In this document: piece after piece, positions 1 to 64,000 of the stretch | Layout: each line of letters starts with the position of its first letter | Numbering within the stretch: the stretch's first letter is position 1 | Origin: Sphingosinicella sp. LHD-64 | GTDB lineage: Bacteria; Pseudomonadota; Alphaproteobacteria; Sphingomonadales; Sphingomonadaceae | Assembly (NCBI RefSeq): GCF_031157375.1 | Contig: NZ_JAVIFV010000003.1 | Span: forward strand, 880,001-944,000 | Reading direction: 5' to 3' | Length of the DNA stretch: 64,000 nucleotides | The notes under the pieces: generated by a model | What the model was told of the DNA's origin: nothing | The model's database searches: none | The model's input: only the letters and a program-made list of their open reading frames with translations | Program-made: the position numbers and the translations under genes

Positions 1-44
1 TAGTTCGGCCAAAGGCCGAACCGCAACGTCCGGGGGACGTTGCG
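1..44. repeat. Two tandem perfect hairpins at window start
   Basis: Positions 3-21 form a perfect 8-bp stem (GTTCGGCC / GGCCGAAC) with an AAA loop. Positions 22-44 form a perfect 10-bp stem (CGCAACGTCC / GGACGTTGCG) with a GGG loop. They lie just upstream of the permease gene. No run of T follows, so they are either a terminator pair for a gene to the left of the window or an intergenic palindromic repeat; which one cannot be decided here. Confidence 0.55.
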
Positions 45-113
45 CCAAATGATCAAATAACCCCTCCGGTAATTCCTCCTTTGACGCGGCCGCAACCTAG
101 TCCATGCAAGGCC

Positions 114-1436
114 ATGGACCCCGTCGCTCCGGCCACACCCAGGCGCGCCTTCGGCTTCTGGATCTGCCTGGCACTCGTCATCGGCAACATGATCGGTTCG
201 GGCTTCTTCCTGATGCCCGCGACTTTGGCGCCGTTCGGCTGGAACGGGGCGTTCGGCTGGCTGGTGACGACCGCCGGCACGCTCTGCCTCGCCATCGTGT
301 TCGGCAGCCTCGCCCGCACGATGCCACGGGCCGGCGGCGTCTACGCCTATTCGCGGGCCGCCTTCGGGCCGTTCCCCGCCTTCATCGTCGCCTGGAGCTA
401 CTGGGTATCGATGTGGGTCGGCAACGTGGCGATCGCGACCGGCGTCGTTGCGCCGCTCAGCACCGTCTTCCCCGGAATCGGCGCCCATTCCGCCTGGGTG
501 ACGCTGGCGCTGGTCTGGTCGCTCGCCCTGATCAACTGCCTCGGCGCCAGGACCGTGGGCCGGATCCAGCTCGTCACCACCATCCTCAAACTGCTGCCCC
601 TGGCGGCGGTGGTCATCCTCGCCGTCCTGCTGCTCGGCGGTGGCGAGGCGCGGCTCCCGCCGCTGGAAGCGAGCGCACTGACCTTCACCGGCGCCACTGG
701 GATCGCCGCGGCAGCGACATTGACGCTCTGGTCCTTCCTCGGCTTCGAATCGGCGACCGTGCCGGCCGAACGGGTCGAGGCGCCGGAGCGGGTCATCCCG
801 CGCGCTACCCTGATCGGCGTTGCGCTAACCGGCGCGATCTACACCTTCGCCTGCTCGGCGGTCGCCTTGCTGATGCCGGCAGATCAAATCGCCCAGTCCG
901 GCGCGCCGATGGCCGACTTCATAGGCCGCTACTGGGGCGGGCCTGCCGCGACGCTCATCGCCCTGTTCGCTGCGATCGCCGCGTTCGGCGCGCTCAACGG
1001 CTGGATGCTGATGCAGGGCGAGCTGCCCTGGGCGATGGCGAAGGACGGGGTGTTCCCGTCATGGTTCGCGACGCTCTCGCGCTTCGGCACGCCGGTGCGC
1101 GCCCACCTCGCAGCAACCACGCTCGTCACCATCGTGCTGGTGCTCAACAATGCGCGGTCGATGACCGATCTGTTCGGCTTCCTGATCCTGCTCGCGACCA
1201 GCGCCTCGCTCGTCGCCTATCTCGCCGCCTCGCTGGCAGCGATCAAGCTCCGGACCGGCACGACCGCCATGCCGGTCTTCGTGGTCGCGGCGATCTTCTC
1301 GCTCTGGGCGCTCTGGGGGGCGGGTTTCGAGGCGATCGGCTGGGGCGCGGTGCTGCTGGCGAGCGGAATCCCCGTCTACTTCATCGCCCGGACCAGCCGG
1401 CCGGCGGCGGAACCGCTTCCCGCGTCTGCGGAATGA
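114..1436 (+). CDS. APC-family amino acid permease/antiporter
   Basis: A 440-residue polytopic inner-membrane protein with about 12 hydrophobic segments. The first segment carries the family signature GNMIGSGFF (residues 24-32), which in AdiC-type transporters contacts the substrate backbone. It resembles basic amino acid/polyamine antiporters, but the substrate cannot be read from sequence. An in-frame TTG lies at 81; the ATG at 114 (MDPVAPATPRR) is preferred because the extra 11 residues are not transporter-like, although its ribosome site is weak. The 3' end overlaps the convergent Rieske gene by 56 bp. Confidence 0.85.
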   Translation: MDPVAPATPRRAFGFWICLALVIGNMIGSGFFLMPATLAPFGWNGAFGWLVTTAGTLCLAIVFGSLARTMPRAGGVYAYSRAAFGPFPAFIVAWSYWVSMWVGNVAIATGVVAPLSTVFPGIGAHSAWVTLALVWSLALINCLGARTVGRIQLVTTILKLLPLAAVVILAVLLLGGGEARLPPLEASALTFTGATGIAAAATLTLWSFLGFESATVPAERVEAPERVIPRATLIGVALTGAIYTFACSAVALLMPADQIAQSGAPMADFIGRYWGGPAATLIALFAAIAAFGALNGWMLMQGELPWAMAKDGVFPSWFATLSRFGTPVRAHLAATTLVTIVLVLNNARSMTDLFGFLILLATSASLVAYLAASLAAIKLRTGTTAMPVFVVAAIFSLWALWGAGFEAIGWGAVLLASGIPVYFIARTSRPAAEPLPASAE

Positions 1437-2529
1437 TCCGCCGGAGCTTCTGCGCGAAGCTCCTCAGGCACACCTCGCTCTCGCCCAGCGGCCCCGGCCG
1501 GTAGAGCGACGAGCCCATGCCCTGCTGGACGCGGCGGATCAGCACCGTGTCCTCGGCATTGACCTGCCGGTTGATCCGCCAGTTGAGATAGCGCGCTGCT
1601 TTCATCTCCCGCCGGTCGTCGGGCACCGCATAGCTGATCTCGCGGATCATCGTCTCGGTCGGCGAGACCGGTACGAAGTGCATGAAATCGACCTGGTCCG
1701 GATAGATGTCGAAAGCAACGTTCGGCCAGAGTTTGAAGTAGAGCCAGGTCCGCCCTCCGCCCTCGGGCAGCAGGCGCTGATAGGCGCGTTCAGACAGATT
1801 GGCCGATTCTCGCTCGACCAGCTCGCCCGACATGCGATCGACATGCGGCCCCGCCTCGATCGCATAGCTCGCGCCGAACAGGCGGGTGAGGCCGGGATGG
1901 GCAATGTCGATGTGGAGCCCGTCCGAATAATTGTCGGCGACATTCTTCCAGTTGACGTCGCGCGGCCGCATCGTGATCCGCCCGATCGCCTCAAGATCTT
2001 CGAGCCGATGTGGCGCGATCTCCGCGTCATAGGGCGCCATCATCTCCGCGACGCCCGGCCCGCCGCCCTCCAGCCGCACGAACAGGAAGCCCCGCCATTC
2101 CTCGAGCTCGACCGGGATCAGACTCCACTCACTCTGGTCGAAATCCGGATAGTCCACCTTGTGCGGCACGCCGATCAGCCGGCCGTCGGTCGCATAGGTC
2201 CAGGCGTGATAGGGACAGGTCAGCCGCCGCGCGCAGCCCTCATGGCCGTCGACCAGCCGCGAGCCACGATGCCGGCAGACGTTGGCGAAGGCGCACACCT
2301 CGCCGTTCGTGCCGCGGATCACCATCACGCTCTCGCCGAGGTAATCGAGCGTCCGCCAGTCGCCCGGTGCGGGAATGTCGCTGACGTGGCAGACGATCTG
2401 CCAGGCGGGGCGGATCACCCGCGCCATCTCGACGCGGAAATATTCGGGATCGTGATAGACCCAGCCGGGCAGGCTCAGATCGTCGGTCCGGTCGGGGGCG
2501 CGGATCGGCAGGCGGGCGATGTCGGACAT
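1381..2529 (-). CDS. Rieske [2Fe-2S] aromatic ring-hydroxylating oxygenase, alpha subunit-like
   Basis: A 382-residue oxygenase. The N-terminal Rieske domain has C85-x-H87 and C105-x-x-H108 with the usual 17-residue spacing. The C-terminal catalytic domain has the mononuclear iron motif around NYSDGLHIDIAHP (H206, H211). These enzymes hydroxylate or demethylate small aromatic or carnitine-like substrates using electrons from a separate reductase. No reductase or beta subunit gene is adjacent, so the electron donor must be elsewhere. Substrate is unknown. It overlaps the permease gene tail to tail. The start ATG at 2529 sits just before a REP pair. Confidence 0.85.
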   Translation of the reverse strand: MSDIARLPIRAPDRTDDLSLPGWVYHDPEYFRVEMARVIRPAWQIVCHVSDIPAPGDWRTLDYLGESVMVIRGTNGEVCAFANVCRHRGSRLVDGHEGCARRLTCPYHAWTYATDGRLIGVPHKVDYPDFDQSEWSLIPVELEEWRGFLFVRLEGGGPGVAEMMAPYDAEIAPHRLEDLEAIGRITMRPRDVNWKNVADNYSDGLHIDIAHPGLTRLFGASYAIEAGPHVDRMSGELVERESANLSERAYQRLLPEGGGRTWLYFKLWPNVAFDIYPDQVDFMHFVPVSPTETMIREISYAVPDDRREMKAARYLNWRINRQVNAEDTVLIRRVQQGMGSSLYRPGPLGESEVCLRSFAQKLRRIIPQTREAVPPPAGWSGR

Positions 2530-2551
2530 GGCATCGATGCTATCACATCTC

Positions 2552-2632
2552 CGTCATTCCGGCGAAAGCCGGAATCTCCCTTCCTTTCGGTGACTATGAA
2601 GAAGAGGGATTCCAGCTTTCGCTGGAATGACG
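2552..2632. repeat. REP-like inverted repeat pair
   Basis: CGTCATTCCGGCGAAAGCCG starts at 2552, and its reverse-oriented relative, ending GCTTTCGCTGGAATGACG, occupies 2606-2632. Each unit is itself an imperfect palindrome (CCGGCGAAAGCCGG). The pair is head-to-head around about 30 bp, typical of intergenic REP/BIME elements. Related units occur here at 24454-24538 and 53779-53860. It lies between the divergent Rieske and msrB genes and overlaps an alternative upstream msrB ATG. Confidence 0.8.
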
Positions 2633-2707
2633 ATAGAGGATGAAATGTCGCGCCAGACGACTTTTCGCGGGTTTGATCCCAGCCGTCGCGAGGCCCACAT
2701 TCGCCGC

Positions 2708-3112
2708 ATGGACAAGATGGACCTCCCCGACGCGGAATGGCGCAAGCGCCTTTCGCCCGAGCAATATCATGTGCTCCGCGAAGGCGGCACCGAGCGTGCC
2801 TTCACCGGCGTCCTCTACAACAATCATGACGACGGCCTCTATCGCTGCGCCGCATGCGGCAACGAGCTGTTCGACAGCGGCACCAAGTTCGACAGCGGCA
2901 GCGGCTGGCCGAGCTTCACCGGCCCGGCCGCGCGCGATCATGTCACGCTGCACGAGGACCGGAGCCACGGCATGGTCCGCACCGAAGTGCGCTGCGCCAG
3001 GTGCGACAGCCATCTCGGCCACGTCTTTCCCGACGGGCCGGGACCGGAAGGCCTGCGCTTCTGCATCAACTCGGCCAGCCTCGATTTCGAAAAGCGGGAC
3101 GAGTCGAAGTAA
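2708..3112 (+). CDS. msrB: Peptide-methionine (R)-S-oxide reductase
   Basis: Reduces the R epimer of methionine sulfoxide in proteins, a cytosolic oxidative-damage repair step using thioredoxin. The 134-residue form has the structural zinc cysteines C47/C50 (CAAC) and C96/C99 (CARC), the GSGWPSF block, and the catalytic cysteine C119 in RFCINSASL. In-frame ATGs also exist at 2627 and 2645. The first lies inside the REP repeat, and both would add a non-conserved extension, so the ATG at 2708 giving a normal family length is chosen. It precedes the penicillin-binding protein gene by 67 bp. Confidence 0.92.
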
Positions 3113-3179
3113 GCCTTCGTTCAGCCGTTTCGCGCTTCTGCTTGCCGCCATGACTCGCGCACCCTATCCGTAGCCTTCG

Positions 3180-5243
3180 ATGGCCAACGCCGCTCCCCGC
3201 CCCCGGTCCCGCGTCCGGCGGTATCTCGTCACCAGCTTCAAGATCGCGGCCTATCTCTTGGTCGTGTCGCTGGTCGCGCTGGGCGTCGCCGTGGCGGTCG
3301 CGGTCAACCAGCTGCCGAGCTACACCGAGCTCGCCCGCCGCAACGATCTCGGCCAGATGATCCGGGTGCGCGCCGCCGACGGCACGATCATCCACTCGAT
3401 GGGGCCGGTGTTCGGCGAATGGCTCGCCTATCGCGACATTCCGCCGGTCATGCGCGACGCGATGGTCGCGGTCGAGGACCGCCGCTACCGCTCGCATCCC
3501 GGCGTTGATCCGGTCGGCATCGCCCGCGGCATCTGGATCGGCTGGACGGATGGCGGGCGGGTGCGCGGCGTCTCCACCATCACCCAGCAGCTCGCCCGCA
3601 ACATCTTCCTCACCAACGACCGCAGCTTCGCGCGCAAGGTGCGCGAGGGCATCCTCGCCCTCGCCCTCGAATGGAAGTTCTCGAAGGACCAGATCCTCGA
3701 ACTCTATCTCAACCGCGTCTATTTCGGCGGCGGCGCCTATGGCATCGATGCCGCGTCGCGCCGGTTCTTCGCCCACAGCGCGACCGAGATGAGCGTCGCC
3801 GAGGCCGCGATCGTCGCCGGCCTCGTCAAGGCCCCCTCCAACTATTCGCCGACCGCCGATACGGAAGCCGCGCGCGATCGCGCCGGCGTCGTGCTGCGGC
3901 TGATGGTGCGCAATGGCGCGATCACGCCGGGCCAGGCCGCCATGGCCAATCCGCAGGACATCCAGTTCGCCGCCGATGCCGAGCGCCACGACAGCTCCCG
4001 CTATTTCGTCGACTGGGTGCTGCCGCAGCTCGACATGCTGATCGACGAGACCAACCAGCCGCTCGACATCTGGACGACGATCGACATCGGCATGCAGCGT
4101 TCCGCCACCGCCGCGATCAACGCCAATGCGCCGCAGGGCGCGCAAGGCGCGCTCGTCTCGCTCGACCGCGACGGCGCCGTGCGCGCGATGGTCGGCGGGC
4201 GCAACTATGCCCGCTCGATCTACAACCGCGCCACTCAGGCGACGCGCCAGCCGGGCTCCTCGTTCAAGCTGTTCGTCTACCTGACCGCGCTCGAGGCGGG
4301 CTACAATCCGAACACGATTGTCGAGGATTCGCCGATCACCATCAACGGCTGGAGCCCGCGCAACGACAATGGCCGCAATGTCGGCCCGATCCCGATGCGC
4401 GCCGCCTTCGCCTACTCGGTCAACACGGTGGCGGTGCGGCTGGCCCAGCAGGTCGGCACGAGATCGGTCGCCGACATGGCGCAGCGCTTCGGCGTGACGA
4501 CGCGGATCAACACCAGCCCGGCCATGGCGCTGGGCTCCTCCGAAGTGCGCCTCATCGACATGACCCGCGCCTATGCGGCGGTCGCGCGCGGCGGGGTCGG
4601 CGTCACGCCCTACGGCATCCGCCGGGTGACCACGGCCGACGGCACCCTGCTTTACCAGCATCAGGACGATGAGACGCGGGTGCTCGTCCAGCCCTGGGTT
4701 GCGGCACAAATGACCCAGCTGCTGGAAGGCGTGGTCAGCAACGGCACCGGCCGCGCCGCCAATCTCGGCCGCCCGACCGCGGGCAAGACCGGCACCACGA
4801 CCGCCAACAAGGACGGCTGGTTCATCGGCTTTTCCAGCGGCATCACCACCGGCGTCTGGTACGGCCGTGACGACAATCGCCGCCTGTCCGGCCTCTCCGG
4901 CGGCCGCGCGCCGGCCCAGGCCTTCCACGACTACATGGTCCGCGCCGTCGCGAGCCGGCCGGCGGAGCCGTTCGCGACCGAGGCAGCCGCGCCCGACTGG
5001 CAGGTCGCCAACGAACAGGAGATGGACATCTGGTACGCGCCGCAAGAGGGCGACGGCCCGATGGTCGATGCCGACGGCAACCCGCTTCCGCCCACCCTGC
5101 AGACCGTTCCGGAAGAAGGCAGGGAGGTCTATGAGGAGGAGGTCCTGCCGCCTGTCGACGAGGGCAAGCCGCCCGAGCGCCTCGATCCGGAATGGCTCGA
5201 GCGCGCGATCGATCGTCCACCCCGGCGGGACGACCGCTTCTAG
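3180..5243 (+). CDS. Class A penicillin-binding protein (PBP1A-type transglycosylase/transpeptidase)
   Basis: A 687-residue bifunctional peptidoglycan synthase. One membrane anchor lies at about residues 18-42, then the GT51 glycosyltransferase domain (catalytic Glu99 in VEDRRYRSHPG, and the TITQQLARN block near 133-141), then the transpeptidase domain with S360-x-x-K363, S413-V-N415 and K536-T-G538. All three active-site motifs are intact, so both activities are expected in the periplasm. The C-terminal tail after about residue 600 is acidic and proline-rich. The stop overlaps the convergent YgjP gene by 4 bp. Confidence 0.93.
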   Translation: MANAAPRPRSRVRRYLVTSFKIAAYLLVVSLVALGVAVAVAVNQLPSYTELARRNDLGQMIRVRAADGTIIHSMGPVFGEWLAYRDIPPVMRDAMVAVEDRRYRSHPGVDPVGIARGIWIGWTDGGRVRGVSTITQQLARNIFLTNDRSFARKVREGILALALEWKFSKDQILELYLNRVYFGGGAYGIDAASRRFFAHSATEMSVAEAAIVAGLVKAPSNYSPTADTEAARDRAGVVLRLMVRNGAITPGQAAMANPQDIQFAADAERHDSSRYFVDWVLPQLDMLIDETNQPLDIWTTIDIGMQRSATAAINANAPQGAQGALVSLDRDGAVRAMVGGRNYARSIYNRATQATRQPGSSFKLFVYLTALEAGYNPNTIVEDSPITINGWSPRNDNGRNVGPIPMRAAFAYSVNTVAVRLAQQVGTRSVADMAQRFGVTTRINTSPAMALGSSEVRLIDMTRAYAAVARGGVGVTPYGIRRVTTADGTLLYQHQDDETRVLVQPWVAAQMTQLLEGVVSNGTGRAANLGRPTAGKTGTTTANKDGWFIGFSSGITTGVWYGRDDNRRLSGLSGGRAPAQAFHDYMVRAVASRPAEPFATEAAAPDWQVANEQEMDIWYAPQEGDGPMVDADGNPLPPTLQTVPEEGREVYEEEVLPPVDEGKPPERLDPEWLERAIDRPPRRDDRF

Positions 5244-5965
5244 CGCGCGCCGAACCGGTGCAGCCGCGCGCCTTCGCGCCGGAGCCAAAGGCGGGCCGAC
5301 CGCGGATCGCTGCCGAGCAGCTCCGCGACCAAAGCGTGGAAGGCCGGGCCATGGTTCATGTGGACGAGATGGGCGACCTCGTGCGCGACCGTCGCCCGGC
5401 GCACGAAGGCCGGGGCGAGAATCAGGCGCCAGCTGTAGCGGATCGTGCCGCTGCTCGCGCAGCTGCCCCAGCGCGAGACCGGATCGCCGACCCCGACCTT
5501 TGACGCCATGACGCCGGCCTTGGTGCCGAACTCGCGCGTCTCCGCCTCCAGCACCGCCAGCGCCCGCGCCTTGAGCCAGCGCAGGACGCGGGCCTGAAGC
5601 CCATCCAAAGGACCCCCGGCAACCAGGCGGCCGTCTCGGGCCTCGATCCGGCGCGAGCGGCTCGGATCCCAGTCAAGAACAAGATCCTCGTCCGCAAGTG
5701 GAACGACCGTGCCCGGCCCGATCGGCGCGGCGACCGGGATCGCCGCCAGCGCCCGCTCCGCCCAGTCGCGATGGCCGGCCGCCCAGGCGAGCGCACTGCG
5801 CCGCGAAACGCGGCGGGGAATGGTGAGCAGCACGGTGCGGGTGCGCGTGTCGACCTTGAGCCGCAGGCGACGCGCGGTCGGGCTGACCCGGATGGTCAGC
5901 GGCAGGTCGCCCAGCGCGCGCTCAGAGCTCACGATCGACAAGATAATGTTCGAGATCGCCGACAT
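5240..5965 (-). CDS. YgjP-type M48-like metallopeptidase domain protein
   Basis: A 241-residue protein whose C-terminal part carries the zinc motif HEVAH (H195, E196, H199), followed by MNHGPAFH, the hallmark of the YgjP family (DUF45, SprT-like fold). The substrate is unknown; relatives are proposed to be cytosolic proteases. The ATG at 5965 has GGAGG just upstream but overlaps the 3' end of ycgN by 44 bp. A GTG at 5932 would reduce the overlap to 11 bp but lacks a ribosome site, so 5965 is kept. It is probably cotranscribed with sco and ycgN. Confidence 0.85.
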   Translation of the reverse strand: MSAISNIILSIVSSERALGDLPLTIRVSPTARRLRLKVDTRTRTVLLTIPRRVSRRSALAWAAGHRDWAERALAAIPVAAPIGPGTVVPLADEDLVLDWDPSRSRRIEARDGRLVAGGPLDGLQARVLRWLKARALAVLEAETREFGTKAGVMASKVGVGDPVSRWGSCASSGTIRYSWRLILAPAFVRRATVAHEVAHLVHMNHGPAFHALVAELLGSDPRSARLWLRREGARLHRFGAR

Positions 5966-6353
5966 CGTCCTCCGACACCGTCCAGCCGCGCACCGATACG
6001 CCGGCCGCGTGGATGCTCTCCGGATCGCCGCTCACCAGATAGTGCCAGTCGAACAACGGCTTGTCCTCTGCGCGCAGGCGATAAGCGCAGGTCGACGGCA
6101 ACCAGTCGATCGTATCGATGCTGCGCGCGTCAAGCCGCACGCAATCCGGCACATAGGCCCGCCGGTTGCGATAGTCCTTGCAGCGGCAGGTCTTGCGGTT
6201 GAGCAGGCGGCAGGCGACGTTGGTCGGGAAAAGCTCGCCGGTGACCTCGTCCTCCAGCTTGTGCAGGCAGCATTTGCCGCAGCCGTCGCACAGGGCTTCC
6301 CATTCCTCGCGGGTCAGATCGCCGATCGGCAGTTCCCAGAAGCGATCCCTCAT
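5922..6353 (-). CDS. YcgN-family cysteine cluster protein (UPF0260)
   Basis: A 143-residue cytosolic protein rich in cysteines, with the family pattern CDGCGKCC near residues 22-29 and further conserved Cys in ACRLLNRKTCRCKDY, suggesting a bound metal or Fe-S cluster. The biochemical role is not established in the family. Its ATG overlaps the stop of the upstream SCO gene as ATGA (6350-6353), implying translational coupling, and the gene ends inside the start region of the YgjP gene. Confidence 0.88.
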   Translation of the reverse strand: MRDRFWELPIGDLTREEWEALCDGCGKCCLHKLEDEVTGELFPTNVACRLLNRKTCRCKDYRNRRAYVPDCVRLDARSIDTIDWLPSTCAYRLRAEDKPLFDWHYLVSGDPESIHAAGVSVRGWTVSEDDVGDLEHYLVDREL

Positions 6354-6955
6354 CTGACCCAGCGTGCGAGTTCCGCAGCGACGCCGTCCGCCCCCTGATC
6401 GTGCGGGATGATCGCGACCGGTTCCCCGTTCGGCCCGTAGAGCACGACGACCCTCGTATGGTCGACCAGATAGGCGCCCTGCGCATTCGGCGGCTCGCGA
6501 TTGTAGTGGATCGCATAGGCCCGCGCCACATTGGCAATTTCCGTCTCGCTGCCGGTGAGGCCGATCAGGCGCGGGTGGAAGTTGCGTACGAAGGCGCGCA
6601 GCACCTCCGGCGTGTCGCGCACCGGGTCGACGGTGATGAAGATCGGCTGGACCCGCTCGGCCCGCGCCCGATCCTGCTCCTCGAATCGGCGCAGGCCCGC
6701 GCCGATCACCTGCATGTCCACCGGGCAGACATCGGGGCAGAAAGTGTAGCCGAAATAGACCAGCCGGTACATGCCGGCGAAGTCGGTGTCGCTCTGCCGC
6801 CGCCCGTCCTGGTTGGTGAGGGTGAAGGGACCGCCCATCGTCGCCCCTTCGAGCGGCGGCGGGCCCGATTGCGCCCCTTGCTGGCAAGCGGCCAGAAACA
6901 GCGCGAGCCCCAGCGCGAACGGGGCCAGCAAACGGGCAAAAGCGTTTTCATTCAT
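6350..6955 (-). CDS. SCO1/SenC-family copper chaperone lipoprotein
   Basis: A 201-residue exported lipoprotein: signal peptide ending in LAAC with lipidated Cys24, then a thioredoxin-fold domain with the copper ligands C73-x3-C77 (FCPDVCP) and H166 (VDHTR). SCO proteins deliver copper to the CuA site of cytochrome c oxidase in the periplasm. ATG 6955 (MNENAFARLL) is chosen because it gives a compact signal peptide; an ATG at 6970 would add five residues. It is first in a sco-ycgN-ygjP run, divergent from the ankyrin gene with 61 bp between starts. Confidence 0.9.
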   Translation of the reverse strand: MNENAFARLLAPFALGLALFLAACQQGAQSGPPPLEGATMGGPFTLTNQDGRRQSDTDFAGMYRLVYFGYTFCPDVCPVDMQVIGAGLRRFEEQDRARAERVQPIFITVDPVRDTPEVLRAFVRNFHPRLIGLTGSETEIANVARAYAIHYNREPPNAQGAYLVDHTRVVVLYGPNGEPVAIIPHDQGADGVAAELARWVR

Positions 6956-7016
6956 GGCAATGACCGCCATGCTTTGCTAATCCCCCGCGATCAAGCCGAA
7001 TAGATATGGGTGCCCC

Positions 7017-7628
7017 ATGGCCCGGACCAACCTTCGCCTACTCCTCGCTGCTCTCGTCGCTGTCGTCGCGGTGCCGGCGATCGCCCAGATGGGCTTCTCG
7101 GAAAGCTATACCTTCCTGAAAGCGGTGCGCGAGCGTGATGGCGCCAAGGTCGACGAGATCACCTCCAATCCCAGCTCGACCGCGATCAATGCCCGTGAGC
7201 AGGCGACCGGCGACGCCGCGTTGCACATCGTCGTACGACGTCGGGACCTGAGCTGGCTCGGCTTCCTGCTCGGCCGCGGCGCCCGGCCCGACATCGAGAC
7301 CAATGACGGCTCGACGCCGCTGATGCTGGCCGCCCAGATCGGCTGGCGGGAAGGCGCCGAACGCCTGATCACTGGCCGTGCCAATGTCAACGCCGCCAAC
7401 AATCGCGGCGAGACCGCGCTCATCTATGCGGTGCAGCGCAACGACCTGCCGATGGTGCGCCTCCTGGTGAGCCAGGGCGCCGATCCCGACCAGACCGACA
7501 GCGTCGCGGGCTACTCCGCGCTCGATTATGCCCGCCAGGACCGCCGCTTCTCGGCCGTCCTGCAGGCGCTCCAGAATCCGCAGGGGCGACCCACGACCGG
7601 CCAGATGATGGGGCCGACCCAGGATTAG
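7017..7628 (+). CDS. Exported ankyrin-repeat protein
   Basis: A 203-residue protein with a signal peptide ending near AIAQ (residue 24) and three to four ankyrin repeats from about residue 55 to 165 (for example DGSTPLMLAAQIGW and RGETALIYAVQRND). It is therefore probably periplasmic and a protein-binding module; the partner is unknown. The tail is Gly/Pro-rich. It ends overlapping mmcB by 4 bp, tail to tail. Small exported ankyrin proteins of this kind are common in sphingomonads. Confidence 0.85.
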   Translation: MARTNLRLLLAALVAVVAVPAIAQMGFSESYTFLKAVRERDGAKVDEITSNPSSTAINAREQATGDAALHIVVRRRDLSWLGFLLGRGARPDIETNDGSTPLMLAAQIGWREGAERLITGRANVNAANNRGETALIYAVQRNDLPMVRLLVSQGADPDQTDSVAGYSALDYARQDRRFSAVLQALQNPQGRPTTGQMMGPTQD

Positions 7629-8122
7629 TCGAGCCCGGCAAGACCCGGATCGAGGTCGCCTGCCAGGCGTCGCGCCGCACGCCGCGCGAAACGCAGCGTC
7701 TCCGCCTTGCGCCGCGCCGCGGCCAGAGGACGATAGGGCGCCTCGCGGATCACCTCGGCATCATAGCGGTCGGCAATGATGAGCCCGGCGCAGTCGTGGC
7801 CCAGCGCCTCGCCGTCGAAGGGCTCCAGCGCGAAGCCCGCCGGCACCGCCCAGAAGAAGCGGTCGCAATAATCGAGATAGTCGGTCCATTTGTGATCGCC
7901 GATGAGATCGGCGCGCGACACCTTGATCTCGACAATGGTGAGCAGCCCCCTGCTGCAGATCGCCATCATGTCGGCCCGTCGCCCATTGGGCAGCGGCACC
8001 TCGCAAATGCCGTAGAGATCGGAACGGAAGAAGAGCCGTGTCACGCCCCGCGCCACGTCCTGCGCCACCAACGGCAGGCCGGCGAAGCAGTCGGTGCGGG
8101 GCGAATCGGGCAGGCTGGCCAT
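7625..8122 (-). CDS. mmcB: MmcB-family DNA repair protein (DUF1052)
   Basis: A 165-residue protein resembling MmcB, known in Caulobacter as an SOS-linked gene for mitomycin C resistance. The residues D51 (RRADMM) and E65-I-K67 fit a PD-(D/E)xK nuclease core, so a DNA endonuclease role in crosslink repair is plausible. No operator for LexA was recognised upstream. Convergent with the ankyrin gene (4-bp overlap). The gene symbol rests on family resemblance alone. Confidence 0.82.
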   Translation of the reverse strand: MASLPDSPRTDCFAGLPLVAQDVARGVTRLFFRSDLYGICEVPLPNGRRADMMAICSRGLLTIVEIKVSRADLIGDHKWTDYLDYCDRFFWAVPAGFALEPFDGEALGHDCAGLIIADRYDAEVIREAPYRPLAAARRKAETLRFARRAARRLAGDLDPGLAGLD

Positions 8123-8168
8123 CGCGGCAGACTAGAATGAAACGGGAACAAGGGAAACCCGGCGACAT

Positions 8169-8204
8169 AAAAAGGCCCGCTCTCCGGGCACTGGAGAGCG
8201 GGCC
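8169..8204 (-). terminator. Rho-independent terminator of the SleB-type gene
   Basis: A perfect 12-bp stem (GGCCCGCTCTCC / GGAGAGCGGGCC, 8174-8185 and 8193-8204) with a 7-nt loop. On the minus strand it is followed by five T (8173-8169). It lies 25 bp beyond the stop of the cell wall hydrolase gene, in the right orientation to end its transcript. Confidence 0.85.
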
Positions 8205-8228
8205 ATGTCCTAGCCGGGGAGCCGAAGC

Positions 8229-8945
8229 TCAGCGGTAGAAAACGTGGTTTCCGACGGTCGCGACGCGGGTCAGCCGCCAGCGCGGATTGACGTGGCGGGC
8301 GTGGAAGAAGAGCGCGCGGGGCGCGGCGCCGTCGGCGAGGTCCTCCATCGCGATCCGGGCGATCGCGACCGCGATCCGCCAGTCGCGCGCGCCTTCCGGC
8401 GGCGTCGGGATGACGCCGCGGCGGACGAAGGAGAACTGGCCGGCCTGGCGGACGACGCCGCAGATCGACGACGGGAAACGACCCGAGCGCGACCGGTTGA
8501 CGATCACGTCGGCGACGGTGAGCTGGCCCGACAGCGGCTCGCCCTTGGATTCGTAATAGACGGCGCGGGCGAGGCACTCGGTTTCCGCGTTCGGCGTGTC
8601 GGTGTCGCCATAATCGTCGACCAGTGCCGCGAGCGAGCGGCCGTCGCGCTCCGCGGGCGCATCCCCGGCTTCGTCGGCTTCGTCATTTTCGGGGAAGGCA
8701 GGTGCGATCGCATGGGTGGCGACCGGCGTCGAAAAATCGATGTCCTGGGAGAGCTGGCGGCGATCCTCGACCGCGTTTACGCCAAGCCCCGGAGTGGTCT
8801 GGACGGTCGCGGCGCCATGCTCCGTATAGGAGATCGCCGGCGTGCCCTCGCTGTCCGAGGCGAGCAGCGGGCCGGCCAGGCCGGCGACCGCACAAAAAGA
8901 AAAAGCGACCGCGGCGGCAGCCGCAGCGCGAAACTTGGTTTGCAT
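8229..8945 (-). CDS. SleB-type cell wall hydrolase (Hydrolase_2)
   Basis: A 238-residue exported protein. An N-terminal signal sequence (MQTKFRAAAAAAVAFSFCAVAG) is followed by a disordered acidic stretch, then a Hydrolase_2 domain from about residue 115 to the end: AETECLARAVYYESKGEP with the catalytic Glu, VADVIVNR, and a C-terminal ARHVNPRW. The family acts as lytic transglycosylase or amidase on peptidoglycan. ATG 8945 is preferred over a TTG at 8951. Flanked by its own terminator, it appears monocistronic, with a 164-bp upstream region. Confidence 0.88.
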   Translation of the reverse strand: MQTKFRAAAAAAVAFSFCAVAGLAGPLLASDSEGTPAISYTEHGAATVQTTPGLGVNAVEDRRQLSQDIDFSTPVATHAIAPAFPENDEADEAGDAPAERDGRSLAALVDDYGDTDTPNAETECLARAVYYESKGEPLSGQLTVADVIVNRSRSGRFPSSICGVVRQAGQFSFVRRGVIPTPPEGARDWRIAVAIARIAMEDLADGAAPRALFFHARHVNPRWRLTRVATVGNHVFYR

Positions 8946-9109
8946 TGACAATCTTGTCTCTGCGGTCGGCCGATCAAATGCCGGATGGAAACGCCATCCC
9001 CGATCGAGCCTCCCGACTCGCGTGCCGTCTCTCTTTTCGAACTTGCGGACGGCCCCCGCTCTTTCACCTGAAGTGCTGTTCTTGGCGCTAGGATTTCACG
9101 CTGCAACCG

Positions 9110-9448
9110 TCAATCGAAAGCACTCATTTCAGCGGCGAACCGTTCGGCCGATGCGATATCCAGTTCGACGATCCAGAGGTCCGGATCGAAGCTGCGCTTG
9201 CGCTTCAATAGTCTTTCGAATTCCTCTGCTTTTTCAACATCTTGTGAAGATGCTTGCCATGCATAGCGGCCGTCGGGCTGAAGCGCGCGTTCCAAAAGGC
9301 ACGCTTTTCTGCCCTTTTCGGCAAGGATCACAGCGATCGCGCCGGCGGTTTCGTCCCCTTTTGCGACAACCACGCCGAACCCGCCTTCCGCTTCCGCCCG
9401 GCGAATCAGCGCGCTGGCCAGAACCGCGCTCGCGACCCGCGGCGCCAT
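9110..9448 (-). CDS. DUF1491 family protein
   Basis: A 112-residue protein of unknown function. The layout (short helical start with ASALIRRAEAEGGFGVVVAKGDETAGAIAV and a C-terminal ELDIASAERF) matches what is known of the alphaproteobacterial DUF1491 family. No catalytic motif is visible. Its ATG shares one base with the stop of the thioesterase gene (TGATG), so it is translationally coupled and last in the hpf-ptsN-thioesterase run. Confidence 0.75.
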   Translation of the reverse strand: MAPRVASAVLASALIRRAEAEGGFGVVVAKGDETAGAIAVILAEKGRKACLLERALQPDGRYAWQASSQDVEKAEEFERLLKRKRSFDPDLWIVELDIASAERFAAEMSAFD

Positions 9449-9924
9449 CAGCGCGGCCGGTAGCCGGCGAGGCTGGAAAGCGGGATGTGCGAGCGCATGA
9501 AGGTGCCGGTCCCGCGTCCCGCTTCCTCGCCGTCGGGGGTGAGCAGCCGCGCCTCGCCCACGAACACGCGCCGCCGCCCGCTGATCCAGCGGCCCTCGGC
9601 GACGACCGGTCCCGTCCTGAGCGGCCGGGTGAAGACCAGATTGAAGGCCGTGGTCAGGAGGAAGCGGTCGCTGACCATACTGTTGCAGGCGTAGAAGGCG
9701 GCATCGTCCATCATCTTGAAATAGAGGGTGCCGTGCGCTGCGCCGGCCGCGTGGAACGTCTCCTCCCCGATCTCGAACCGGATCCGCGCCCGGCCCGGTT
9801 CGACGATCTCGAGCTGCGAGCGGAACAGCCGGTTGATCGGCGCTTCGTTGTAGAGCGACTCGAGCGCGCGGAAATGGGCCGCCTCTCCGCCCGGGACCGA
9901 CGCCGCGCCCGCCTCAGGCGGCAT
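9448..9924 (-). CDS. PaaI-type hotdog thioesterase
   Basis: A 158-residue hotdog-fold protein. The conserved core HAAGAAHGTLYFKMMDDAAFYAC followed by LTTAFNLVFTRPL is that of PaaI acyl-CoA thioesterases, cytosolic enzymes that hydrolyse short or aryl acyl-CoA. The ATG at 9924 has a strong ribosome site (GGGGAGGAA) inside the end of ptsN and overlaps that gene by 11 bp; an upstream ATG at 9954 lacks one. Substrate unknown. Confidence 0.83.
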   Translation of the reverse strand: MPPEAGAASVPGGEAAHFRALESLYNEAPINRLFRSQLEIVEPGRARIRFEIGEETFHAAGAAHGTLYFKMMDDAAFYACNSMVSDRFLLTTAFNLVFTRPLRTGPVVAEGRWISGRRRVFVGEARLLTPDGEEAGRGTGTFMRSHIPLSSLAGYRPR

Positions 9925-10381
9925 TGCGCGCTTCCTCCCCGGCGAGCAGCGCATAGATCGCGTCGCGCGAGCGGGCGCCGCGCAGCTTGGCGAGGGTCGG
10001 CTGGTCGCGGAAGGTCCGACTGACGCTGGCGAGCGCCTTCAGATGATCGGCGCCGGCATCGGTCGGCGACAGCAGCAGGAACACGAGATCGACCGGCAGC
10101 CCGTCCACGGCACCGAAATCGATCGGCTGGGTGAGTCGCGTGAAGGCGCCGACCACCTTTTCCAGCCCGTCGATCTTGCCGTGCGGAATGGCGGTTCCGC
10201 CACCAAAGCCGGTCGAGCCCAGTTTCTCGCGGGCGTTGAGGCTGGCGAGAATGTCCTTCGCGTCGAGCCCAGTCTGCCGGCTCGCGACGGCGGCGAGCTG
10301 CTGGAACAGCGCCTTCTTGTTGGCGGCGGTCAGGTTGGCCTCGACGGCTTCGCTGGAAAGGATGTCGCTGAGATCACTCAT
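9914..10381 (-). CDS. ptsN: PTS IIA-like nitrogen regulatory protein PtsN
   Basis: A 155-residue EIIA-Ntr domain with the phosphorylatable His67 in GGTAIPHGKID. In alphaproteobacteria the Ntr-type PTS (EI-Ntr, NPr, PtsN) is regulatory rather than a sugar uptake route. It lies 65 bp downstream of hpf, an arrangement also seen in gammaproteobacteria next to rpoN; rpoN is absent here. Overlaps the following thioesterase gene by 11 bp. Confidence 0.93.
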   Translation of the reverse strand: MSDLSDILSSEAVEANLTAANKKALFQQLAAVASRQTGLDAKDILASLNAREKLGSTGFGGGTAIPHGKIDGLEKVVGAFTRLTQPIDFGAVDGLPVDLVFLLLSPTDAGADHLKALASVSRTFRDQPTLAKLRGARSRDAIYALLAGEEARNAA

Positions 10382-10446
10382 GAAATAGCACCGGCAGGGC
10401 CGCTCCGACCCATGGAGAGAAGAGTTTCGATTGCGGGGCGAAAGGT

Positions 10447-11028
10447 TCAGTCGCCTTTGGGCTCGACCCAGCCGATCGTCCCGTCCCCTCGTCGGTAGAC
10501 CATGTTGAAAAGGCCCGTGCCGCTGTTGCGGAACATGAGCGCGTTGGTGTTGCGAAGGTCGAGGAGCATCACGGCATCGGACACGCTGGAGCTCGGGATG
10601 TCGACCCGGGTCTCGGCGACCACGGGTGGGTTGTCGACCGGCTCCTCCGCCTCGGACGGCGGCGCGAAGATGGTGTAGCCGGCGTCCAGCGCCGCCCCGT
10701 CATCGGCCTCGGCGCGCGCCGTCTGGGCGTGGCGGTCCTTGAGCCGCCGCTTGTAGCGGCGGAGCTGGGTCTCGATCCGGTCGGCGGCCTGGTCGAAGGC
10801 ATTGCGGGCGTCGGCCGCGGCGCCGCGGCCCTTGAGGACGACCCCTTGCGGCACATGAGCGACGATGTCGCAGGTGAAGCTGTGGTCGTACGGCCCCTTG
10901 CCGAAGGTCACCTGGGCCGAGATCGCCCGGGCGAAATATTTGTCGGCAATCCCGCCCAGGCGCTGGTCGACCTGGGCCTGGAGGGCTTCGCCGGTTTCGA
11001 TCTGGTGGCCGGAGACTCGGATGTCCAT
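10447..11028 (-). CDS. hpf: Ribosome hibernation-promoting factor, long form
   Basis: A 193-residue long HPF (RaiA/YfiA family). The N-terminal domain (1-100, MDIRVSGHQIETGEALQ...) binds the 30S decoding region; the C-terminal domain (about 135-193, LDLRNTNALMFRNSGTGLFNMV) dimerises to give 100S ribosomes. The ATG at 11028 has AGGAG at good spacing; the reading frame stays open to 11175 but that extension is not conserved. It follows dnaQ by 55 bp and is probably part of the same leftward series as ptsN. Confidence 0.92.
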   Translation of the reverse strand: MDIRVSGHQIETGEALQAQVDQRLGGIADKYFARAISAQVTFGKGPYDHSFTCDIVAHVPQGVVLKGRGAAADARNAFDQAADRIETQLRRYKRRLKDRHAQTARAEADDGAALDAGYTIFAPPSEAEEPVDNPPVVAETRVDIPSSSVSDAVMLLDLRNTNALMFRNSGTGLFNMVYRRGDGTIGWVEPKGD

Positions 11029-11083
11029 CGCCTGCTCCTGCTTGCTGCCTAAGCCCGGCATTTGGGCTCGGGCGCGGCCAAGG

Positions 11084-11794
11084 TCAACCGCGGCCGGCCA
11101 GCCGGTTCCAGATCGGGTCCTTGATGCCCGAAAGGAACGCGGCGTGGCGCGCCAGCTCCTCGTCCGACGGCGCATGCGCCCGCGGCGGCCGGATCTCGAG
11201 AACGACTGGCGCGGCGATCGTCTCGACGACCAGCGCCGCCGGATCGACCTCGATCACCGCGGCGACCAGGCCGAGGCCGATCTGCCGCCCGCCGGTCAGC
11301 TCGACATAGACCTGGGCGAGCAGCTGCGCGTCGATCAGCGCGCCATGCTTGATGCGCAGCGAGCGATCGACGCCGAAGCGCGTGCAGAGCGCATCGAGGC
11401 TGTGCTTGGCCCCCGGGAACTTCTGCCGCGCGATGGCAAGCGTGTCGACCATCCGCGAATGGCAGACGGTTGGCCTGCCGCAGGTGCCGAGCTCGTGATT
11501 GATGAAACCGAAGTCGAACGCGGCATTGTGCGCGATCAGAGGCGAATCGCCGATGAACTCCAGCAGCGCCTCGACCACCGTGTCGAACGGGGGCTTGTCG
11601 GAGAGAAAGCGTTCGGAGAGGCCATGCACCGCCTCGGCCTCACTCGGCATCGCCCGGCCGGGGTTGAAATAGGAGTGGAAGGTGCGCCCGGTCTCGACCC
11701 GGTTCACCAGTTCGACGCAGCCGATCTCGACCAGACGATCGCCATTGCCCGGGCTGAGCCCGGTGGTCTCGGTGTCGAACACGATTTCGCGCAT
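11084..11794 (-). CDS. dnaQ: DNA polymerase III epsilon subunit (proofreading 3'-5' exonuclease)
   Basis: A 236-residue DEDDh exonuclease with D7-x-E9 (FDTETTG), D94 (FDFGF), and H150/D155 (KHGALIDA), the full catalytic set. It proofreads within the replicative polymerase core. The C-terminal 50 residues resemble the clamp/alpha-binding tail. It sits between coaE (6-bp gap) and hpf, consistent with the ppsR-maf-coaE-dnaQ order seen near alphaproteobacterial origins. Confidence 0.93.
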   Translation of the reverse strand: MREIVFDTETTGLSPGNGDRLVEIGCVELVNRVETGRTFHSYFNPGRAMPSEAEAVHGLSERFLSDKPPFDTVVEALLEFIGDSPLIAHNAAFDFGFINHELGTCGRPTVCHSRMVDTLAIARQKFPGAKHSLDALCTRFGVDRSLRIKHGALIDAQLLAQVYVELTGGRQIGLGLVAAVIEVDPAALVVETIAAPVVLEIRPPRAHAPSDEELARHAAFLSGIKDPIWNRLAGRG

Positions 11795-11800
11795 GGTTCT

Positions 11801-12394
11801 CTATGAATCGCCGTCCGTCCGGAGGCAAGCGATGATGCGGCGAACCGCTTCGCGCGTCTCCTCGATGTCGACATCGGTCGGGATGACGAAGTCGGCGCGC
11901 TTGCGCTTTTCGGCGTCCGGCATCTGGTGGATGAGGATGCGGGCGAACTTCTCCGGCGTCATGTCCGGCCTGGCGAGCGTACGGATCCGCTGCACGTCGG
12001 CGTCCGCCGAGACGACCGCGACCTTGTCGACATGCGCGTCGCCGCCGGTCTCGAACAGCAGCGGGACGTCGAGCACGACGAGGAGCGCATTTGCATGTTC
12101 GGCAAGGAACGCCTGGCGCGCCTCGCCCACGGCGGGATGCACGATCGCCTCGAGCTGCTTGAGGATCGAGCGATCGGTCAGCACACGCTCGGCCAAAACG
12201 TCCCGTTTCACGCCGTCGGGCCCGGTCGATCCGGGAAACGCCGCCTCGATCGCCGTGACCAGCGCACCTTCCGGCCCCTGCAGCCGCCGCACCGCCTTGT
12301 CGGCATCGAAGACGGGCACGCCCTCGTCGGCAAACATGCGCGCGACGGTCGATTTGCCCATGCCGATCGAGCCCGTCAGTCCCAGAACGATCAT
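11801..12394 (-). CDS. coaE: Dephospho-CoA kinase
   Basis: A 197-residue P-loop kinase catalysing the last step of coenzyme A synthesis, ATP-dependent 3'-phosphorylation of dephospho-CoA. The Walker A motif is GLTGSIGMGKST (residues 5-16). The lid and DVPLLFETG block (about 105-113) are present. Its ATG overlaps the maf stop as ATGA (12391-12394). aroE, often found between maf and coaE in related genomes, is not here. Confidence 0.93.
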   Translation of the reverse strand: MIVLGLTGSIGMGKSTVARMFADEGVPVFDADKAVRRLQGPEGALVTAIEAAFPGSTGPDGVKRDVLAERVLTDRSILKQLEAIVHPAVGEARQAFLAEHANALLVVLDVPLLFETGGDAHVDKVAVVSADADVQRIRTLARPDMTPEKFARILIHQMPDAEKRKRADFVIPTDVDIEETREAVRRIIACLRTDGDS

Positions 12395-13008
12395 GTGGCG
12401 ATCATCCCCCTCGAGCGCAGGAAGGCGAGCAGCGGCAAAAGCGGCAGGCCGAGAATCGCGAAATGGCTGCCGTCGACCCGGTCGAACAGCTGCGCCCCCA
12501 GCCCCTCGATCCGGTAGCCGCCGACATTCCAGCGCACCTCGTCATATTCCCGCGCGAGATAATCGTCGAGGAAGGAATCGCCGAACTTGCGCATGACGAG
12601 GGTCGCCGTCTCGGTCGCACGCCAGCAAGGCCGGCCATTGGCGACGACGACGGCCGCAGAGTGGAGGAAATGAGTCCGGCCCCTCAGCACGCGCAATTGC
12701 ATCCGCATCTCAGCCACCGAGGCGGCCTTGCTGAAAATCTCGCCAGAATCGGTTTCCAGCACCTGATCTGCGCCAAGCACGAGCGCGTCGGCAGCCGCCG
12801 CGGCGCTGAGCGCTTTTCCTTCGGCCAGATGATCAGCGACGGTCCGGCCATCCGGATCCGAAGCCAAGACCTCAGCCTTGGCCTGCTCCTCGTCGAAGGG
12901 CGCATCGACGACCTCGAACGAAACGCCCGCGGCGTCGAGCATGCGCCGGCGCGTGCCGCTTTTCGACGCAAGCAGCAGCCCTGTCCTGAGCGACGCCGAA
13001 GGGTTCAC
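12391..13008 (-). CDS. maf: Maf-family nucleoside triphosphate pyrophosphatase with REP-encoded N-terminus
   Basis: A 205-residue Maf protein, a house-cleaning pyrophosphatase that hydrolyses modified or canonical nucleotides. The family opening LLLASKSGTRRRML starts at residue 11; LGADQVLE (78-85) carries the catalytic Asp and NVGGYRIEG is the conserved C-terminal block. The GTG start at 13008 overlaps the ppsR stop as GTGA. Residues 2-10 (NPSASLRTG) are encoded by a REP-like repeat and have no counterpart in typical Maf proteins. The next possible start is far inside the conserved core, so the extension is probably translated. Confidence 0.88.
   Translation of the reverse strand: MNPSASLRTGLLLASKSGTRRRMLDAAGVSFEVVDAPFDEEQAKAEVLASDPDGRTVADHLAEGKALSAAAAADALVLGADQVLETDSGEIFSKAASVAEMRMQLRVLRGRTHFLHSAAVVVANGRPCWRATETATLVMRKFGDSFLDDYLAREYDEVRWNVGGYRIEGLGAQLFDRVDGSHFAILGLPLLPLLAFLRSRGMIAT
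12979..13003. repeat. REP-like unit inside the maf reading frame
   Basis: The plus strand reads CCCTGTCCTGAGCGACGCCG then AAGGG. Its reverse complement closely matches the intergenic unit at 41982-42005 (shared GTCGCTCAGGACAGG against CTTCGCTCAGGACAGG). Here it falls within the coding sequence and is read in frame as residues 2-10 of Maf. Confidence 0.75.
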
Positions 13009-13823
13009 GCCGCGCCCTCGAGCCGCTCCATGTACAACCTGACGATGGCGAGCGCGCTTTCCTCGATCGAGCGGCGCGTCACGTCGATCACCGGCCAGCC
13101 ATTGTCCGCGAACATCCGCCGGGCGAAGGCGAGCTCGCCGTTCACCGCATCGCTGTCGACATAGTCGGTCTCCGGTGCCTGGTTGAGCGAGAGCAGCCGG
13201 TTGCGCCGGATCTGTATCAGCCGCTCGGGATTGGTGGTGAGCCCGACAATCAGCGGATGCGTCAAGCGGAACAGCGCGTCCGGCGGCGGCGAGGCGGGGA
13301 CCAGCGGCACGTTCGCGACCTTGTAGCCGCGATTGGCGAGATAGATGCTGGTCGGCGTCTTGGACGTGCGCGAGACGCCGGCGAGGACGATGTCGGCCTC
13401 CTCCCAATTCTCCGGCCCGACGCCGTCATCATGGGCGATGGTGAACTGGATCGCATCGACCCGCGCGAAATAGGCGGCGTCGAGCGCATGCTGGCGTCCG
13501 GCCCGGCCCTTGGCCTGATGGCCGCTGACGGCCGCCAGCGCGTCGAGCACCGGGTCGAGCACCGACACCGCATTGATCTGCCGCTGCCGGCATTTGCGTT
13601 CCAGCTCTTTCCGGATCGTCGGATTGACGACCGTGTAGAGGACCAGCCCCGGCCGCCGCTCGACGTCGTCGAGTACCCGGTCGAGATGGCCCTCGGACCG
13701 TACCATCGGCCAAGGGTGGCGGATCGCCTCGACGTCGTCGAACTGGGCGAGGCAGGCATTGGCGACCATGTCGAGCGTCTCGCCGGTGGAGTCCGAGAGG
13801 AGATGCAGGTGGAGCTGCTTCAT
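13005..13823 (-). CDS. ppsR: Pyruvate,water dikinase regulatory protein (DUF299)
   Basis: A 272-residue bifunctional regulator of the DUF299 family, acting as ADP-dependent kinase and Pi-dependent phosphorylase on phosphoenolpyruvate synthase or pyruvate phosphate dikinase. The nucleotide-binding loop GVSRTSKTPTS lies near residues 150-160. The N-terminus LHLLSDSTGETLD is characteristic. This is the homologue of Rickettsia RP001, the gene flanking the Caulobacter origin opposite hemE. It is the first gene of the leftward cluster and overlaps maf by 4 bp. Whether the target here is PPS or PPDK cannot be told. Confidence 0.92.
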   Translation of the reverse strand: MKQLHLHLLSDSTGETLDMVANACLAQFDDVEAIRHPWPMVRSEGHLDRVLDDVERRPGLVLYTVVNPTIRKELERKCRQRQINAVSVLDPVLDALAAVSGHQAKGRAGRQHALDAAYFARVDAIQFTIAHDDGVGPENWEEADIVLAGVSRTSKTPTSIYLANRGYKVANVPLVPASPPPDALFRLTHPLIVGLTTNPERLIQIRRNRLLSLNQAPETDYVDSDAVNGELAFARRMFADNGWPVIDVTRRSIEESALAIVRLYMERLEGAA

Positions 13824-14145
13824 CGGCGAGCGCCGATTTCGGGCCTGTGGAAAACCATGGGGAAATCGCTAGCTTAACCCTGCGCATCGCCGCAAGGACA
13901 GGATTCGCCCACGTCCGCCGCCAAACCGCCCACAGCTCGGCGAACAGTGCGCAAGATTCACGCACCGCCTGTGAATACCGGGGATGGCATTCGCGAATCC
14001 GCGGGAGTCCGCGCCGCTCGTCGCGTCAAGCTGTTGGCAAAATATGTGCGAGCCCATAAACCCCGCTTTGCCCACGCCTACTCACTTCAACAGACTCCTT
14101 AGAATCTAACTAGAGATTAGAAGAGAGCGGAGACGCCTTTCCTTC
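13824..14145. other. Candidate chromosomal replication origin (oriC) between ppsR and hemE
   Basis: A 322-bp gap between divergent ppsR and hemE, the same context as the Caulobacter origin (hemE/RP001). It holds TGTGGAAAA at 13846-13854 (one mismatch to the DnaA box TGTGGATAA), TGTGAATAC at 13970-13978 (one mismatch to TGTGNATAA), and weaker CCCAC-type sites. An AT-richer stretch at 14081-14122 contains CTAA-N7-TTAG (14106-14120), an inverted repeat resembling a CtrA half-site pair (TTAA-N7-TTAA). Promoters for both genes must also lie here. No gene is seen in it. Confidence 0.65.
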
Positions 14146-15174
14146 ATGCCCGGTCCGTCCAAGCCCTTGCTTACCGTCCTAAGTGGCAGGATTTCCGAGA
14201 GAAAACCGGTTTGGTTGATGCGCCAGGCAGGCCGCTATCTGCCAGAGTATCGCGCGCTGCGGGCGGAGAAGGGCGGCTTTCTCGCGCTCGTCTACGATCC
14301 CGACGCCGCGGCCGAGATCACGCTCCAGCCGATCCGCCGTTTCGGCTTCGACGGTGCGATCCTGTTTTCCGATATCCTGATCGTTCCCCACGCGATCGGC
14401 CAGGAGTTGAGCTTCGGTGCCGGCGAGGGCCCACGCCTCTCGCCGCCTTTGGTCGATGCGTCGCTCGCCGCCCTGGAGCGTGTCCCGGCGCGGCTCGAGC
14501 CGATCTATCGGACTGTGGAGAAAGTGAAGTCGCAATTGCCGGCGGAGACGACCTTCCTCGGCTTTGCGGGCAGCCCCTGGACAGTCGCGACCTATATGGT
14601 GGCGGGCCAGGGCAGCCGCGACCAGGCCGAGACGCGCGGCTTCGCCTATCGCGATCCGGCCGCCTTTTCCGCAATCGTCGACGCGGTCGCCCACATGACC
14701 GTCGACTATCTGGTCGGCCAGGCCGATGCCGGCGTCGAGGCGGTCCAGCTGTTCGACAGCTGGGCCGGCAGCCTTGCCCCGGCGCAGTTCGAGGACTGGG
14801 TGATCCGGCCGACCGCCGCCATCGTCGCGAATCTGAAGGCGCGGCGTCCCAACCTGCCGGTGATCGGATTCCCCAAGGGCGTCGGCAGCCGCATCGCCGC
14901 CTACGCGAACGAGACCGGCGTCGATGCGCTCGGGCTCGACGAGACGATCGCGCCGGAATGGGCCGTCGAGGCCCTGCCCGCCGATCTGCCGATCCAGGGC
15001 AATCTCGATCCGCTGGCGCTGCTGGCCGGCGGCGAGGCTCTTGAAAAGGCAGTGGCGCGCATCCTATCTGTGTTCGCGGGGCGGCCGCACATCTTCAACC
15101 TCGGCCACGGCATCATCAAGGAAACCCCGATCGGCCATGTCGAACGCCTGCTCGAACTGGTGCATGCGCGGTGA
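14146..15174 (+). CDS. hemE: Uroporphyrinogen decarboxylase
   Basis: A 342-residue enzyme that decarboxylates uroporphyrinogen III to coproporphyrinogen III in heme synthesis. The conserved start RKPVWLMRQAGRYLPEYR contains the substrate-binding Arg pair, and FSDILIVPHAIGQEL and the C-terminal FNLGHGIIKETP blocks are intact. First gene of the rightward cluster leaving the putative origin. The stop overlaps the hemJ start as GTGA (15171-15174). Confidence 0.95.
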   Translation: MPGPSKPLLTVLSGRISERKPVWLMRQAGRYLPEYRALRAEKGGFLALVYDPDAAAEITLQPIRRFGFDGAILFSDILIVPHAIGQELSFGAGEGPRLSPPLVDASLAALERVPARLEPIYRTVEKVKSQLPAETTFLGFAGSPWTVATYMVAGQGSRDQAETRGFAYRDPAAFSAIVDAVAHMTVDYLVGQADAGVEAVQLFDSWAGSLAPAQFEDWVIRPTAAIVANLKARRPNLPVIGFPKGVGSRIAAYANETGVDALGLDETIAPEWAVEALPADLPIQGNLDPLALLAGGEALEKAVARILSVFAGRPHIFNLGHGIIKETPIGHVERLLELVHAR

Positions 15175-15626
15175 CCTATGACCTGGGATGGGTGCTGAAC
15201 GTGACCTACGCCTGGCTGAAGGCTGGCCATATCATCTTCGTCATCTTTTGGGTCGCCGGCCTCTTCATGCTGCCGCGATTCTACGTCTACCATCAGGAAT
15301 CGGCACCCGGATCCGAGGAAGAGAAGAGATGGATCGAGCGCGAGCGGAAGCTCCGCACGATCATCATCACGCCCTCGATGGCGCTGGTCTGGATACTCGG
15401 GCTCAGCCTCGCCTATGTGACCGACGCCTGGCATCAGGGCTGGTTCATGGCCAAGTTCGCGCTGGTGTTCGCTTTGTCCGGCTATCACGGCTGGATGGTG
15501 AGCTACGGCAAGAAGCTGGCGGCCGGAGGCGAGCGGATCAGCGGCCGGTCGCTTCGGATGATGAACGAGATTCCAGGCATCGCGGTGATGCTGATCGTCG
15601 TCCTGGTCGTCGTCCGTCCTTTCTAG
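15171..15626 (+). CDS. hemJ: HemJ-type protoporphyrinogen oxidase (CopD-like membrane protein)
   Basis: A 151-residue protein with four hydrophobic segments. The conserved His in WLKAGHIIFVIFWVAGLFMLPR and the following YHQE are typical of HemJ, which oxidises protoporphyrinogen IX in bacteria without HemG/HemY. Position directly after hemE and before rho supports this over a copper-resistance CopD role. The GTG start at 15171 overlaps hemE by 4 bp. Confidence 0.88.
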   Translation: MTYDLGWVLNVTYAWLKAGHIIFVIFWVAGLFMLPRFYVYHQESAPGSEEEKRWIERERKLRTIIITPSMALVWILGLSLAYVTDAWHQGWFMAKFALVFALSGYHGWMVSYGKKLAAGGERISGRSLRMMNEIPGIAVMLIVVLVVVRPF

Positions 15627-15774
15627 ACCTTTCCACAGCTTGACTCGCTTCCGGGCGGCGCATAACGCCGTTGCAGTCGTTGCCTGCCGTCCGCGCGGGT
15701 GTTCAAGCTGCATCGCAATCTTAGACTTCTGAGCTCTCCAACGCCCAGAATCCGACTCCAAAACGAGAAAATAA

Positions 15775-17031
15775 ATGCATCTCAATGATCTGAAGCAGAA
15801 AACCCCCGCCGAACTGGTCGCGCTCGCCGAAGAGCTCGGTGTCGAAGGCGCCTCGACGCTCCGTAAGCAGGAGCTGATGTTCTCGATCCTCAAGGTCCGC
15901 GCCGAGAATGGCGACGAGATCATGGGCCAGGGCACGATCGAGGTCCTGCAGGACGGCTTCGGCTTCCTGCGCTCGGCCGATTCCAACTATCTGGCCGGCC
16001 CCGACGACATCTACGTCTCGCCCAATCAGGTCCGCAAATTCGGCCTGAGGACCGGCGACACCGTCGAGGGCGAGATCCGCGGTCCCAAGGAGGGCGAGCG
16101 CTATTTCAGCCTCGTCCGCGTGACCCAAATCAACTATGACGACCCCGACGTCGTCCGCCACCGCGTCAATTTCGACAATCTGACGCCGCTCTATCCGGAC
16201 GAGAAGCTCCGGCTCGACAGCCTCGATCCGACGATCAAGGACAAGTCGGCGCGGGTCATCGACATCATCTCGCCGCAGGGCAAGGGCCAACGCGCGCTGA
16301 TCGTCGCGCCGCCGCGCACGGGCAAGACGGTGCTCCTCCAGAACATCGCCAAGGCGATCACCGACAATCACCCCGAGGTGTTCCTCATCGTTCTGCTCAT
16401 CGACGAGCGGCCGGAAGAAGTGACCGACATGCAGCGCTCGGTGAACGGCGAAGTCATCTCCTCGACCTTCGACGAGCCGGCCAGCCGTCACGTCCAGGTC
16501 GCCGAGATGGTGATCGAGAAGGCCAAACGCCTCGTCGAGCACAAGAAGGACGTGGTGATCCTGCTCGACTCGATCACCCGCCTCGGCCGTGCCTACAACA
16601 CGGTCGTGCCGAGTTCCGGCAAGGTGCTGACCGGCGGCGTCGACGCCAACGCACTCCAGCGGCCGAAGCGCTTCTTCGGCGCCGCGCGCAACATCGAGGA
16701 GGGCGGCTCGCTCTCGATCATCGCTACCGCGCTGATCGACACCGGCTCCAAGATGGACGAGGTCATCTTCGAAGAGTTCAAGGGCACCGGTAACTCCGAA
16801 ATCGTCCTCGACCGCAAGGTCAGCGACAAGCGCATCTTCCCGAGCCTCGACGTCGGCAAGTCCGGCACCCGCAAGGAAGAGCTGCTGGTCGAGCAGGGCA
16901 CGCTTTCGAAGATGTGGGTGCTGCGCCGCATCCTCATGCAGATGGGCACCGTCGATGCGATGCAGTTCCTGCTCGACAAGATGAAGGACTCGAAGACCAA
17001 CGAGGACTTCTTCGCGTCGATGAACCAGTAG
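15775..17031 (+). CDS. rho: Transcription termination factor Rho
   Basis: A 418-residue hexameric RNA helicase/translocase. It has the N-terminal helical and cold-shock RNA-binding domain (FGFLRS, residues 62-67; [18 protein letters not shown]), then the ATPase core with Walker [13 protein letters not shown], and [13 protein letters not shown]. Length and motifs are normal. A 148-bp leader separates it from hemJ; a TTGACT at about 15642 could be a -35 element, but no convincing -10 follows. Rho mRNA is often autoregulated; the leader has no obvious intrinsic terminator. Confidence 0.96.
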
Positions 17032-17053
17032 CCGCACGGGGCGTTCGGGGGCG

Positions 17054-17773
17054 ATGGTCGATTTCCTGCAGCATCTGAGCGCGTCGGCGACCGGCCTCGT
17101 CGGCATCTGGGCGTCGATCGTCCACGATTTCTCGAATCTCGACGATCCGGCCGCGCTGGCTGCCTTCGGGCAGGTGCTGATGATCGACATCATGCTCGCC
17201 GGCGACAATGCGATCGTCGTCGGCGCGCTCGCCGCAGGCCTGCCGGCCGATCAGCGCCGCAAGGTCATCCTGATCGGCATCATCGCCGCTCTGGTGCTGC
17301 GCATCGCCTTCGCGCTCGTCGTCACCCAGCTCATGCAGATCGTCGGCCTGATCCTGGCCGGGGGCATCTTGCTGCTCTGGGTTGCCTGGAAGATGTACCG
17401 CGAGCTCGTCCACAAGCCCGAGGATCCGGCGACGGCCGCGCACGAGTCCGCCCATGTCCGCCCGGCCAAGAGCTTCGCGGGCGCCGCCTGGGCGGTCGCC
17501 GTCGCCGACGTCAGCATGAGCCTGGACAACGTCCTCGCCGTCGCCGGCGCTGCGCGCGACCATCCCGGCATCCTGATCATCGGCTTGCTGCTCTCGGTCG
17601 CCCTGATGGGCCTCGCGGCGAACTTCATCGCCAAATATATCGACCGCTACCGCTGGATCGCCTGGATCGGCCTGCTCGTCATCCTCTGGGTCGCCGGACG
17701 GATGATCTATGACGGCTTCGTCGACCACAATGTCGGTGTCCTGCAGTTCATCGCCCCGCAGCTCGCGGGCTGA
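17054..17773 (+). CDS. TerC/YjbE-family integral membrane protein
   Basis: A 239-residue protein with about seven hydrophobic segments and the paired family motifs MLAGDNAIVVG (near residue 49) and SMSLDNVLAVAG (near 157). The acidic residues in them are thought to bind metal. TerC-type proteins are linked to manganese or calcium efflux or metalation of exported proteins. It follows rho by 22 bp. The 172 bp after it, to the DLH gene, contains small hairpins but no gene. Confidence 0.87.
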   Translation: MVDFLQHLSASATGLVGIWASIVHDFSNLDDPAALAAFGQVLMIDIMLAGDNAIVVGALAAGLPADQRRKVILIGIIAALVLRIAFALVVTQLMQIVGLILAGGILLLWVAWKMYRELVHKPEDPATAAHESAHVRPAKSFAGAAWAVAVADVSMSLDNVLAVAGAARDHPGILIIGLLLSVALMGLAANFIAKYIDRYRWIAWIGLLVILWVAGRMIYDGFVDHNVGVLQFIAPQLAG

Positions 17774-17945
17774 CGTACCCCGAATCCGGGGTCACGAAAC
17801 GGCAACAGCTTCGTGAGATGCTGCTGTCGTGGGGAAAATGACTCTCGTTCAGCCGCGCGCCTGCGGCCAATGCGCCTTCTGGCTGCGTATCGTCCTCTGG
17901 GCCACCCGTCGGGTGCGGCCCGATCGGTTTCGGTAGGCCTGGCGC

Positions 17946-18644
17946 CTAGCGGAGATTCTCGGCGAAAAAGGCTTCCGTCCGGCTGTCGGCCAACTGTGCC
18001 GCCCTCTCGCTGCGGCGATTGCCCATCTCGACCGCGAAGCCGTGATCCTCGCCGGGATAATCGTGGATCGTCACGCGCGGATGGTCGTCGAGGCCTTCGT
18101 GGATGATCTTCTGCTTGTCCGGCGTGACGAAATGATCGGCGCCGGCGATGTGGAGCAGGAGCGGATGCGCGATCGCATGCTTCTCGCCGAGGAGCGCATC
18201 GAGATTCACGCCATAATAGCCGACAGTGGCGTCGATGTCCGTCCGTGCCGCGGTCATGTAGGCGAGGCGGCCGCCGAGGCAGTAGCCGACCGCGCCGACC
18301 TTGCCGCCTTCGGGCAGGCGCGCCCGCGCCGCGCGGATCGTCGCCTCGATGTCGCGGATGCCCTGGTCCTGGTTGAACTTCTGCATGAGGCCGAGCGCCT
18401 CCTGGAACTGCTCGGGCACGTCGGGGTCGAGCTCGACGCCCGGCTGCAGCCGCCAGAACAAGTCGGGCGCGACGGCCAGGTAGCCGAGGCGCGCCCAATG
18501 GTCACACTTGCGGCGAATGCCCTCGTTCACGCCGAAGATTTCCTGGATGACGACGATCGCGCCCTTGGGCGTTCCGGCCGGCTCGGCGAGATAGGCACCG
18601 AACGCGCCATCATGTTCGAGAGTCGGGATGTCGATCATCGGCAT
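17946..18644 (-). CDS. Dienelactone hydrolase family protein
   Basis: A 232-residue alpha/beta hydrolase with the DLH triad: nucleophile C122 in GYCLGG, an acid near D170 (GADHF) and H201 (GEDHGF). The cysteine nucleophile marks the DLH group rather than a serine esterase. In aromatic catabolism DLH opens dienelactones; with no catabolic neighbours the true substrate is open. Divergent from the DUF6489-mnmE operon, with 76 bp between starts. Confidence 0.88.
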   Translation of the reverse strand: MPMIDIPTLEHDGAFGAYLAEPAGTPKGAIVVIQEIFGVNEGIRRKCDHWARLGYLAVAPDLFWRLQPGVELDPDVPEQFQEALGLMQKFNQDQGIRDIEATIRAARARLPEGGKVGAVGYCLGGRLAYMTAARTDIDATVGYYGVNLDALLGEKHAIAHPLLLHIAGADHFVTPDKQKIIHEGLDDHPRVTIHDYPGEDHGFAVEMGNRRSERAAQLADSRTEAFFAENLR

Positions 18645-18720
18645 GGCGGCCTCCTCTTGCGGTCGGGGTGTCTATAGACTTAGACGCCGATGGGCCAACA
18701 GCGGGAAAGGGCCCAGGGCC

Positions 18721-18957
18721 ATGAAAGTCTCGGTCGACGTCGATTGCACGCCCGAGGAAGCGCGCCGCTTCCTCGGCCTGCCGGACCTGACGCCGGTGCA
18801 CGACGCCTATGTCGAGAAGATGAAGGCGGTCGTGACCGAAGGCGCGACGCCCGAGATGTTCGGCGACATGATGAAGGCGTGGGGGCCGATGAACGAGGCG
18901 GGCATGAACCTGTGGCGCCAGATGCTGGGCCAGATGGGTGGAAAGAGCTCGAGCTGA
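18721..18957 (+). CDS. DUF6489 family small protein
   Basis: A 78-residue protein (MKVSVDVDCTPEEARRFLGL...) with a Met-rich C-terminal helix (MFGDMMKAWGPMNEAGMNLW). It resembles a small alphaproteobacterial family of unknown function, DUF6489, normally next to mnmE. AGGGCCC upstream may serve as the ribosome site. Its stop codon overlaps the likely CTG start of mnmE (CTGA at 18954-18957), suggesting translational coupling. Confidence 0.78.
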   Translation: MKVSVDVDCTPEEARRFLGLPDLTPVHDAYVEKMKAVVTEGATPEMFGDMMKAWGPMNEAGMNLWRQMLGQMGGKSSS

Positions 18958-20225
18958 CCGACACGATCTACGCCCTCTCCTCGGGTGCGCCGCCGGCCGC
19001 GATCGCGGTGGTGCGGATCAGCGGGCCCCGCGCCGATGCGGCGCTCGAAACGCTGGCGGGAACGCTTCCTGCCCCGCGAACCGCGAAGCTCGCCATCCTT
19101 CGCGATGATGATGAAGTCCTTGATAATGCTCTGATTCTCCGCTTTCCGGGCCCACAGAGCGCGACCGGGGAGGATGTTGCCGAACTGCATCTTCATGGCG
19201 GTCGTTCGGTCGTTGCGGCCGTGCTCGCCGCTCTCGCGCAGATCGACGGGCTCCGCGCCGCCGAGCCGGGCGAGTTCACCCGACGGGCCTTCGAGTGCGG
19301 ACGGATTGATCTGGCCGAAGCGGAAGGGCTGGCCGACCTCCTGTCCGCCGAGACCGAGTCGCAGCGCCGCGCCGCGCTCGCGCTCGCCGGCGGGGCGCTG
19401 AGCCGACAGGTCGAGACATGGCGTCAGGCGCTGCTGGCCGTCGCCGCCCGGATCGAGGCGGTGCTCGACTTTTCCGACGAAGGGGATGTCGATGTCGCGC
19501 CAAATGACTTCGCGCCGGACATCGCGGCGCTTGCGGACGAGATCGACGCCTGGCTCGCCCGCCCTTCGGCGGAGCGTCTGCGCGACGGCGTCCGGGTGGT
19601 CATCGCCGGGCCGCCGAACAGCGGCAAATCCAGCCTGATCAATGCGCTGGCCGGGCGCGAGGCGGCGATCATCTCCGACATTCCGGGGACGACCCGCGAC
19701 GTGATCGAGGTGCCGGTCGCGATCGGCGGCACGCCCTTCCTGCTCGCCGACACGGCCGGCCTGCGCGCGAGCGGCGATGCGATCGAGACGATCGGCGTCG
19801 AACGCGCACGGGGATCGATCGCGGCGGCCGATATTCTCCTCTGGCTCGGTGATCCGGACGCGTGCCCGGCACCCGCCAGGACGATCCTTGTCCAGCCCAA
19901 GGCCGATCTTCTGCCTCCGGCCCGGCGGGCCGACGTCATCGTCTCGGCCGTGACCGGGCAGGGTCTGGATGATCTGGCGCAGGAGTTGCGGGGCCGCGCC
20001 TCCAGATTGCTTCCCGCCGAGGGTGAGGTCGCCCTGAATGCCCGCCATCGTGCGGCCCTGGCAGATTTGGCCGGGTGGCTGCGTGAGGGTCAGGCGACCT
20101 CTGATCCTCTCATCGTCGCGGAAGCAATGCGGCAGGCGCGGGTCGCGCTCGACCGCATAACCGGCCGGGCCGGGGTCGAAGACATGCTGGACGCCCTGTT
20201 CAGCCGCTTCTGCATTGGAAAGTGA
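18954..20225 (+). CDS. mnmE: tRNA modification GTPase MnmE
   Basis: A 423-residue GTPase that with MnmG installs the 5-carboxymethylaminomethyl group on U34 of tRNAs. It has the N-terminal tetrahydrofolate-binding domain, the G domain (GPPNSGKSS at 219-227, [14 protein letters not shown]) and the invariant C-terminal FCIGK. The conserved start (M/L)[10 protein letters not shown] falls on a CTG at 18954 overlapping the previous stop as CTGA. There is no ATG, GTG or TTG nearby in frame; the next upstream, at 18690, would read through DUF6489 in another frame. CTG is therefore proposed as the start. Confidence 0.9.
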
Positions 20226-20226
20226 A

Positions 20227-20242
20227 TGTTCCACGTGGAACA
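20227..20242. promoter_or_regulatory. parS: parS site 1 (perfect 16-bp palindrome)
   Basis: TGTTCCACGTGGAACA, fully palindromic and close to the general parS consensus TGTTTCACGTGAAACA. It starts two bases after the mnmE stop and lies before the GTG start of mnmG. It is expected to load the ParB encoded at 23.5 kb. Confidence 0.92.
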
Positions 20243-20262
20243 GATGCGCTAGAGGCGCCGGC

Positions 20263-22113
20263 GTGACTCGGGCATTCGACATCATCGTGGTCGGTGGCGG
20301 CCATGCGGGAACCGAGGCGGCGGCCGCCGCGGCGCGTATGGGCGCGTCGGTGGCGCTGCTCAGCTTCACCCGCGACCAGATTGGCGCCATGTCCTGCAAC
20401 CCGGCGATGGGCGGGCTCGGCAAGGGCCATCTCATCCGCGAAGTCGATGCGTTCGACGGCCTGATCGCCCGCGCATCTGACGAGGCCGCGATCCACTATC
20501 GCATGCTCAACGCGAGCAAGGGCGCGGCCGTACGCGGACCGCGCATCCAGGCCGATCGCAAGCGCTACAAGGCGGCGATCCATGCGCTGCTCGATGCGCA
20601 GCCCGGCCTCGAGATCGTGGAGGGCGAGGCGGCCACCCTTATGGTCGATGGCCGTGCAGTCCGGGGTCTCGAGCTGGCCGACGGGCGGCGATTGCCGGCG
20701 CGGGCGGTCGTGCTCGCAACGGGCACCTTCCTCGGCGGCAGGCTCCATTTCGGGATGACCAGTCGCGACGGCGGGCGGGTCGGCGAGCGGGCGGCGACGG
20801 CGCTGGCCCGTCAGCTCCGCGATCTCGATCTGCCCCTGGCCCGGCTCAAGACGGGCACGCCGCCGCGCCTCGATGGGCGGACGATCGACTGGGCTGTGCT
20901 GGAACGCCAGGACTCGGACGACGGCAGCTGGACGATGTCCGCGATGGGCACGGACCGCCCCCTCCCCCAGCTCTTCTGCGCGATCACCCGCACCAACAAG
21001 CGGACCCACGAGATCATCCGCGCCAGCCTCGACCGCTCGCCGCTCTTCGCCGGCGAGATCACTGGCGTCGGCCCCCGCTATTGCCCGTCGATCGAAGACA
21101 AGGTGCACCGCTTCGGCGATCGCGATGGTCACCAGGTCTTCCTCGAGCCCGAGGGGCTCGATGACCCGACCGTCTATCCCAACGGTATCTCGACATCGCT
21201 GCCGGGCGATGTGCAGCTTGCCATGGTCCGCTCGATGGCGGGGCTGCAGCGGGTGGAGATCCTCCAGCCCGGTTATGCGGTCGAATATGACCATGTCGAT
21301 CCGCGTATCCTGGAGCCGACCCTCGGCGTGCGCGATGTCGAAGGGCTGTATCTGGCCGGCCAGATCAACGGCACCACCGGCTATGAGGAGGCGGCCGCGC
21401 AGGGACTGGTTGCGGGCCTGAACGCCGCCGCCTGGGTGGCCGGAAAGGCGCCGGTCGTGTTCGACCGCGCGGATTCCTACATCGGGGTCATGGTCGACGA
21501 TCTCGTTCTCCAGGGCGTGACCGAGCCTTATCGCATGCTCACCGCCCGCGCCGAGTACCGGCTGCGTCTCCGCGCCGACAATGCCGAGGCCCGGCTCACG
21601 CCCAGGGCGCTCGCCGCCGGCTGCGTCACCGAGGCACGGCGTCGCCATTTCGAATCCGCGCAGGCGGCGCGCACGCATATCCACACTCTTCTCGCGCGAC
21701 CGGTGGGTGCATCGATGCTGCGGGGCGCCGGGGCAATGGTGCGTGAGGACGGCGTCCGGCGGAGCCTCGGCCAATGGCTGCGGTTTCCGGAGCTCGACAC
21801 GCCGCACCTCAAGGAGATCGAACCCGATCTGGCCGCAGTGCCCAAGGACCTGCTCGAAGAGGCCGTCCAGGACCATCGCTACACGCCCTATCTCGAGCGC
21901 CAGCAGAGCGAGATCGGCCAGCTTCGGTCCGACGAGGCAGCGCACATTCCTCCGGATCTGGACTTTTCGGGAATTGCCGGACTCTCGAACGAGATGGTCG
22001 AGCGCCTGTCCAAGGCCCGCCCAGCCACCATCGGCGCGGCCTCGAGGATACGCGGAATCACCCCCGCCGCTTTGGCAGCGATCCTAGTTCACACGCGTCG
22101 CAAGGCCGCCTGA
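20263..22113 (+). CDS. mnmG: tRNA uridine-5-carboxymethylaminomethyl synthase, MnmG
   Basis: A 616-residue FAD enzyme and partner of MnmE. The FAD-binding [10 protein letters not shown] is at residues 11-20; [27 protein letters not shown] and the C-terminal helical domain are typical. GTG 20263 ([10 protein letters not shown]) is chosen because it begins at the conserved N-terminus; the frame is open to a TTG at 20215, but that would translate parS site 1. Its stop shares a base with the rsmG start (TGATG). Confidence 0.95.
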
Positions 22114-22739
22114 TGGAGGAGGAGGAAGCGCGCACCTGGGTGGCGGAAACGTTCGATGTTCCACGTGAAACACTGGTGCGGCTGAATGCCTTTCTCGATC
22201 TGATTCGCGCCGAGAATGAGCATCAGAACCTTGTGTCGAAGGCGAGCCTGGACCAGCTTTGGAGCCGCCATATTGCCGATTCGGCTCAGCTTCTGCGCTT
22301 CACCCCGAGCCCGACGGCAAGCTGGCTCGACCTGGGCAGCGGGTCGGGTTTTCCTGGCCTCGTCGTTGCGGCGCTGCATCAGGGACCGGTCACTCTCGTC
22401 GAGGAGCGGCGATTACGCGTGGAATTTCTCCAGCGGGCAGCCGACCTGTTGGGCGTGCAGGTCGAGATTCTCGGAACGAAGGCCGAGCGCGTCCCGCCCC
22501 GCCCGTTCGACGTGATTAGCGCCCGCGCCTTCGCGCCGCTGCCGCGCCTGCTCGATCTTGCCACAGGATTTTCCACAACAAAGAGTCTGTGGGTGCTGCC
22601 CAAGGGACGAAATGCGCAGTCGGAACTGGAAGCGCTCGATCCTTCGTGGCAGGGTGACTTCCGGCTCGAACAGAGCGTGACCGACCCCGAGGCACGGATC
22701 ATCGTCGCGACCGGGGTCCGCAGAGGGAAGCGCCCATGA
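22113..22739 (+). CDS. rsmG: 16S rRNA (guanine527-N7)-methyltransferase RsmG
   Basis: A 208-residue SAM-dependent methyltransferase acting on G527 of 16S rRNA. The SAM loop LDLGSGSGFPG lies near residues 69-79; ISARAFAPLPRLL is the conserved block that follows. The codons for FDVPRETL (residues 14-21) contain a parS site. The ATG overlaps the mnmG stop by one base, and its own stop overlaps the parA start (ATGA). Confidence 0.93.
   Translation: MEEEEARTWVAETFDVPRETLVRLNAFLDLIRAENEHQNLVSKASLDQLWSRHIADSAQLLRFTPSPTASWLDLGSGSGFPGLVVAALHQGPVTLVEERRLRVEFLQRAADLLGVQVEILGTKAERVPPRPFDVISARAFAPLPRLLDLATGFSTTKSLWVLPKGRNAQSELEALDPSWQGDFRLEQSVTDPEARIIVATGVRRGKRP
22157..22172. promoter_or_regulatory. parS: parS site 2, inside rsmG
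   Basis: TGTTCCACGTGAAACA differs from the general parS consensus TGTTTCACGTGAAACA only at position 5. It is read as Val-Pro-Arg-Glu-Thr within RsmG, 1.9 kb from site 1 and about 0.6 kb before parA. Confidence 0.92.
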
Positions 22740-23518
22740 TCCGCATTGCGGTCGCCAATCAAAAAGGCGGGGTCGGCAAGACCACGACCGCGATCAATCT
22801 CGCCACCGCGCTGGCCGCGACGGGCCTGCGCGTCCTGCTGATCGATCTCGATCCGCAGGGCAATGCCTCGACCGGCCTCGGCATCACCCAGGCCCTGCGC
22901 GAGCGCTCCAGCTACGAATTGCTGACCGGGCAGGCGACCCTGGAAGAGGTGGTCGTCCAGACCCGCGTGCCGCGGCTCGACATCGTTCCCGCCAAGGTCG
23001 ATCTGTCGGGCGCCGAGATCGAGCTGATCGAGTTCGAGCGCCGCACCCACCGGCTCGACGGCGCGCTCGAAAATGTGCCCGCGGCGCGCTGGGAGGTCTG
23101 TCTGATCGATTGCCCGCCCTCGCTGGGCCTGCTCACCGTCAACGCGTTGATCGCCGCCAATTCGATCCTCGTGCCCCTGCAGGCCGAATTCTTCGCGCTC
23201 GAGGGCCTGAGCCAGCTCCTCAAGACGATCGAGCGGGTGCGCGAGCGGTTCAACCCGGAGCTCTCCGTCCTCGGCGTCGCGCTCACCATGTACGATCGGC
23301 GCAACAATCTCTCCGCCATGGTCGCCGATGATGTCCGCGCCGTGCTCGGCAAGGTCGTGTTCGAGACGGTCATTCCGCGCAACGTGCGCCTGTCGGAAGC
23401 ACCCAGCCACGGCATTCCCGCCCTGATCTACGACCATCGCTGTCCGGGTTCGGAGGCCTATATCGCGCTCGCCCGCGAGTTCATCGCCCGGCTGCCGCGC
23501 CCGGCGGAGGCGGCATGA
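22736..23518 (+). CDS. parA: Chromosome partitioning ATPase ParA (Soj)
   Basis: A 260-residue deviant Walker ATPase: KGGVGKTTTAINL (K10 and K15), LLIDLDPQGNASTG, and CLIDCPPSLG. ATP-dependent nonspecific DNA binding by ParA drives ParB-parS complexes, and thus the origin region, across the cell. Chromosomal type, without an N-terminal regulatory domain. Coupled by ATGA overlaps to rsmG upstream and parB downstream. Confidence 0.96.
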   Translation: MIRIAVANQKGGVGKTTTAINLATALAATGLRVLLIDLDPQGNASTGLGITQALRERSSYELLTGQATLEEVVVQTRVPRLDIVPAKVDLSGAEIELIEFERRTHRLDGALENVPAARWEVCLIDCPPSLGLLTVNALIAANSILVPLQAEFFALEGLSQLLKTIERVRERFNPELSVLGVALTMYDRRNNLSAMVADDVRAVLGKVVFETVIPRNVRLSEAPSHGIPALIYDHRCPGSEAYIALAREFIARLPRPAEAA

Positions 23519-24399
23519 GCGACGACCTGCCCAGGAAGCGCCCGACCGGGCTCGGCCGCGGCCTCTCCTCCCTGCTCGGCGAAGTGGCGCACGAGGCGCC
23601 GGTGGGCGGAAGCGACTCGCCCCAGGGCAATGTCCGCATGATCCCGATCGCCAGCATCGAGCCGAATCCGGACCAGCCGCGTCGCATCTTCGCCGAGGAG
23701 GCGCTGGCCGAGCTCGCCGGGTCGATCACCGCCCGCGGCGTCATCCAGCCGATCATCGTCCGCCCGCACGGCCACCGCTTCCAGATCGTCGCCGGCGAAC
23801 GGCGCTGGCGCGCCTCGCAGAAGGCCCGGCTGCATGAGATCCCGGCGATCGTCCGCGAGTTCAGCGACGAGGAGACGCTGGAGGTCGCCCTCGTCGAGAA
23901 CATCCAGCGGCGCGACCTCAACGCGATCGAGGAGGCGCAGGCCTACAGGCGGCTGGTCGACGATTACGGCCACACCCAGGAAGAGCTCGGCCGGATCGTC
24001 CACAAGTCGCGCAGTCATGTTGCCAACCTGTTGAGATTGCTCGATCTTCCCGCGAAGGTTCAGGTCCTGGTCGGCACCGGCCAGCTCACCATGGGCCACG
24101 CCCGCGCGCTCGTCTCGGCGACCGATCCGGAAGGGCTCGCCGACGAGGTGGTCCGCCGCGGCCTCTCGGTGCGCGAGACCGAGAAGCTCGCCCAGTCGGG
24201 CAAGCCGACCCGCCAGCGGCCGCTGCCGATCAAGAACGCCCAGGCAGACATCGCCGCGCTGGAGCGGCAACTGGGTGACATGCTCGGCCTCAAGGTCGCG
24301 ATCAGGCACAGCCCCAAGGGCGGCCAGGTCATCCTCGCCTATTCGACGCTGGATCAGCTCGATATGATCTGCCAGCGCCTCAGCGGCGACAAGTTTTGA
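23515..24399 (+). CDS. parB: Chromosome partitioning protein ParB (Spo0J)
   Basis: A 294-residue CTP-dependent parS-binding clamp. It has the N-terminal ParA-interaction motif GLGRGLSSLLG (12-22), the CTP-binding GERRWRAS (94-101) and ENIQRRDLNAIEEA blocks, a central helix-turn-helix (HTQEELGRIVHKSRSHVANLLRLL) and a C-terminal dimerisation domain. Its targets are the parS sites at 20227 and 22157. Last gene of the mnmE-parB run and followed by a REP pair. Confidence 0.96.
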   Translation: MSDDLPRKRPTGLGRGLSSLLGEVAHEAPVGGSDSPQGNVRMIPIASIEPNPDQPRRIFAEEALAELAGSITARGVIQPIIVRPHGHRFQIVAGERRWRASQKARLHEIPAIVREFSDEETLEVALVENIQRRDLNAIEEAQAYRRLVDDYGHTQEELGRIVHKSRSHVANLLRLLDLPAKVQVLVGTGQLTMGHARALVSATDPEGLADEVVRRGLSVRETEKLAQSGKPTRQRPLPIKNAQADIAALERQLGDMLGLKVAIRHSPKGGQVILAYSTLDQLDMICQRLSGDKF

Positions 24400-24453
24400 G
24401 CGAAGCGCGCGCAGGGCACGCGGGTCGCTCAGAACCCTGACGGTCCCGACAGG

Positions 24454-24538
24454 CCGTCCCCAGCGAAGGCTGGGGTCTCAGTGGGTGAAGAGTTCGGTGT
24501 CTGACCGCCCTGAGATCCCGGCCTGCGCCGGGATGACG
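24454..24538. repeat. REP-like inverted repeat pair
   Basis: Units at 24454-24480 (CCCCAGCGAAGGCTGGGG core) and 24512-24538 (GATCCCGGCCTGCGCCGGGA core), oriented head-to-head. They lie between the convergent parB and holA genes, where they may also act as transcription-end structures. The same class occurs at 2552 and 53779. Confidence 0.8.
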
Positions 24539-25561
24539 CTATCTGAGCCGTCCGGCCTGCCGGCAGATCGCGAACAGCTCGGTTTCGGCCGCGACGATTC
24601 CCGGTCCGCCCGGCATCATCACCTGCCGCTCCGCCTCGATCAGCCGGCCGATCACCCGCGCGATGAGATCGCCGCGCCAGCGGCCGAGTTGCGGCGCGAT
24701 CGCATCCTTGTCCTTCCAGAACAGCGACTTGCCGGATGACGCCATGACGGCGCCGACGTTCATCCCCTGATCCACCTCGGCCCGAAGCCGGCCGAGCAGG
24801 GTCATCCGCCGCAGCATCGCCCGGGTGAGCGCGATCCCCTCCTGCCCTTCGGCCCGCAACCGTCCGATCTCGCTCTCCAGCATCGTCGCATCGCCGCCGA
24901 GCACGCTGTCGACCAGCCGCGACAGATCGCCTTCGTCGCTGTCCGCCCCAAGCGCGTCGATCGCATCATGGTCGAGCGGCTTGGGCGCCCCGGGCGTCGC
25001 ATCGACAAAGAGCGCATATTTGCCGAGTTCCTGGGCAATCAGCGCCCGGTTGCCGCCGCAGCTCTCCGCGATCCGCCGCGCGACATCGCTCCGTATCTCA
25101 AGGCCCAGGGCCTGTGCCGGCTCCCCGACCAGCGCCGCATAGTCGCGCGCGTCCGGCAGATAGGAGGCGAAAGCGAGCGCGGACTTCTCCGCCAGAGCGA
25201 GCTTCAGCAGCCTCGAGGCCGGCCGGAGCGCGCCCGCGACGATCACGACCAGGTTGCCGGCCGCCGGCACTTCGGCCAAGGCCTTGACCGCCGGAGTGAC
25301 CTCGTCGCCGACCTGCTCGACCAGGATCCAGCGCCGGTCGCCGAACATCGAGAGGGCTGCCGCCTCGTCGGCGAGCCGGGCCGGATCGGCCTTGAGCTCG
25401 CTACCGGTGAGATCGATCCGCTCGGCACCTTCGCCCATCGCCGCGCCCAGCATCTTCATCAGCGCACGGCTGCCGGCCTCGTCGGGGCCGTGAAGCAGGA
25501 AGAAGCGCGTCTCGCCGGGGTTCCTGAGCGCGCGTTCGATCTCGCCGCGATTGGCCTTCAC
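24539..25561 (-). CDS. holA: DNA polymerase III delta subunit
   Basis: A 340-residue clamp-loader subunit. The N-terminal block FFLLHGPDEAGSRALM, the middle AESCGGNRALIAQELGKYALF and the C-terminal LFWKDKDAIAPQLGRW are those of HolA, which opens the beta clamp. Start is a GTG at 25561. It lies 24 bp after lptE in a leuS-lptE-holA operon, a standard alphaproteobacterial order. Confidence 0.92.
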   Translation of the reverse strand: MKANRGEIERALRNPGETRFFLLHGPDEAGSRALMKMLGAAMGEGAERIDLTGSELKADPARLADEAAALSMFGDRRWILVEQVGDEVTPAVKALAEVPAAGNLVVIVAGALRPASRLLKLALAEKSALAFASYLPDARDYAALVGEPAQALGLEIRSDVARRIAESCGGNRALIAQELGKYALFVDATPGAPKPLDHDAIDALGADSDEGDLSRLVDSVLGGDATMLESEIGRLRAEGQEGIALTRAMLRRMTLLGRLRAEVDQGMNVGAVMASSGKSLFWKDKDAIAPQLGRWRGDLIARVIGRLIEAERQVMMPGGPGIVAAETELFAICRQAGRLR

Positions 25562-25585
25562 GGGCCGGGCTTCACAGCCTGGATT

Positions 25586-26089
25586 TCACTGGGCCGCACG
25601 CGCCTGCGGCGTGCGCGAGGCGTAGAGCGCGACGCGCGCGACGATCTGGTCGGCGATGTCGACGGCGAGCCGCTCCAGCGCGGTCTGCTCGGCGGCGACG
25701 GTGGCATATTCCGAGCTGACCACGTCGATGCCGGCGTCGGACCCCGCGGTGGCGTCGAGCACCACCGTTCCCTGCGCCGCATCGACCAGCCGGTAGCGGG
25801 CGCGCAGCGTGCGCCGCTCGCGCGTCACCGCGTCGTCGGCGCGGATGCCGAAGCCGGTGATGTTGTCGTCGAGCTCGATCTCCAGCCGGTAGCGCGGCAC
25901 GGTGTTGGCGCCGAGGCGGTCCTCCAGCGCCGTACGGACCAGCCAGCCGGCCCTGCCCGGTATTTGTGCTACCGAGACGCCCTCCAGCGCCTGGGCGACC
26001 GGTCCGGTGGCGCCGCCCGCGTAAAGCGGGCGCAGCGTGCAGCCGGAGAGGAGGAGCGCGAGGCCGAAAAGGGCGGCCCGGCCGATCAT
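25586..26089 (-). CDS. lptE: LPS-assembly lipoprotein LptE
   Basis: A 167-residue outer-membrane lipoprotein with signal peptide and lipobox LSGC (Cys17), followed by TLRPLYAGG, typical of alphaproteobacterial LptE. It plugs the LptD barrel that inserts lipopolysaccharide. The ATG overlaps the leuS stop (ATGA, 26086-26089), and holA follows. Confidence 0.9.
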
Positions 26090-28602
26090 GCGACGATGTT
26101 CACCAGGCGGTCGGGCACCACGATCACCTTCTTCGGGGTCGCGCCGGCGAGGATACGCTGCACATGATCGTTGGCAACCGCCATCGCCTCAAGCTGTTCC
26201 CGGGGGGCGCCCTTGGGCGCACGCCCGGTGTCCCTGAGCTTGCCGTTGACCTGGATGGCGATCGTCACCTCGTCCTCGATCAGCAGCGCCGGATCCGCCT
26301 CGGGCCAGGGGGCATCGGCGATCATGCCGTCGTGCCCGGCGGCCGTCCAGGCCTCCTCAGCGACGTGCGGCACCATCGGCGCGACCAGCCGCATCATGGT
26401 CTCGACCGCGGCGGTGCGCGATGCCGACGGCGGCGCCTTCTCGATCGCATTGGCGAGCTCGTAGACGTTGGCGACCGCCTTGTTGAAGGCGAGCCCCTCG
26501 ATATTGGCGCCGACCGCGGCGATCGTCTGGTGCAGCTTGCGGTCGAGCGCCCGATCCTCACCGGCGCCCTCGCCGGCCTGCGCCGTCGAGGCCAGCCGCC
26601 ACAGCCGCTGGATGAAGCGCCAGGCGCCCTCTATCCCGGCCTCGCTCCATTCGAGGTCGCGCTCCGGCGGCGAGTCCGAGAGCATGAACCAGCGCACCGC
26701 GTCGGCGCCATACTGGTCGACGATCGGCTCCGGATCGACCGTGTTGCGTTTCGATTTGGACATTTTCTCGACCCGGCCGGCCGTCGCCGGCTCGCCGGTC
26801 GAAGACTCGATCAATCCGGCGCCCTGCCGCTCGACCTCGTCGGGGCTGAGCCAGCGGCCGTCCGCCGCACGATAGGTCTCGTGCGTGACCATCCCCTGGG
26901 TGAACAGGCCCCGGAACGGTTCGGCGAAGTCGAGCCGGCCGATCCGCTGCAATGCGCGCGTCCAGAAGCGGGCGTAGAGAAGGTGCAAAATGGCATGCTC
27001 GACGCCGCCGATATACTGATCCACCGGCAACCAGCGCTCCGCCACCGCCTTGTCGAACGGCCGGTCCGCCGGCTGGCTGGCGAAGCGGATGAAATACCAG
27101 GAGGAATCGACGAAGGTGTCGAGCGTGTCGGTCTCGCGCACGGCCGCCCCGCCACAGGACGGGCAGGTGACGTGCTTCCAGGTCGGGTGGCGCTCCAGCG
27201 GGTTGCCGGGGATGTCGAACGTGACGTCCTCGGGCAGTACGACCGGCAGCTGGTCCTTCGGCACCGGCACCGCGCCGCAGGCCGGGCAATGGATGACCGG
27301 GATCGGCGTCCCCCAGTAGCGCTGGCGCGACACACCCCAGTCGCGCAGCCGCCAGGCGGTCGTGCCCTCGCCCCAGCCTTCCGCTTCGGCACGAGCGATG
27401 ACGGCCGCCTTCGCCCCGTCAACGCTCATCCCGTCGAGGAAGCGCGAATTGACGATCACGCCGTCGCCGTTCTCGGCCTCGCCCTCGACCGGCTTGCCGG
27501 CATCCTTCGCGGATGCCGCGACCACGCGGCGGATCGACAGGCCATATTTGGTCGCGAACTCGAAATCGCGCTGGTCGTGCGCGGGCACGCCGAAGATCGC
27601 GCCCGTGCCGTAATCCATCAGCACGAAGTTCGCGATGTAAACCGGCAATTCCCATTCGGGATCAAGGGGATGTACAACCCTGAGACCGGTGTCGAAGCCA
27701 AGTTTCTCGGCCGTCTCGAACTCCGCCGCGGTGGTGCCGCCGCGCTTGCACAGCGCTATGAACTCGGCGGCCTTGGCCTCACCGTTCCCGAGCGTCTGGG
27801 CGATCGGATGGTCCGGCGAGACCGCCACGAAGCTCGCCCCGAAGATCGTGTCGGGCCGCGTCGTGAAGACCTCGATGCGCTCCTCGCTTCCGGCCAGCGC
27901 GAAGCGGAACTGCAGGCCCCGGCTCTTGCCGATCCAGTTCTCCTGCATCAGCCGCACTTTGTCGGGCCACTGGTCGAGTCCCTTGAGGCCCTCGAGCAGA
28001 TCCTCGGCGAAATCGGTGATCTTCAGGAACCATTGGCTGAGCTTTCGCCGCTCGACCAGCGCACCGGAGCGCCAGCCGCGCCCGTCGATCACCTGCTCGT
28101 TGGCGAGCACGGTCATGTCGACCGGGTCCCAGTTGACCTCGCTCTCCTTGCGGTAGACCAGCCCCGCCTCGAACAGGTCGACGAACAGCGCCTGCTCCTG
28201 CCCGTAATAGGCCGGATCGCAGGTCGCGACCTCGCGGCTCCAGTCGAGCGCGAAGCCCAGCCGCTTCAGCTGCGCCTTCATCGTCGCGATGTTCGACCAG
28301 GTCCATTCGCCGGGATGGACGTTGCGCTCCATCGCCGCGTTCTCGGCCGGCATGCCGAAGGCGTCCCAGCCCATCGGGTGGAGCACCTCGAAACCGTTCA
28401 TCCGCTTGTAGCGGGCGAGCACGTCGCCCATCGTATAGTTGCGGACATGGCCCATGTGGATGCGCCCCGACGGATAGGGGAACATCTCGAGGATGTAGGT
28501 CTTGGGCCGCGGGCTGTCGTCCGCGGCGCGGAACGTCCCCGCCACCTCCCAGGCCTTCTGCCAGCGCTCGTCGGCCGTGAGCGGATTGAAGCGCGATGCC
28601 AT
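26086..28602 (-). CDS. leuS: Leucyl-tRNA synthetase
   Basis: An 838-residue class I aminoacyl-tRNA synthetase. The HIGH-type motif [13 protein letters not shown] lies near residue 46 and KMSKSKRN marks the second ATP site. The editing (CP1) domain with [11 protein letters not shown] is present, as is a zinc-like cluster CPACG/CPSCG. Length is normal. First gene of the leuS-lptE-holA operon, 22 bp after the DUF3576 gene. Confidence 0.96.
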
Positions 28603-28624
28603 CGCGGCGATTGTCCTTCCGGGC

Positions 28625-29110
28625 CTAGCCGATGGAGGCGGCGCGCCTCAGGTCGCGGGCACGGGTGAGGATGATCTCCTCAAGCCGCTGGACGGTCGCC
28701 GCGGTCACCGGCGCCTCGATCCACTGGCCGTTCTGCATCACCTGGCGCGCGGCGTTGACGCGCAGGGCGTCGGCGCGCAGGTCGCGGTCGAGGATCGCGA
28801 CGCTGACCTTCACCCGCTCGTTCGGATTCTGCGGGTTGGCATACCAGTCGGTCGCGAGCACGCCGCCATTGGAATCGCTCTGGGCGAGCGGCGCAAAGGC
28901 GAGCGTTTCGACCGCGGCGCGCCACAAATAGGCATTGACGCCGATCGTCGTCACCTGGCTCGCGGCGATGTCCGCCTGCTTCCCCCGGTCCTCCCGCGGC
29001 GCGAGGCCGAGCGCACGGTCGACGTCCCGGCTGAACGAATTGAAGGACTGGCAGCCAGCCAGCATGACGGCACAGGCGGCGACCAGGCCGAAGGTGGAAA
29101 GGCGAGCCAT
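28625..29110 (-). CDS. DUF3576 family lipoprotein
   Basis: A 161-residue exported lipoprotein (lipobox LAGC). The conserved part, [20 protein letters not shown] followed by [11 protein letters not shown], matches DUF3576, a family of unknown function found beside leuS in alphaproteobacteria. ATG 29110 with AAGGA upstream is preferred; the reading frame stays open further but the extension has no signal sequence. A 230-bp divergent region to the next gene contains the palindrome CCGGAATGATTCCGG near 29260 and must hold promoters both ways. Confidence 0.83.
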
Positions 29111-29340
29111 CGTGAATCCTTGGAAAATACGCTCTTCGAGAGGGCCGTTATAGATAACGGCGCGCGCCCGGCAAGCGCCGCGTGCGCGGGTTCCGGCGCG
29201 ATTCGCCGCCATTAACCTCATTTCCAGATCAATTGGTTGTGGGAAAGTTGCAACAGCCGGAATGATTCCGGTATGAATCCCGGTCGGCCGGACCCTTTCC
29301 ATAGGAATGGGGGGCGAGTCGTATTACGTTTCGGCCGAAC

Positions 29341-30087
29341 GTGGAGTCGCATGTCGTGAGGAAGCTTCGGGCCATCGGGTCGGCAGGAGGCGCATCGCTT
29401 GTCGCGATGGCGTTGCTGCTCGCCCCTGCTCTGGCCGCTTCCACCGCCGTCCGCAACACCGCCCGCCCGCCCGCCATAGCCCAGGCCCGTCCGGTCGGCG
29501 CCTTCACCCCGGCCGTGTCCGATCCGCGCCTCGCCGCCCTGCTGGCCCGCTCCGGCGGCGCGGTCGATGCCGATTTCCGCTTCACGCCGGCAGGCAACAA
29601 TGCCGACCGCAACCGCGCCGTCCGGGTCGCGATCCGCGCCCGGGCGACGACCCCGGCGCAGGCGCAGCGCGACGTTCTGTCGATCACGTCGGCCTCGCCG
29701 GTGACCGCGATCACGCCGGTCTCCTACAATCTCGGCGCATCGCTCGGCTGGCGGCGCTTCGCCGTTTCCGGCGACATCGCCCAGATCGACGGCGGCGTCG
29801 TTCCGGGCCGGCGCGAGGCGGCGCAGGTTGGCATGAGCTACCGCGCCAATCGGCGGCTGACCGGCCGCGTGGCGGTTGCCGCCGAACGCGCCGAGGGCGC
29901 CCAGCGGATCGTGTCGGAAGACGAAGCCTATTCGCTCGACGTCGGCGGCGCCTTCTCGATCACCCGCAACATCGATCTCACCGCCGGCGCGCGCTATCGC
30001 ATCGCCCGTGACCGGGTCGACACGATCGCCCGCGACGAGCGCCAGGACAGCCAGGCCGTCTATATCGGCACGGCCTTCCGCTTCTAG
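29341..30087 (+). CDS. Exported protein with predicted outer-membrane beta-strand pattern, function unknown
   Basis: A 248-residue protein with a signal peptide (cleavage near LAPALA-A). From about residue 120, alternating hydrophobic strands (SLGWRRFAVSGDIAQI, AQVGMSYRANRRLTGRVAVAAE, DLTAGARYRIARD) end in a C-terminal Phe (GTAFRF), the usual outer-membrane barrel signature. The number of strands is low, so it may be a small porin-like or periplasmic protein. Start is GTG 29341 or GTG 29356; neither has a strong ribosome site. Convergent with the next gene (4-bp overlap). Confidence 0.6.
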   Translation: MESHVVRKLRAIGSAGGASLVAMALLLAPALAASTAVRNTARPPAIAQARPVGAFTPAVSDPRLAALLARSGGAVDADFRFTPAGNNADRNRAVRVAIRARATTPAQAQRDVLSITSASPVTAITPVSYNLGASLGWRRFAVSGDIAQIDGGVVPGRREAAQVGMSYRANRRLTGRVAVAAERAEGAQRIVSEDEAYSLDVGGAFSITRNIDLTAGARYRIARDRVDTIARDERQDSQAVYIGTAFRF

Positions 30088-30611
30088 TCGCCGCTCCAGG
30101 CGTCGATTCCCGCCCAGCCATAAGCGCCGTCGAGCGCGGCGAAGCGTGCTTCGTTCATCCCGCCGAGCGCGATCACCGGCAATTGCGTCTGCCCTGCCAG
30201 TTCGGCGAACCGGTTCGGGCCGAGCGTCGCAGCTTCCGGATGGCTGCGCGTCGGAAAGACGGGAGAGAGGAAAACCAGATCCGCGCCGGCTGTCTCGGCC
30301 GCGCGAATCTCCGCAAGATCATGGGCCGGAGCGCTTCGAATACCCGCGCCGGAGTTCCGGCCGTGGCTGCCGTCCGCACCCCACATTTCCGCCTGCTCGG
30401 AGGGGCCGGCGATCAAAAGCAGCAGCTCGCGATCACGCGTCTTCTGCCGGACTTTTTCGAACAGCGATCGTCGGTGCGCCGCGTCGAGGCTGTAGTGGCG
30501 AAAAACGATGCCGGCGCCCTGCGGCAGCCGTTCGATCGCCTGCCAGAGCCGGTCGCCCAGCCGCTCATCGGTCATGAACCAGCGGCGCGGCAGGGTCTGG
30601 CGGGCGCTCAT
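30084..30611 (-). CDS. Thiamine phosphate synthase-like protein (ThiE/TenI family)
   Basis: A 175-residue TIM-barrel protein with the family features AHDLAEIRAAETAGADLVFLSPVFPTRSHPE and LPVIALGGM, as in thiamine monophosphate synthases, which join the pyrimidine and thiazole halves. It is shorter than classic ThiE (about 210), and no other thi gene is near, so a TenI-like or altered role is possible. Its ATG is 22 bp from the divergent yggS ATG, so the two promoters must overlap coding sequence or use very short leaders. Confidence 0.75.
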   Translation of the reverse strand: MSARQTLPRRWFMTDERLGDRLWQAIERLPQGAGIVFRHYSLDAAHRRSLFEKVRQKTRDRELLLLIAGPSEQAEMWGADGSHGRNSGAGIRSAPAHDLAEIRAAETAGADLVFLSPVFPTRSHPEAATLGPNRFAELAGQTQLPVIALGGMNEARFAALDGAYGWAGIDAWSGD

Positions 30612-30633
30612 GCCCCTATCTATAGCAGCCGCC

Positions 30634-31305
30634 ATGCAAGAGGCATCCGCCAAAGACCGCCTGGCTGACGTGCGTGCCGATATCGCCAGGGCCGCCGCGC
30701 TCGCCGGCCGCAAGGCCGACGAGGTGACGCTGATCGCGGTCTCCAAGACCCATCCGGCCGAGGCCGCCGTCCCGCTCATCGCTGCCGGCCATCGCGACTT
30801 CGGCGAGAATCGCGTCCAGGAGGCCGGGGCGAAATGGCCGCCGCTCCGGGCGGCCCATCCGGACCTTCGGCTCCACCTGATCGGACAGCTTCAATCCAAC
30901 AAGGCGGAGGAAGCCGTCGCGCTCTTCGATGCGATCCATTCGGTCGACCGCCCGTCGCTCGTTGCCGTGCTGGCGAAGGCGATGGGCAAGACGGGGCGGC
31001 GGCCGGACTGCTTCGTCCAGGTCAATATCGGCGACGAGCCACAAAAGGGCGGTTGCGCGGTGGCGGAGCTGCCGGCGCTGCTCGCCAAATGTGTCGCGGC
31101 CGAACTGCCGGTCGTCGGCCTGATGTGCATTCCGCCCGACGGGCAGGAGGCGGCGCCCTATTTCGCGCTGCTCGCCAAGCTCGCCCGGCGTCATGACGTC
31201 ACCGGCCTCAGCATGGGCATGTCCGGCGACTATGAAAGCGCGGTGATGATCGGCGCTACCCATGTGCGCGTCGGCACGGCATTGTTCGGAGAACGCACAA
31301 GCTGA
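30634..31305 (+). CDS. YggS-family PLP homeostasis protein
   Basis: A 223-residue PLP-binding protein (PLPBP/YggS/Alr_N fold) with the PLP lysine in LIAVSKTHP, then FGENRVQEA, LHLIGQLQSNK and the phosphate-binding MGMSGDYESAV. It binds PLP without a known enzymatic activity and buffers vitamin B6 pools. ATG 30634 begins directly at the conserved domain. Followed by a small membrane protein gene. Confidence 0.92.
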   Translation: MQEASAKDRLADVRADIARAAALAGRKADEVTLIAVSKTHPAEAAVPLIAAGHRDFGENRVQEAGAKWPPLRAAHPDLRLHLIGQLQSNKAEEAVALFDAIHSVDRPSLVAVLAKAMGKTGRRPDCFVQVNIGDEPQKGGCAVAELPALLAKCVAAELPVVGLMCIPPDGQEAAPYFALLAKLARRHDVTGLSMGMSGDYESAVMIGATHVRVGTALFGERTS

Positions 31306-31318
31306 AACGAAGAGGGGG

Positions 31319-31762
31319 ATGATCATGGGAGATATGCGTGAACCTGGCGCGGCGGTGCCGAAGCGCCGCTGGCGCGTCTGGCATTTTGTCACCCTGGGCG
31401 CGATCGTGCTGGCGGCATTCGTCGCGATCCTGCTCACGACCGTCCTGTCCCTCACCCGTCCGGTGGTGGATGACGCCGAAACCTTCATGTTGGCGCTGCG
31501 GGACGGCAATTACGAGACGGCCTACGCCCGGATGACCCCGGCGCTCCAGGCGGAACTCGGCTCTGCCCGGCAGATGGAACAGCGATTCGCGCGGCTCCGG
31601 CCCACCGCGTGGAGCTGGAACAGCCGCCGGATCGTCAACGGCATCGGTGAGGTTCAGGGCACGGCGACCTTCGCAGCCGGCGGCAGCGGCCGCGCCGGGA
31701 TGCAGTTCGAGAAGATCGGCGACGAGTGGCGCGTGACCTGGTTTCGCCTCGATCCGCCGTGA
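31319..31762 (+). CDS. Membrane-anchored protein with NTF2-like domain, function unknown
   Basis: A 147-residue protein: short cytosolic head, one hydrophobic segment (FVTLGAIVLAAFVAILLTTVLSL, about residues 24-46), then a periplasmic domain whose opening (AETFMLALRDGNYETAYARMTPALQAEL) resembles the NTF2-like DUF4878/DUF4864 type. No catalytic residues are apparent. Start ATG 31319, with an in-frame ATG at 31325. The stop overlaps the following HAD gene (TGATG). Confidence 0.65.
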   Translation: MIMGDMREPGAAVPKRRWRVWHFVTLGAIVLAAFVAILLTTVLSLTRPVVDDAETFMLALRDGNYETAYARMTPALQAELGSARQMEQRFARLRPTAWSWNSRRIVNGIGEVQGTATFAAGGSGRAGMQFEKIGDEWRVTWFRLDPP

Positions 31763-32424
31763 TGCGCCATGACGCGATCCTGTTCGATTTCGACGGGGTG
31801 CTGCTCGAAAGCGAATATGTCGGCAACAAGCAGATCGCCGACTATTTGACCGCGCGCGGGCATCCCACTTCCGTTGCGGATTCCATGAACAATTTCATGG
31901 GCCTGTCGGGGCGCGACTTCCTGGGCGCGATCGAGCGATGGATCGGGCGGCCGCTGCCGGAGGATTTCCATGTCGCCCGTGCAGCCGAAGATGAGCGGGT
32001 GCTCGCCGAAGGGATCGAGGCGGTCGCGGGCGCCGTCGCCTTCATCGAGAGCCTGCCGCCGGCCCTGCCCAAGGCGATCGCCTCCTCGAGCTCGACCGAA
32101 TGGATTGCCCGCCACCTCGATCATCTCGGCCTGCGCCAGGTGTTCGGCCATCATATCTACAGCGGTCACGAGCATGTCGCGCGCGGCAAGCCGGCGCCCG
32201 ACATCTATCTTCATGCCGCCGCGGCGCTCGGCGTGCCGATCGAGCGGTGCCTGATCCTCGAGGATTCGCCGGTCGGCGTCACCGGCGCGCTCGAGTCGGG
32301 CGCCGACGTGATCGGCCTGTGCGCCGGCCGCCATTGCACGGACGGCCATGCCGAGCGCCTGCGCGCGCTGGGCGTCGCCCGGATCGCGCGCAGCTTCGAC
32401 GAGGTGGCCGCGCTGATCGCCTAG
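31762..32424 (+). CDS. HAD-superfamily phosphatase (beta-phosphoglucomutase-like)
   Basis: A 220-residue HAD hydrolase: motif I FDFDGVLLES (catalytic Asp pair near residues 8-10), motif II SSSS (near 95), motif III Lys in GKPAPDIYL, and motif IV EDSPVGV. The alpha-helical cap type and sequence resemble beta-phosphoglucomutase or sugar-phosphate phosphatases. Substrate unknown. The stop lies inside an 18-bp palindrome next to the insertion sequence. Confidence 0.87.
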   Translation: MRHDAILFDFDGVLLESEYVGNKQIADYLTARGHPTSVADSMNNFMGLSGRDFLGAIERWIGRPLPEDFHVARAAEDERVLAEGIEAVAGAVAFIESLPPALPKAIASSSSTEWIARHLDHLGLRQVFGHHIYSGHEHVARGKPAPDIYLHAAAALGVPIERCLILEDSPVGVTGALESGADVIGLCAGRHCTDGHAERLRALGVARIARSFDEVAALIA

Positions 32425-32438
32425 GGTCCAGACCCTAG
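32421..32438. terminator. Palindrome carrying the HAD stop codon, likely bidirectional terminator
   Basis: CTAGGGTCCAGACCCTAG is a perfect 8-bp inverted repeat with a 2-bp centre. Its left TAG is the stop of the HAD gene; its right CTAG is the target duplicated by the insertion sequence. Before insertion the right arm would also have held the stop of the convergent ribA gene. Confidence 0.5.
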
Positions 32439-32451
32439 CTTCTGTTGACAT

Positions 32452-32817
32452 TCAGCGGAGCCATTTGAGAGCGGCGACGAGGAGGAGGAAGCTGCGATAG
32501 TTTCTGGCGAGCTTGTCGTATCGTGTAGCGATGCGGCGGAAGTGTTTGATCTTGCTGAAGAAGCGCTCGATGAGATTGCGCTCTTTGTAGAGCGCGGCAT
32601 CGAAGGGTCGCCGGGTGGCAGTGGTTGTCCGGCGCGGGATGATGGGGATGGCGCCTGATGCATTGGCGGCATCGATGGCGCGCTGGGCGTCATAGCCCCC
32701 TTCGACGAAGCTCAGGACATGCTTGTCGGCGAGGACGAAGGCGGTGCGGATGCCGTCGAGCAGCGGCTCGATCTGGGTGATGTCGTTGCGCTCGCCGCCG
32801 GTCAGCAGGATCCGCAC
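32452..32817 (-). CDS. IS5-family transposase, second frame (OrfB)
   Basis: Encodes the C-terminal catalytic half: RILLTGGERNDITQIEPLL, VLADKHVLSFVEGGYDAQ, PRR, and the Y-(2)-R-(3)-E-(6)-K-type signature YKERNLIERFFSKIKHFRRIATRYDK. The frame is open upstream to about 32905, where it can be entered by a -1 frameshift from OrfA. The ATG at 32817 marks only the first Met and is probably not a real start. Confidence 0.87.
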   Translation of the reverse strand: MRILLTGGERNDITQIEPLLDGIRTAFVLADKHVLSFVEGGYDAQRAIDAANASGAIPIIPRRTTTATRRPFDAALYKERNLIERFFSKIKHFRRIATRYDKLARNYRSFLLLVAALKWLR

Positions 32818-33248
32818 CGGCAGCCCGAGCGCATCGGTGACGACATGGACCTTGGTGCTCGGCCCACCCTTGGAGCGGCCGAGCGCGTCAGCTTGAGCCC
32901 CCTTTTAGGCGCTCCGGCGCTGTGCTGGTGGGCACGGATGATGGTGGAGTCGACCAGCACATAGTCCCAGTCCGGCGTGTCGGCCAAGGCATTGAAAAGA
33001 CGCTCCCACACCCCTTCCCGGCACCAGCGGTTGAACCGCTGATACACACTGTTCCACTTGCCATACTCTGCCGGCAGAACCCGCCAATGCGCACCCGACC
33101 GCGCCAGCCACAGGATCGCCTCCACGAACAGCCGGTTGTCCCGCCCCGTCCGCCCAGGATCGCTCGCCTTGCCCGGCAGATGCGGCTCCATCCGCTCCCA
33201 AACCCCGTCACTCAGCTCTGCTCGATCCATCCATGCTGACCTCCACAC
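32802..33248 (-). CDS. IS5-family transposase, first frame (OrfA)
   Basis: A 148-residue frame holding the N-terminal DUF4096-type domain (ELSDGVWERMEPHLPG, LWLARSGAHWRVLP, WNSVYQRFNRWCREGVWE) and the first catalytic Asp in VLVDSTIIRAHQH. After CCTAAAAGGGGG at about 32902-32913 the frame runs into unrelated residues and stops. A -1 slip there yields KKGAQADALGRSKGG and joins the second frame. The likely start is ATG 33230 or 33248. Confidence 0.87.
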   Translation of the reverse strand: MWRSAWMDRAELSDGVWERMEPHLPGKASDPGRTGRDNRLFVEAILWLARSGAHWRVLPAEYGKWNSVYQRFNRWCREGVWERLFNALADTPDWDYVLVDSTIIRAHQHSAGAPKRGLKLTRSAAPRVGRAPRSMSSPMRSGCRCGSC

Positions 33249-33306
33249 CAGCCAGCAGCTTGAAGCACAACAAAACCTAGTTGTGAATCCTGAATGTCAA
33301 CAGAAC

Positions 33307-34353
33307 CTAGAGCTGGTGGCCGCTGCGGTCGCGCTTGGTGGCGAGATAGGTGCGGTTGTGTGCGCCGGGCTCGATCTTGAGCGGCACCCGCTCCGCGACC
33401 TTGATCCCTTCCGCTTCCAGCGCCGAAACCTTGGCGGGATTGTTGGTCAGCAGCCGCACCTCGCGCTGCCCCAGCGCCTCCAGCATCCGCGCCGCCGCAC
33501 CGAAATCGCGCTCGTCGTCCTGGAAGCCGAGGCGCAGATTCGCGTCGACCGTGTCGAAGCCCTGATCCTGCAGCTGATAGGCGCGCAGCTTGTTGACCAG
33601 GCCGATGCCGCGCCCTTCCTGCCTGAGGTAGAGGAGGATGCCCCAGCCGGCCGTGCCGATCGCACCGATCGCGCCGGCGAGCTGGTCGCCGCAATCGCAT
33701 TTGAGGCTGCCCAGCACGTCGCCGGTCAGGCACTCGCTGTGCAGGCGCACCAGCGGCGGCCGCCCGTCCGGGCTGCCGATCAGCAGCGCGACATGCTCGG
33801 CGGTATCTCCATCGGCGCGAAAGGCGACGATCTCCGCGCCTTCGGCGAATTTCGTCGGCAACCGTGCCCGCGAGACGATGCGCAGCTCCGCGCCATGGCC
33901 GAACGCCATGACATCCGTCGCCGTCACCCGCGTTTCGGCCGGTCCGTCACGCCGCGTGAACAATGCCGGCAGCAGTCCTGCGAGCCGGGCCAGCCGCAGC
34001 GCGGCGACCGCGGTCGGCGGCGAGCAGAGCGGGGCCGTCTCGAAGGGGCCCTTGAACGGATTGGCGAGATCGAGCGCCGGATCGGCAATAGCAGTCGCCA
34101 TCGCGAAGTCGATCCACGGCGCCCGCCGGATCAGCACCGGCTCGGTCGGCACCGCCTCGATCTGGTTGGCGAGCTTCAGGGTAGCGCCGCGATTGCCGGA
34201 GATCAGCAGGCTCGCCGGCGCGCCCTCTCCATCGAACGCCGCGAGACCGGTCTCATCTCCGGTCTCGATTGCGAGGAACGAGACCTCGTCCACCGCGATC
34301 GGCCAACCACGCCGCAGTGCGTCGATCGCGCGGGCGACGTCCCGCGCGCCCAT
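33307..34353 (-). CDS. ribA: GTP cyclohydrolase II (with degenerate RibB-like N-terminus)
   Basis: A 348-residue enzyme opening GTP to the pyrimidine precursor of riboflavin. The C-terminal half has the zinc ligands C208-x10-C219-x-C221 (CLTGDVLGSLKCDC) and LRQEGRGIGLVNKLRAY. The N-terminal about 140 residues align loosely with a DHBP-synthase domain but lack its acidic motifs, a form common in alphaproteobacteria. The TAG stop lies in the duplicated CTAG at the edge of the insertion sequence, so the protein end is unchanged. The ATG overlaps the xthA stop (TGATG). Confidence 0.9.
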   Translation of the reverse strand: MGARDVARAIDALRRGWPIAVDEVSFLAIETGDETGLAAFDGEGAPASLLISGNRGATLKLANQIEAVPTEPVLIRRAPWIDFAMATAIADPALDLANPFKGPFETAPLCSPPTAVAALRLARLAGLLPALFTRRDGPAETRVTATDVMAFGHGAELRIVSRARLPTKFAEGAEIVAFRADGDTAEHVALLIGSPDGRPPLVRLHSECLTGDVLGSLKCDCGDQLAGAIGAIGTAGWGILLYLRQEGRGIGLVNKLRAYQLQDQGFDTVDANLRLGFQDDERDFGAAARMLEALGQREVRLLTNNPAKVSALEAEGIKVAERVPLKIEPGAHNRTYLATKRDRSGHQL

Positions 34354-35147
34354 CAGAACGTGAATTCCGTCATCAACGGCACATGGTCCGACGGTCGCGT
34401 CCAGGCGCGGCACGGCTCGTAGACCTTGTGGGAGACGGCCTGCGCGGCCACGTCCCTCGTCGCCCACATATGGTCGAGCCGGCGGCCGCGATCGTTCTTC
34501 GTCCAGTCGGGCGAGCGATAGCTCCACCAGGTGTGGAGGCGCTGCGGCGCCGGGAAGAAGTGCCGGCCGAGATCGGTCCATTCGTTGCTCTGCTGAAGCT
34601 TCGTCAGCGCCTCGACCTCGACCGGCGTGTGGCTGACGACATTCAGCAGCTGCTTGTGGCTCCAGACGTCGCATTCGAGCGGCGCGACGTTGAGGTCGCC
34701 GACCAGGATCGTCGGCAGGTCGCAAGTCTCAGACCAGCGCGTCATCCGCTCGATGAAATCGAGCTTTTGGCCGAATTTGGGATTGAGCGTACGGTCCGGA
34801 ATGTCGCCGCCGGCCGGTACGTAGACATTCTCGAGCCGCACGCCGTTGTCGAGCCGCACGCCGATATGGCGCGCCTCGCCATTGGCCTGCCAGTCGAGCC
34901 GGTCGTCCTCGCGCATCGGCACCCTGGAGGCGATCGCGACGCCGTGATGCATGGGCTGGCCGCAGATCATCAGGTGATTGTAGCCCAATCGCCGGAACAG
35001 CCCTTCCGGGAATTCCGCATCGCGGACCTTGGTTTCCTGCAGGCAGAGGATGTCCGGCGATTCCTCGATGAGGAATTTCTCGACGATCTCGGTCCGGGCG
35101 CGGATCGAGTTGATGTTCCAGGTGGCGATCTTGAGCGTGGATGACAT
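34353..35147 (-). CDS. xthA: Exodeoxyribonuclease III
   Basis: A 264-residue endonuclease/exonuclease/phosphatase-fold AP endonuclease: KIATWNINSIRAR, CLQETKV (metal-binding Glu), GDLNVAPLECDVW, and the C-terminal RRLDHMWATRD and SDHVPLM. It incises at abasic sites in base excision repair. Cotranscribed with ribA by a one-base overlap. Preceded by a 243-bp gap that holds the hairpin described at 35215-35248 and no gene. Confidence 0.92.
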   Translation of the reverse strand: MSSTLKIATWNINSIRARTEIVEKFLIEESPDILCLQETKVRDAEFPEGLFRRLGYNHLMICGQPMHHGVAIASRVPMREDDRLDWQANGEARHIGVRLDNGVRLENVYVPAGGDIPDRTLNPKFGQKLDFIERMTRWSETCDLPTILVGDLNVAPLECDVWSHKQLLNVVSHTPVEVEALTKLQQSNEWTDLGRHFFPAPQRLHTWWSYRSPDWTKNDRGRRLDHMWATRDVAAQAVSHKVYEPCRAWTRPSDHVPLMTEFTF

Positions 35148-35214
35148 GGCGGCGGGCTTAGCGGCGACTGGCCGGGCTGTCGATGCGGGGCGGATCGACG
35201 GTTGGTGACGCGAA

Positions 35215-35248
35215 AGGCCCCCGCTCCGGGGGCGTGGAGCGAGGGCCT
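35215..35248 (-). terminator. Hairpin between lolA and xthA
   Basis: AGGCCC-C-CGCTCC pairs with GGAGCG-A-GGGCCT around an 8-nt loop, 12 base pairs with one mismatch. On the minus strand it is followed by TTTCG, a short T run. It resembles the terminator at 8169-8204 in shape and composition and probably ends the lolA transcript. Confidence 0.6.
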
Positions 35249-35390
35249 ACCAAGCGTTGATACGCGAGGTCAATTGCGGCGCCGGCTCGGGCAACAGGGG
35301 GAAAACCCGAATGACCGGACCCCGCAACTGCAAGCTTCGTTCTAGCGGAGCGGACCTGTCGCCCCGATGAACGGTTCCGGCCCTTGGGCG

Positions 35391-36020
35391 TCAGCCGCGC
35401 GGCCCCTGCCTCCGCGGGTCGCGATAACGGAACAGGCTGTCGGCGACCGGCACGTTGAACCGCTGGTTGGCGAGGCGCACCGTCGTCAGGTTGTTCTGCG
35501 CATCGATCGTGTTCCAGCCCTGCAGAATGAGGCCAGCCGGCCCGCTGGCATTCTTTGAGAAGGCGAGGGTGATCGTGCCGAACTCGCGCCGCCGCGGATC
35601 GCGCGCCTCGATCGTCAGCACCTGCGCGTCGTTGCGTACAACCCGGGCGAAGCGACTGAGATCCTGGCTCGCGTCGAGCAGCACGGAGAGCGGCGAATCG
35701 CCGATCGGCCAGCGCTGCACCTGGCGTGCGTCATAATCGACGAAGGTCAGCGCCCGCCCGTCGCCGACGATCAGCATGTTGGCGCTGCGGCCATAATCGA
35801 AGCGGATGCGGCCGGGCTGCTTCATGGTGAGCGTGCCGCTGACCGTCTGGCCGCGCCGGTCGCTCTGAGTGAAGCTCGCGGTCATCGAATTGACCGCGCG
35901 CAGGTGCGCCTGCACCTGGGCAAGTCCGTCTGCCGCCTGTGCCTGTACTGGAACGGGTGCCGCGGCCGCGACCAACGCGAGCGGCGTGAGGGTGAGGGCA
36001 AGGGCGCCAAAGCGCGTCAT
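35391..36020 (-). CDS. lolA: Outer-membrane lipoprotein carrier protein LolA
   Basis: A 209-residue periplasmic protein with signal peptide (cleavage near VQAQA). The core LRAVNSMTASFTQSDRRGQTVSGTLTMKQPGRIRFDY is the LolA fold that shuttles lipoproteins from LolCDE to the outer membrane. It follows ftsK by 120 bp, a usual alphaproteobacterial neighbour. Confidence 0.9.
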   Translation of the reverse strand: MTRFGALALTLTPLALVAAAAPVPVQAQAADGLAQVQAHLRAVNSMTASFTQSDRRGQTVSGTLTMKQPGRIRFDYGRSANMLIVGDGRALTFVDYDARQVQRWPIGDSPLSVLLDASQDLSRFARVVRNDAQVLTIEARDPRRREFGTITLAFSKNASGPAGLILQGWNTIDAQNNLTTVRLANQRFNVPVADSLFRYRDPRRQGPRG

Positions 36021-36140
36021 AATCTTCCTTTCGGATCGTCCGAATGCGTGTGGGGCGATATGAAGCTGGCGGATTGAATGTCCAGTGAACCCCTGTGGTT
36101 CCCGCCGGAAAGACTGATCCGATTCGCAACGGATCGCGCC

Positions 36141-38441
36141 TCAGCTCAACGGCCGCCCGTCCGGATCGACCAGCACCTCGCGACGGCCGACATGGTCGGG
36201 GGCGCTGACGATGCCTTCCTTCTCCATCCGCTCGATCAGGCGCGCAGCATTGTTGTAGCCGACGCGCAGCTGCCGCTGGAGATAGGAAGTCGAGGCCTTC
36301 TGGCTCTCGGCGACGACCTGGACGGCCTTGCGGAACATCTGCGTCTCGGCATCGTCCTCGCCGGTCGGCTGGCCCTCGAACATATAGCCGCCGTCCTCGG
36401 GTTCCTCGGTGACCGACTGGATGTAGTCGGGGGCGCCCTGGGTCCGCCAGAAATCGGCGACGGCGCGGACCTCCTCGTCGGAGACGAAGGGGCCGTGGAC
36501 GCGCGCGATCTGCTTGCCGCCGGGCATGTAGAGCATGTCGCCCTTGCCGAGCAGCTGCTCCGCGCCTTGCTCGCCGAGGATGGTGCGTGAATCGATCTTC
36601 GAGGTGACCGCGAAGCTGATCCGCGTCGGCAGGTTCGCCTTGATGACACCGGTGATGACGTCGACCGACGGGCGCTGCGTCGCCATGATCAGATGGATGC
36701 CGGCGGCGCGCGCCTTCTGCGCTAGGCGCTGGATCAGGAACTCGACCTCCTTGCCCGCGGTCATCATCAGGTCGGCGAGCTCGTCGACCACGACGACGAT
36801 CTGCGGCAGCAGGTCGTATTCCAGCTCCTCCATCTCGTAGGTGGGCTGGCCGGTCTCGGGATCGTAGCCGGTCTGGACCCGCCGCCCGAGCGTCTGGCCC
36901 TTCATCTTGGCCTCGCGCACCTTGGCGTTGAAGCTGGAGAGCTGCCGCACGCCCAGCGAGGCCATCATCCGGTAGCGCTCCTCCATCTGCTCGACCGTCC
37001 ATTTGAGCGAACGGATCGCCTTTGGCGGCTCGGTAACCACCGGCGCCAGGAGGTGCGGAATGTCGTCGTAGATGCTGAGCTCCAGCATCTTGGGATCGAT
37101 CATGATCATTTTGCACTGCTCGGGCGTCAGCCGGTAGAGCAGCGAGAGGATCATGCAGTTGAGGCCGACCGACTTGCCCGAGCCGGTGGTTCCGGCGACG
37201 AGCAGGTGCGGCATCGGCGCCAGATCGGCGACGACGGGATCGCCGGCGATGTTCTTGCCGAGGATGATCGGCAGCGAAGCGACCTGGTCCTCGAAGGCGG
37301 GGCTCGACACCAGCTCGGAGAAGCTCACCATCTCGCGCTTGGCGTTCGGGAGCTCGATGCCGATCACGCTGCGCCCGGGAATCGTCGCGACGCGGGCCGA
37401 CAGCGCCGACATGTTGCGGGCGATGTCGTCGGCGAGCTGGATGACCCGGCTCGCCTTGATGCCGCTGGCCGGCTCAAGCTCGTACATGGTGACGACGGGG
37501 CCGGGGCGGACCTCGACGATCTCGCCCTTCACCGAAAAATCCTCGAGCACCGATTCGAGCAGACGGGCGTTGCGCTCGAGCGCGGTCTTGTCGAGCGCGA
37601 CATTGGTCCGGGCGGGCGGCGGGGTGAGGAGGTCGACCGAGGGCAGGGTGTAGCTGTCGCCGAGTGCGAGCGAGGGCTGCCGCTCACGCTGCGGACGCCG
37701 GGTTCGCTCGGCCGGCGCCGCACGATCGGCGATCACCGGCGTGCGCGACGGCCCGGCGGAAGGCGCTGCGGCGGTTCGGGCCGGCCGCGGCTGCGGTTCG
37801 GGCCGGTTTTCGACGCGGACCCGCTCGCGCTGGCTGCGGCGCGCGGCGATCCATTCGCGCTCCTCGACGGTGAGGCCGAGCCCGAACAGCCACAGGGCGA
37901 GGCCGCCCGCCGCCGCCAGCGCGATGATCGCGATCCGGAACGGCTGGACAATGCCCGCCGCGCCAATCTGGCCGAGCCCGAGTTCGACCAGATTGGCGAG
38001 CGCGAGGCCGATGCCGCCGCCCCAGCCTGCGGGCAGCCCCGCGACCGCGCCGCCGACGAGCAGGCCCGCGGCCAGGCCGAGCAGGGCGATGCCGGCAACG
38101 GTGATGAGAAGGTAGCGTCCCCAGCGCCCCGGCTCGGCGCCGCGCATGACCCGAAGGCCCAGCAGGAAGACGAGCGGCAGCAGGAGCCCTGCGAGCGGGC
38201 CCATCAGCATCAGCAGGACGTCCGCGGTCCAGGCGCCGGGGCTGCCGATCCAGTTCTGGGTCGGTCCGCCCGCGTCGGTGTTCAGCGCCGGATCGCTCGG
38301 ATGGTAGCTCACGAGGGCGAGCAGCGTCAGCGTCGATCCCAAAGCGAGCGCAATGCCGCCCAGGAAGCTGCCCGAGCGCCGCGCCGCCTGGCCCAGGCTT
38401 TCGCGCCACCGCGCGAGCCGCCCTTCCGCTGCCGTCGCCAT
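36141..38441 (-). CDS. ftsK: DNA translocase FtsK
   Basis: A 766-residue septal DNA pump. Four N-terminal membrane segments (about residues 25-185) are followed by a short proline/arginine-rich linker (about 200-290) and the motor domain with Walker A AGTTGSGKSVGLN and Walker B VVVVDELADLM. The C-terminal gamma domain (RQLRVGYNNAARLIERMEKEGIV) recognises polarised DNA motifs and activates XerCD at dif. ATG 38441 starts at the conserved region; the frame is open to 38501. Divergent from the UbiH-type gene (97 bp). Confidence 0.95.
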   Translation of the reverse strand: MATAAEGRLARWRESLGQAARRSGSFLGGIALALGSTLTLLALVSYHPSDPALNTDAGGPTQNWIGSPGAWTADVLLMLMGPLAGLLLPLVFLLGLRVMRGAEPGRWGRYLLITVAGIALLGLAAGLLVGGAVAGLPAGWGGGIGLALANLVELGLGQIGAAGIVQPFRIAIIALAAAGGLALWLFGLGLTVEEREWIAARRSQRERVRVENRPEPQPRPARTAAAPSAGPSRTPVIADRAAPAERTRRPQRERQPSLALGDSYTLPSVDLLTPPPARTNVALDKTALERNARLLESVLEDFSVKGEIVEVRPGPVVTMYELEPASGIKASRVIQLADDIARNMSALSARVATIPGRSVIGIELPNAKREMVSFSELVSSPAFEDQVASLPIILGKNIAGDPVVADLAPMPHLLVAGTTGSGKSVGLNCMILSLLYRLTPEQCKMIMIDPKMLELSIYDDIPHLLAPVVTEPPKAIRSLKWTVEQMEERYRMMASLGVRQLSSFNAKVREAKMKGQTLGRRVQTGYDPETGQPTYEMEELEYDLLPQIVVVVDELADLMMTAGKEVEFLIQRLAQKARAAGIHLIMATQRPSVDVITGVIKANLPTRISFAVTSKIDSRTILGEQGAEQLLGKGDMLYMPGGKQIARVHGPFVSDEEVRAVADFWRTQGAPDYIQSVTEEPEDGGYMFEGQPTGEDDAETQMFRKAVQVVAESQKASTSYLQRQLRVGYNNAARLIERMEKEGIVSAPDHVGRREVLVDPDGRPLS

Positions 38442-38538
38442 TCCCGTGTGCCCCAAATGTTCCCGTCGGCCCTCATGCGCCCTCGCGGACTCCCGGGTCA
38501 AGCTTGGCGTGGCGTCGTGGCGTCGCTACAGCGGCAAA

Positions 38539-39759
38539 ATGCGGCAAGCGGACGTGATCATCCTCGGCGGCGGCCTGGTCGGCCTGACCCTCGCCATCGC
38601 GCTCGACCGCCACGGCCTTGCCACCCTGGTCATCGATCCCGCCGATCCCGCCAGGCAGGTCGCGCCGACCTATGACGGCCGCGCGACCGCGGTCTCGAGC
38701 TCGTCCTGGCGGATGCTGGAGGCGATCGGTGTCGCCGGGCGCCTGGCCGGCCGCACCAGCGCGATCCGGGCGATCCGGGTCAGCGACGGCCTCAAGCCCG
38801 GCGGCATCCTGTTCGATCCGGACCGGGACGACGATCCGCTCGGCATCATGGTCGAGAATCGGCTGCTCCGCGCCGCCTTGCGCGATGCGGCGCTCGCCTC
38901 GGCGCGGATCGAGCTGCTGATGCCCGCCCGCGCCGCCGAGATCGTCCGCAACGCGACCGGGGTCCGGATCGCCCTTGCCGACGGCAGCGCGGCGGCCGCG
39001 CCGCTGCTGATCGGCGCGGAAGGGCGCAACTCGCCGGTGCGCGAAGCGGCCAATATCCCGCTCGCCCAATGGCGCTACGACCATGTCGCGATCGTCGCGA
39101 CGGTGACCCACGAACGCGACCACGAGCACGTCGCCTACGAGATCTTCTATCCGGACGGCCCGTTCGCCATCCTGCCGATGTCGGACGGCGAGGATGGCGC
39201 CTATCGCTCGGCGATCGTCTGGTCGGTGAAGGCGAAGGACGGTCCCGCCGTCGCTGCCCTGCCCGATCGGGCGCTCGCGCACGAGATCGCCAGGCGGATG
39301 GGCGGTTTCCTCGGCGAGGTCGCGCTCGCCGGTCCGCGCTGGAGCTATCCGCTCGGCTTCCATCATGCTGCCCGGATCACCGACACCCGCCTCGCCCTCG
39401 TCGGCGACGCTGCGCACGGCATCCATCCGATTGCCGGCCAGGGCCTCAATCTCGGCTTCCGCGACGCCGCGGCGCTCGCCGAAGTGCTGGTCGAAGGCGC
39501 CCGGCTCGGTCTCGACCTCGGCGATGCCCAGCTCCTGGGCCGCTACGAGCGCTGGCGCAGCCTCGACACTTTGATGGTGGCGATGGCCACCGACAGCCTC
39601 ACCCGCCTCTACGGCGTCCCCGGCAGCGCCGCCTCGGCGATCCGCCGCTTCGGCATGGGCGCCGTCCAGCGTATCGGTCCTCTGAAGGACCGGCTCATGG
39701 CCGAGGCCCGCGGCGAATCGGGCGAGCTGCCGCTCCTGTTGAGAGGATTGCCGATCTAG
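38539..39759 (+). CDS. UbiH/UbiF/COQ6-family FAD monooxygenase
   Basis: A 406-residue flavoprotein hydroxylase with the FAD motif VIILGGGLVGLTLAIALDRHG (residues 6-26), an RATAVSSSSWRMLEAIG block and the second FAD site LVGDAAHGIHPIAGQGLNLGF. The family hydroxylates the benzoquinone ring in ubiquinone synthesis; which ring position cannot be told (UbiH, UbiF, UbiI and UbiL look alike). ATG 38539 is at the conserved N-terminus. The 3' end overlaps the convergent small gene by 65 bp. Confidence 0.87.
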   Translation: MRQADVIILGGGLVGLTLAIALDRHGLATLVIDPADPARQVAPTYDGRATAVSSSSWRMLEAIGVAGRLAGRTSAIRAIRVSDGLKPGGILFDPDRDDDPLGIMVENRLLRAALRDAALASARIELLMPARAAEIVRNATGVRIALADGSAAAAPLLIGAEGRNSPVREAANIPLAQWRYDHVAIVATVTHERDHEHVAYEIFYPDGPFAILPMSDGEDGAYRSAIVWSVKAKDGPAVAALPDRALAHEIARRMGGFLGEVALAGPRWSYPLGFHHAARITDTRLALVGDAAHGIHPIAGQGLNLGFRDAAALAEVLVEGARLGLDLGDAQLLGRYERWRSLDTLMVAMATDSLTRLYGVPGSAASAIRRFGMGAVQRIGPLKDRLMAEARGESGELPLLLRGLPI

Positions 39760-40162
39760 CGGGAAGTCCGACCGGTTCCTCGACCTTGATTGCCCGCTCC
39801 TCCCCGGCGCCTGCGGCACGGATCATGAGGAACGTGCCGGCCCACACTTCCGGAATCTCCCATCGCCCGTCGATCTCGTCTCCGTCCGCATGGACCGTGC
39901 CTTCGTAGTGCACCACGTCATAATGTTCGTCGGCATCATACATTTTCAGGAAGCGGACCGTGCTCCCCTCCTTGCGACCGTCGATCACTGCGTGCAGGAT
40001 CTCGCCATGGCGCTCGAGCAGGTCCGACGTTTCTGTCGTTGTTGCCGTTACGCATCCGGAAATTTCGTGCAGCACGGCTTCGAACGGCACGGGAGACCCT
40101 CCGGCGGGATAATTGTAGAGCCCGGTCCAATGTCCGGTCAGTCCGGCATCCGTTCCGGTCAT
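39695..40162 (-). CDS. Hypothetical protein, beta-rich
   Basis: A 155-residue protein not recognised. Residues 8-120 show repeating short beta-strand patterns with Gly/Trp ([49 protein letters not shown]), reminiscent of small lipocalin-like or avidin-like barrels. The last 25 residues are low-complexity and lie antisense to the end of the UbiH-type gene. Its ATG overlaps the stop of the Trm112-like gene (ATGA), so it appears to be the fourth gene of a thioredoxin-LON-Trm112 operon. Confidence 0.6.
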
Positions 40163-40332
40163 GCAGCGATGACGCGCGCCGCTTCGACCAGCAACACCGG
40201 CACACCGTCCTGTATCGGATATGCCAGGTCCGCAGCCTGCGACACGAGTTCCTGCGCCGCTTCGTCATAGACGAGCGGTGCGCGCGTCACCGGGCAGACC
40301 AGCTTGGCCAGCAACTCCGGGTCAAGATTCAT
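40159..40332 (-). CDS. Trm112-family small protein
   Basis: A 57-residue protein of the YcaR/Trm112 type: [22 protein letters not shown], then [14 protein letters not shown]. Only one cysteine remains, so the zinc site of eukaryotic Trm112 is absent, as in many bacterial members. Eukaryotic homologues activate methyltransferases; the bacterial role is unclear. Overlaps both neighbours as ATGA (40329-40332 and 40159-40162). Confidence 0.85.
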
Positions 40333-40982
40333 TGCAGCGTCGCCGGTCCGTCGGCGCCGCCCGGCGCCATGCGCTGGAACTGCATGAACTGGACGAGCAG
40401 GTCGGCCCGCGCCGTGAGGTCGCGCGCCTCGAGCAGCGCCTGCTTCGAGCCGACGTCGAGCGGCGCGATCTGGGCGATGCCGTTGACCAGCATCTCGTCG
40501 TCGAGCCGCGCGACCGATTCCCAATCCACCGCGTAACCGAGCGCATCGGCATAGGCGCGCGATTCGCGCTCGATCTCGGCGCGCTGGGCAATTGCGAGCG
40601 GTTCATCCTCATCCTGGTCGTTGAAGCCGCTGCGATCGGCGTCGACCTGGCGATAGAGCGTCTCGACCCGTGCCTCGCGTGCGACGCGGAAGCGGCTGAG
40701 GCCCTCCAGCACGATGTTGAACCGGCCGTCGTCCAGCTCCTCGCAGCCGGCGAGCCGACCGATACAGCCGATCTCGAAGATCGGGGGTGCGATCATCTCG
40801 CGAGAATCGTCCAGAGCGGGCCGCGGCTGGATCATCGCGATCAGCCGGTCGCCGTCCAGCGCATCGCGGACCATCGCCCGGTAGCGCGGCTCGAAGATGT
40901 GGAGCGGCAGCTGGCCGCGCGGGAAGAGCAACGCCCCGACGAGCGGGAAGATCGGCACGCGCAGGAGCGCAGTCTCGTGCAT
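40329..40982 (-). CDS. LON substrate-binding-domain protein
   Basis: A 217-residue stand-alone LON N-domain: [33 protein letters not shown], then [36 protein letters not shown]. It lacks the ATPase and protease parts of Lon. Role in alphaproteobacteria not established. One-base overlap (TGATG) with the thioredoxin-TPR gene upstream and ATGA overlap with the Trm112-like gene downstream. Confidence 0.88.
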
Positions 40983-41890
40983 CAGCCGAACAGGATCTCG
41001 GACAGCCGCCGCCGCCGCTGCGCCGCCCAGGGATCCTCGAGCCCGGTCGCCTCGAGCAGCTGGAGCAGCCGCTTGCGGGCCGCGCCCTCGTTCCAGTCGC
41101 GGTCGCGGCGGACGCTTTCGAGCAGCTGGTCTGCCGCCGCGTCGCGCTCGCCACGTGCCATCAATGCACCGGCCAGCTCGTAGCGGGCCTCGTGATCGTC
41201 GGGATCGCGCGCGATCCGGCCTTCGAACTCGGCCGAGTCGCCGGCCGGCGCGATCTCGGCCAGCGCGAGCGCCGAGCGCGCCTGCGCCACGGCGGGGTCC
41301 TTCGCCGCCTTCTCCGGCAGGCCGTCCAGCGCCGCCTTCGCCTCGTCAATCCGCCCGGTGCCGACCAGCGCGCGCGCCAGCCCGGCGACCGCCTCGGGAT
41401 TCTCCGGGGCCATCTCGACGATCTGGCCGAAAATGTTGGCCGCCCGCTCGGCATCGCCTTCGGACAGGACCTGCTCGCCCATCTCGATCAGCGGTTCGAT
41501 CTGTGCCTCGAGCTCCTGCGCCTCGCCCTGGATCGGAAGCTGGGCGAGCAACTGGTCGAGCGCGCCCGAAATCTGGCTTTCGGTCCGCGCCGAGGAGAGA
41601 TCGGCGACCGGCTGGCCCTGGAAGATCGCATAGACGGTGGGGATCGACTGGATGCGGAACTGGGCGGCGATGAACTTGTCTTCCTCGACGTCGATCTTGA
41701 CCAGCTTGACGCCCTTGGCGGCGTAGTCGGCGGCGACCTTCTCGATCACCGGCGAGAGCTGTTTGCAGGGGCCGCACCATTCCGCCCAGAAATCGACGAT
41801 GACCAGATTGGTCATGCTCGGCTCGACGACCTCGCGCCGGAATTTCTCGACCGCCGTCCGCTCGGCCTCGGTCATGCCCAATGTCGCCAC
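40982..41890 (-). CDS. Thioredoxin-TPR chaperone (CnoX/YbbN-like)
   Basis: A 302-residue protein: thioredoxin domain with C39-G-P-C42 (FWAEWCGPCKQLSP), then a tetratricopeptide C-terminal part (about 120-302) with repeated AGLARALVGTGRIDEAKAAL-type helices. E. coli CnoX (YbbN) is a holdase that passes clients to GroEL; here a full CGPC is kept, so redox activity is likely too. GTG 41890 (VATLGMTEAERTAVEKF) with GGAG upstream is chosen over ATG 41875, as conserved residues precede it. Confidence 0.88.
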   Translation of the reverse strand: MATLGMTEAERTAVEKFRREVVEPSMTNLVIVDFWAEWCGPCKQLSPVIEKVAADYAAKGVKLVKIDVEEDKFIAAQFRIQSIPTVYAIFQGQPVADLSSARTESQISGALDQLLAQLPIQGEAQELEAQIEPLIEMGEQVLSEGDAERAANIFGQIVEMAPENPEAVAGLARALVGTGRIDEAKAALDGLPEKAAKDPAVAQARSALALAEIAPAGDSAEFEGRIARDPDDHEARYELAGALMARGERDAAADQLLESVRRDRDWNEGAARKRLLQLLEATGLEDPWAAQRRRRLSEILFG

Positions 41891-41981
41891 GTTGAAATGC
41901 TCCGGAAGGGGATATCTATCCGGCTCTATGTGGGATCGCGGCCCCGTCTGCCAAGCCCGCGCGTGGACATGCATTTCGGGG

Positions 41982-42005
41982 CCCTTTGACTTCGCTCAGG
42001 ACAGG
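41982..42005. repeat. REP-like unit
   Basis: CCCTTTGACTTCGCTCAGGA followed by CAGG, the same class as the unit translated in maf at 12979-13003. It lies in the 186-bp region between the divergent thioredoxin-TPR gene and the tRNA, which otherwise shows no gene. Confidence 0.72.
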
Positions 42006-42076
42006 CTTGCAGGGCAACGAAGCCCGTGCTAGCAGCCGCCGCCTTACCCGGACCGGTCCCGCCGGTTCCGCCGAGA

Positions 42077-42151
42077 GCGGGCGTAGCTCAGGGGTAGAGC
42101 ACAACCTTGCCAAGGTTGGGGTCGAGGGTTCGAATCCCTTCGCCCGCTCCA
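42077..42151 (+). tRNA. tRNA-Gly (anticodon GCC)
   Basis: A 75-nt cloverleaf: acceptor stem GCGGGCG (42077-42083) with CGCCCGC (42141-42147), D arm GCTC/GAGC, anticodon arm CAACC-TTGCCAA-GGTTG with GCC anticodon, T arm GAGGG-TTCGAAT-CCCTT, discriminator T and encoded CCA. The GCC anticodon reads GGC and GGT, the main Gly codons of this GC-rich genome. Confidence 0.97.
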
Positions 42152-42175
42152 GATTTCCTGCATTTGGGGGTCGCC

Positions 42176-42691
42176 ATGAAACTCACTGCCGCCCTCATGC
42201 CTGCCGCTGCCCTGTCGCTCGCGGCCTGCGGCCAGTCCGATTCGGACCGGCTGAACCAGGTCGCCGCCGAGGTTCATGCGGAAAAGCAGGCGGAGCTCAA
42301 TGCGCCGGCGCCGCAATCGACCACGACCCCATCGGGCCTGCGCTTCGAGACGCTGACGCCGGGCAATGGCCCACGACCGCAGCTCGGCCAGCCGGTGATG
42401 GTCACCTATGAGGGGCGCCTGACCGACGGCACGATGTTCGATTCGAGCGCCCAGCCGGTGCCGATGGTCGTCGGCCAGCTCATTCCGGGCTTCAACGAAG
42501 GGCTGCTGCTGATGAACAAGGGCGGCCGCTATCGCCTTCGCATCCCGCCCGAGCTCGGCTACGGCGCGGCCGGTGCCGGCGGCGTGATCCCGCCCAATGC
42601 CGAGCTTGATTTCCTCGTGACCCTGGTCGATATCGGCGACGGCGCGACCCCGGCCCAGCTGCTGCCGCCCGAGGGCAATTCCACGAACTAG
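42176..42691 (+). CDS. FKBP-type peptidyl-prolyl isomerase lipoprotein
   Basis: A 171-residue exported lipoprotein: signal peptide with lipobox LAAC (Cys18), a short helical linker (DSDRLNQVAAEVHAEKQAEL), then an FKBP domain (about 60-160) with VTYEGRLTDGTMFDSS, VIPGFNEGLLLM-like and YGAAGAGGVIPPNAELDFLVTLVDI. It should catalyse proline isomerisation in the periplasm. ATG 42176 with GGGGG upstream follows the tRNA by 24 bp. Confidence 0.9.
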   Translation: MKLTAALMPAAALSLAACGQSDSDRLNQVAAEVHAEKQAELNAPAPQSTTTPSGLRFETLTPGNGPRPQLGQPVMVTYEGRLTDGTMFDSSAQPVPMVVGQLIPGFNEGLLLMNKGGRYRLRIPPELGYGAAGAGGVIPPNAELDFLVTLVDIGDGATPAQLLPPEGNSTN

Positions 42692-42793
42692 CGGCGTCCC
42701 GGCAAGGGAACGCATCCGTCACGCTGCCGTTCTGTCATCTCCCGGACACGGGGGCCGCATCGGCCGTCCGTCCGCCGGGCAGAGGCAGGATGC

Positions 42794-43585
42794 ATGAGCA
42801 CGCAGCTTCCCGCGCTCGATCCTTCGGTGTTCGAGCCCCCGCCGGCCGCGGTCGACTTCTATGTCGAATGCCTGCGCCTGCTCGACGAATCGGGTATCCC
42901 CTTCCTGTTGTCCGGCACCTATGCCCTGTCCTGCTATACGGGCATCGTCCGGCCGACGAAGGATCTCGACGTCTTCTGCAAGCCGTCGGACGCGCCCCGG
43001 ATACTCAGCTTCTTCAAGGAGCGCGGCTACCGGATCGACATCGAGGACGAGCGCTGGATCGGCAAGGTCTGGAAGGACGACCGGCATTTCTTCGACGTCA
43101 TCTACAACATGTCCACCGCCGGCATGCCGGTGACCGAGGACTGGTTCGCCGAAGGCTATGAGGTCGAGGTTTACGGCACCAACGTGCGGATCACCCCGCC
43201 GACCGAGTTCATCCTCTCCAAGCTCTTCCTGCAGGACCGCTACCGCTACGACGGCGCCGACGTCGCCCACGTGATCCTCAAGAAGCATGACGAGATCGAC
43301 TGGCAGAAGCTGCTGAACGCGCTGGAGCTCTACTGGGAGGTGCTCCTCATCCACGTTCTCAATTTCCGCTTCATCTACCCGACCGAGCGCGAGTGCATCC
43401 CGCGCTGGCTGTTCGACGAGCTGCTTGCCCGGCTGGCGGCACAGGCGGAGATGCCGACGGCGCGCATGAAGATCTGCCGCGGCCGCCTGTTCAGCCCGCG
43501 CGACTACATCACCGACATCACCGAATGGGGCTTCGCCGACGTGGTCGGAAAGGGCATCGAGGAGAAGCATGAGCCCAAGTCGTGA
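42794..43585 (+). CDS. Nucleotidyltransferase-fold protein of unknown function
   Basis: A 263-residue protein. The NTase core is visible: LLSGTYALSCYTGIVRPTKDLDVFCK, where S40-G41 precedes the metal pair D57-x-D59 and D101 (FFDVIY) fits the third acidic residue. A helical domain follows (about 125-200, PTEFILSKLFLQDRYRYDGADVAHVI). The pattern is that of the AbiEii/MNT-like NTase group. The acceptor (RNA, protein, small molecule) is unknown. The last 17 bp overlap the metallophosphoesterase gene, suggesting joint function. Confidence 0.75.
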   Translation: MSTQLPALDPSVFEPPPAAVDFYVECLRLLDESGIPFLLSGTYALSCYTGIVRPTKDLDVFCKPSDAPRILSFFKERGYRIDIEDERWIGKVWKDDRHFFDVIYNMSTAGMPVTEDWFAEGYEVEVYGTNVRITPPTEFILSKLFLQDRYRYDGADVAHVILKKHDEIDWQKLLNALELYWEVLLIHVLNFRFIYPTERECIPRWLFDELLARLAAQAEMPTARMKICRGRLFSPRDYITDITEWGFADVVGKGIEEKHEPKS

Positions 43586-44297
43586 CACTCTCACGCTGGC
43601 GGCGATCGGCGATCTCCATGTGACCGAGGCGAGCGAGCATCGCTACCGCGACATGTTCGCCGAGATTTCCGGGAAGGCGGACGTTGTCGCCCTGTGCGGG
43701 GACCTCACCAATTTCGGCAAGACGCGCGAGGCGGAGATCCTCGCGGAGGACCTGCGCCACTGCACCATCCCCTCGGTCGCGGTGCTCGGCAACCATGACT
43801 ATGAATGCGGCCAGCCGGAGGAGGTGGCCCGCATCCTCCACGCCGCCGGTGTCACCATCCTCGCCGAGCAGGCGGTCGAGATCGAAGGCGTCGGCTTCGC
43901 CGGCGTGAAGGGCTTCCTCGGCGGCTTCGGCCGCGGCGAGCTCGGTTCGTTCGGCGAGGCGCCGATCAAGGCCTTCGTCGATGCGGCGCTGGACGAGGCG
44001 CGTAAGCTGGAGAACGCCCTGCGCTCGTTGAAGACGGAGCGGACAGTCGCCGTCCTCCACTACTCGCCGATCGCCGAGACCCTCGAGGGCGAGCCGCTGG
44101 AAATCTATCCGTTCCTAGGCTGCTCGCGTCTCGCCGATGCGATCGACCGGTTCGAGAATGTCGCCGCCGTCGTTCACGGCCACGCCCATCGCGGCACCCA
44201 CGAAGGGCAGACGCCGCGCGGCATCCCGGTCTACAACTGCGCGCAGATGGTCGTGGAGGCCATCCACGGGCGGCCCTACGCGCTGATCGAAATCTAG
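43569..44297 (+). CDS. Calcineurin-like metallophosphoesterase
   Basis: A 242-residue phosphoesterase with the whole two-metal motif set: GDLHV (D15, H17), GDLTNFG (D45), GNHDYE (N75, H76, D77), LHYSP (His) and GHAHRG. Cytosolic, no signal peptide. The reading frame begins 17 bp before the end of the nucleotidyltransferase gene. Pairing with an NTase suggests that it may remove or process the group the NTase adds, which is inference only. Convergent with the Mic60-like gene (4-bp overlap). Confidence 0.85.
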   Translation: MSPSRDTLTLAAIGDLHVTEASEHRYRDMFAEISGKADVVALCGDLTNFGKTREAEILAEDLRHCTIPSVAVLGNHDYECGQPEEVARILHAAGVTILAEQAVEIEGVGFAGVKGFLGGFGRGELGSFGEAPIKAFVDAALDEARKLENALRSLKTERTVAVLHYSPIAETLEGEPLEIYPFLGCSRLADAIDRFENVAAVVHGHAHRGTHEGQTPRGIPVYNCAQMVVEAIHGRPYALIEI

Positions 44298-45247
44298 CGC
44301 GTGGCCGGCGCTGGTGTCGGGGCGACGGCCGTTGCAGGCCCGGAGCCGCTGGCGGTCGGCGTCGGCATGCGTGGCTCCAGCAGGGCGGCGGTCTCGATCG
44401 TGTCCAGCGCGCGGCGGGCGAGCACGTAGCGGCGGGCATCGACCACCCATTCCCGTGCAGCCTCGCGGCCCGGCAGCCGCATCACCTCGGCCAGCGCGAC
44501 GTCGACCTGGCCCGCCTCCAGCCGCCGCGTCGCGCGGCGCAGCCGCTCGGCGGGCACCGGGGAGGGCGTGCCCTCGCGGCGGACGATGATGAGACTTCCG
44601 AGCTCGGCCCGGACCCGCCCCCACCAGCTCTGCTGCGGCCCCTCGCCGACGAGCTGCGGTGCGATCTGGCCGAGGCCATCCTGCAGCTCCTGCAGCGTCA
44701 CCGGCTCGCGCGCCGCGGCGATGATCGTGCCGACCGCCTGCGGCTGGGTCGCGCCGAAGCGCTGACGCAGCAGCGCCTCGAGGAATCCCAGCGAGACGCC
44801 GCGGTCGAGCGCGCGCCGCGCCGCGAAGGCGACCAGCAGCCCCTCGGCCCGGTCGGCATTGCCGACCGCGGCGCGCGACTGGCTGTCGACCTGGCCGAGC
44901 CGCGCCTCGATCGCCGCGACCCGGCGTGTGATCTCGGGATCGATGACGATGCGCTGCGGCTCGGCGCCGGGGGCAGGCGTGGCTTCAGGAGGGCGGGCCA
45001 CTTCCGCAGGCCCGCCCGGCGTCTGGACGGTGGTCGGCGCCGGTGGCGGCGAGGCGACCTGGACGACGGGCGGCTCCGCCGGCGCGACGCCAAGGAACCG
45101 CGCCGCGGCCTCCCAGCGGCTCAGCACCCAGCCCATCGCGGCGATCCCGATCAGGAAGAAGATCAGCGCCAGGATCAGGTAGGTCGGCCATCCGCGTTGC
45201 CGCGGCTCGGCCATCCGGCCTTCGATCGGGTCGTATCTCTCGCTCAT
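44294..45247 (-). CDS. Mitofilin/Mic60-like membrane protein of the hem operon (COG4223)
   Basis: A 317-residue protein: cytosolic N-terminus, one membrane segment (TYLILALIFFLIGIAAMGWVL, about residues 22-42), a proline-rich stretch, a predicted coiled coil (about 100-140, EITRRVAAIEARLGQVDSQSRAAV) and a C-terminal helical domain. This architecture and the place after hemC-hemD match alphaproteobacterial Mic60, relatives of mitochondrial cristae-shaping mitofilin. The periplasmic part is expected to bend membrane or contact outer-membrane proteins. The ATG overlaps the hemD stop (ATGA). Confidence 0.78.
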   Translation of the reverse strand: MSERYDPIEGRMAEPRQRGWPTYLILALIFFLIGIAAMGWVLSRWEAAARFLGVAPAEPPVVQVASPPPAPTTVQTPGGPAEVARPPEATPAPGAEPQRIVIDPEITRRVAAIEARLGQVDSQSRAAVGNADRAEGLLVAFAARRALDRGVSLGFLEALLRQRFGATQPQAVGTIIAAAREPVTLQELQDGLGQIAPQLVGEGPQQSWWGRVRAELGSLIIVRREGTPSPVPAERLRRATRRLEAGQVDVALAEVMRLPGREAAREWVVDARRYVLARRALDTIETAALLEPRMPTPTASGSGPATAVAPTPAPATR

Positions 45248-45942
45248 GCAGTGGGGCGCCCCATCATCGGCACAGTCTGGCACAGCTCGGCGGCAAGCTC
45301 CAGCAAGGCTTCGTCGCGCGGCCGCGCGGCGACGGCGATCGATGCCCAGCCCGTGCCGGCGGCTTCGACTGTGGCGTCGCTGATCGCGGCCAGACAAATG
45401 GCGTCGGGCGAGGCGACGAGCGTCCGAAACAGCGCCGCAGCGCGGGGCGAGTGCAGCAGCACCAGCGCGTGTCTCTGCAACGCAGCCACCGCGCGCGGAT
45501 CCAAGGCGTCGGCGGCTTCGGAAACATAAACCGGCACATCCGCGATCGCGATGCCGGGCCGGCTCATCCGGCGATGATCCTGTCCGCAAGGGTGGAGCAG
45601 ATATCGAGGCCCGGCCTCCGCAATCTCCTCCAGCAGCGCTGCCCCGTCGGCCGGCCCCGTCCGGACGTCGGCAAATCCCGCCTCCTGCGCTGCAGCCGCC
45701 GTCGCGTCTCCGACAGCGAAGCAGGGCAGGTCGAAAAAGGGCGCCACGCCGCCACCGCCATGGCGCGCGGCATTGGCGCTGGTCAGCATGACCGCGTCGA
45801 ACGGTCCCTCGGGGGCCGTCCAGGGCAGCGGCCGCACGGTGAAGAGCGGGGCGACGACAGGCTCCAGTCCCAATGCCCGCGCCCGCGCCGCGGTTTCGTT
45901 GGCGCCGGGCTGCGGCCGCAGGATCAGGATGTCGCGGCTCAT
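45244..45942 (-). CDS. hemD: Uroporphyrinogen-III synthase
   Basis: A 232-residue enzyme closing hydroxymethylbilane with D-ring inversion. Sequence conservation in HemD is low; here the identification rests on the N-terminus (ILILRPQPGANETAARARALGLEPVVAPLF), the DAVMLTSANAARH block, and position between hemC and the mitofilin-like gene with ATGA overlaps on both sides. Confidence 0.88.
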   Translation of the reverse strand: MSRDILILRPQPGANETAARARALGLEPVVAPLFTVRPLPWTAPEGPFDAVMLTSANAARHGGGGVAPFFDLPCFAVGDATAAAAQEAGFADVRTGPADGAALLEEIAEAGPRYLLHPCGQDHRRMSRPGIAIADVPVYVSEAADALDPRAVAALQRHALVLLHSPRAAALFRTLVASPDAICLAAISDATVEAAGTGWASIAVAARPRDEALLELAAELCQTVPMMGRPTA

Positions 45943-46805
45943 CCGGCGAACATCGCCCGCAGCGCCGGGCTGGCCCTGGCCAGCAGCCGCTGCGCCAGCT
46001 CCGCCGGATCGCTCCCGTCCTCAGCCAGCACCTCGCGGCCGTCCGGGCTCAGGATTTCCGCGCTGAGCCGCCCGTCGCCCGCCTGCGCCGCGACCGCCGA
46101 CCGGCAATCGCCGCCAAGCGCGGCCAGGAACGCGCGCTCCAGCGCGACGCAGCGATGGGTCTCGCCATGGTCGATCGCGGCGACCAGACCGCGCACCTCG
46201 GCATTGTCCGCGAGGACCTCGATCCCGATCGCGCCCTGCGCCGGGGCGGGCAGAAATCCGTCCAGCGGCACGCCGATCTCCAGTCCGAGCCGGTCGAGCC
46301 CCGCGGCCGCCAGCAAGGTCGCGTCGAACTCGCCCCGTTCGATCTTCGCGAGCCGGGTCTGCACGTTGCCGCGGATCGAGGCGATCTCGAGGTCGGGCCG
46401 CCGCGCCAGCAGCTGCGCCGTCCGCCGCGGCGAGGAGGTCCCGACTCGCGCCCCCTCCGGGAGCGCGTCGAGGCTGTCCGCCCCGACCAGCCGGTCGCGC
46501 GTATCCGCCCGCTCGAGCATCGCCGCGACGACCAGCGCGTCGGGCCGGATCGTCTCGACGTCCTTCATCGAATGGACCGAAAGGTCGGTGCGCCCCTCGA
46601 TCAGGCAGCGGTCGAGCTCCTTGGTCCACAGCGCCTTGCCGCCTACCTCAGCGAGCGGCCGGTCCTGGATCATGTCGCCGCTGGTGGTGATCGGCACGAT
46701 CTCGGTCTCGACGCCCGCGCTGGCGCGCAGCGCCTCGGCCACCATATGGGCCTGGGCGAGCGCGAGCGGCGAGCCGCGGGTACCGATACGCAAGGGACGG
46801 ATCAT
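45939..46805 (-). CDS. hemC: Porphobilinogen deaminase (hydroxymethylbilane synthase)
   Basis: A 288-residue enzyme polymerising four porphobilinogens. It has [14 protein letters not shown] (7-20), HSMKDVET with the catalytic Asp (D82), [25 protein letters not shown], and C234 in GGDCRS, the dipyrromethane cofactor attachment site. First gene of hemC-hemD-Mic60-like. Its start is 44 bp from that of tsaD on the other strand, so promoters overlap. Confidence 0.95.
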
Positions 46806-46849
46806 GCGGCGCTTGTGCTAGCGGCAAGCGGAGTGGCAGGGAAGCACGG

Positions 46850-47884
46850 ATGAACTTGATCCTCGGCATCGAATCGAGTTGCGACGAGACGGCGGCGGCG
46901 CTGGTGACCGCCGATCGCCGCATCCTCGCGCATCGCGTCGCGGGGCAGGAGGCGGCGCATCGTCCCTATGGCGGCGTGGTGCCGGAGATCGCGGCGCGCG
47001 CCCATGTCGAGATCCTGCCGGATCTGATCGAAGAGGTTCTGGCGGAGGCCGAGGTGAAGCTCGCCGATGTCGATGCGATCGCCGCCACAGCGGGCCCCGG
47101 CCTGATCGGCGGTGTTATGGTCGGCCTGCTCACCGCGAAGGGTCTGTCTCTGTCGACAGGCAAGCCGCTGGTCGCCGTCAACCATCTCGAGGCCCATGCG
47201 CTCTCGCCGATGCTGACCGAGCCCGGTCTTGCTTTTCCCTATCTGGTGCTGCTCGTCTCAGGCGGCCATTGCCAGTTGCTCTTCGTCGAAGGCGTCGGCC
47301 ATTATCGCCGGCTCGCCACCACAATCGACGACGCGGCCGGTGAGGCGTTCGACAAGACCGCCAAGCTGCTCGGCCTCGGCTATCCCGGCGGCCCGGCGGT
47401 GGAGCGGGCAGCGCAGAGTGGTAATGCTGCTGCCGTTCCGTTGCCGCGCCCGCTGGTCGGCTCGGCCGAGCCCCATTTCTCCTTCGCCGGCCTCAAGAGC
47501 GCGGTGCTGCGCGCCCGCGACTCCGGCCGATACGCAGATGCCGACATCGCCGCCTCGTTTCAGCAGGCGGTGGTCGACTGCCTCCTCGATCGTACCCGTG
47601 TCGCCCTCGAGGCCGCGTCGGGCGCTACGGCCCTGGTGGTCGCCGGTGGCGTCGCTGCGAACCAGGCGATCCGCGCGGCGCTCACGGCCCTTGCCCATGC
47701 GCACGATCTCCCGTTCGTCGCCCCGCCGCTTTGGCTTTGCACCGACAATGCCGCAATGATCGCCTGGGCCGGCGCGTTGCGTTTCGCCGGAGGGCTGGTG
47801 GACGGCCTCGACGCCCCGGCGAGGGCCCGTTGGCCGCTCGATCCCGATGCCGAGAAGGCGCGCGGGGCGGGGGTCAAGGCGTGA
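46850..47884 (+). CDS. tsaD: tRNA N6-threonylcarbamoyladenosine synthase subunit TsaD
   Basis: A 344-residue ASKHA-fold enzyme required for t6A37 in ANN-decoding tRNAs. [14 protein letters not shown] (6-19), the metal-binding histidines in [21 protein letters not shown], and GYPGGPAVE are all present. The stop overlaps the gpsA GTG start (GTGA). Confidence 0.95.
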
Positions 47885-48861
47885 GGATCGGGGTTGTCGG
47901 CGCCGGCGCCTGGGGCACGGCGCTTGCTCAGATCGCCGCGGGCAGCGGCGGCGAAACGCTGATCTGGGCGCTGGAGCCCGAGGTCGTCGACTCGATCAAC
48001 ACGTCTCGTCAGAACGCGCTTTTCCTCAAGGGCCTGCGGCTCGCGCCCGCGATCCGCGCCACGGGGGATCTCGCCGACCTCGCCGGCTGCGATGCCTTCC
48101 TCGTCGTCACGCCCGCTCAGCATCTGCGCGCGGTCGCGGGCAGATTGCCGGCTGCCGGCAAGCCCCTGATCCTCTGCGCCAAGGGCATCGAGGAAGGCAC
48201 CGGCCTGCTCATGCACGAGGTCGCAAGGGCGGTGCAGCCCGCCTCGCCGATCGCCGTCCTCTCGGGGCCGACCTTCGCCCACGAGGTGGCTGCCGGCCTG
48301 CCCACGGCGGTGACCCTCGCTGCGGCCGACAAGGCATTGGGCGAGGCGCTGATCGCCCGCATCGCCCGCCCGCATTTCCGCCCTTATTATTCCGACGATG
48401 TCGCCGGCGCCGAGGTCGGCGGCGCGGTCAAGAACGTGCTCGCCATCGCCTGCGGCGTGGTGGAGGGGCGCGGCCTCGGCCTCAACGCCCGCGCCGCCCT
48501 CATCTCGCGCGGCTTTGCGGAAATGACGCGCTTCGGTCTCGCCAAGGGCGCGCGCGCCGAGACGCTGGCCGGCCTCGCCGGCCTCGGCGACCTCGTCCTC
48601 ACTTGCTCCTCGACGAGTTCGCGCAACTTCAGCCTCGGCAAGGGGCTCGGTGAGGGCGCCCGCGCCGCCGATCTCCTCGCCGATCGGCGCACGGTGGCGG
48701 AAGGCGCCTTTACCGCGCCGGTGCTGAAGCGGGCGGCCGCAGCCCTTGAGGTCGACATGCCGATCGTCAATGCGGTCTGCGCTTTGCTGCAGGAGGAGGC
48801 GTCCGTGGATGAGGTGGTGGGACAGCTCCTGTCACGACCGCTCAGAAGCGAAGGCGTTTGA
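47881..48861 (+). CDS. gpsA: Glycerol-3-phosphate dehydrogenase [NAD(P)+]
   Basis: A 326-residue enzyme making sn-glycerol 3-phosphate for phospholipids. NAD site [14 protein letters not shown] (4-17), [29 protein letters not shown], and the catalytic Lys in [19 protein letters not shown] 47881 overlaps tsaD by 4 bp. Followed by a REP pair. Confidence 0.94.
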
Positions 48862-48868
48862 CCCCACC

Positions 48869-48954
48869 CGTCACCCTGAACTCGTTTCAGGGTCCAATCC
48901 TGCGCCGGCTCCGCGGCTCGAATCTGGATGCTGAAACATGTTCAGCATGACGGG
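48869..48954. repeat. REP-like pair (CCTGAAC/GTTTCAGG class)
   Basis: CGTCACCCTGAACTCGTTTC starting at 48869 and GATGCTGAAACATGTTCAGC starting at 48928 and ending ATGACGGG, two palindromic units flanking about 30 bp. A second repeat class, different from those at 2552, 24454 and 53779. It lies between the convergent gpsA and sdhAF4 genes. Confidence 0.75.
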
Positions 48955-48960
48955 TTGGAG

Positions 48961-49128
48961 TCAGAAGTCCCAGCAAATCCCCTTGTTCTCCCAGTCGCCG
49001 TAGCGCGTCGGCTCCTTGCCCTTGGGGCCGCCATGTTCGTTGCCCTCGTCGACGGGGCGGGGCTCGGGCACCGGCGGGCTCTTTGACAGGTAGGCGGGCG
49101 GTTTCACGTGCGGCGGGCGTTTGGCCAT
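48961..49128 (-). CDS. Succinate dehydrogenase assembly factor 4 homologue (DUF1674)
   Basis: A 55-residue protein: MAKRPPHVKPPAYLSK, a Pro/Glu-rich middle, and the hallmark C-terminus HGGPKGKEPTRYGDWENKGICWDF, which matches the SDHAF4/DUF1674 family that helps flavinated SdhA assemble. No sdh gene is near. ATG 49128 gives the full conserved length. The head-to-head distance to htpX is 66 bp. Confidence 0.88.
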   Translation of the reverse strand: MAKRPPHVKPPAYLSKSPPVPEPRPVDEGNEHGGPKGKEPTRYGDWENKGICWDF

Positions 49129-49194
49129 GGGGCATCCATTTGAATTCTGGGCGTCTCGCTCCCACATTTCGGCCACGGAGGTTGCGAAGGCAAG

Positions 49195-50091
49195 ATGAGC
49201 ACGTTCAGGACCATGTTGCTGCTGGCGGCACTGACCGCCCTGTTCATGGGTCTCGGCTACACGATCGGCGGCGCCGGCGGCGCGGTCATCGCCTTCCTCG
49301 TCGCGGCGGGGATGAACCTGTTCACCTACTGGAACGCCGACAAGATCGTGCTGAGGATGCACAATGCGCAGGAGGTCGACGCGCGCTCGGCGCCGCAGCT
49401 CCACGGCCTGGTGCGCGAGCTCGCGACGCGCGGCGGCCTGCCGATGCCGCGGGTCTATCTGATCGACTCGCCGCATCCCAACGCGTTCGCGACCGGCCGC
49501 AATCCCGAGAATGCGGCCGTGGCTGCGACCACTGGCCTGCTCGCGATTCTCGACACCAACGAGGTCGCCGCGGTGATGGCGCATGAGCTGGCGCACGTGA
49601 AGAATCGCGACACGCTCGTCATGACGATGACGGCGACCATCGCCGGCGCGATCTCGATGCTCGCCAATTTCGGCCTGTTCTTCCGCGGCGGCGGAAGCCA
49701 GAACCTGATCGCCACGCTGCTCGCGGTCATTGTCGCGCCGTTTGCCGCGATGCTGGTCCAGCTCGCGATCAGCCGCACCCGCGAATATGGCGCGGATCGT
49801 GGCGGCGCGCTGATGCACGGCGATCCGCGCGCGCTCGCCCGCGCACTGGCCAAGCTCGCCGGCGCAGCGCAGCGCATTCCCAATCCGGTCGCCGAGCGCA
49901 ATCCGGCGGCTTCCGCGCTCTATATCGTGCCCGGCATGGGCGGCGACAGCCTGTTCTCGACCCATCCGGCGACCGAGAACCGGATCGCCGCGCTGGAGGC
50001 AATGGCGGCCGAGCTCGGCGGTCCCCGCCCGGCGCCGCGCGTCGCCGGCGGCAGCGCTTCCGCGCTCGACCCGCTCGGGCGCCGCCGCTGA
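49195..50091 (+). CDS. htpX: Membrane zinc metalloprotease HtpX
   Basis: A 298-residue M48 protease with two N-terminal membrane segments (residues 5-45), zinc motif HELAH (in [14 protein letters not shown], near residue 130), two further hydrophobic segments, and the downstream Glu in [14 protein letters not shown]. It degrades damaged membrane proteins on the cytosolic side. The stop overlaps the probable CTG start of rsmB. Confidence 0.93.
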
Positions 50092-51299
50092 ACCGCGCCG
50101 ATCCGCCGGGCACGGCCGCGCGCCGCGCGGCCTTGCGTCTGCTCGATGCGGTGCTGCGCAGGGGATTGCCGCTGGAAAGCGCGCTGGACGCCGCCGCCCG
50201 CGATCTCGACCGCGCCGACGACCGTGCCTTCGCCCACGCCATCGCCGCCGAGGCGCTGCGGCGCCTCGCCGATCTCGACGCGCTGATCGACAGCGCGACC
50301 CGCAAGCGGCTGCCCGACGATGCGAAGGCGCGGTTCGCCCTGCGCATTGCACTCGTTCAGGCGCTCGCACTCGATACGCCGCACCATGCCGCGATCTCGA
50401 CGGTGCTGCCGCTGGTCGACGGCGGCCCGCGCAAGCTGGTGCACGGCGTGTTCAGCGCGGTGATGCGGCAGCAGCCGGTCCTGCCCGACGTCCCGACCCT
50501 GCCCGAGCCGGTCGCGATGCGCTGGCTGAAGGCTTGGGGCGAGGACGTCCTTGATGCAGCTGCCCGCGCGATCGCCACACCGCCGCCGATCGATCTGTCC
50601 TTCCCGGCAGACTCGCCGCCACCCGGGATCGAGGGGATCAGCCTGTTGCCCGGCCATCTGCGCCTCCCGCGCGGCACCTCGGTCGCGGCCCTTCCCGGCT
50701 ATGCAGGGGGCGAATTCTGGGTGCAGGATATCTCGGCCTCGCTCCCCGCCCGCCTGCTCGGTCCGGGCGACGGCCGCACGGCGCTGGATCTGTGCGCCGC
50801 CCCTGGCGGCAAGACGATGCAGCTCGCCGCCGCCGGGTGGCGGGTGACGGCAGTCGATGCCTCGGAAAGTCGCCTCGCGCGACTTTCGGACAATCTCTCC
50901 CGCACCGGCCTTTCCGCGGAGGTGGTCGCCGCCGGTGTGATGGCCTGGGCGACGCCCGCGCCGGTCGACGCGATCCTGCTCGACGCGCCCTGCTCGGCGA
51001 CCGGCATCTTCCGCCGCCACCCCGACGTCCTCCACCGCGTCCGCCCGAAGGCGATCGCGGAGCTGGCCGAGGTGCAGCAGGCGATGCTCGCCCGCGCCGC
51101 CGACTGGCTGAATCCCGGCGGCGCACTCGTTTATTCGGTCTGCTCGCTGGAGCCGCAGGAGGGCGAGGCGGTCGCCCGCACCTTCCTCGCAAGCCGGCCG
51201 GATTTCGTTCAGGAGGACGAGCAACGCATCCTTCCAGGCACATACGAAGAAGCCGGTGGCGCCGACAGCTTCTATCTGACCCGCTTTCGACGCGCCTGA
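50088..51299 (+). CDS. rsmB: 16S rRNA (cytosine967-C5)-methyltransferase RsmB-like
   Basis: A 403-residue NusB-like/RsmB fusion: an N-terminal RNA-binding helical domain, then a SAM domain with [34 protein letters not shown] and [10 protein letters not shown], whose Cys residues are the catalytic pair. Conserved residues ([17 protein letters not shown]) begin upstream of the first standard start (TTG 50133). The only upstream option is CTG 50088, overlapping the htpX stop as CTGA, so that start is proposed. Confidence 0.88.
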
Positions 51300-51381
51300 C
51301 GCCCTTTCGGAGGCAATTAGCCGGGGATAAGTCCCGCCGCTTCCTTGCCCCGCGAGTCGCGCGGATGCTAGATTCGCCGCC

Positions 51382-52041
51382 GTGCCGCAGCCCGTCCGCA
51401 TCTCCCCCTCGATCCTCTCCGCCGATTTCGCGCGCCTCGGCGAGGAGATCCGTGCCGTTGACGAAGCGGGGGCCGACTGGATCCACGTCGACGTGATGGA
51501 CGGCCATTTCGTGCCCAACATCACGATCGGCCCGGCGGTGGTGAAGGCGCTGCGCCCGCACACGGCCAAGCCGTTCGACGTCCATCTGATGATCTCGCCG
51601 GTGGATTCGTATCTTGAGGCCTTCGCGGAGGCCGGTGCCGACACGATCACCGTCCATCCCGAGGCCGGTCCGCACCTTCATCGCACGATCCAGGCGATCA
51701 GGGCGCTGGGCAAGCGCGCCGGCGTCTCGCTCAATCCCGCGACCCCGGCCAAGGCGCTCGATTATGTGCTGGAGGAGGTCGACCTCGTCCTGGTGATGAG
51801 CGTCAATCCCGGCTTCGGCGGCCAGAAGTTCATCGAGAGCCAGCTGCGCAAGATCGAGGCGATCCGGGGGCGGATCGACAAGCTCGGCAAGCCCATCGAC
51901 CTCGAGGTCGACGGCGGCATCGACCAGTCCAACTGCCGCCGCGTCGTCGATGCCGGCGCCGACGCGCTCGTCGCCGGCACCGCGACCTTCAAGGGCGGCC
52001 CCGCCGCCTATGCCGAGAACATCCGGGCCTTGCGGGGATGA
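51382..52041 (+). CDS. rpe: Ribulose-phosphate 3-epimerase
   Basis: A 219-residue TIM-barrel enzyme interconverting ribulose 5-phosphate and xylulose 5-phosphate. Metal ligands lie in [12 protein letters not shown] and in [22 protein letters not shown] is the phosphate loop. Start is GTG 51382 ([16 protein letters not shown]). The stop overlaps the next gene (ATGA). Confidence 0.95.
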
Positions 52042-53777
52042 GCCTGCTCGAGCGGATCGACGCCGAGGAGGGCGAGATCGAGCCGGGCAAGCGACTGATC
52101 CGCGTCGGCGACGATCGCGGCCTCTCCCTGTTCGAGCGGATGGGCTACCGGCTCCACCGCCTCGCCTGGCGTACGCCGCTGCACAAGCTGCGCCTGCGCG
52201 GCCGCGTCCCGCTGAAGCTGATCGCCGTCCCGAAAGACCCTGTCGCAGGCGAGAAGACGGCCGGTGAGGCGCTGATCGACGGCGCCTTTTTCCATCACGG
52301 GCACGAGCTGCCGGTCGACGGGCTCGATTTCACCGCCACCGGCTACCCGGAGGACTTCGCCGACTATCTGCAGAGCTTCGCCTGGCTCCGCGATCTCGCC
52401 GCCGCCGTCACCCGCGATCGCGGCGCCGGGGTCGCCGAAGCCGTGATGCGCAAATGGCTCGATGCCTATGGTGAGCATGTCGGCGAGCCGGCCTGGCGCG
52501 CCGATCTCTGGGGCCGGCGCATCCTCTTCTGGACCGCCTACGCCCCCTATATCCTCTCCAGCAGCGACATCGTCTACCGCTCGTCGGTCCTCTACGCGCT
52601 CGCCCGCGGCGCCCGCCATCTCGATCGCGGCGCCGACAAGGTCCCGCCCGGTCTGCCGCGCGTCACCGCCTGGTGCGGTGTCATCGCCGCCGCCCTGCTC
52701 GTCCAGGGCGGTCCGGCGCGGCTGAAATCGGGTGAGGCGGGCCTCACCCGCGCGCTCAGCCTCTCGCTTCACGACGACGGTGGCCTGATCAGCCGCGCGC
52801 CGTTCGAGCAGCTCGCTCTGGTCGAGACGCTGTCGCAGCTGCGCTCGGCCTACATCGCCGGCCGCCGCGACCTGCCGGACTGGCTGATCGAGGCGCTGGA
52901 AGCGGCGGTCGGCGCGCTGCTCGCCGTCACGCTAGGCGATGACGGCCTGTCGAGCTGGCAGGGCGGCAACAAGGCGAGCCGGCGCCGCGTCCTCGCCGCC
53001 GTCGAGGCGTCCGCCGTCACCTCGCAGGCGCTCCGCCAGGCGCGGGGCTGGGGCTATCAACGCGTCCAGTGCAAGCAGAGCGTGCTCATTTTCGACGCCG
53101 CCCCGCCCCCGCCGCCCCGCGCGCTCTCCGGCGGCTGCGCCTCGACCCTCGCCTTCGAGTTCAGCGACGGAGCGGATCGCCTGATCGTCAATTGCGGCGG
53201 CGAGGGGTCAGCGAAGGGCGCACTGCCCGAAGCGCTGGCCAACGGCCTCAGGACCACCGCCGCCCATTCGACCCTGACCCTCGCCGATCGCAACTCGACC
53301 GCGATCCACGAGGACGGTTCCCTCGGCAAGGGCGTCGGCCAGGTCGAGATGTCGCGCGACCAGACCGCTGGCATCGCCCGGGTCGAAGCCACGCACGACG
53401 GCTATGCCCGCCGCTTCGGCCTGATCCACGAGCGCCGCCTCACCCTGTCGCCCGACGGTCGCCAGCTGACCGGCGAGGACCGCCTCCACCCCGCGGAGAA
53501 GCGTCGCCGCCACGCCGAGACCATCGCCTTCGCCGTCCGCTTCCATCTCGCTCCGGCGGTCGAGGTGACCGCCACCGCCGACGGCCAGGGCGCGATCCTG
53601 CGCCTGCGCGGCGGCGCGGCCTGGCAGTTCCGCTGCCGCGGCGGCCAGCTGATGCTGGAAGACAGTGTCTGGATCGACGGTTCGGTACGCGCCCAGCCGA
53701 CCCTGATGCTCGCCATCACCGGCGAAACGCCGCCCGATGGCATGACGATTTCATGGGAGCTCAAGCGGGCCTCCTGA
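52038..53777 (+). CDS. Heparinase II/III-family protein
   Basis: A 579-residue protein: an N-terminal alpha-barrel part (about 30-300) and a C-terminal beta-sandwich heparinase II/III-like domain (about 320-570; [32 protein letters not shown]). Enzymes of this fold cleave uronic-acid polysaccharides. No signal peptide is seen at the N-terminus ([12 protein letters not shown]), which is odd for a polysaccharide lyase and suggests a cytosolic substrate. Position between rpe and purH is common in alphaproteobacteria. ATGA overlap with rpe. Confidence 0.82.
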
Positions 53778-53778
53778 T

Positions 53779-53860
53779 CGTCATCCCGGCGCAGACCGGG
53801 ATCTGAGGACCAGGAGTCACGGCATGTCTCCACGAGGCCCCGGCCTGCGCCGGGGTGACG
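53779..53860. repeat. REP-like inverted repeat pair
   Basis: CGTCATCCCGGCGCAGACCG starts at 53779, and its inverted relative (CCCCGGCCTGCGCCGGGGTG core) occupies 53834-53860. Same class as those at 2552 and 24454. Located between the heparinase-like gene and purH. Confidence 0.8.
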
Positions 53861-53915
53861 GGCTGGTCAGTAGACGCTAAGGGCCTCGCAAACTCAGCCT
53901 CTTCAAGGACTCCCG

Positions 53916-55505
53916 ATGACCGACGTGAGGATCACGCGCGCGCTGCTCTCCGTTTCCGACAAGACCGGCCTCGCCGAACTGGGCCGGGCCCTCGCCCGCC
54001 ACGGCGTCGACCTGATCTCGACCGGCGGCACCGCCGGGGCATTGCGCGACGCGGGCCTCGACGTGCGCGACATTTCGGACCTCACCGGCCTTCCGGAAAT
54101 GATGGACGGCCGGGTGAAGACACTTCATCCCAAGGTCCATGGCGGCCTGCTCGCCGTCCGCGACGACCCCGCCCATGCCAAGGCGATGACGGATCACGAC
54201 ATCGGCCCGATCGACCTCGTCGTCGTCAATCTCTACCCGTTCGCCGAGACCGTCGCCAAGGGCGCCGAGCGCGACGAGATCATCGAGAATATCGACATCG
54301 GCGGCCCGTCGATGGTCCGCTCGGCCGCGAAGAACCATGCCTATGTCGCCATCGTCACCGATCCGGCCGACTATGGCGAGTTGATCACCGCGCTCGAGGC
54401 CAGTGGCGGCATGACGTCATCGGATCTGCGCAAGCGCCTTGCCGCCAAGGCGTTCGCTGCAACCGCCGCCTATGACGGGATGATCGCGAGCTGGTTCGGC
54501 TTCGCCGACCAGGGGCAGCTGTTTCCGGAGACGCTGCCGCTGACCCTGAAGCGCAGCGCCGAGCTGCGTTACGGCGAGAATCCGCACCAGAAGGCCGCCT
54601 TCTACACCGCCACCGGCCCGGCGGCGCGCGGCATCGGCCAGGCCCGGCAGGTGCAGGGCAAGGAGCTGTCCTATAACAATTACAACGACGCCGATGCCGC
54701 GCTCGAGCTGGTTGCCGAGTTCCGCGACACCGCGCCGACCTGCGTCATCGTCAAGCACGCCAATCCCTGCGGCGTGGCCACCGCCGCGACCCTGAACGCG
54801 GCCTATGAGGCGGCCTTCGCCTGCGACAGCGTCTCGGCCTTCGGTGGCATCATCGCGGTCAACCGCGCGCTCGATGCGGCGACCGCGCAGGCGATCGCCG
54901 GCATCTTCACCGAGGTCGTCGTCGCCCCCGACGCCGACGACGCCGCGCTCGCCGTCTTCGCCGCGAAGAAGAATCTCCGCCTGCTTCTGACCGGCGAGCT
55001 GCCCGATCCGGCGCGAGGCGGCCTCCAGGCCAAGTCGATCGCCGGCGGTTGGCTGGTCCAGAGCCGCGACAACGGCCGGATCGTTGCCGAGGACCTCAAG
55101 GTCGTGACGAAGCGCCCCCCGACGGACGGTGAGCTGGCCGACTGCCTGTTCGCCTGGACCGTCGCCAAGCATGTGAAGTCGAACGCCATCGTCTATGCGA
55201 AGGACGGCGCCACCGCCGGCATCGGGGCCGGCCAGATGAACCGCCTCGAATCCTCGCGCATCGCCGCCTGGAAGGCCCGGGACGCGGCTGAAAAGGCCGG
55301 CTGGCCCGCGCCGCGCACGATCGGCTCGGTGGTCGCCTCGGATGCCTTCTTCCCCTTCCCGGATGGCTTGCTGACCGCCGCCGAAGCAGGCGCCACCGCC
55401 GTGATCCAGCCTGGTGGCTCGATCCGCGACGCGGAGGTCATCGCCGCCGCCGACGAAGCCGGCCTGGCGATGGTCTTCACCGGCGCGCGCCACTTCCGAC
55501 ACTGA
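53916..55505 (+). CDS. purH: Bifunctional AICAR formyltransferase/IMP cyclohydrolase
   Basis: A 529-residue enzyme for the last two steps of IMP synthesis. The N-terminal cyclohydrolase domain has [11 protein letters not shown] and [15 protein letters not shown]; the C-terminal formyltransferase domain has [13 protein letters not shown] and the catalytic KHANPCGVA (Lys-His) and ends in FTGARHFRH. Length normal. Ribosome site AAGGA is at 53904-53908. Confidence 0.96.
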
Positions 55506-55530
55506 GCGGCCGTTCCCGGATTGCTCGGGC

Positions 55531-57051
55531 CTATTTTTCCGGCGGCAAAGCCGGTGTTTCGTCCGCTTCATGCTTGCGAAACAGCGCCCGGTCCTCGCTG
55601 GTGAACCCGCGCCGCCAGACGATATAGCCGAACGTGCCGAGGATCAGCGGGATGCCGAACACCAGCTCGCTCCATTCGTAGCGGCGCGGCAGTGCGGTGA
55701 AGACATAGCCGATCACCGTCGCCGCGGCCGCCGCCCAGACGAGCGGCCAGCGCCAGCCCTGCACCGGCGCGCCGAGCAGTCGCGACAGCAGGTTCGCCTT
55801 CATCACCGACGCGAAGCCGAGTGCCAGCGTGAGGGCAATCGCCGCGCCCGCGGCCTGGAAGGCCTGCGACCAGCCCAACTCACGCATGGCGAGGATGATG
55901 GCGACGGTCAGCACCGCCTGCACGCCCAGCATCGCCATGGAAATGAGCAGGTTGCGGTGGCGCGCGATGTACACCAGCGCCGCCTCGGATACGACGGCCG
56001 TCGCAGCTACGACTTCGGCGAGGAGCAGGAAGGCGAGCGCGCCGGTGCCGCCGACGAACTGCGGACCGACTAGCCCCATCACCGCCTCGCCGGGGATACC
56101 AAGGGCGAGGCCGATCCCGGCCTGGGCGGCGATGATCCAGAAGCCGACCTGGCGGACCTGCTTCGCGACCGCCTGCTTGTCGTCCTCGGCGAGCTTCTGG
56201 GTGATGACCGGCGCGAGGATCGGATCGAAGCTGGTCTTAAGCTTCTGCGGCAGCGAGGCGACCTGCTGGGCGATATAGTAGACGCCGACCCAATAGGGCG
56301 CGACGAACAGGCCGAGGATGGCGATGTCGAGCCGGCGCGAGCCCCATTCGATCGCATCGGCCGCGGCGAGCGGCACGTTGCGCCGCGCCACCGCCAGGAT
56401 CTCGTCCGGCCGCGGCGTCCATCCCCGCGGCGCGCCGTAGCTGCGTCCCAGCCGCCAGAGCGCGGTCAGCAATCCGGCGACGATCGAGATGACATAGGCG
56501 ATGATCAGGCCGTCGCGCGACGACAGGAAGATCATTGCGAAGGCGGCGAGGCTGATCGTCCACGGTTCGACGATGGCGCGGACATGGACGGTCGAGGCGA
56601 CGTCATGGCGGTAGGCGAGCGCGGCCAGCGCCACGTCCGCCCCGGCGATCCCGAAGATGACCAGCGGCAGCAGCCATTCGGCGCCACGTATGTCGTTGGC
56701 CGGGAACATCGCCTGCGGAAAGAGCATGAGGGCGCCGCTCGCCAGTGCCGAGGCGATGAAGGCGGCCAGCAGCCCATCCCAGACCACCCAGACGTGCGGT
56801 TTCTCGGTCGTCGCGAGCTGCTGGGCAAGGCCGCGCTTCAGGCCGATCGTCGCGAGCTGCGCGGCAAGCTCGATGACGATGATCGCATAAGCAAACCGCC
56901 CGAGCAGCTCCGGCCCATAATAACGCCCGGCGATGAACAGGAAGGGCAGCCGCGCAACGAGGCGCAGCAGGAAGCCGAGGAAGTTGGTCCGCCCGCCCTT
57001 CGCCAGCGCGGCGATGTCCTGATCGGTCTGCCCGGGGGCAGGCTCACTCAA
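55531..57051 (-). CDS. Oligosaccharide flippase-type (Wzx/MATE-like) membrane protein
   Basis: A 506-residue protein with about 12-14 hydrophobic segments in the pattern of polysaccharide flippases (opening [39 protein letters not shown]). It probably moves a lipid-linked glycan across the inner membrane, but no glycosyltransferase cluster is nearby, so the cargo is unknown. The ATG overlaps the polA stop (ATGA). Confidence 0.8.
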
Positions 57052-59855
57052 TGCGCTTCGCCCCAGTTCGGCCCGGTGCCGATCTCGACACCGAGCGGCA
57101 CGCTCAGTTTGAACGCCGGCTCGGTGGCGCTCTCCATCACCCGGCGCACCACCGCCCTGGCCGGCTCAACCTTGTCCTCGGGCACTTCGAACACGAGCTC
57201 GTCATGGACCTGGAGCAGCATGCGCACCTCACCCAGCCCCTCGGCGTTCAGCGCCGGCCCCATCCGCGCCATCGCCCGCTTGATGATGTCGGCGGCCGTC
57301 CCCTGGATCGGCGCGTTGATGGCCGCGCGTTCGGCGCCCTGCCGCTCGTGCTGGACGGAGGAGTTGAGCCGCGGGAAATGCGTCTTGCGGCCGAACAGGG
57401 TGGTGGTGAAGCCGGTTTCCTTGGCGTGGGTCAGCGTGTCGCCGATATAGGCGCGGATGCCGGGGAAGCGCTCGAAATAGCGGTCGATGATCGCCTGCGC
57501 CTCGTCCGCCGTCACCTCCAGCCGCCCCGCCAGCCCCCAGCGCGAGATACCGTAGAGGATCGCGAAGTTGATCGTCTTTGCCGACGCGCGGGTGTCGCGG
57601 TTGACCTCGCCGAAAAGCTCCTGCGCGGTCATGTTGTGGATGTCCTCGCCCCGCTCGAACGCGGCGCGCAGCTGCGGCACGTCGCAGATATGGGCGGCGA
57701 GCCTGAGCTCGATCTGGCTGTAGTCGGCCGACATCATCACATGGCCCGGCTCGGCGATGAACGCGTCGCGGATGCGCCGGCCGATCTCGGTGCGGATCGG
57801 GATGTTCATCAGGTTGGGGTCGGTCGAGGCCAGCCGCCCGGTCTGCGCGCCGGAAAGGGAGTAGCTGGTGTGGACGCGACCAGTTGTCGCGTTGATCTGC
57901 TCCTGCAGCGCGTCAGTATAGGTACTCTTGAGCTTCGAGAGCTGCCGCCAGTCGAGGATCAGCCGCGCGATCGGCACCCCCTCGCGCCCCAGCCGCTCCA
58001 GCTCGGTGACGTCGGTCGACCAGGTGCCGGACTTGCCCTTGCGCCCGCCCGACAGGCCCATCCGGTTGAACAGGATGTCGCCCAGTTGCTGCGGCGAACC
58101 GATCGTGAAGCGCGTGCCGGCGGCCTCGTAGACCTGGTCCTCAAGTGCCGCGATCTGGGTGGTGAATTCGGCCGACAGCGATTTCAGCGCGTCGCTGTCG
58201 ACCTTGACCCCGCCCTGCTCCATCGCGCCGATGACGGACACCATCGGCCGGTCGACCATCTCGTAAACCCGCGTCACCTTCTCAAACGGCAGGCGCGCGC
58301 GGAAGCGCAGCCACAGGCGCAGCGCGACATCGGCATCCTCGGCGGCATATTCGGTCGCCTTGTCGACCGGCACCCTGTCGAAGGTGATCTGCTTCTGCCC
58401 CGTCCCGCACAGCGACTTGTAGGGGATGCATTCGTGGTCGAGATGCTTCTTCGCCAGATCGTCGAGCGCATGGCTGTTGAGGCCGCCTGCATCGAGGTTG
58501 AAGCTCATCACCAACGTATCGTCATAGGGCGCGAGATCGATCCCGCGCTGACGGAACACGACCCAGTCGAACTTGAGGTTGTGGCCGATCTTGAGGATCG
58601 CCTCCTCCTCGAGCAGCGGCTTCAGTCGTTCCAGCACCAGCGCCACGGGCAGCTGCGGCGGCCGCTCGTCGAACATGTCGCCGCCGCCATGCTCGAGCGG
58701 AATGTAGCAGGCCTTGTTGCAGTCGGTGGCGAGGCTGATCCCGACCAGCTTCGCGGTCACGCAGTCGCGCCCGTCCGTCTCGGTGTCGATCGCCACCAGC
58801 CCCTTCTCGCGGATCGCGGCGATCCACTGGTCCAGCGCCGCCTCGTCGGCCACCGTCTCGTAGAGCGACCGGTCAATCTTCGGCTCGGGCCGCACCTCGC
58901 GCTGAGTCACCGCCGGCGTCGCCACATTCGTGGCCGCAGGTGCGCCCGCCGCGGCACCCGCGCCGCCAGCCAGCCGGTTCAGCAGCGACTTGAAGCCATG
59001 ATGCTCGAGGAATTCCCTGAGCGGCTCCGGCGGGATTCCCTTCATCGCCAGCGCCTCGAGTGGCTCGGGAATCGGCGCGTCGCAGACCAGCTCGACCAGC
59101 CGGCGCGACAGCCGCGCCATCTCGGCATGCTCGATCAGGTTCGCCTTGAGCTTGGGCTTGGTGATCTCCTCGACATGGGCGAGCACGCCCTCGACGTCGC
59201 CATATTGCTGGATGAGCTGGGTCGCGGTCTTGGGTCCGACGCCCGGCACCCCCGGCACATTGTCGACGCTGTCGCCCATCAGCGCCAGCACCTCGCCGAC
59301 CTTCTCCGGGCCGACGCCGAACTTCTCGATCACCTCGGCGACGCCGATCCGGCGGTCGTTCATCGTGTCGAGCATGTCGACCTTGCCGTCCTCGACGAGC
59401 TGCATCAGGTCCTTGTCGGAGGAGACGATCGTCACCTTCCAGCCGGCCCTGACCGCCTCCTTGGCGTAGCAGGCGATGATGTCGTCCGCCTCCAGCCCGT
59501 CCTCCTCGATGCAGGGGATCGAGAAGGCGCGAGTCGCGTCGCGGATCAGCGGGAATTGCGGCACCAGCTCGGGCGGCGCCGGCGGCCGGTTCGCCTTATA
59601 CTGGTCGTACATCTGGTTGCGGTGGGTGCTTTCCGACGCGTCGAGGATCACCGCCAGATGGGTCGGCGCGCCCGCTCCTTCGACGCCGCCCGGGGCCGGC
59701 TTGTTGAGGCTCTCGGCGAGCTTCCACAGCATCGTCGTATAGCCATAGACGGCGCCGACATTGAGACCGTGCTTGTTGGTGAGCGGCGGCAGCCGGTGGA
59801 AGGCCCGGAAGATGTAGGACGAGCCGTCGACGAGATAGAGGTGCGGGGAGGACAT
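57048..59855 (-). CDS. polA: DNA polymerase I
   Basis: A 935-residue three-domain enzyme. The 5'-nuclease domain (1-290) has LVDGSSYIFRAFH and GVGPKTATQLIQQYG; the 3'-5' exonuclease domain has intact acidic residues (VAIDTETDGRD, GHNLKFDWVVF, YAAEDADVALRL), so proofreading is retained; the polymerase domain has MMSADYSQIELRLAAH, AKTINFAILYG and LQVHDELVFEVP. It processes Okazaki fragments and repair gaps. Cotranscribed with the flippase gene. Confidence 0.96.
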   Translation of the reverse strand: MSSPHLYLVDGSSYIFRAFHRLPPLTNKHGLNVGAVYGYTTMLWKLAESLNKPAPGGVEGAGAPTHLAVILDASESTHRNQMYDQYKANRPPAPPELVPQFPLIRDATRAFSIPCIEEDGLEADDIIACYAKEAVRAGWKVTIVSSDKDLMQLVEDGKVDMLDTMNDRRIGVAEVIEKFGVGPEKVGEVLALMGDSVDNVPGVPGVGPKTATQLIQQYGDVEGVLAHVEEITKPKLKANLIEHAEMARLSRRLVELVCDAPIPEPLEALAMKGIPPEPLREFLEHHGFKSLLNRLAGGAGAAAGAPAATNVATPAVTQREVRPEPKIDRSLYETVADEAALDQWIAAIREKGLVAIDTETDGRDCVTAKLVGISLATDCNKACYIPLEHGGGDMFDERPPQLPVALVLERLKPLLEEEAILKIGHNLKFDWVVFRQRGIDLAPYDDTLVMSFNLDAGGLNSHALDDLAKKHLDHECIPYKSLCGTGQKQITFDRVPVDKATEYAAEDADVALRLWLRFRARLPFEKVTRVYEMVDRPMVSVIGAMEQGGVKVDSDALKSLSAEFTTQIAALEDQVYEAAGTRFTIGSPQQLGDILFNRMGLSGGRKGKSGTWSTDVTELERLGREGVPIARLILDWRQLSKLKSTYTDALQEQINATTGRVHTSYSLSGAQTGRLASTDPNLMNIPIRTEIGRRIRDAFIAEPGHVMMSADYSQIELRLAAHICDVPQLRAAFERGEDIHNMTAQELFGEVNRDTRASAKTINFAILYGISRWGLAGRLEVTADEAQAIIDRYFERFPGIRAYIGDTLTHAKETGFTTTLFGRKTHFPRLNSSVQHERQGAERAAINAPIQGTAADIIKRAMARMGPALNAEGLGEVRMLLQVHDELVFEVPEDKVEPARAVVRRVMESATEPAFKLSVPLGVEIGTGPNWGEAH

Positions 59856-59932
59856 GCGCGTTGTCTAGCCTTTGCCGCGAAAGCCGTGAAGGGTAAGGCT
59901 GCGTTCAACCAGCCGATCCTAGGAGACATGGG

Positions 59933-60772
59933 ATGAAACGCAGGGATTTCATCCTGTTGGGCACCGTCTTCGCGCTGACCGGGCTTGCCGTCCCGGCCGC
60001 CGCGCAACGCTTCCGGCCGACCCGCTTCTCGGCTCAGGTGCGGGGGCGCGGGCCCGATGTGATCCTGATTCCGGGTCTGACTTCGGGCCGCGACGTCTGG
60101 GCCGGCACCGTCGCCGCCGTCCCCGGCTACCGCTATCACCTCCTCCAGGTCGCGGGCTTCGCCGGCGAGCCGGCGGGCGCCAACCGCACCGGCCCGCTCG
60201 TCCGCCCGCTCGCCGACGAGATTATCCGCTACATCGAGATGCACGGCCTGCGCCGTCCCGCCATCGTCGGTCATTCGATGGGCGGGGCGCTCGCCATGAT
60301 GATCGCGGCGCGCCGGCCGGAGCTGCCCGGGCGGATCATGGTCGTCGATATGCTGCCCCAGCCCGCCGGCCTGCTCGGCGGCACCGCCACCGGCTGGGGG
60401 CCGCTCGCCCGCAGCCTCGGATCGATGATGGAGACGCCCGGCGGCCGCCAGCTCTTCGCCAATCTGATGGGCGCGTTCAGTCCGCCCGGCGCGCCGAACC
60501 GCCGCAGCGATCCCGATGTGGTCGGCCGCGCGATGAGCGAGCTCACCTCGACCGATCTCACGCCCCAGCTCCCCCGCATCCGCGCGCCGATGACGGTGGT
60601 CTACGGTTCGGCCGACCCGCGCGGGCGCGCCGCCGTCGATCGGGAATTCGCGACAGCCTATGCACCCGCCCGCAGCGCGCGGCTGGTTCGCATCGACGGC
60701 GCTGGCCACATGGTAATGCTCGACCAGCCGGCCCGTTTCCAGCGCGCGCTGAGGACGTTCCTCAGCGGCTAG
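59933..60772 (+). CDS. Exported alpha/beta hydrolase
   Basis: A 279-residue protein starting MKRRDFILLG, a twin-Lys/Arg signal peptide ending near PAAAQ. The hydrolase domain has the nucleophile elbow GHSMGG (Ser near residue 116), VVYGSADPRGR and the catalytic His in DGAGHMVM. Probably a periplasmic esterase or lipase-like enzyme; substrate unknown. Divergent from polA (77 bp) and overlapping the VOC pseudogene at its end. Confidence 0.85.
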   Translation: MKRRDFILLGTVFALTGLAVPAAAQRFRPTRFSAQVRGRGPDVILIPGLTSGRDVWAGTVAAVPGYRYHLLQVAGFAGEPAGANRTGPLVRPLADEIIRYIEMHGLRRPAIVGHSMGGALAMMIAARRPELPGRIMVVDMLPQPAGLLGGTATGWGPLARSLGSMMETPGGRQLFANLMGAFSPPGAPNRRSDPDVVGRAMSELTSTDLTPQLPRIRAPMTVVYGSADPRGRAAVDREFATAYAPARSARLVRIDGAGHMVMLDQPARFQRALRTFLSG

Positions 60773-61108
60773 GCCGCCATCGCCGCCACGGGGGCGTGGC
60801 AGACGAACTCGATCAGCCGGCCGTCCGGATCGCGGAAGAAGCCGGCATAATAGCTCGGGTGAATGTGCGGCATCACAGCCGGCGCGCGGTCGAGCCGGTG
60901 CCCCGCAACGACGCCCGCCATATGGATCGCATCGATCGTCGCGCGACGGCGCGCCCGCGCCGATGAAGAAGTCGAGCCGGCTGCCCACGCCGAAACCCTT
61001 GACCGGCCCGTCCAGCTTCAGCGCGTAGCCGAGCGGCGCCAGGAGGTCGGCATAGAAGCGGACGTGGGCATCCACGTCGCGGATACGGATCTCGATATGG
61101 TCGATCAT
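60769..61108 (-). pseudogene. Frameshifted VOC (glyoxalase-fold) protein gene
   Basis: The N-terminal half (MIDHIEIRIRDVDAHVRFYA ... SRLDFFIGAGA) reads from ATG 61108 in one frame. The C-terminal half (RATIDAIHMAGVVAGHRL ... SYYAGFFRDPDGRLIEFVCHA, then stop at 60769) is in another. The two meet around 60945-60965, where about 20-25 bp typical of the family (the HVAF strand) seem missing. The total length is not a multiple of three for an intact gene. The start overlaps the stop of the PLP-enzyme remnant (ATGA), implying a former operon. Confidence 0.8.
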
Positions 61109-61866
61109 TTCCGGGTCTCCTCAGACATTGCCGCCGCACAGGGGGACGGCGATCCGTTTGCCCCGCCAGCGCGGTCCGGATCGGCGATCAGGGCGGCGAG
61201 GCCGGCCGCGCTGGCCGGTTCGACGACGAGGTCCAGCACCTCGCCGAGCAGCGCCATCGCGGTCCGGATATGGTCGTCCGCGACGAGCACGACATCGTCG
61301 ATCACCGCGCGGACCGCCGGGATGGCCGAGGGGATCGGCACACGAACCGCGATACCGTCGGCGATCGTGTCGGCGGTCGCGGTCTCGATCACCCGGCCGG
61401 TCCGCACGGATTCCGCCATGGCCGGCGCGCGGCGCGCGGCGGCCGCCGCCGTCTCCACGCCGGGCAAGGCATGCTTGGCCCAGCACCCCGTGCCGGTGGC
61501 GAGCGCGCCGTTGCCGAGCGGCACGATCAGCGCGTCGAAGGCGCCGGCCTCGGTGATCTCCCGCGCCAGCGTCCCGGCGCCCTCGGCGATCGCGGCATGG
61601 GCACCGTCCTCGACATAGAACAGCCCTTCCGCGGCCGCATGAGCCTCCGCTTCGGCCTTGGCCGCGTCATAGTCCTCGCCCGCGAGCTTCACGGTCGCGC
61701 CGAGCCGGCGCATCGCCGCGATCTTCGCCGGCACGGCATGGCGCGAGGCGAAGACGGTGAGCGCGAAGCCATGTCCGCGCGCGGCCCAGGCGAGGCCCTG
61801 CCCGAAATTGCCCGCCGACGCGCAAAACCAGGGCCGGCCGGAGAGCCGGGCCGCGAAATTGCACCT
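61105..61866 (-). pseudogene. 5'-truncated threonine dehydratase-like PLP enzyme gene
   Basis: The frame encodes SAGNFGQGLAWAARGHGFALTVFASRHAVPAKIAAMRRLGATV onward to the C-terminus, the fold-type II pattern of threonine/serine dehydratases, including the PLP phosphate-binding glycine segment PLGNGALATGTG. The first 60-80 residues, including the PLP-binding lysine (FKxRGA), are missing: an in-frame TGA lies at 61867-61869 and the sequence beyond is unrelated. A GTG at 61734 could start a 209-residue fragment, but it would be inactive. Confidence 0.8.
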
Positions 61867-62028
61867 TCACAGCCGAAGCGGGGGATTTACAGTCCCTTGA
61901 GTTCACTCATACCCAGCCCGTCCGCAACTGACGGGCATGAAACCCGTCAAGCAGACGGACAATATCGGGCGGTGACTTCAATCCGGAACATGGCGTGGTC
62001 CATTCGGAACGCTCGTGCCTCTAGATGA
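61867..62028. other. Unexplained junction region with hairpins and tRNA-Tyr-like fragment
   Basis: 162 bp between a truncated gene and the NTF2-like gene. The minus strand contains GAG-TGAA-CTC (61898-61907) next to GGGA-CTGTAAA-TCCC (61882-61896), resembling D and anticodon arms of a tRNA with GTA anticodon, but no acceptor or T arm follows. TGACGGG/CCCGTCA (61929-61935, 61943-61949) forms another hairpin. No gene is seen. Possibly a scar of a deletion or of an element that left. Confidence 0.4.
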
Positions 62029-62511
62029 TCAGTCGATCAGGCCGTTATCGCGGAGGACCTGACGCTCATCGCCGGTGATCCAGGCGAAGACCTTCGGCGT
62101 CCCATCGCGAATCTGGAGCAGGTAAATGTTGGTGAAGGGGATTTCCTTGCCGCCCTTGTAGCGGGCGACCCAGTCGACATGGGCCATGGCGTGGTGGTCG
62201 TCGAGGTCGGTGACCCTGACATCGGCGACGTCCATCGCAAGCGTGCCGATCCTGCGATAATATTTGATGCCGCGCGGGATCATCAGGCGGAAGAGGAGGC
62301 CGTTGCGGCCGCCCGCGACGCCGTTGGGATCGGCGCCCACGAAATAGCGGGCGAAGGCCTCGCGCGTCCCCGTGACGTCAATCTTCGACGGGTCGGCGAG
62401 GGCGTCGTTCATGCGCTGCGCATAGGCCGCGAAGAAGGGCCGGATCAGCGCCTCATGCGAGCGCCCTGGCGCGCTTGCCGATGTGCCCGAGGTCTTCGAC
62501 GAAGCGGGCAT
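62029..62511 (-). CDS. SnoaL/NTF2-like domain protein
   Basis: A 160-residue protein with an NTF2-like cone fold: HEALIRPFFAAYAQRMNDAL (helix), then strands YYRRIGTLAMDVADVRVTDLDDHHAMAHVDWVARY and IYLLQIRDGTPKVFAWITGDE. Function unknown. ATG 62511 has GGAAGAGG upstream, inside the end of the uracil-DNA glycosylase gene, giving a 59-bp overlap; the conserved helix starts before the next ATG (62412), which supports the longer form. Confidence 0.7.
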   Translation of the reverse strand: MPASSKTSGTSASAPGRSHEALIRPFFAAYAQRMNDALADPSKIDVTGTREAFARYFVGADPNGVAGGRNGLLFRLMIPRGIKYYRRIGTLAMDVADVRVTDLDDHHAMAHVDWVARYKGGKEIPFTNIYLLQIRDGTPKVFAWITGDERQVLRDNGLID

Positions 62512-63559
62512 ATTCCTCTTCCTTGTTGTCGCGGACGCGGAGCAGGAAGCTCGGATGCACTGTCACCCAGGCCTCGCCGACATCAGCGAGCGCATGGCCC
62601 TTGCCGCGCAGCGCCGAGATCGTCACCGCCTTACCGAACAGCGATCGGGCCGCGGTGGCGCCGAGGGCGACGGTGAGCTCGGGCCGGATCAGCGCCAGCT
62701 CCTGCTGGATCCACGAGCGGCAGGCGGCGATCTCCCCGCCGTTCGGCTTCTCGTGAATGCGACGCTTGCCGCGGCGGACGAACTTGAAATGCTTGACCGC
62801 ATTGGTGACGTAGGTGCGCTTGCGATCGATCCCGGCCTCGGCCAAGGCTTTGTCGAAGAGCTGACCAGCGGGGCCGACGAAGGGCTTCCCAGCGAGATCC
62901 TCCTGATCGCCCGGCTGCTCCCCGACGAAGACGATGCTCGCACCGAGCGGCCCCTCGCCGAACACCGTTTGCGTCGCATGCTTGTAGAGATCGCAGCGGG
63001 TGCAGTGCGCCGCCTCGGCGCACACCGATTCCCATCTCTTCGTCACATTGCCGCCGGCCATCTCGGCGACCGAGGCGGCGACCATCTGCGTCTCCCACGC
63101 CTGCGCACCTGCAATCAGGTCCGGCATCAACGCTGTCTCGGACATGTTTTTCCATTCGTCCTCGCCCGGTTCGCAGAGCTGCGGGAAAGCGCGCGTCTTG
63201 TGCATGTCACGGCGGACCGCGCGCGCCATCAGCTCAAGCCGGCGCAGCAGCGGATCGGCAGCGTCCTCCATCGCCCGCGGATTGTCGCGCAGACGGCAAA
63301 GGAAGGCATAGAGGAGCGAGAAGCGTTCCGGGTCGCGATGACGGATCACCGTGCGGGCGAGGTCGACGAACGGGCGTGGCACAGAAAAGGCGCCTTCCGC
63401 GGCTGGCGGAGCCGGGGCGGGCGCCATGTTGAAAAGATCGACTTCGCTTTCGACCTGCCACAACACCTCTTCCGGCGCCGCATGGACCAGGGCGAGGGCG
63501 CGGGCCGCGCTGCGCCAGCCGTCGAAATCATCCTCGGCGGCGAGGCGGACCGTGCGGAT
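62453..63559 (-). CDS. UdgX-type uracil-DNA glycosylase with degraded DUF4130 N-terminus
   Basis: The C-terminal about 200 residues are a 4Fe-4S uracil-DNA glycosylase: C155-x2-C158 (HCTRCDL), GEQPGDQEDLAGKPFVGPAGQ and the KRRIH loop (H238 counted from GTG 63466) diagnostic of UdgX, whose His links covalently to the abasic site. The N-terminal part matches DUF4130, usually fused to it. DUF4130-like residues (VRLAAEDDFDGWRSAARAL) extend upstream of GTG 63466 to an ATC at 63559, but no standard start is present there. The middle of DUF4130 also seems missing (HKTRAF jumps to EWKNMSETALMPDLI). Confidence 0.78.
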   Translation of the reverse strand: MRTVRLAAEDDFDGWRSAARALALVHAAPEEVLWQVESEVDLFNMAPAPAPPAAEGAFSVPRPFVDLARTVIRHRDPERFSLLYAFLCRLRDNPRAMEDAADPLLRRLELMARAVRRDMHKTRAFPQLCEPGEDEWKNMSETALMPDLIAGAQAWETQMVAASVAEMAGGNVTKRWESVCAEAAHCTRCDLYKHATQTVFGEGPLGASIVFVGEQPGDQEDLAGKPFVGPAGQLFDKALAEAGIDRKRTYVTNAVKHFKFVRRGKRRIHEKPNGGEIAACRSWIQQELALIRPELTVALGATAARSLFGKAVTISALRGKGHALADVGEAWVTVHPSFLLRVRDNKEEEYARFVEDLGHIGKRARALA

Positions 63560-63569
63560 CGGCCCGCGT

Positions 63570-64000
63570 TCAGTCGCGCGCGTCGCCAGGGTCGTCCTCC
63601 TCGGCGAGCGCCAACTCCTTCGGCTTGCGCGCCTCGAACACGCAGGCGAGGCGGTCCTGCTCGGCCTGCGGCAGGTCCTTCGCCGCGGCCGGGAACATCT
63701 CCTCTTCCTCCTCGTCGATATGATGCTCGTAGCGGTGACGCATCTCCTTGAACTTCGCGAGCCAAGCCGAGGAGCTCATGTCGGTCTCGATCAGTTGCCC
63801 AAGGAAATCGTCGATCTCCTTGTGCTCGGCGACCGAATGGCGGGCATCGTCGCGCAGCTCGGGATTGGCGAGCATGCAGGCGTAGAGCGATTCCTCTTCG
63901 GCCGCGGCATGGGCGGAGACCTCGATCCGGAACGCCTCGAACAGATCGCGCCGCTCGGCGCTGTCGCCACTGGTCTCGCCGAGCCTGGCGAGCATCTTGC
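63570..64000 (-). CDS. Hemerythrin HHE-domain protein (partial at window edge)
   Basis: At least 141 residues of a four-helix hemerythrin-like protein: HAAAEEESLYACML, HSVAEHKEIDDFLGQL and HRYEHHIDEEEEEMFP supply the di-iron His/Glu ligands. The tail is acidic. An ATG lies at 63995, but LARLGETSGDSAERRDLFEAF before the first ligand set suggests that the true N-terminal helix continues past the window. Cytosolic; oxygen, NO or iron sensing or storage are possible roles. Ends 11 bp before the putative UdgX start. Confidence 0.82.
   Translation of the reverse strand, partial: KMLARLGETSGDSAERRDLFEAFRIEVSAHAAAEEESLYACMLANPELRDDARHSVAEHKEIDDFLGQLIETDMSSSAWLAKFKEMRHRYEHHIDEEEEEMFPAAAKDLPQAEQDRLACVFEARKPKELALAEEDDPGDARD

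Follow-up and report, generated by a model that had tools for sequence, protein, structure and literature searches.

The ppsR-hemE gap and its features

The stretch of DNA analysed here, which we call the window, comprises 64,000 nucleotides (C3:880001-944000) of the Sphingosinicella sp. LHD-64 genome, which holds 3.89 Mb (3,888,792 bases) in 8 contigs. Within it, the divergent genes ppsR (RP001 homologue; 13005-13823, minus strand; NF003742, E=2.1e-98) and hemE (14146-15174, plus strand; TIGR01464, E=1.6e-115) bound an intergenic gap of 322 bp at 13824-14145. This arrangement had been described in an earlier, sequence-only reading, and the family models and coordinates agree with it. Based on a profile match and synteny, the whole gap is our candidate oriC. 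Family models place rho, mnmE, mnmG, parA and parB among the genes 3' of hemE in the window. Neither an Rfam scan nor promoter and terminator scans gave a match inside the gap.

The DnaA-box, KOPS, parS and CtrA motifs used in our scans are the forms which we take to be the consensus. Two near-DnaA-box motifs had been noticed at 13846 and 13970, and both are present in the sequence at those positions. Box 1 (TGTGGAAAA / TTTTCCACA; 13846-13854, minus strand) is an exact TTWTNCACA on the minus strand, a form matched twice in the window as opposed to 0.24 times expected. Box 2 (TGTGAATAC / GTATTCACA; 13970-13978, minus strand), which is followed by CGGGGA, is degenerate, being two bases off TTATCCACA and one off TTATTCACA. 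The gap contains two sites with at most two mismatches to TTATCCACA, compared to 0.30 expected; another 322-bp stretch of the window, starting at 43098, contains four, and the exact TTATCCACA, present eight times in the genome, is absent from the ppsR-hemE gap. Thus, DnaA boxes alone would not pick out the gap.

The AT-richer end of the sequence-only reading is found on the hemE side, where the best 40-mer (14087-14126), a candidate unwinding element, reaches 65% AT, a value attained by 0.05% of the 40-mers in the window. A CTAA-N7-TTAG inverted repeat, which is a relaxed CtrA-like pattern, lies at 14106-14120 and is the sole match in 64 kb. Between box 2 and the AT-rich end, a conserved block, GTCAAGCTGTTGGCA, occupies 14025-14039 on the plus strand. 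A TTGGCA in it (14034-14039) is spaced by 16 bp from an ATAAAC (14056-14061), and the pair could be a candidate hemE promoter; a sigma-70 scan called no promoter at 14025-14061.

The gap also contains six GANTC (CcrM) sites, which are absent from the sequence-only reading and of which first-order shuffles expect 1.3 (P about 0.001). They are located at 13902-13906 (site 1), 13955-13959 (site 2), 13995-13999 (site 3), 14005-14009 (site 4), 14093-14097 (site 5) and 14102-14106 (site 6), the last two in the AT-rich end. A second cluster of six GANTC in 322 bp is present at 29114-29435, overlapping a DUF3576 gene (28625-29302, minus strand).

Further 3' of hemE, the motif scan identified two parS-like sites, TGTTCCACGTGGAACA at 20227-20242 and TGTTCCACGTGAAACA at 22157-22172, and parA and parB (AAA_31/CbiA; ParB_N, HTH_ParB, ParB_C) occupy 22736-24399 on the plus strand. 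At up to two mismatches these are the only two parS-like sites of the genome and they lie 6-8 kb from the gap, which bears out the previous claim of parAB and two parS sites at a distance of 6-10 kb. At the right end of the window, colinearity with the nearest relative stops after the gene at 59933-60772 and restarts at C3:999 kb. The approximately 57 kb in between (window 60.8-64.0 kb on to C3:998 kb) have no colinear partner in the sampled sequence of the relative and, since a few of their genes match elsewhere in it, could represent an insertion or relocated segments.

Conservation of the gap among relatives

To compare the gap among relatives, we scanned the genome collection for HemE and fetched the best 80 loci of a longer list, which together with the window gives 81. 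A ppsR divergent to hemE with a gap of 271-456 bp was found at 76 of these 81 loci (75 among the best 80 listed, plus the window); of the other five, one lies where a contig ends and four have no ppsR match. Loci L101, L103, L104, L105 and L137 (no ppsR match) were left out before counting, five more distant loci (L156, L157, L159, L161 and L162; hemE identity 54-56%) were set apart and are reported separately, and two rows with odd titles, L085 Microvirga (72% hemE identity) and L147 Bacillus (65%), were kept. The set of 71 gaps used below includes the window; the profile was built from the 70 related gaps, window excluded.

An alignment of 16 gaps shows blocks in common. The 70-gap profile matches the window gap at 13835-14126 with 136 bits (E=5.1e-40), and the next-best match in 1.42 Mb of own sequence sampled is not significant (E=0.16). 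In two genomes of the same genus, G025 and G008 (400 kb each), the profile is significant solely at the hemE gap.

TTWTNCACA occurs 79 times over the 71 gaps (in 46 of them) as opposed to 1.2 times by shuffling, an enrichment of about 66-fold, and the TCCACA core is present in 71/71, although the gaps share ancestry and counts over them are therefore not independent events. For finer resolution we used a set of 30 gaps, 26 from the same genus (own included) and four from other genera of the family. The TGTGGAWAA of box 1 is found in the first 110 bp of 25/26 same-genus gaps and 0/4 other-genus gaps, one of the latter having a looser box 1, TGTGGAGAA. TGTG-N7-GGGA, the conserved form of box 2, occurs anywhere in the gap in 26/26 and 0/4, respectively, with TGTGGA at the box-2 place in most same-genus gaps, and the GTCAA.CTGTT part of the GTCAAGCTGTTGGCA block in 24/26 and 0/4. 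Given this distribution, the exact forms of these three elements are genus-level. Our own gap has one TCCACA core; 26 of the other 29 have two to four.

The gap could be merely a conserved two-way promoter of ppsR and hemE, the origin being elsewhere on the contig, at C3:0.60-0.70 Mb or to the right of the window. The GTCAAGCTGTTGGCA block could indeed be a promoter, but the accumulation of DnaA-box forms over the 71 gaps argues against this explanation, which, together with the chromosome-scale evidence given below, we consider improbable.

The GANTC sites are conserved to different extents. Counting a GANTC as aligned when it lies within 2 bp in the alignment of 71 gaps, site 3 is the best conserved (50/71), followed by site 6 (39/71), site 4 (20/71), site 1 (16/71), site 2 (10/71) and site 5 (6/71). 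Site 3, which follows DnaA box 2 and precedes the GTCAAGCTGTTGGCA block, lies 37 bp upstream of TGTTGGCA; its middle base across the 50 gaps is A (23) or C (27), and the 35 gaps with the TGTTGGCA anchor have 35 GANTC at -36 to -38 relative to it.

GANTC density reaches 13.7/kb in the 71 gaps compared to 2.5/kb in other intergenic DNA (418 stretches, each 150 bp or longer), which comes from our own rough ORF caller and may hold missed genes, so that the true background may be higher; in coding DNA of those loci it is 2.2/kb. Among control palindromes of equal base composition, CANTG (1.9 vs 2.6/kb, gaps vs intergenic) and GTNAC (1.5 vs 2.1/kb) are not enriched and CTNAG (1.45 vs 1.20/kb) hardly so. 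At least three GANTC are present in 62/71 gaps, as opposed to 21 of the 221 other intergenic stretches that reach 250 bp. Shuffles with the composition of the gaps give 100.8 sites where 321 are observed, and this 3.2-fold figure is safer than the ratio to the roughly called intergenic stretches. In the five more distant gaps there are 14 GANTC over 2,128 bp, and three of these gaps also have a full CtrA site; the enrichment may thus extend beyond Sphingomonadales. A mild periodicity of about 10.25 bp among GANTC sites (R=0.28, 248 pairs) was seen in these related sequences, and we do not claim helical phasing.

Chromosome polarity and the position of the origin

KOPS, whose motif we take to be GGGNAGGG, point from origin to terminus. 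We searched eight few-contig genomes of the same genus and fitted one origin and one terminus to the five with complete AGGGCAGGG lists: G009, G020, G008, G001 and G025, of which three are single contigs and two (G001 and G025) were represented by contig C1 only. The results show that the distance between hemE and the antipode of the terminus set by KOPS is 6 (G009), 23 (G020), 74 (G008), 9 (G001) and 64 kb (G025). If the genomes are taken as independent, these distances have a combined P of about 9e-6, which becomes 2e-4 when rounded lengths are allowed 25 kb of slack.

The KOPS terminus is sharp in these five genomes and the origin side is blunter. The best KOPS break is one site off hemE in G009, G020 and G008 (1.6-3.6 log units) and three sites off in G025 (3.1 log units; 6.1 for dnaA). 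In G001 it lies four sites and 264 kb away from hemE and is better by 12.2 log units, which on its face contradicts a hemE origin in that genome and favours an origin away from a ppsR/hemE promoter.

In our own genome, plain GC skew is near noise, and we therefore used four-fold-site skew and KOPS. The skew was computed from 1,423,001 of the 3,888,792 bases and amounts to -0.074 for leading and -0.155 for lagging genes. On C1 the orientation of GGGCAGGG and AGGGCAGGG changes from plus to minus near 0.2 Mb, which marks the terminus; GGGCAGGG also ranks among the octamers of strongest polarity in the genome (computed on strands already assigned). The skew minimum that the sequence-only reading had proposed to look for at about 14 kb of the window does not fall there in the sampled sequence of this weakly skewed genome with its rearranged contig. 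No switch of four-fold-site skew occurs at hemE, C3:840-894 kb and C3:894-945 kb both looking minus-strand-leading, and the cumulative skew falls below its value at hemE (-533) at C3:941 kb (-1042) and 1,070 kb (-1059). Likewise, KOPS on C3 are concordant with hemE at 20/28 and with breaks at about 0.60-0.70 Mb at 22/28. Skew and KOPS of this genome thus favour breaks off hemE, as the promoter explanation would have it.

Against this stands the history of the contig. C3:850-940 kb is colinear with the nearest relative around hemE (64 genes), and the flanks are inverted or moved. Because C3 is rearranged relative to the nearest relative, we read its skew as disturbed and weak, and not as a refutation. 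Within the 64-gene colinear block the skew speaks against an origin at hemE. The nearest relative (hemE at 604 kb) is mixed: 580-600 kb is minus-leading and 600-640 kb plus-leading, but the signs are reversed further out, at 560-580 kb (plus-leading) and 640-680 kb (minus-leading). A bin holds 5-13 genes per strand, so that these local skews are all noisy. Local skew was therefore dropped as a decider. Symmetric inversions around hemE, seen as an X-pattern, were also considered: not counting the hemE-spanning block, 9/16 blocks fit and 7, including 3 multi-gene ones, do not, so that the pattern gives no support.

What weighs against an origin elsewhere on C3 is, besides the DnaA boxes, the proximity of hemE to the terminus antipode in five relatives and the confinement of the parS-like sites of this genome to the hemE neighbourhood. 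The same evidence, together with the profile match of the gap, supports the claim of the sequence-only reading that the gap is oriC. Judged from sequence comparison, the ppsR-hemE gap is very probably the chromosomal origin, of the hemE/RP001 alphaproteobacterial type.

An origin beside dnaA is common in many other bacteria, and the G020 contig starts at dnaA (position 358). Here such a location is extremely improbable: in the five same-genus genomes, dnaA and the KOPS terminus are 0.14-0.52 Mb apart, and dnaA as an origin fits 6-46 log-likelihood units below the best position (the dnaA positions of G006, G015 and G018 were left out of the comparison); our own dnaA, at C1:466 kb, and the KOPS flip are separated by about 0.25 Mb.

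With the origin in the ppsR-hemE gap, DnaA would bind the ppsR-proximal box 1 and the central box 2, and its filament would grow toward hemE. The AT-rich stretch at about 14087-14126 would open and two forks would leave. The copies would then be separated by ParB bound to the parS sites, which lie at a distance of 6-8 kb. As six CcrM sites are interspersed with and adjoin these elements, each fresh copy of the origin would be expected to be hemimethylated for a time.

GANTC sites, CtrA and the control of initiation

An oriC near hemE has been predicted before in this family, by Ori-Finder for Sphingopyxis granuli TFA and by DoriC for most Sphingomonadaceae (PMC4741004), and dnaA has been described as not close to ori in Sphingomonadales (PMC8116508). 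Our gap shares with the former the hemE flank, presumed DnaA boxes and an AT-rich stretch that is a candidate for unwinding. It differs in having just two recognisable boxes, the second degenerate, and in the clustering of GANTC, of which the part of PMC4741004 considered here makes no mention. Cori of Caulobacter crescentus likewise has hemE on one side, DnaA boxes and an AT-rich region, and several GANTC have been reported in it (PMC3973325). On the other hand, Cori has five full CtrA boxes (PMC8959179, in the portion considered), whereas gaps of our type are without conserved CtrA-like sites; the distance of dnaA from ori in Sphingomonadales (PMC8116508) is a further difference.

This bears on whether the origin is gated by CtrA as in Caulobacter, with the CTAA-N7-TTAG repeat as a CtrA site. 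The repeat resembles TTAA-N7-TTAA, which we take to be the full CtrA site, and occurs once in the window. As a rule, conserved TTAA-N7-TTAA boxes were not found in the 71 related gaps: the full site is present in 2/71, and the relaxed YTAA-N7-TTAR in 4/71 (own included) and 1/26 same-genus gaps. This rarity suggests that our own repeat is probably incidental; the sequence-only reading was right about its presence (14106-14120), but it is not a conserved element. The full site is found in 3/5 of the more distant gaps. Furthermore, a ctrA knock-out in Sphingomonas melonis had no negative effect on growth or viability, according to the relevant part of PMC8116508. CtrA gating of this origin thus appears very unlikely.

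Clustering of methylation sites at origins has precedents. In the portion of PMC4752239 considered here, origin motif clusters are described for four methylases, including Dam GATC in Enterobacteria, and none with GANTC. Our gap resembles these orphan-methylase origins in that a motif is enriched several-fold in non-coding DNA at a putative origin, and differs in that the motif is that of CcrM. A rise of GANTC around ori has been reported for four orders, with chromosomes split into 100 parts (PMC9836097, in part), and in Sphingomonas sp. AAP5 no other methylated motif was as abundant as GANTC (PMC8067484, in part). In the open-licence literature, as far as it was covered, we found no description of a base-level GANTC cluster in sphingomonad origins.

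Based on these observations, a tentative and rather doubtful idea is that the Sphingomonadales origin may be timed by a built-in array of CcrM sites instead of CtrA boxes, hemimethylation delaying re-initiation. Hemimethylation after firing would be read by DnaA directly or via GcrA, and a Dam/SeqA-like control would have evolved with a different methylase. The genome encodes both a CcrM-like methylase (PF01555 + PF18755, L233) and GcrA. As for other systems, in the parts of the sources considered, Caulobacter was found to control initiation without requiring CcrM (PMC3973325), and methylation in Agrobacterium affects ori2 and not detectably ori1 (PMC11514494).

Taken with the earlier predictions for relatives, the gap is a well-supported case of an origin type already known, and its standout feature is the GANTC cluster without conserved CtrA boxes, a cluster shared by the gaps of many relatives. 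The location itself, at hemE and not at dnaA, corrects chromosome maps, at least one contig having been opened at dnaA, a gene found in the terminus half in five genomes. The GANTC cluster, the rarity of CtrA boxes and the dispensable ctrA of S. melonis together provide a testable idea for how initiation may be held to once per cycle.
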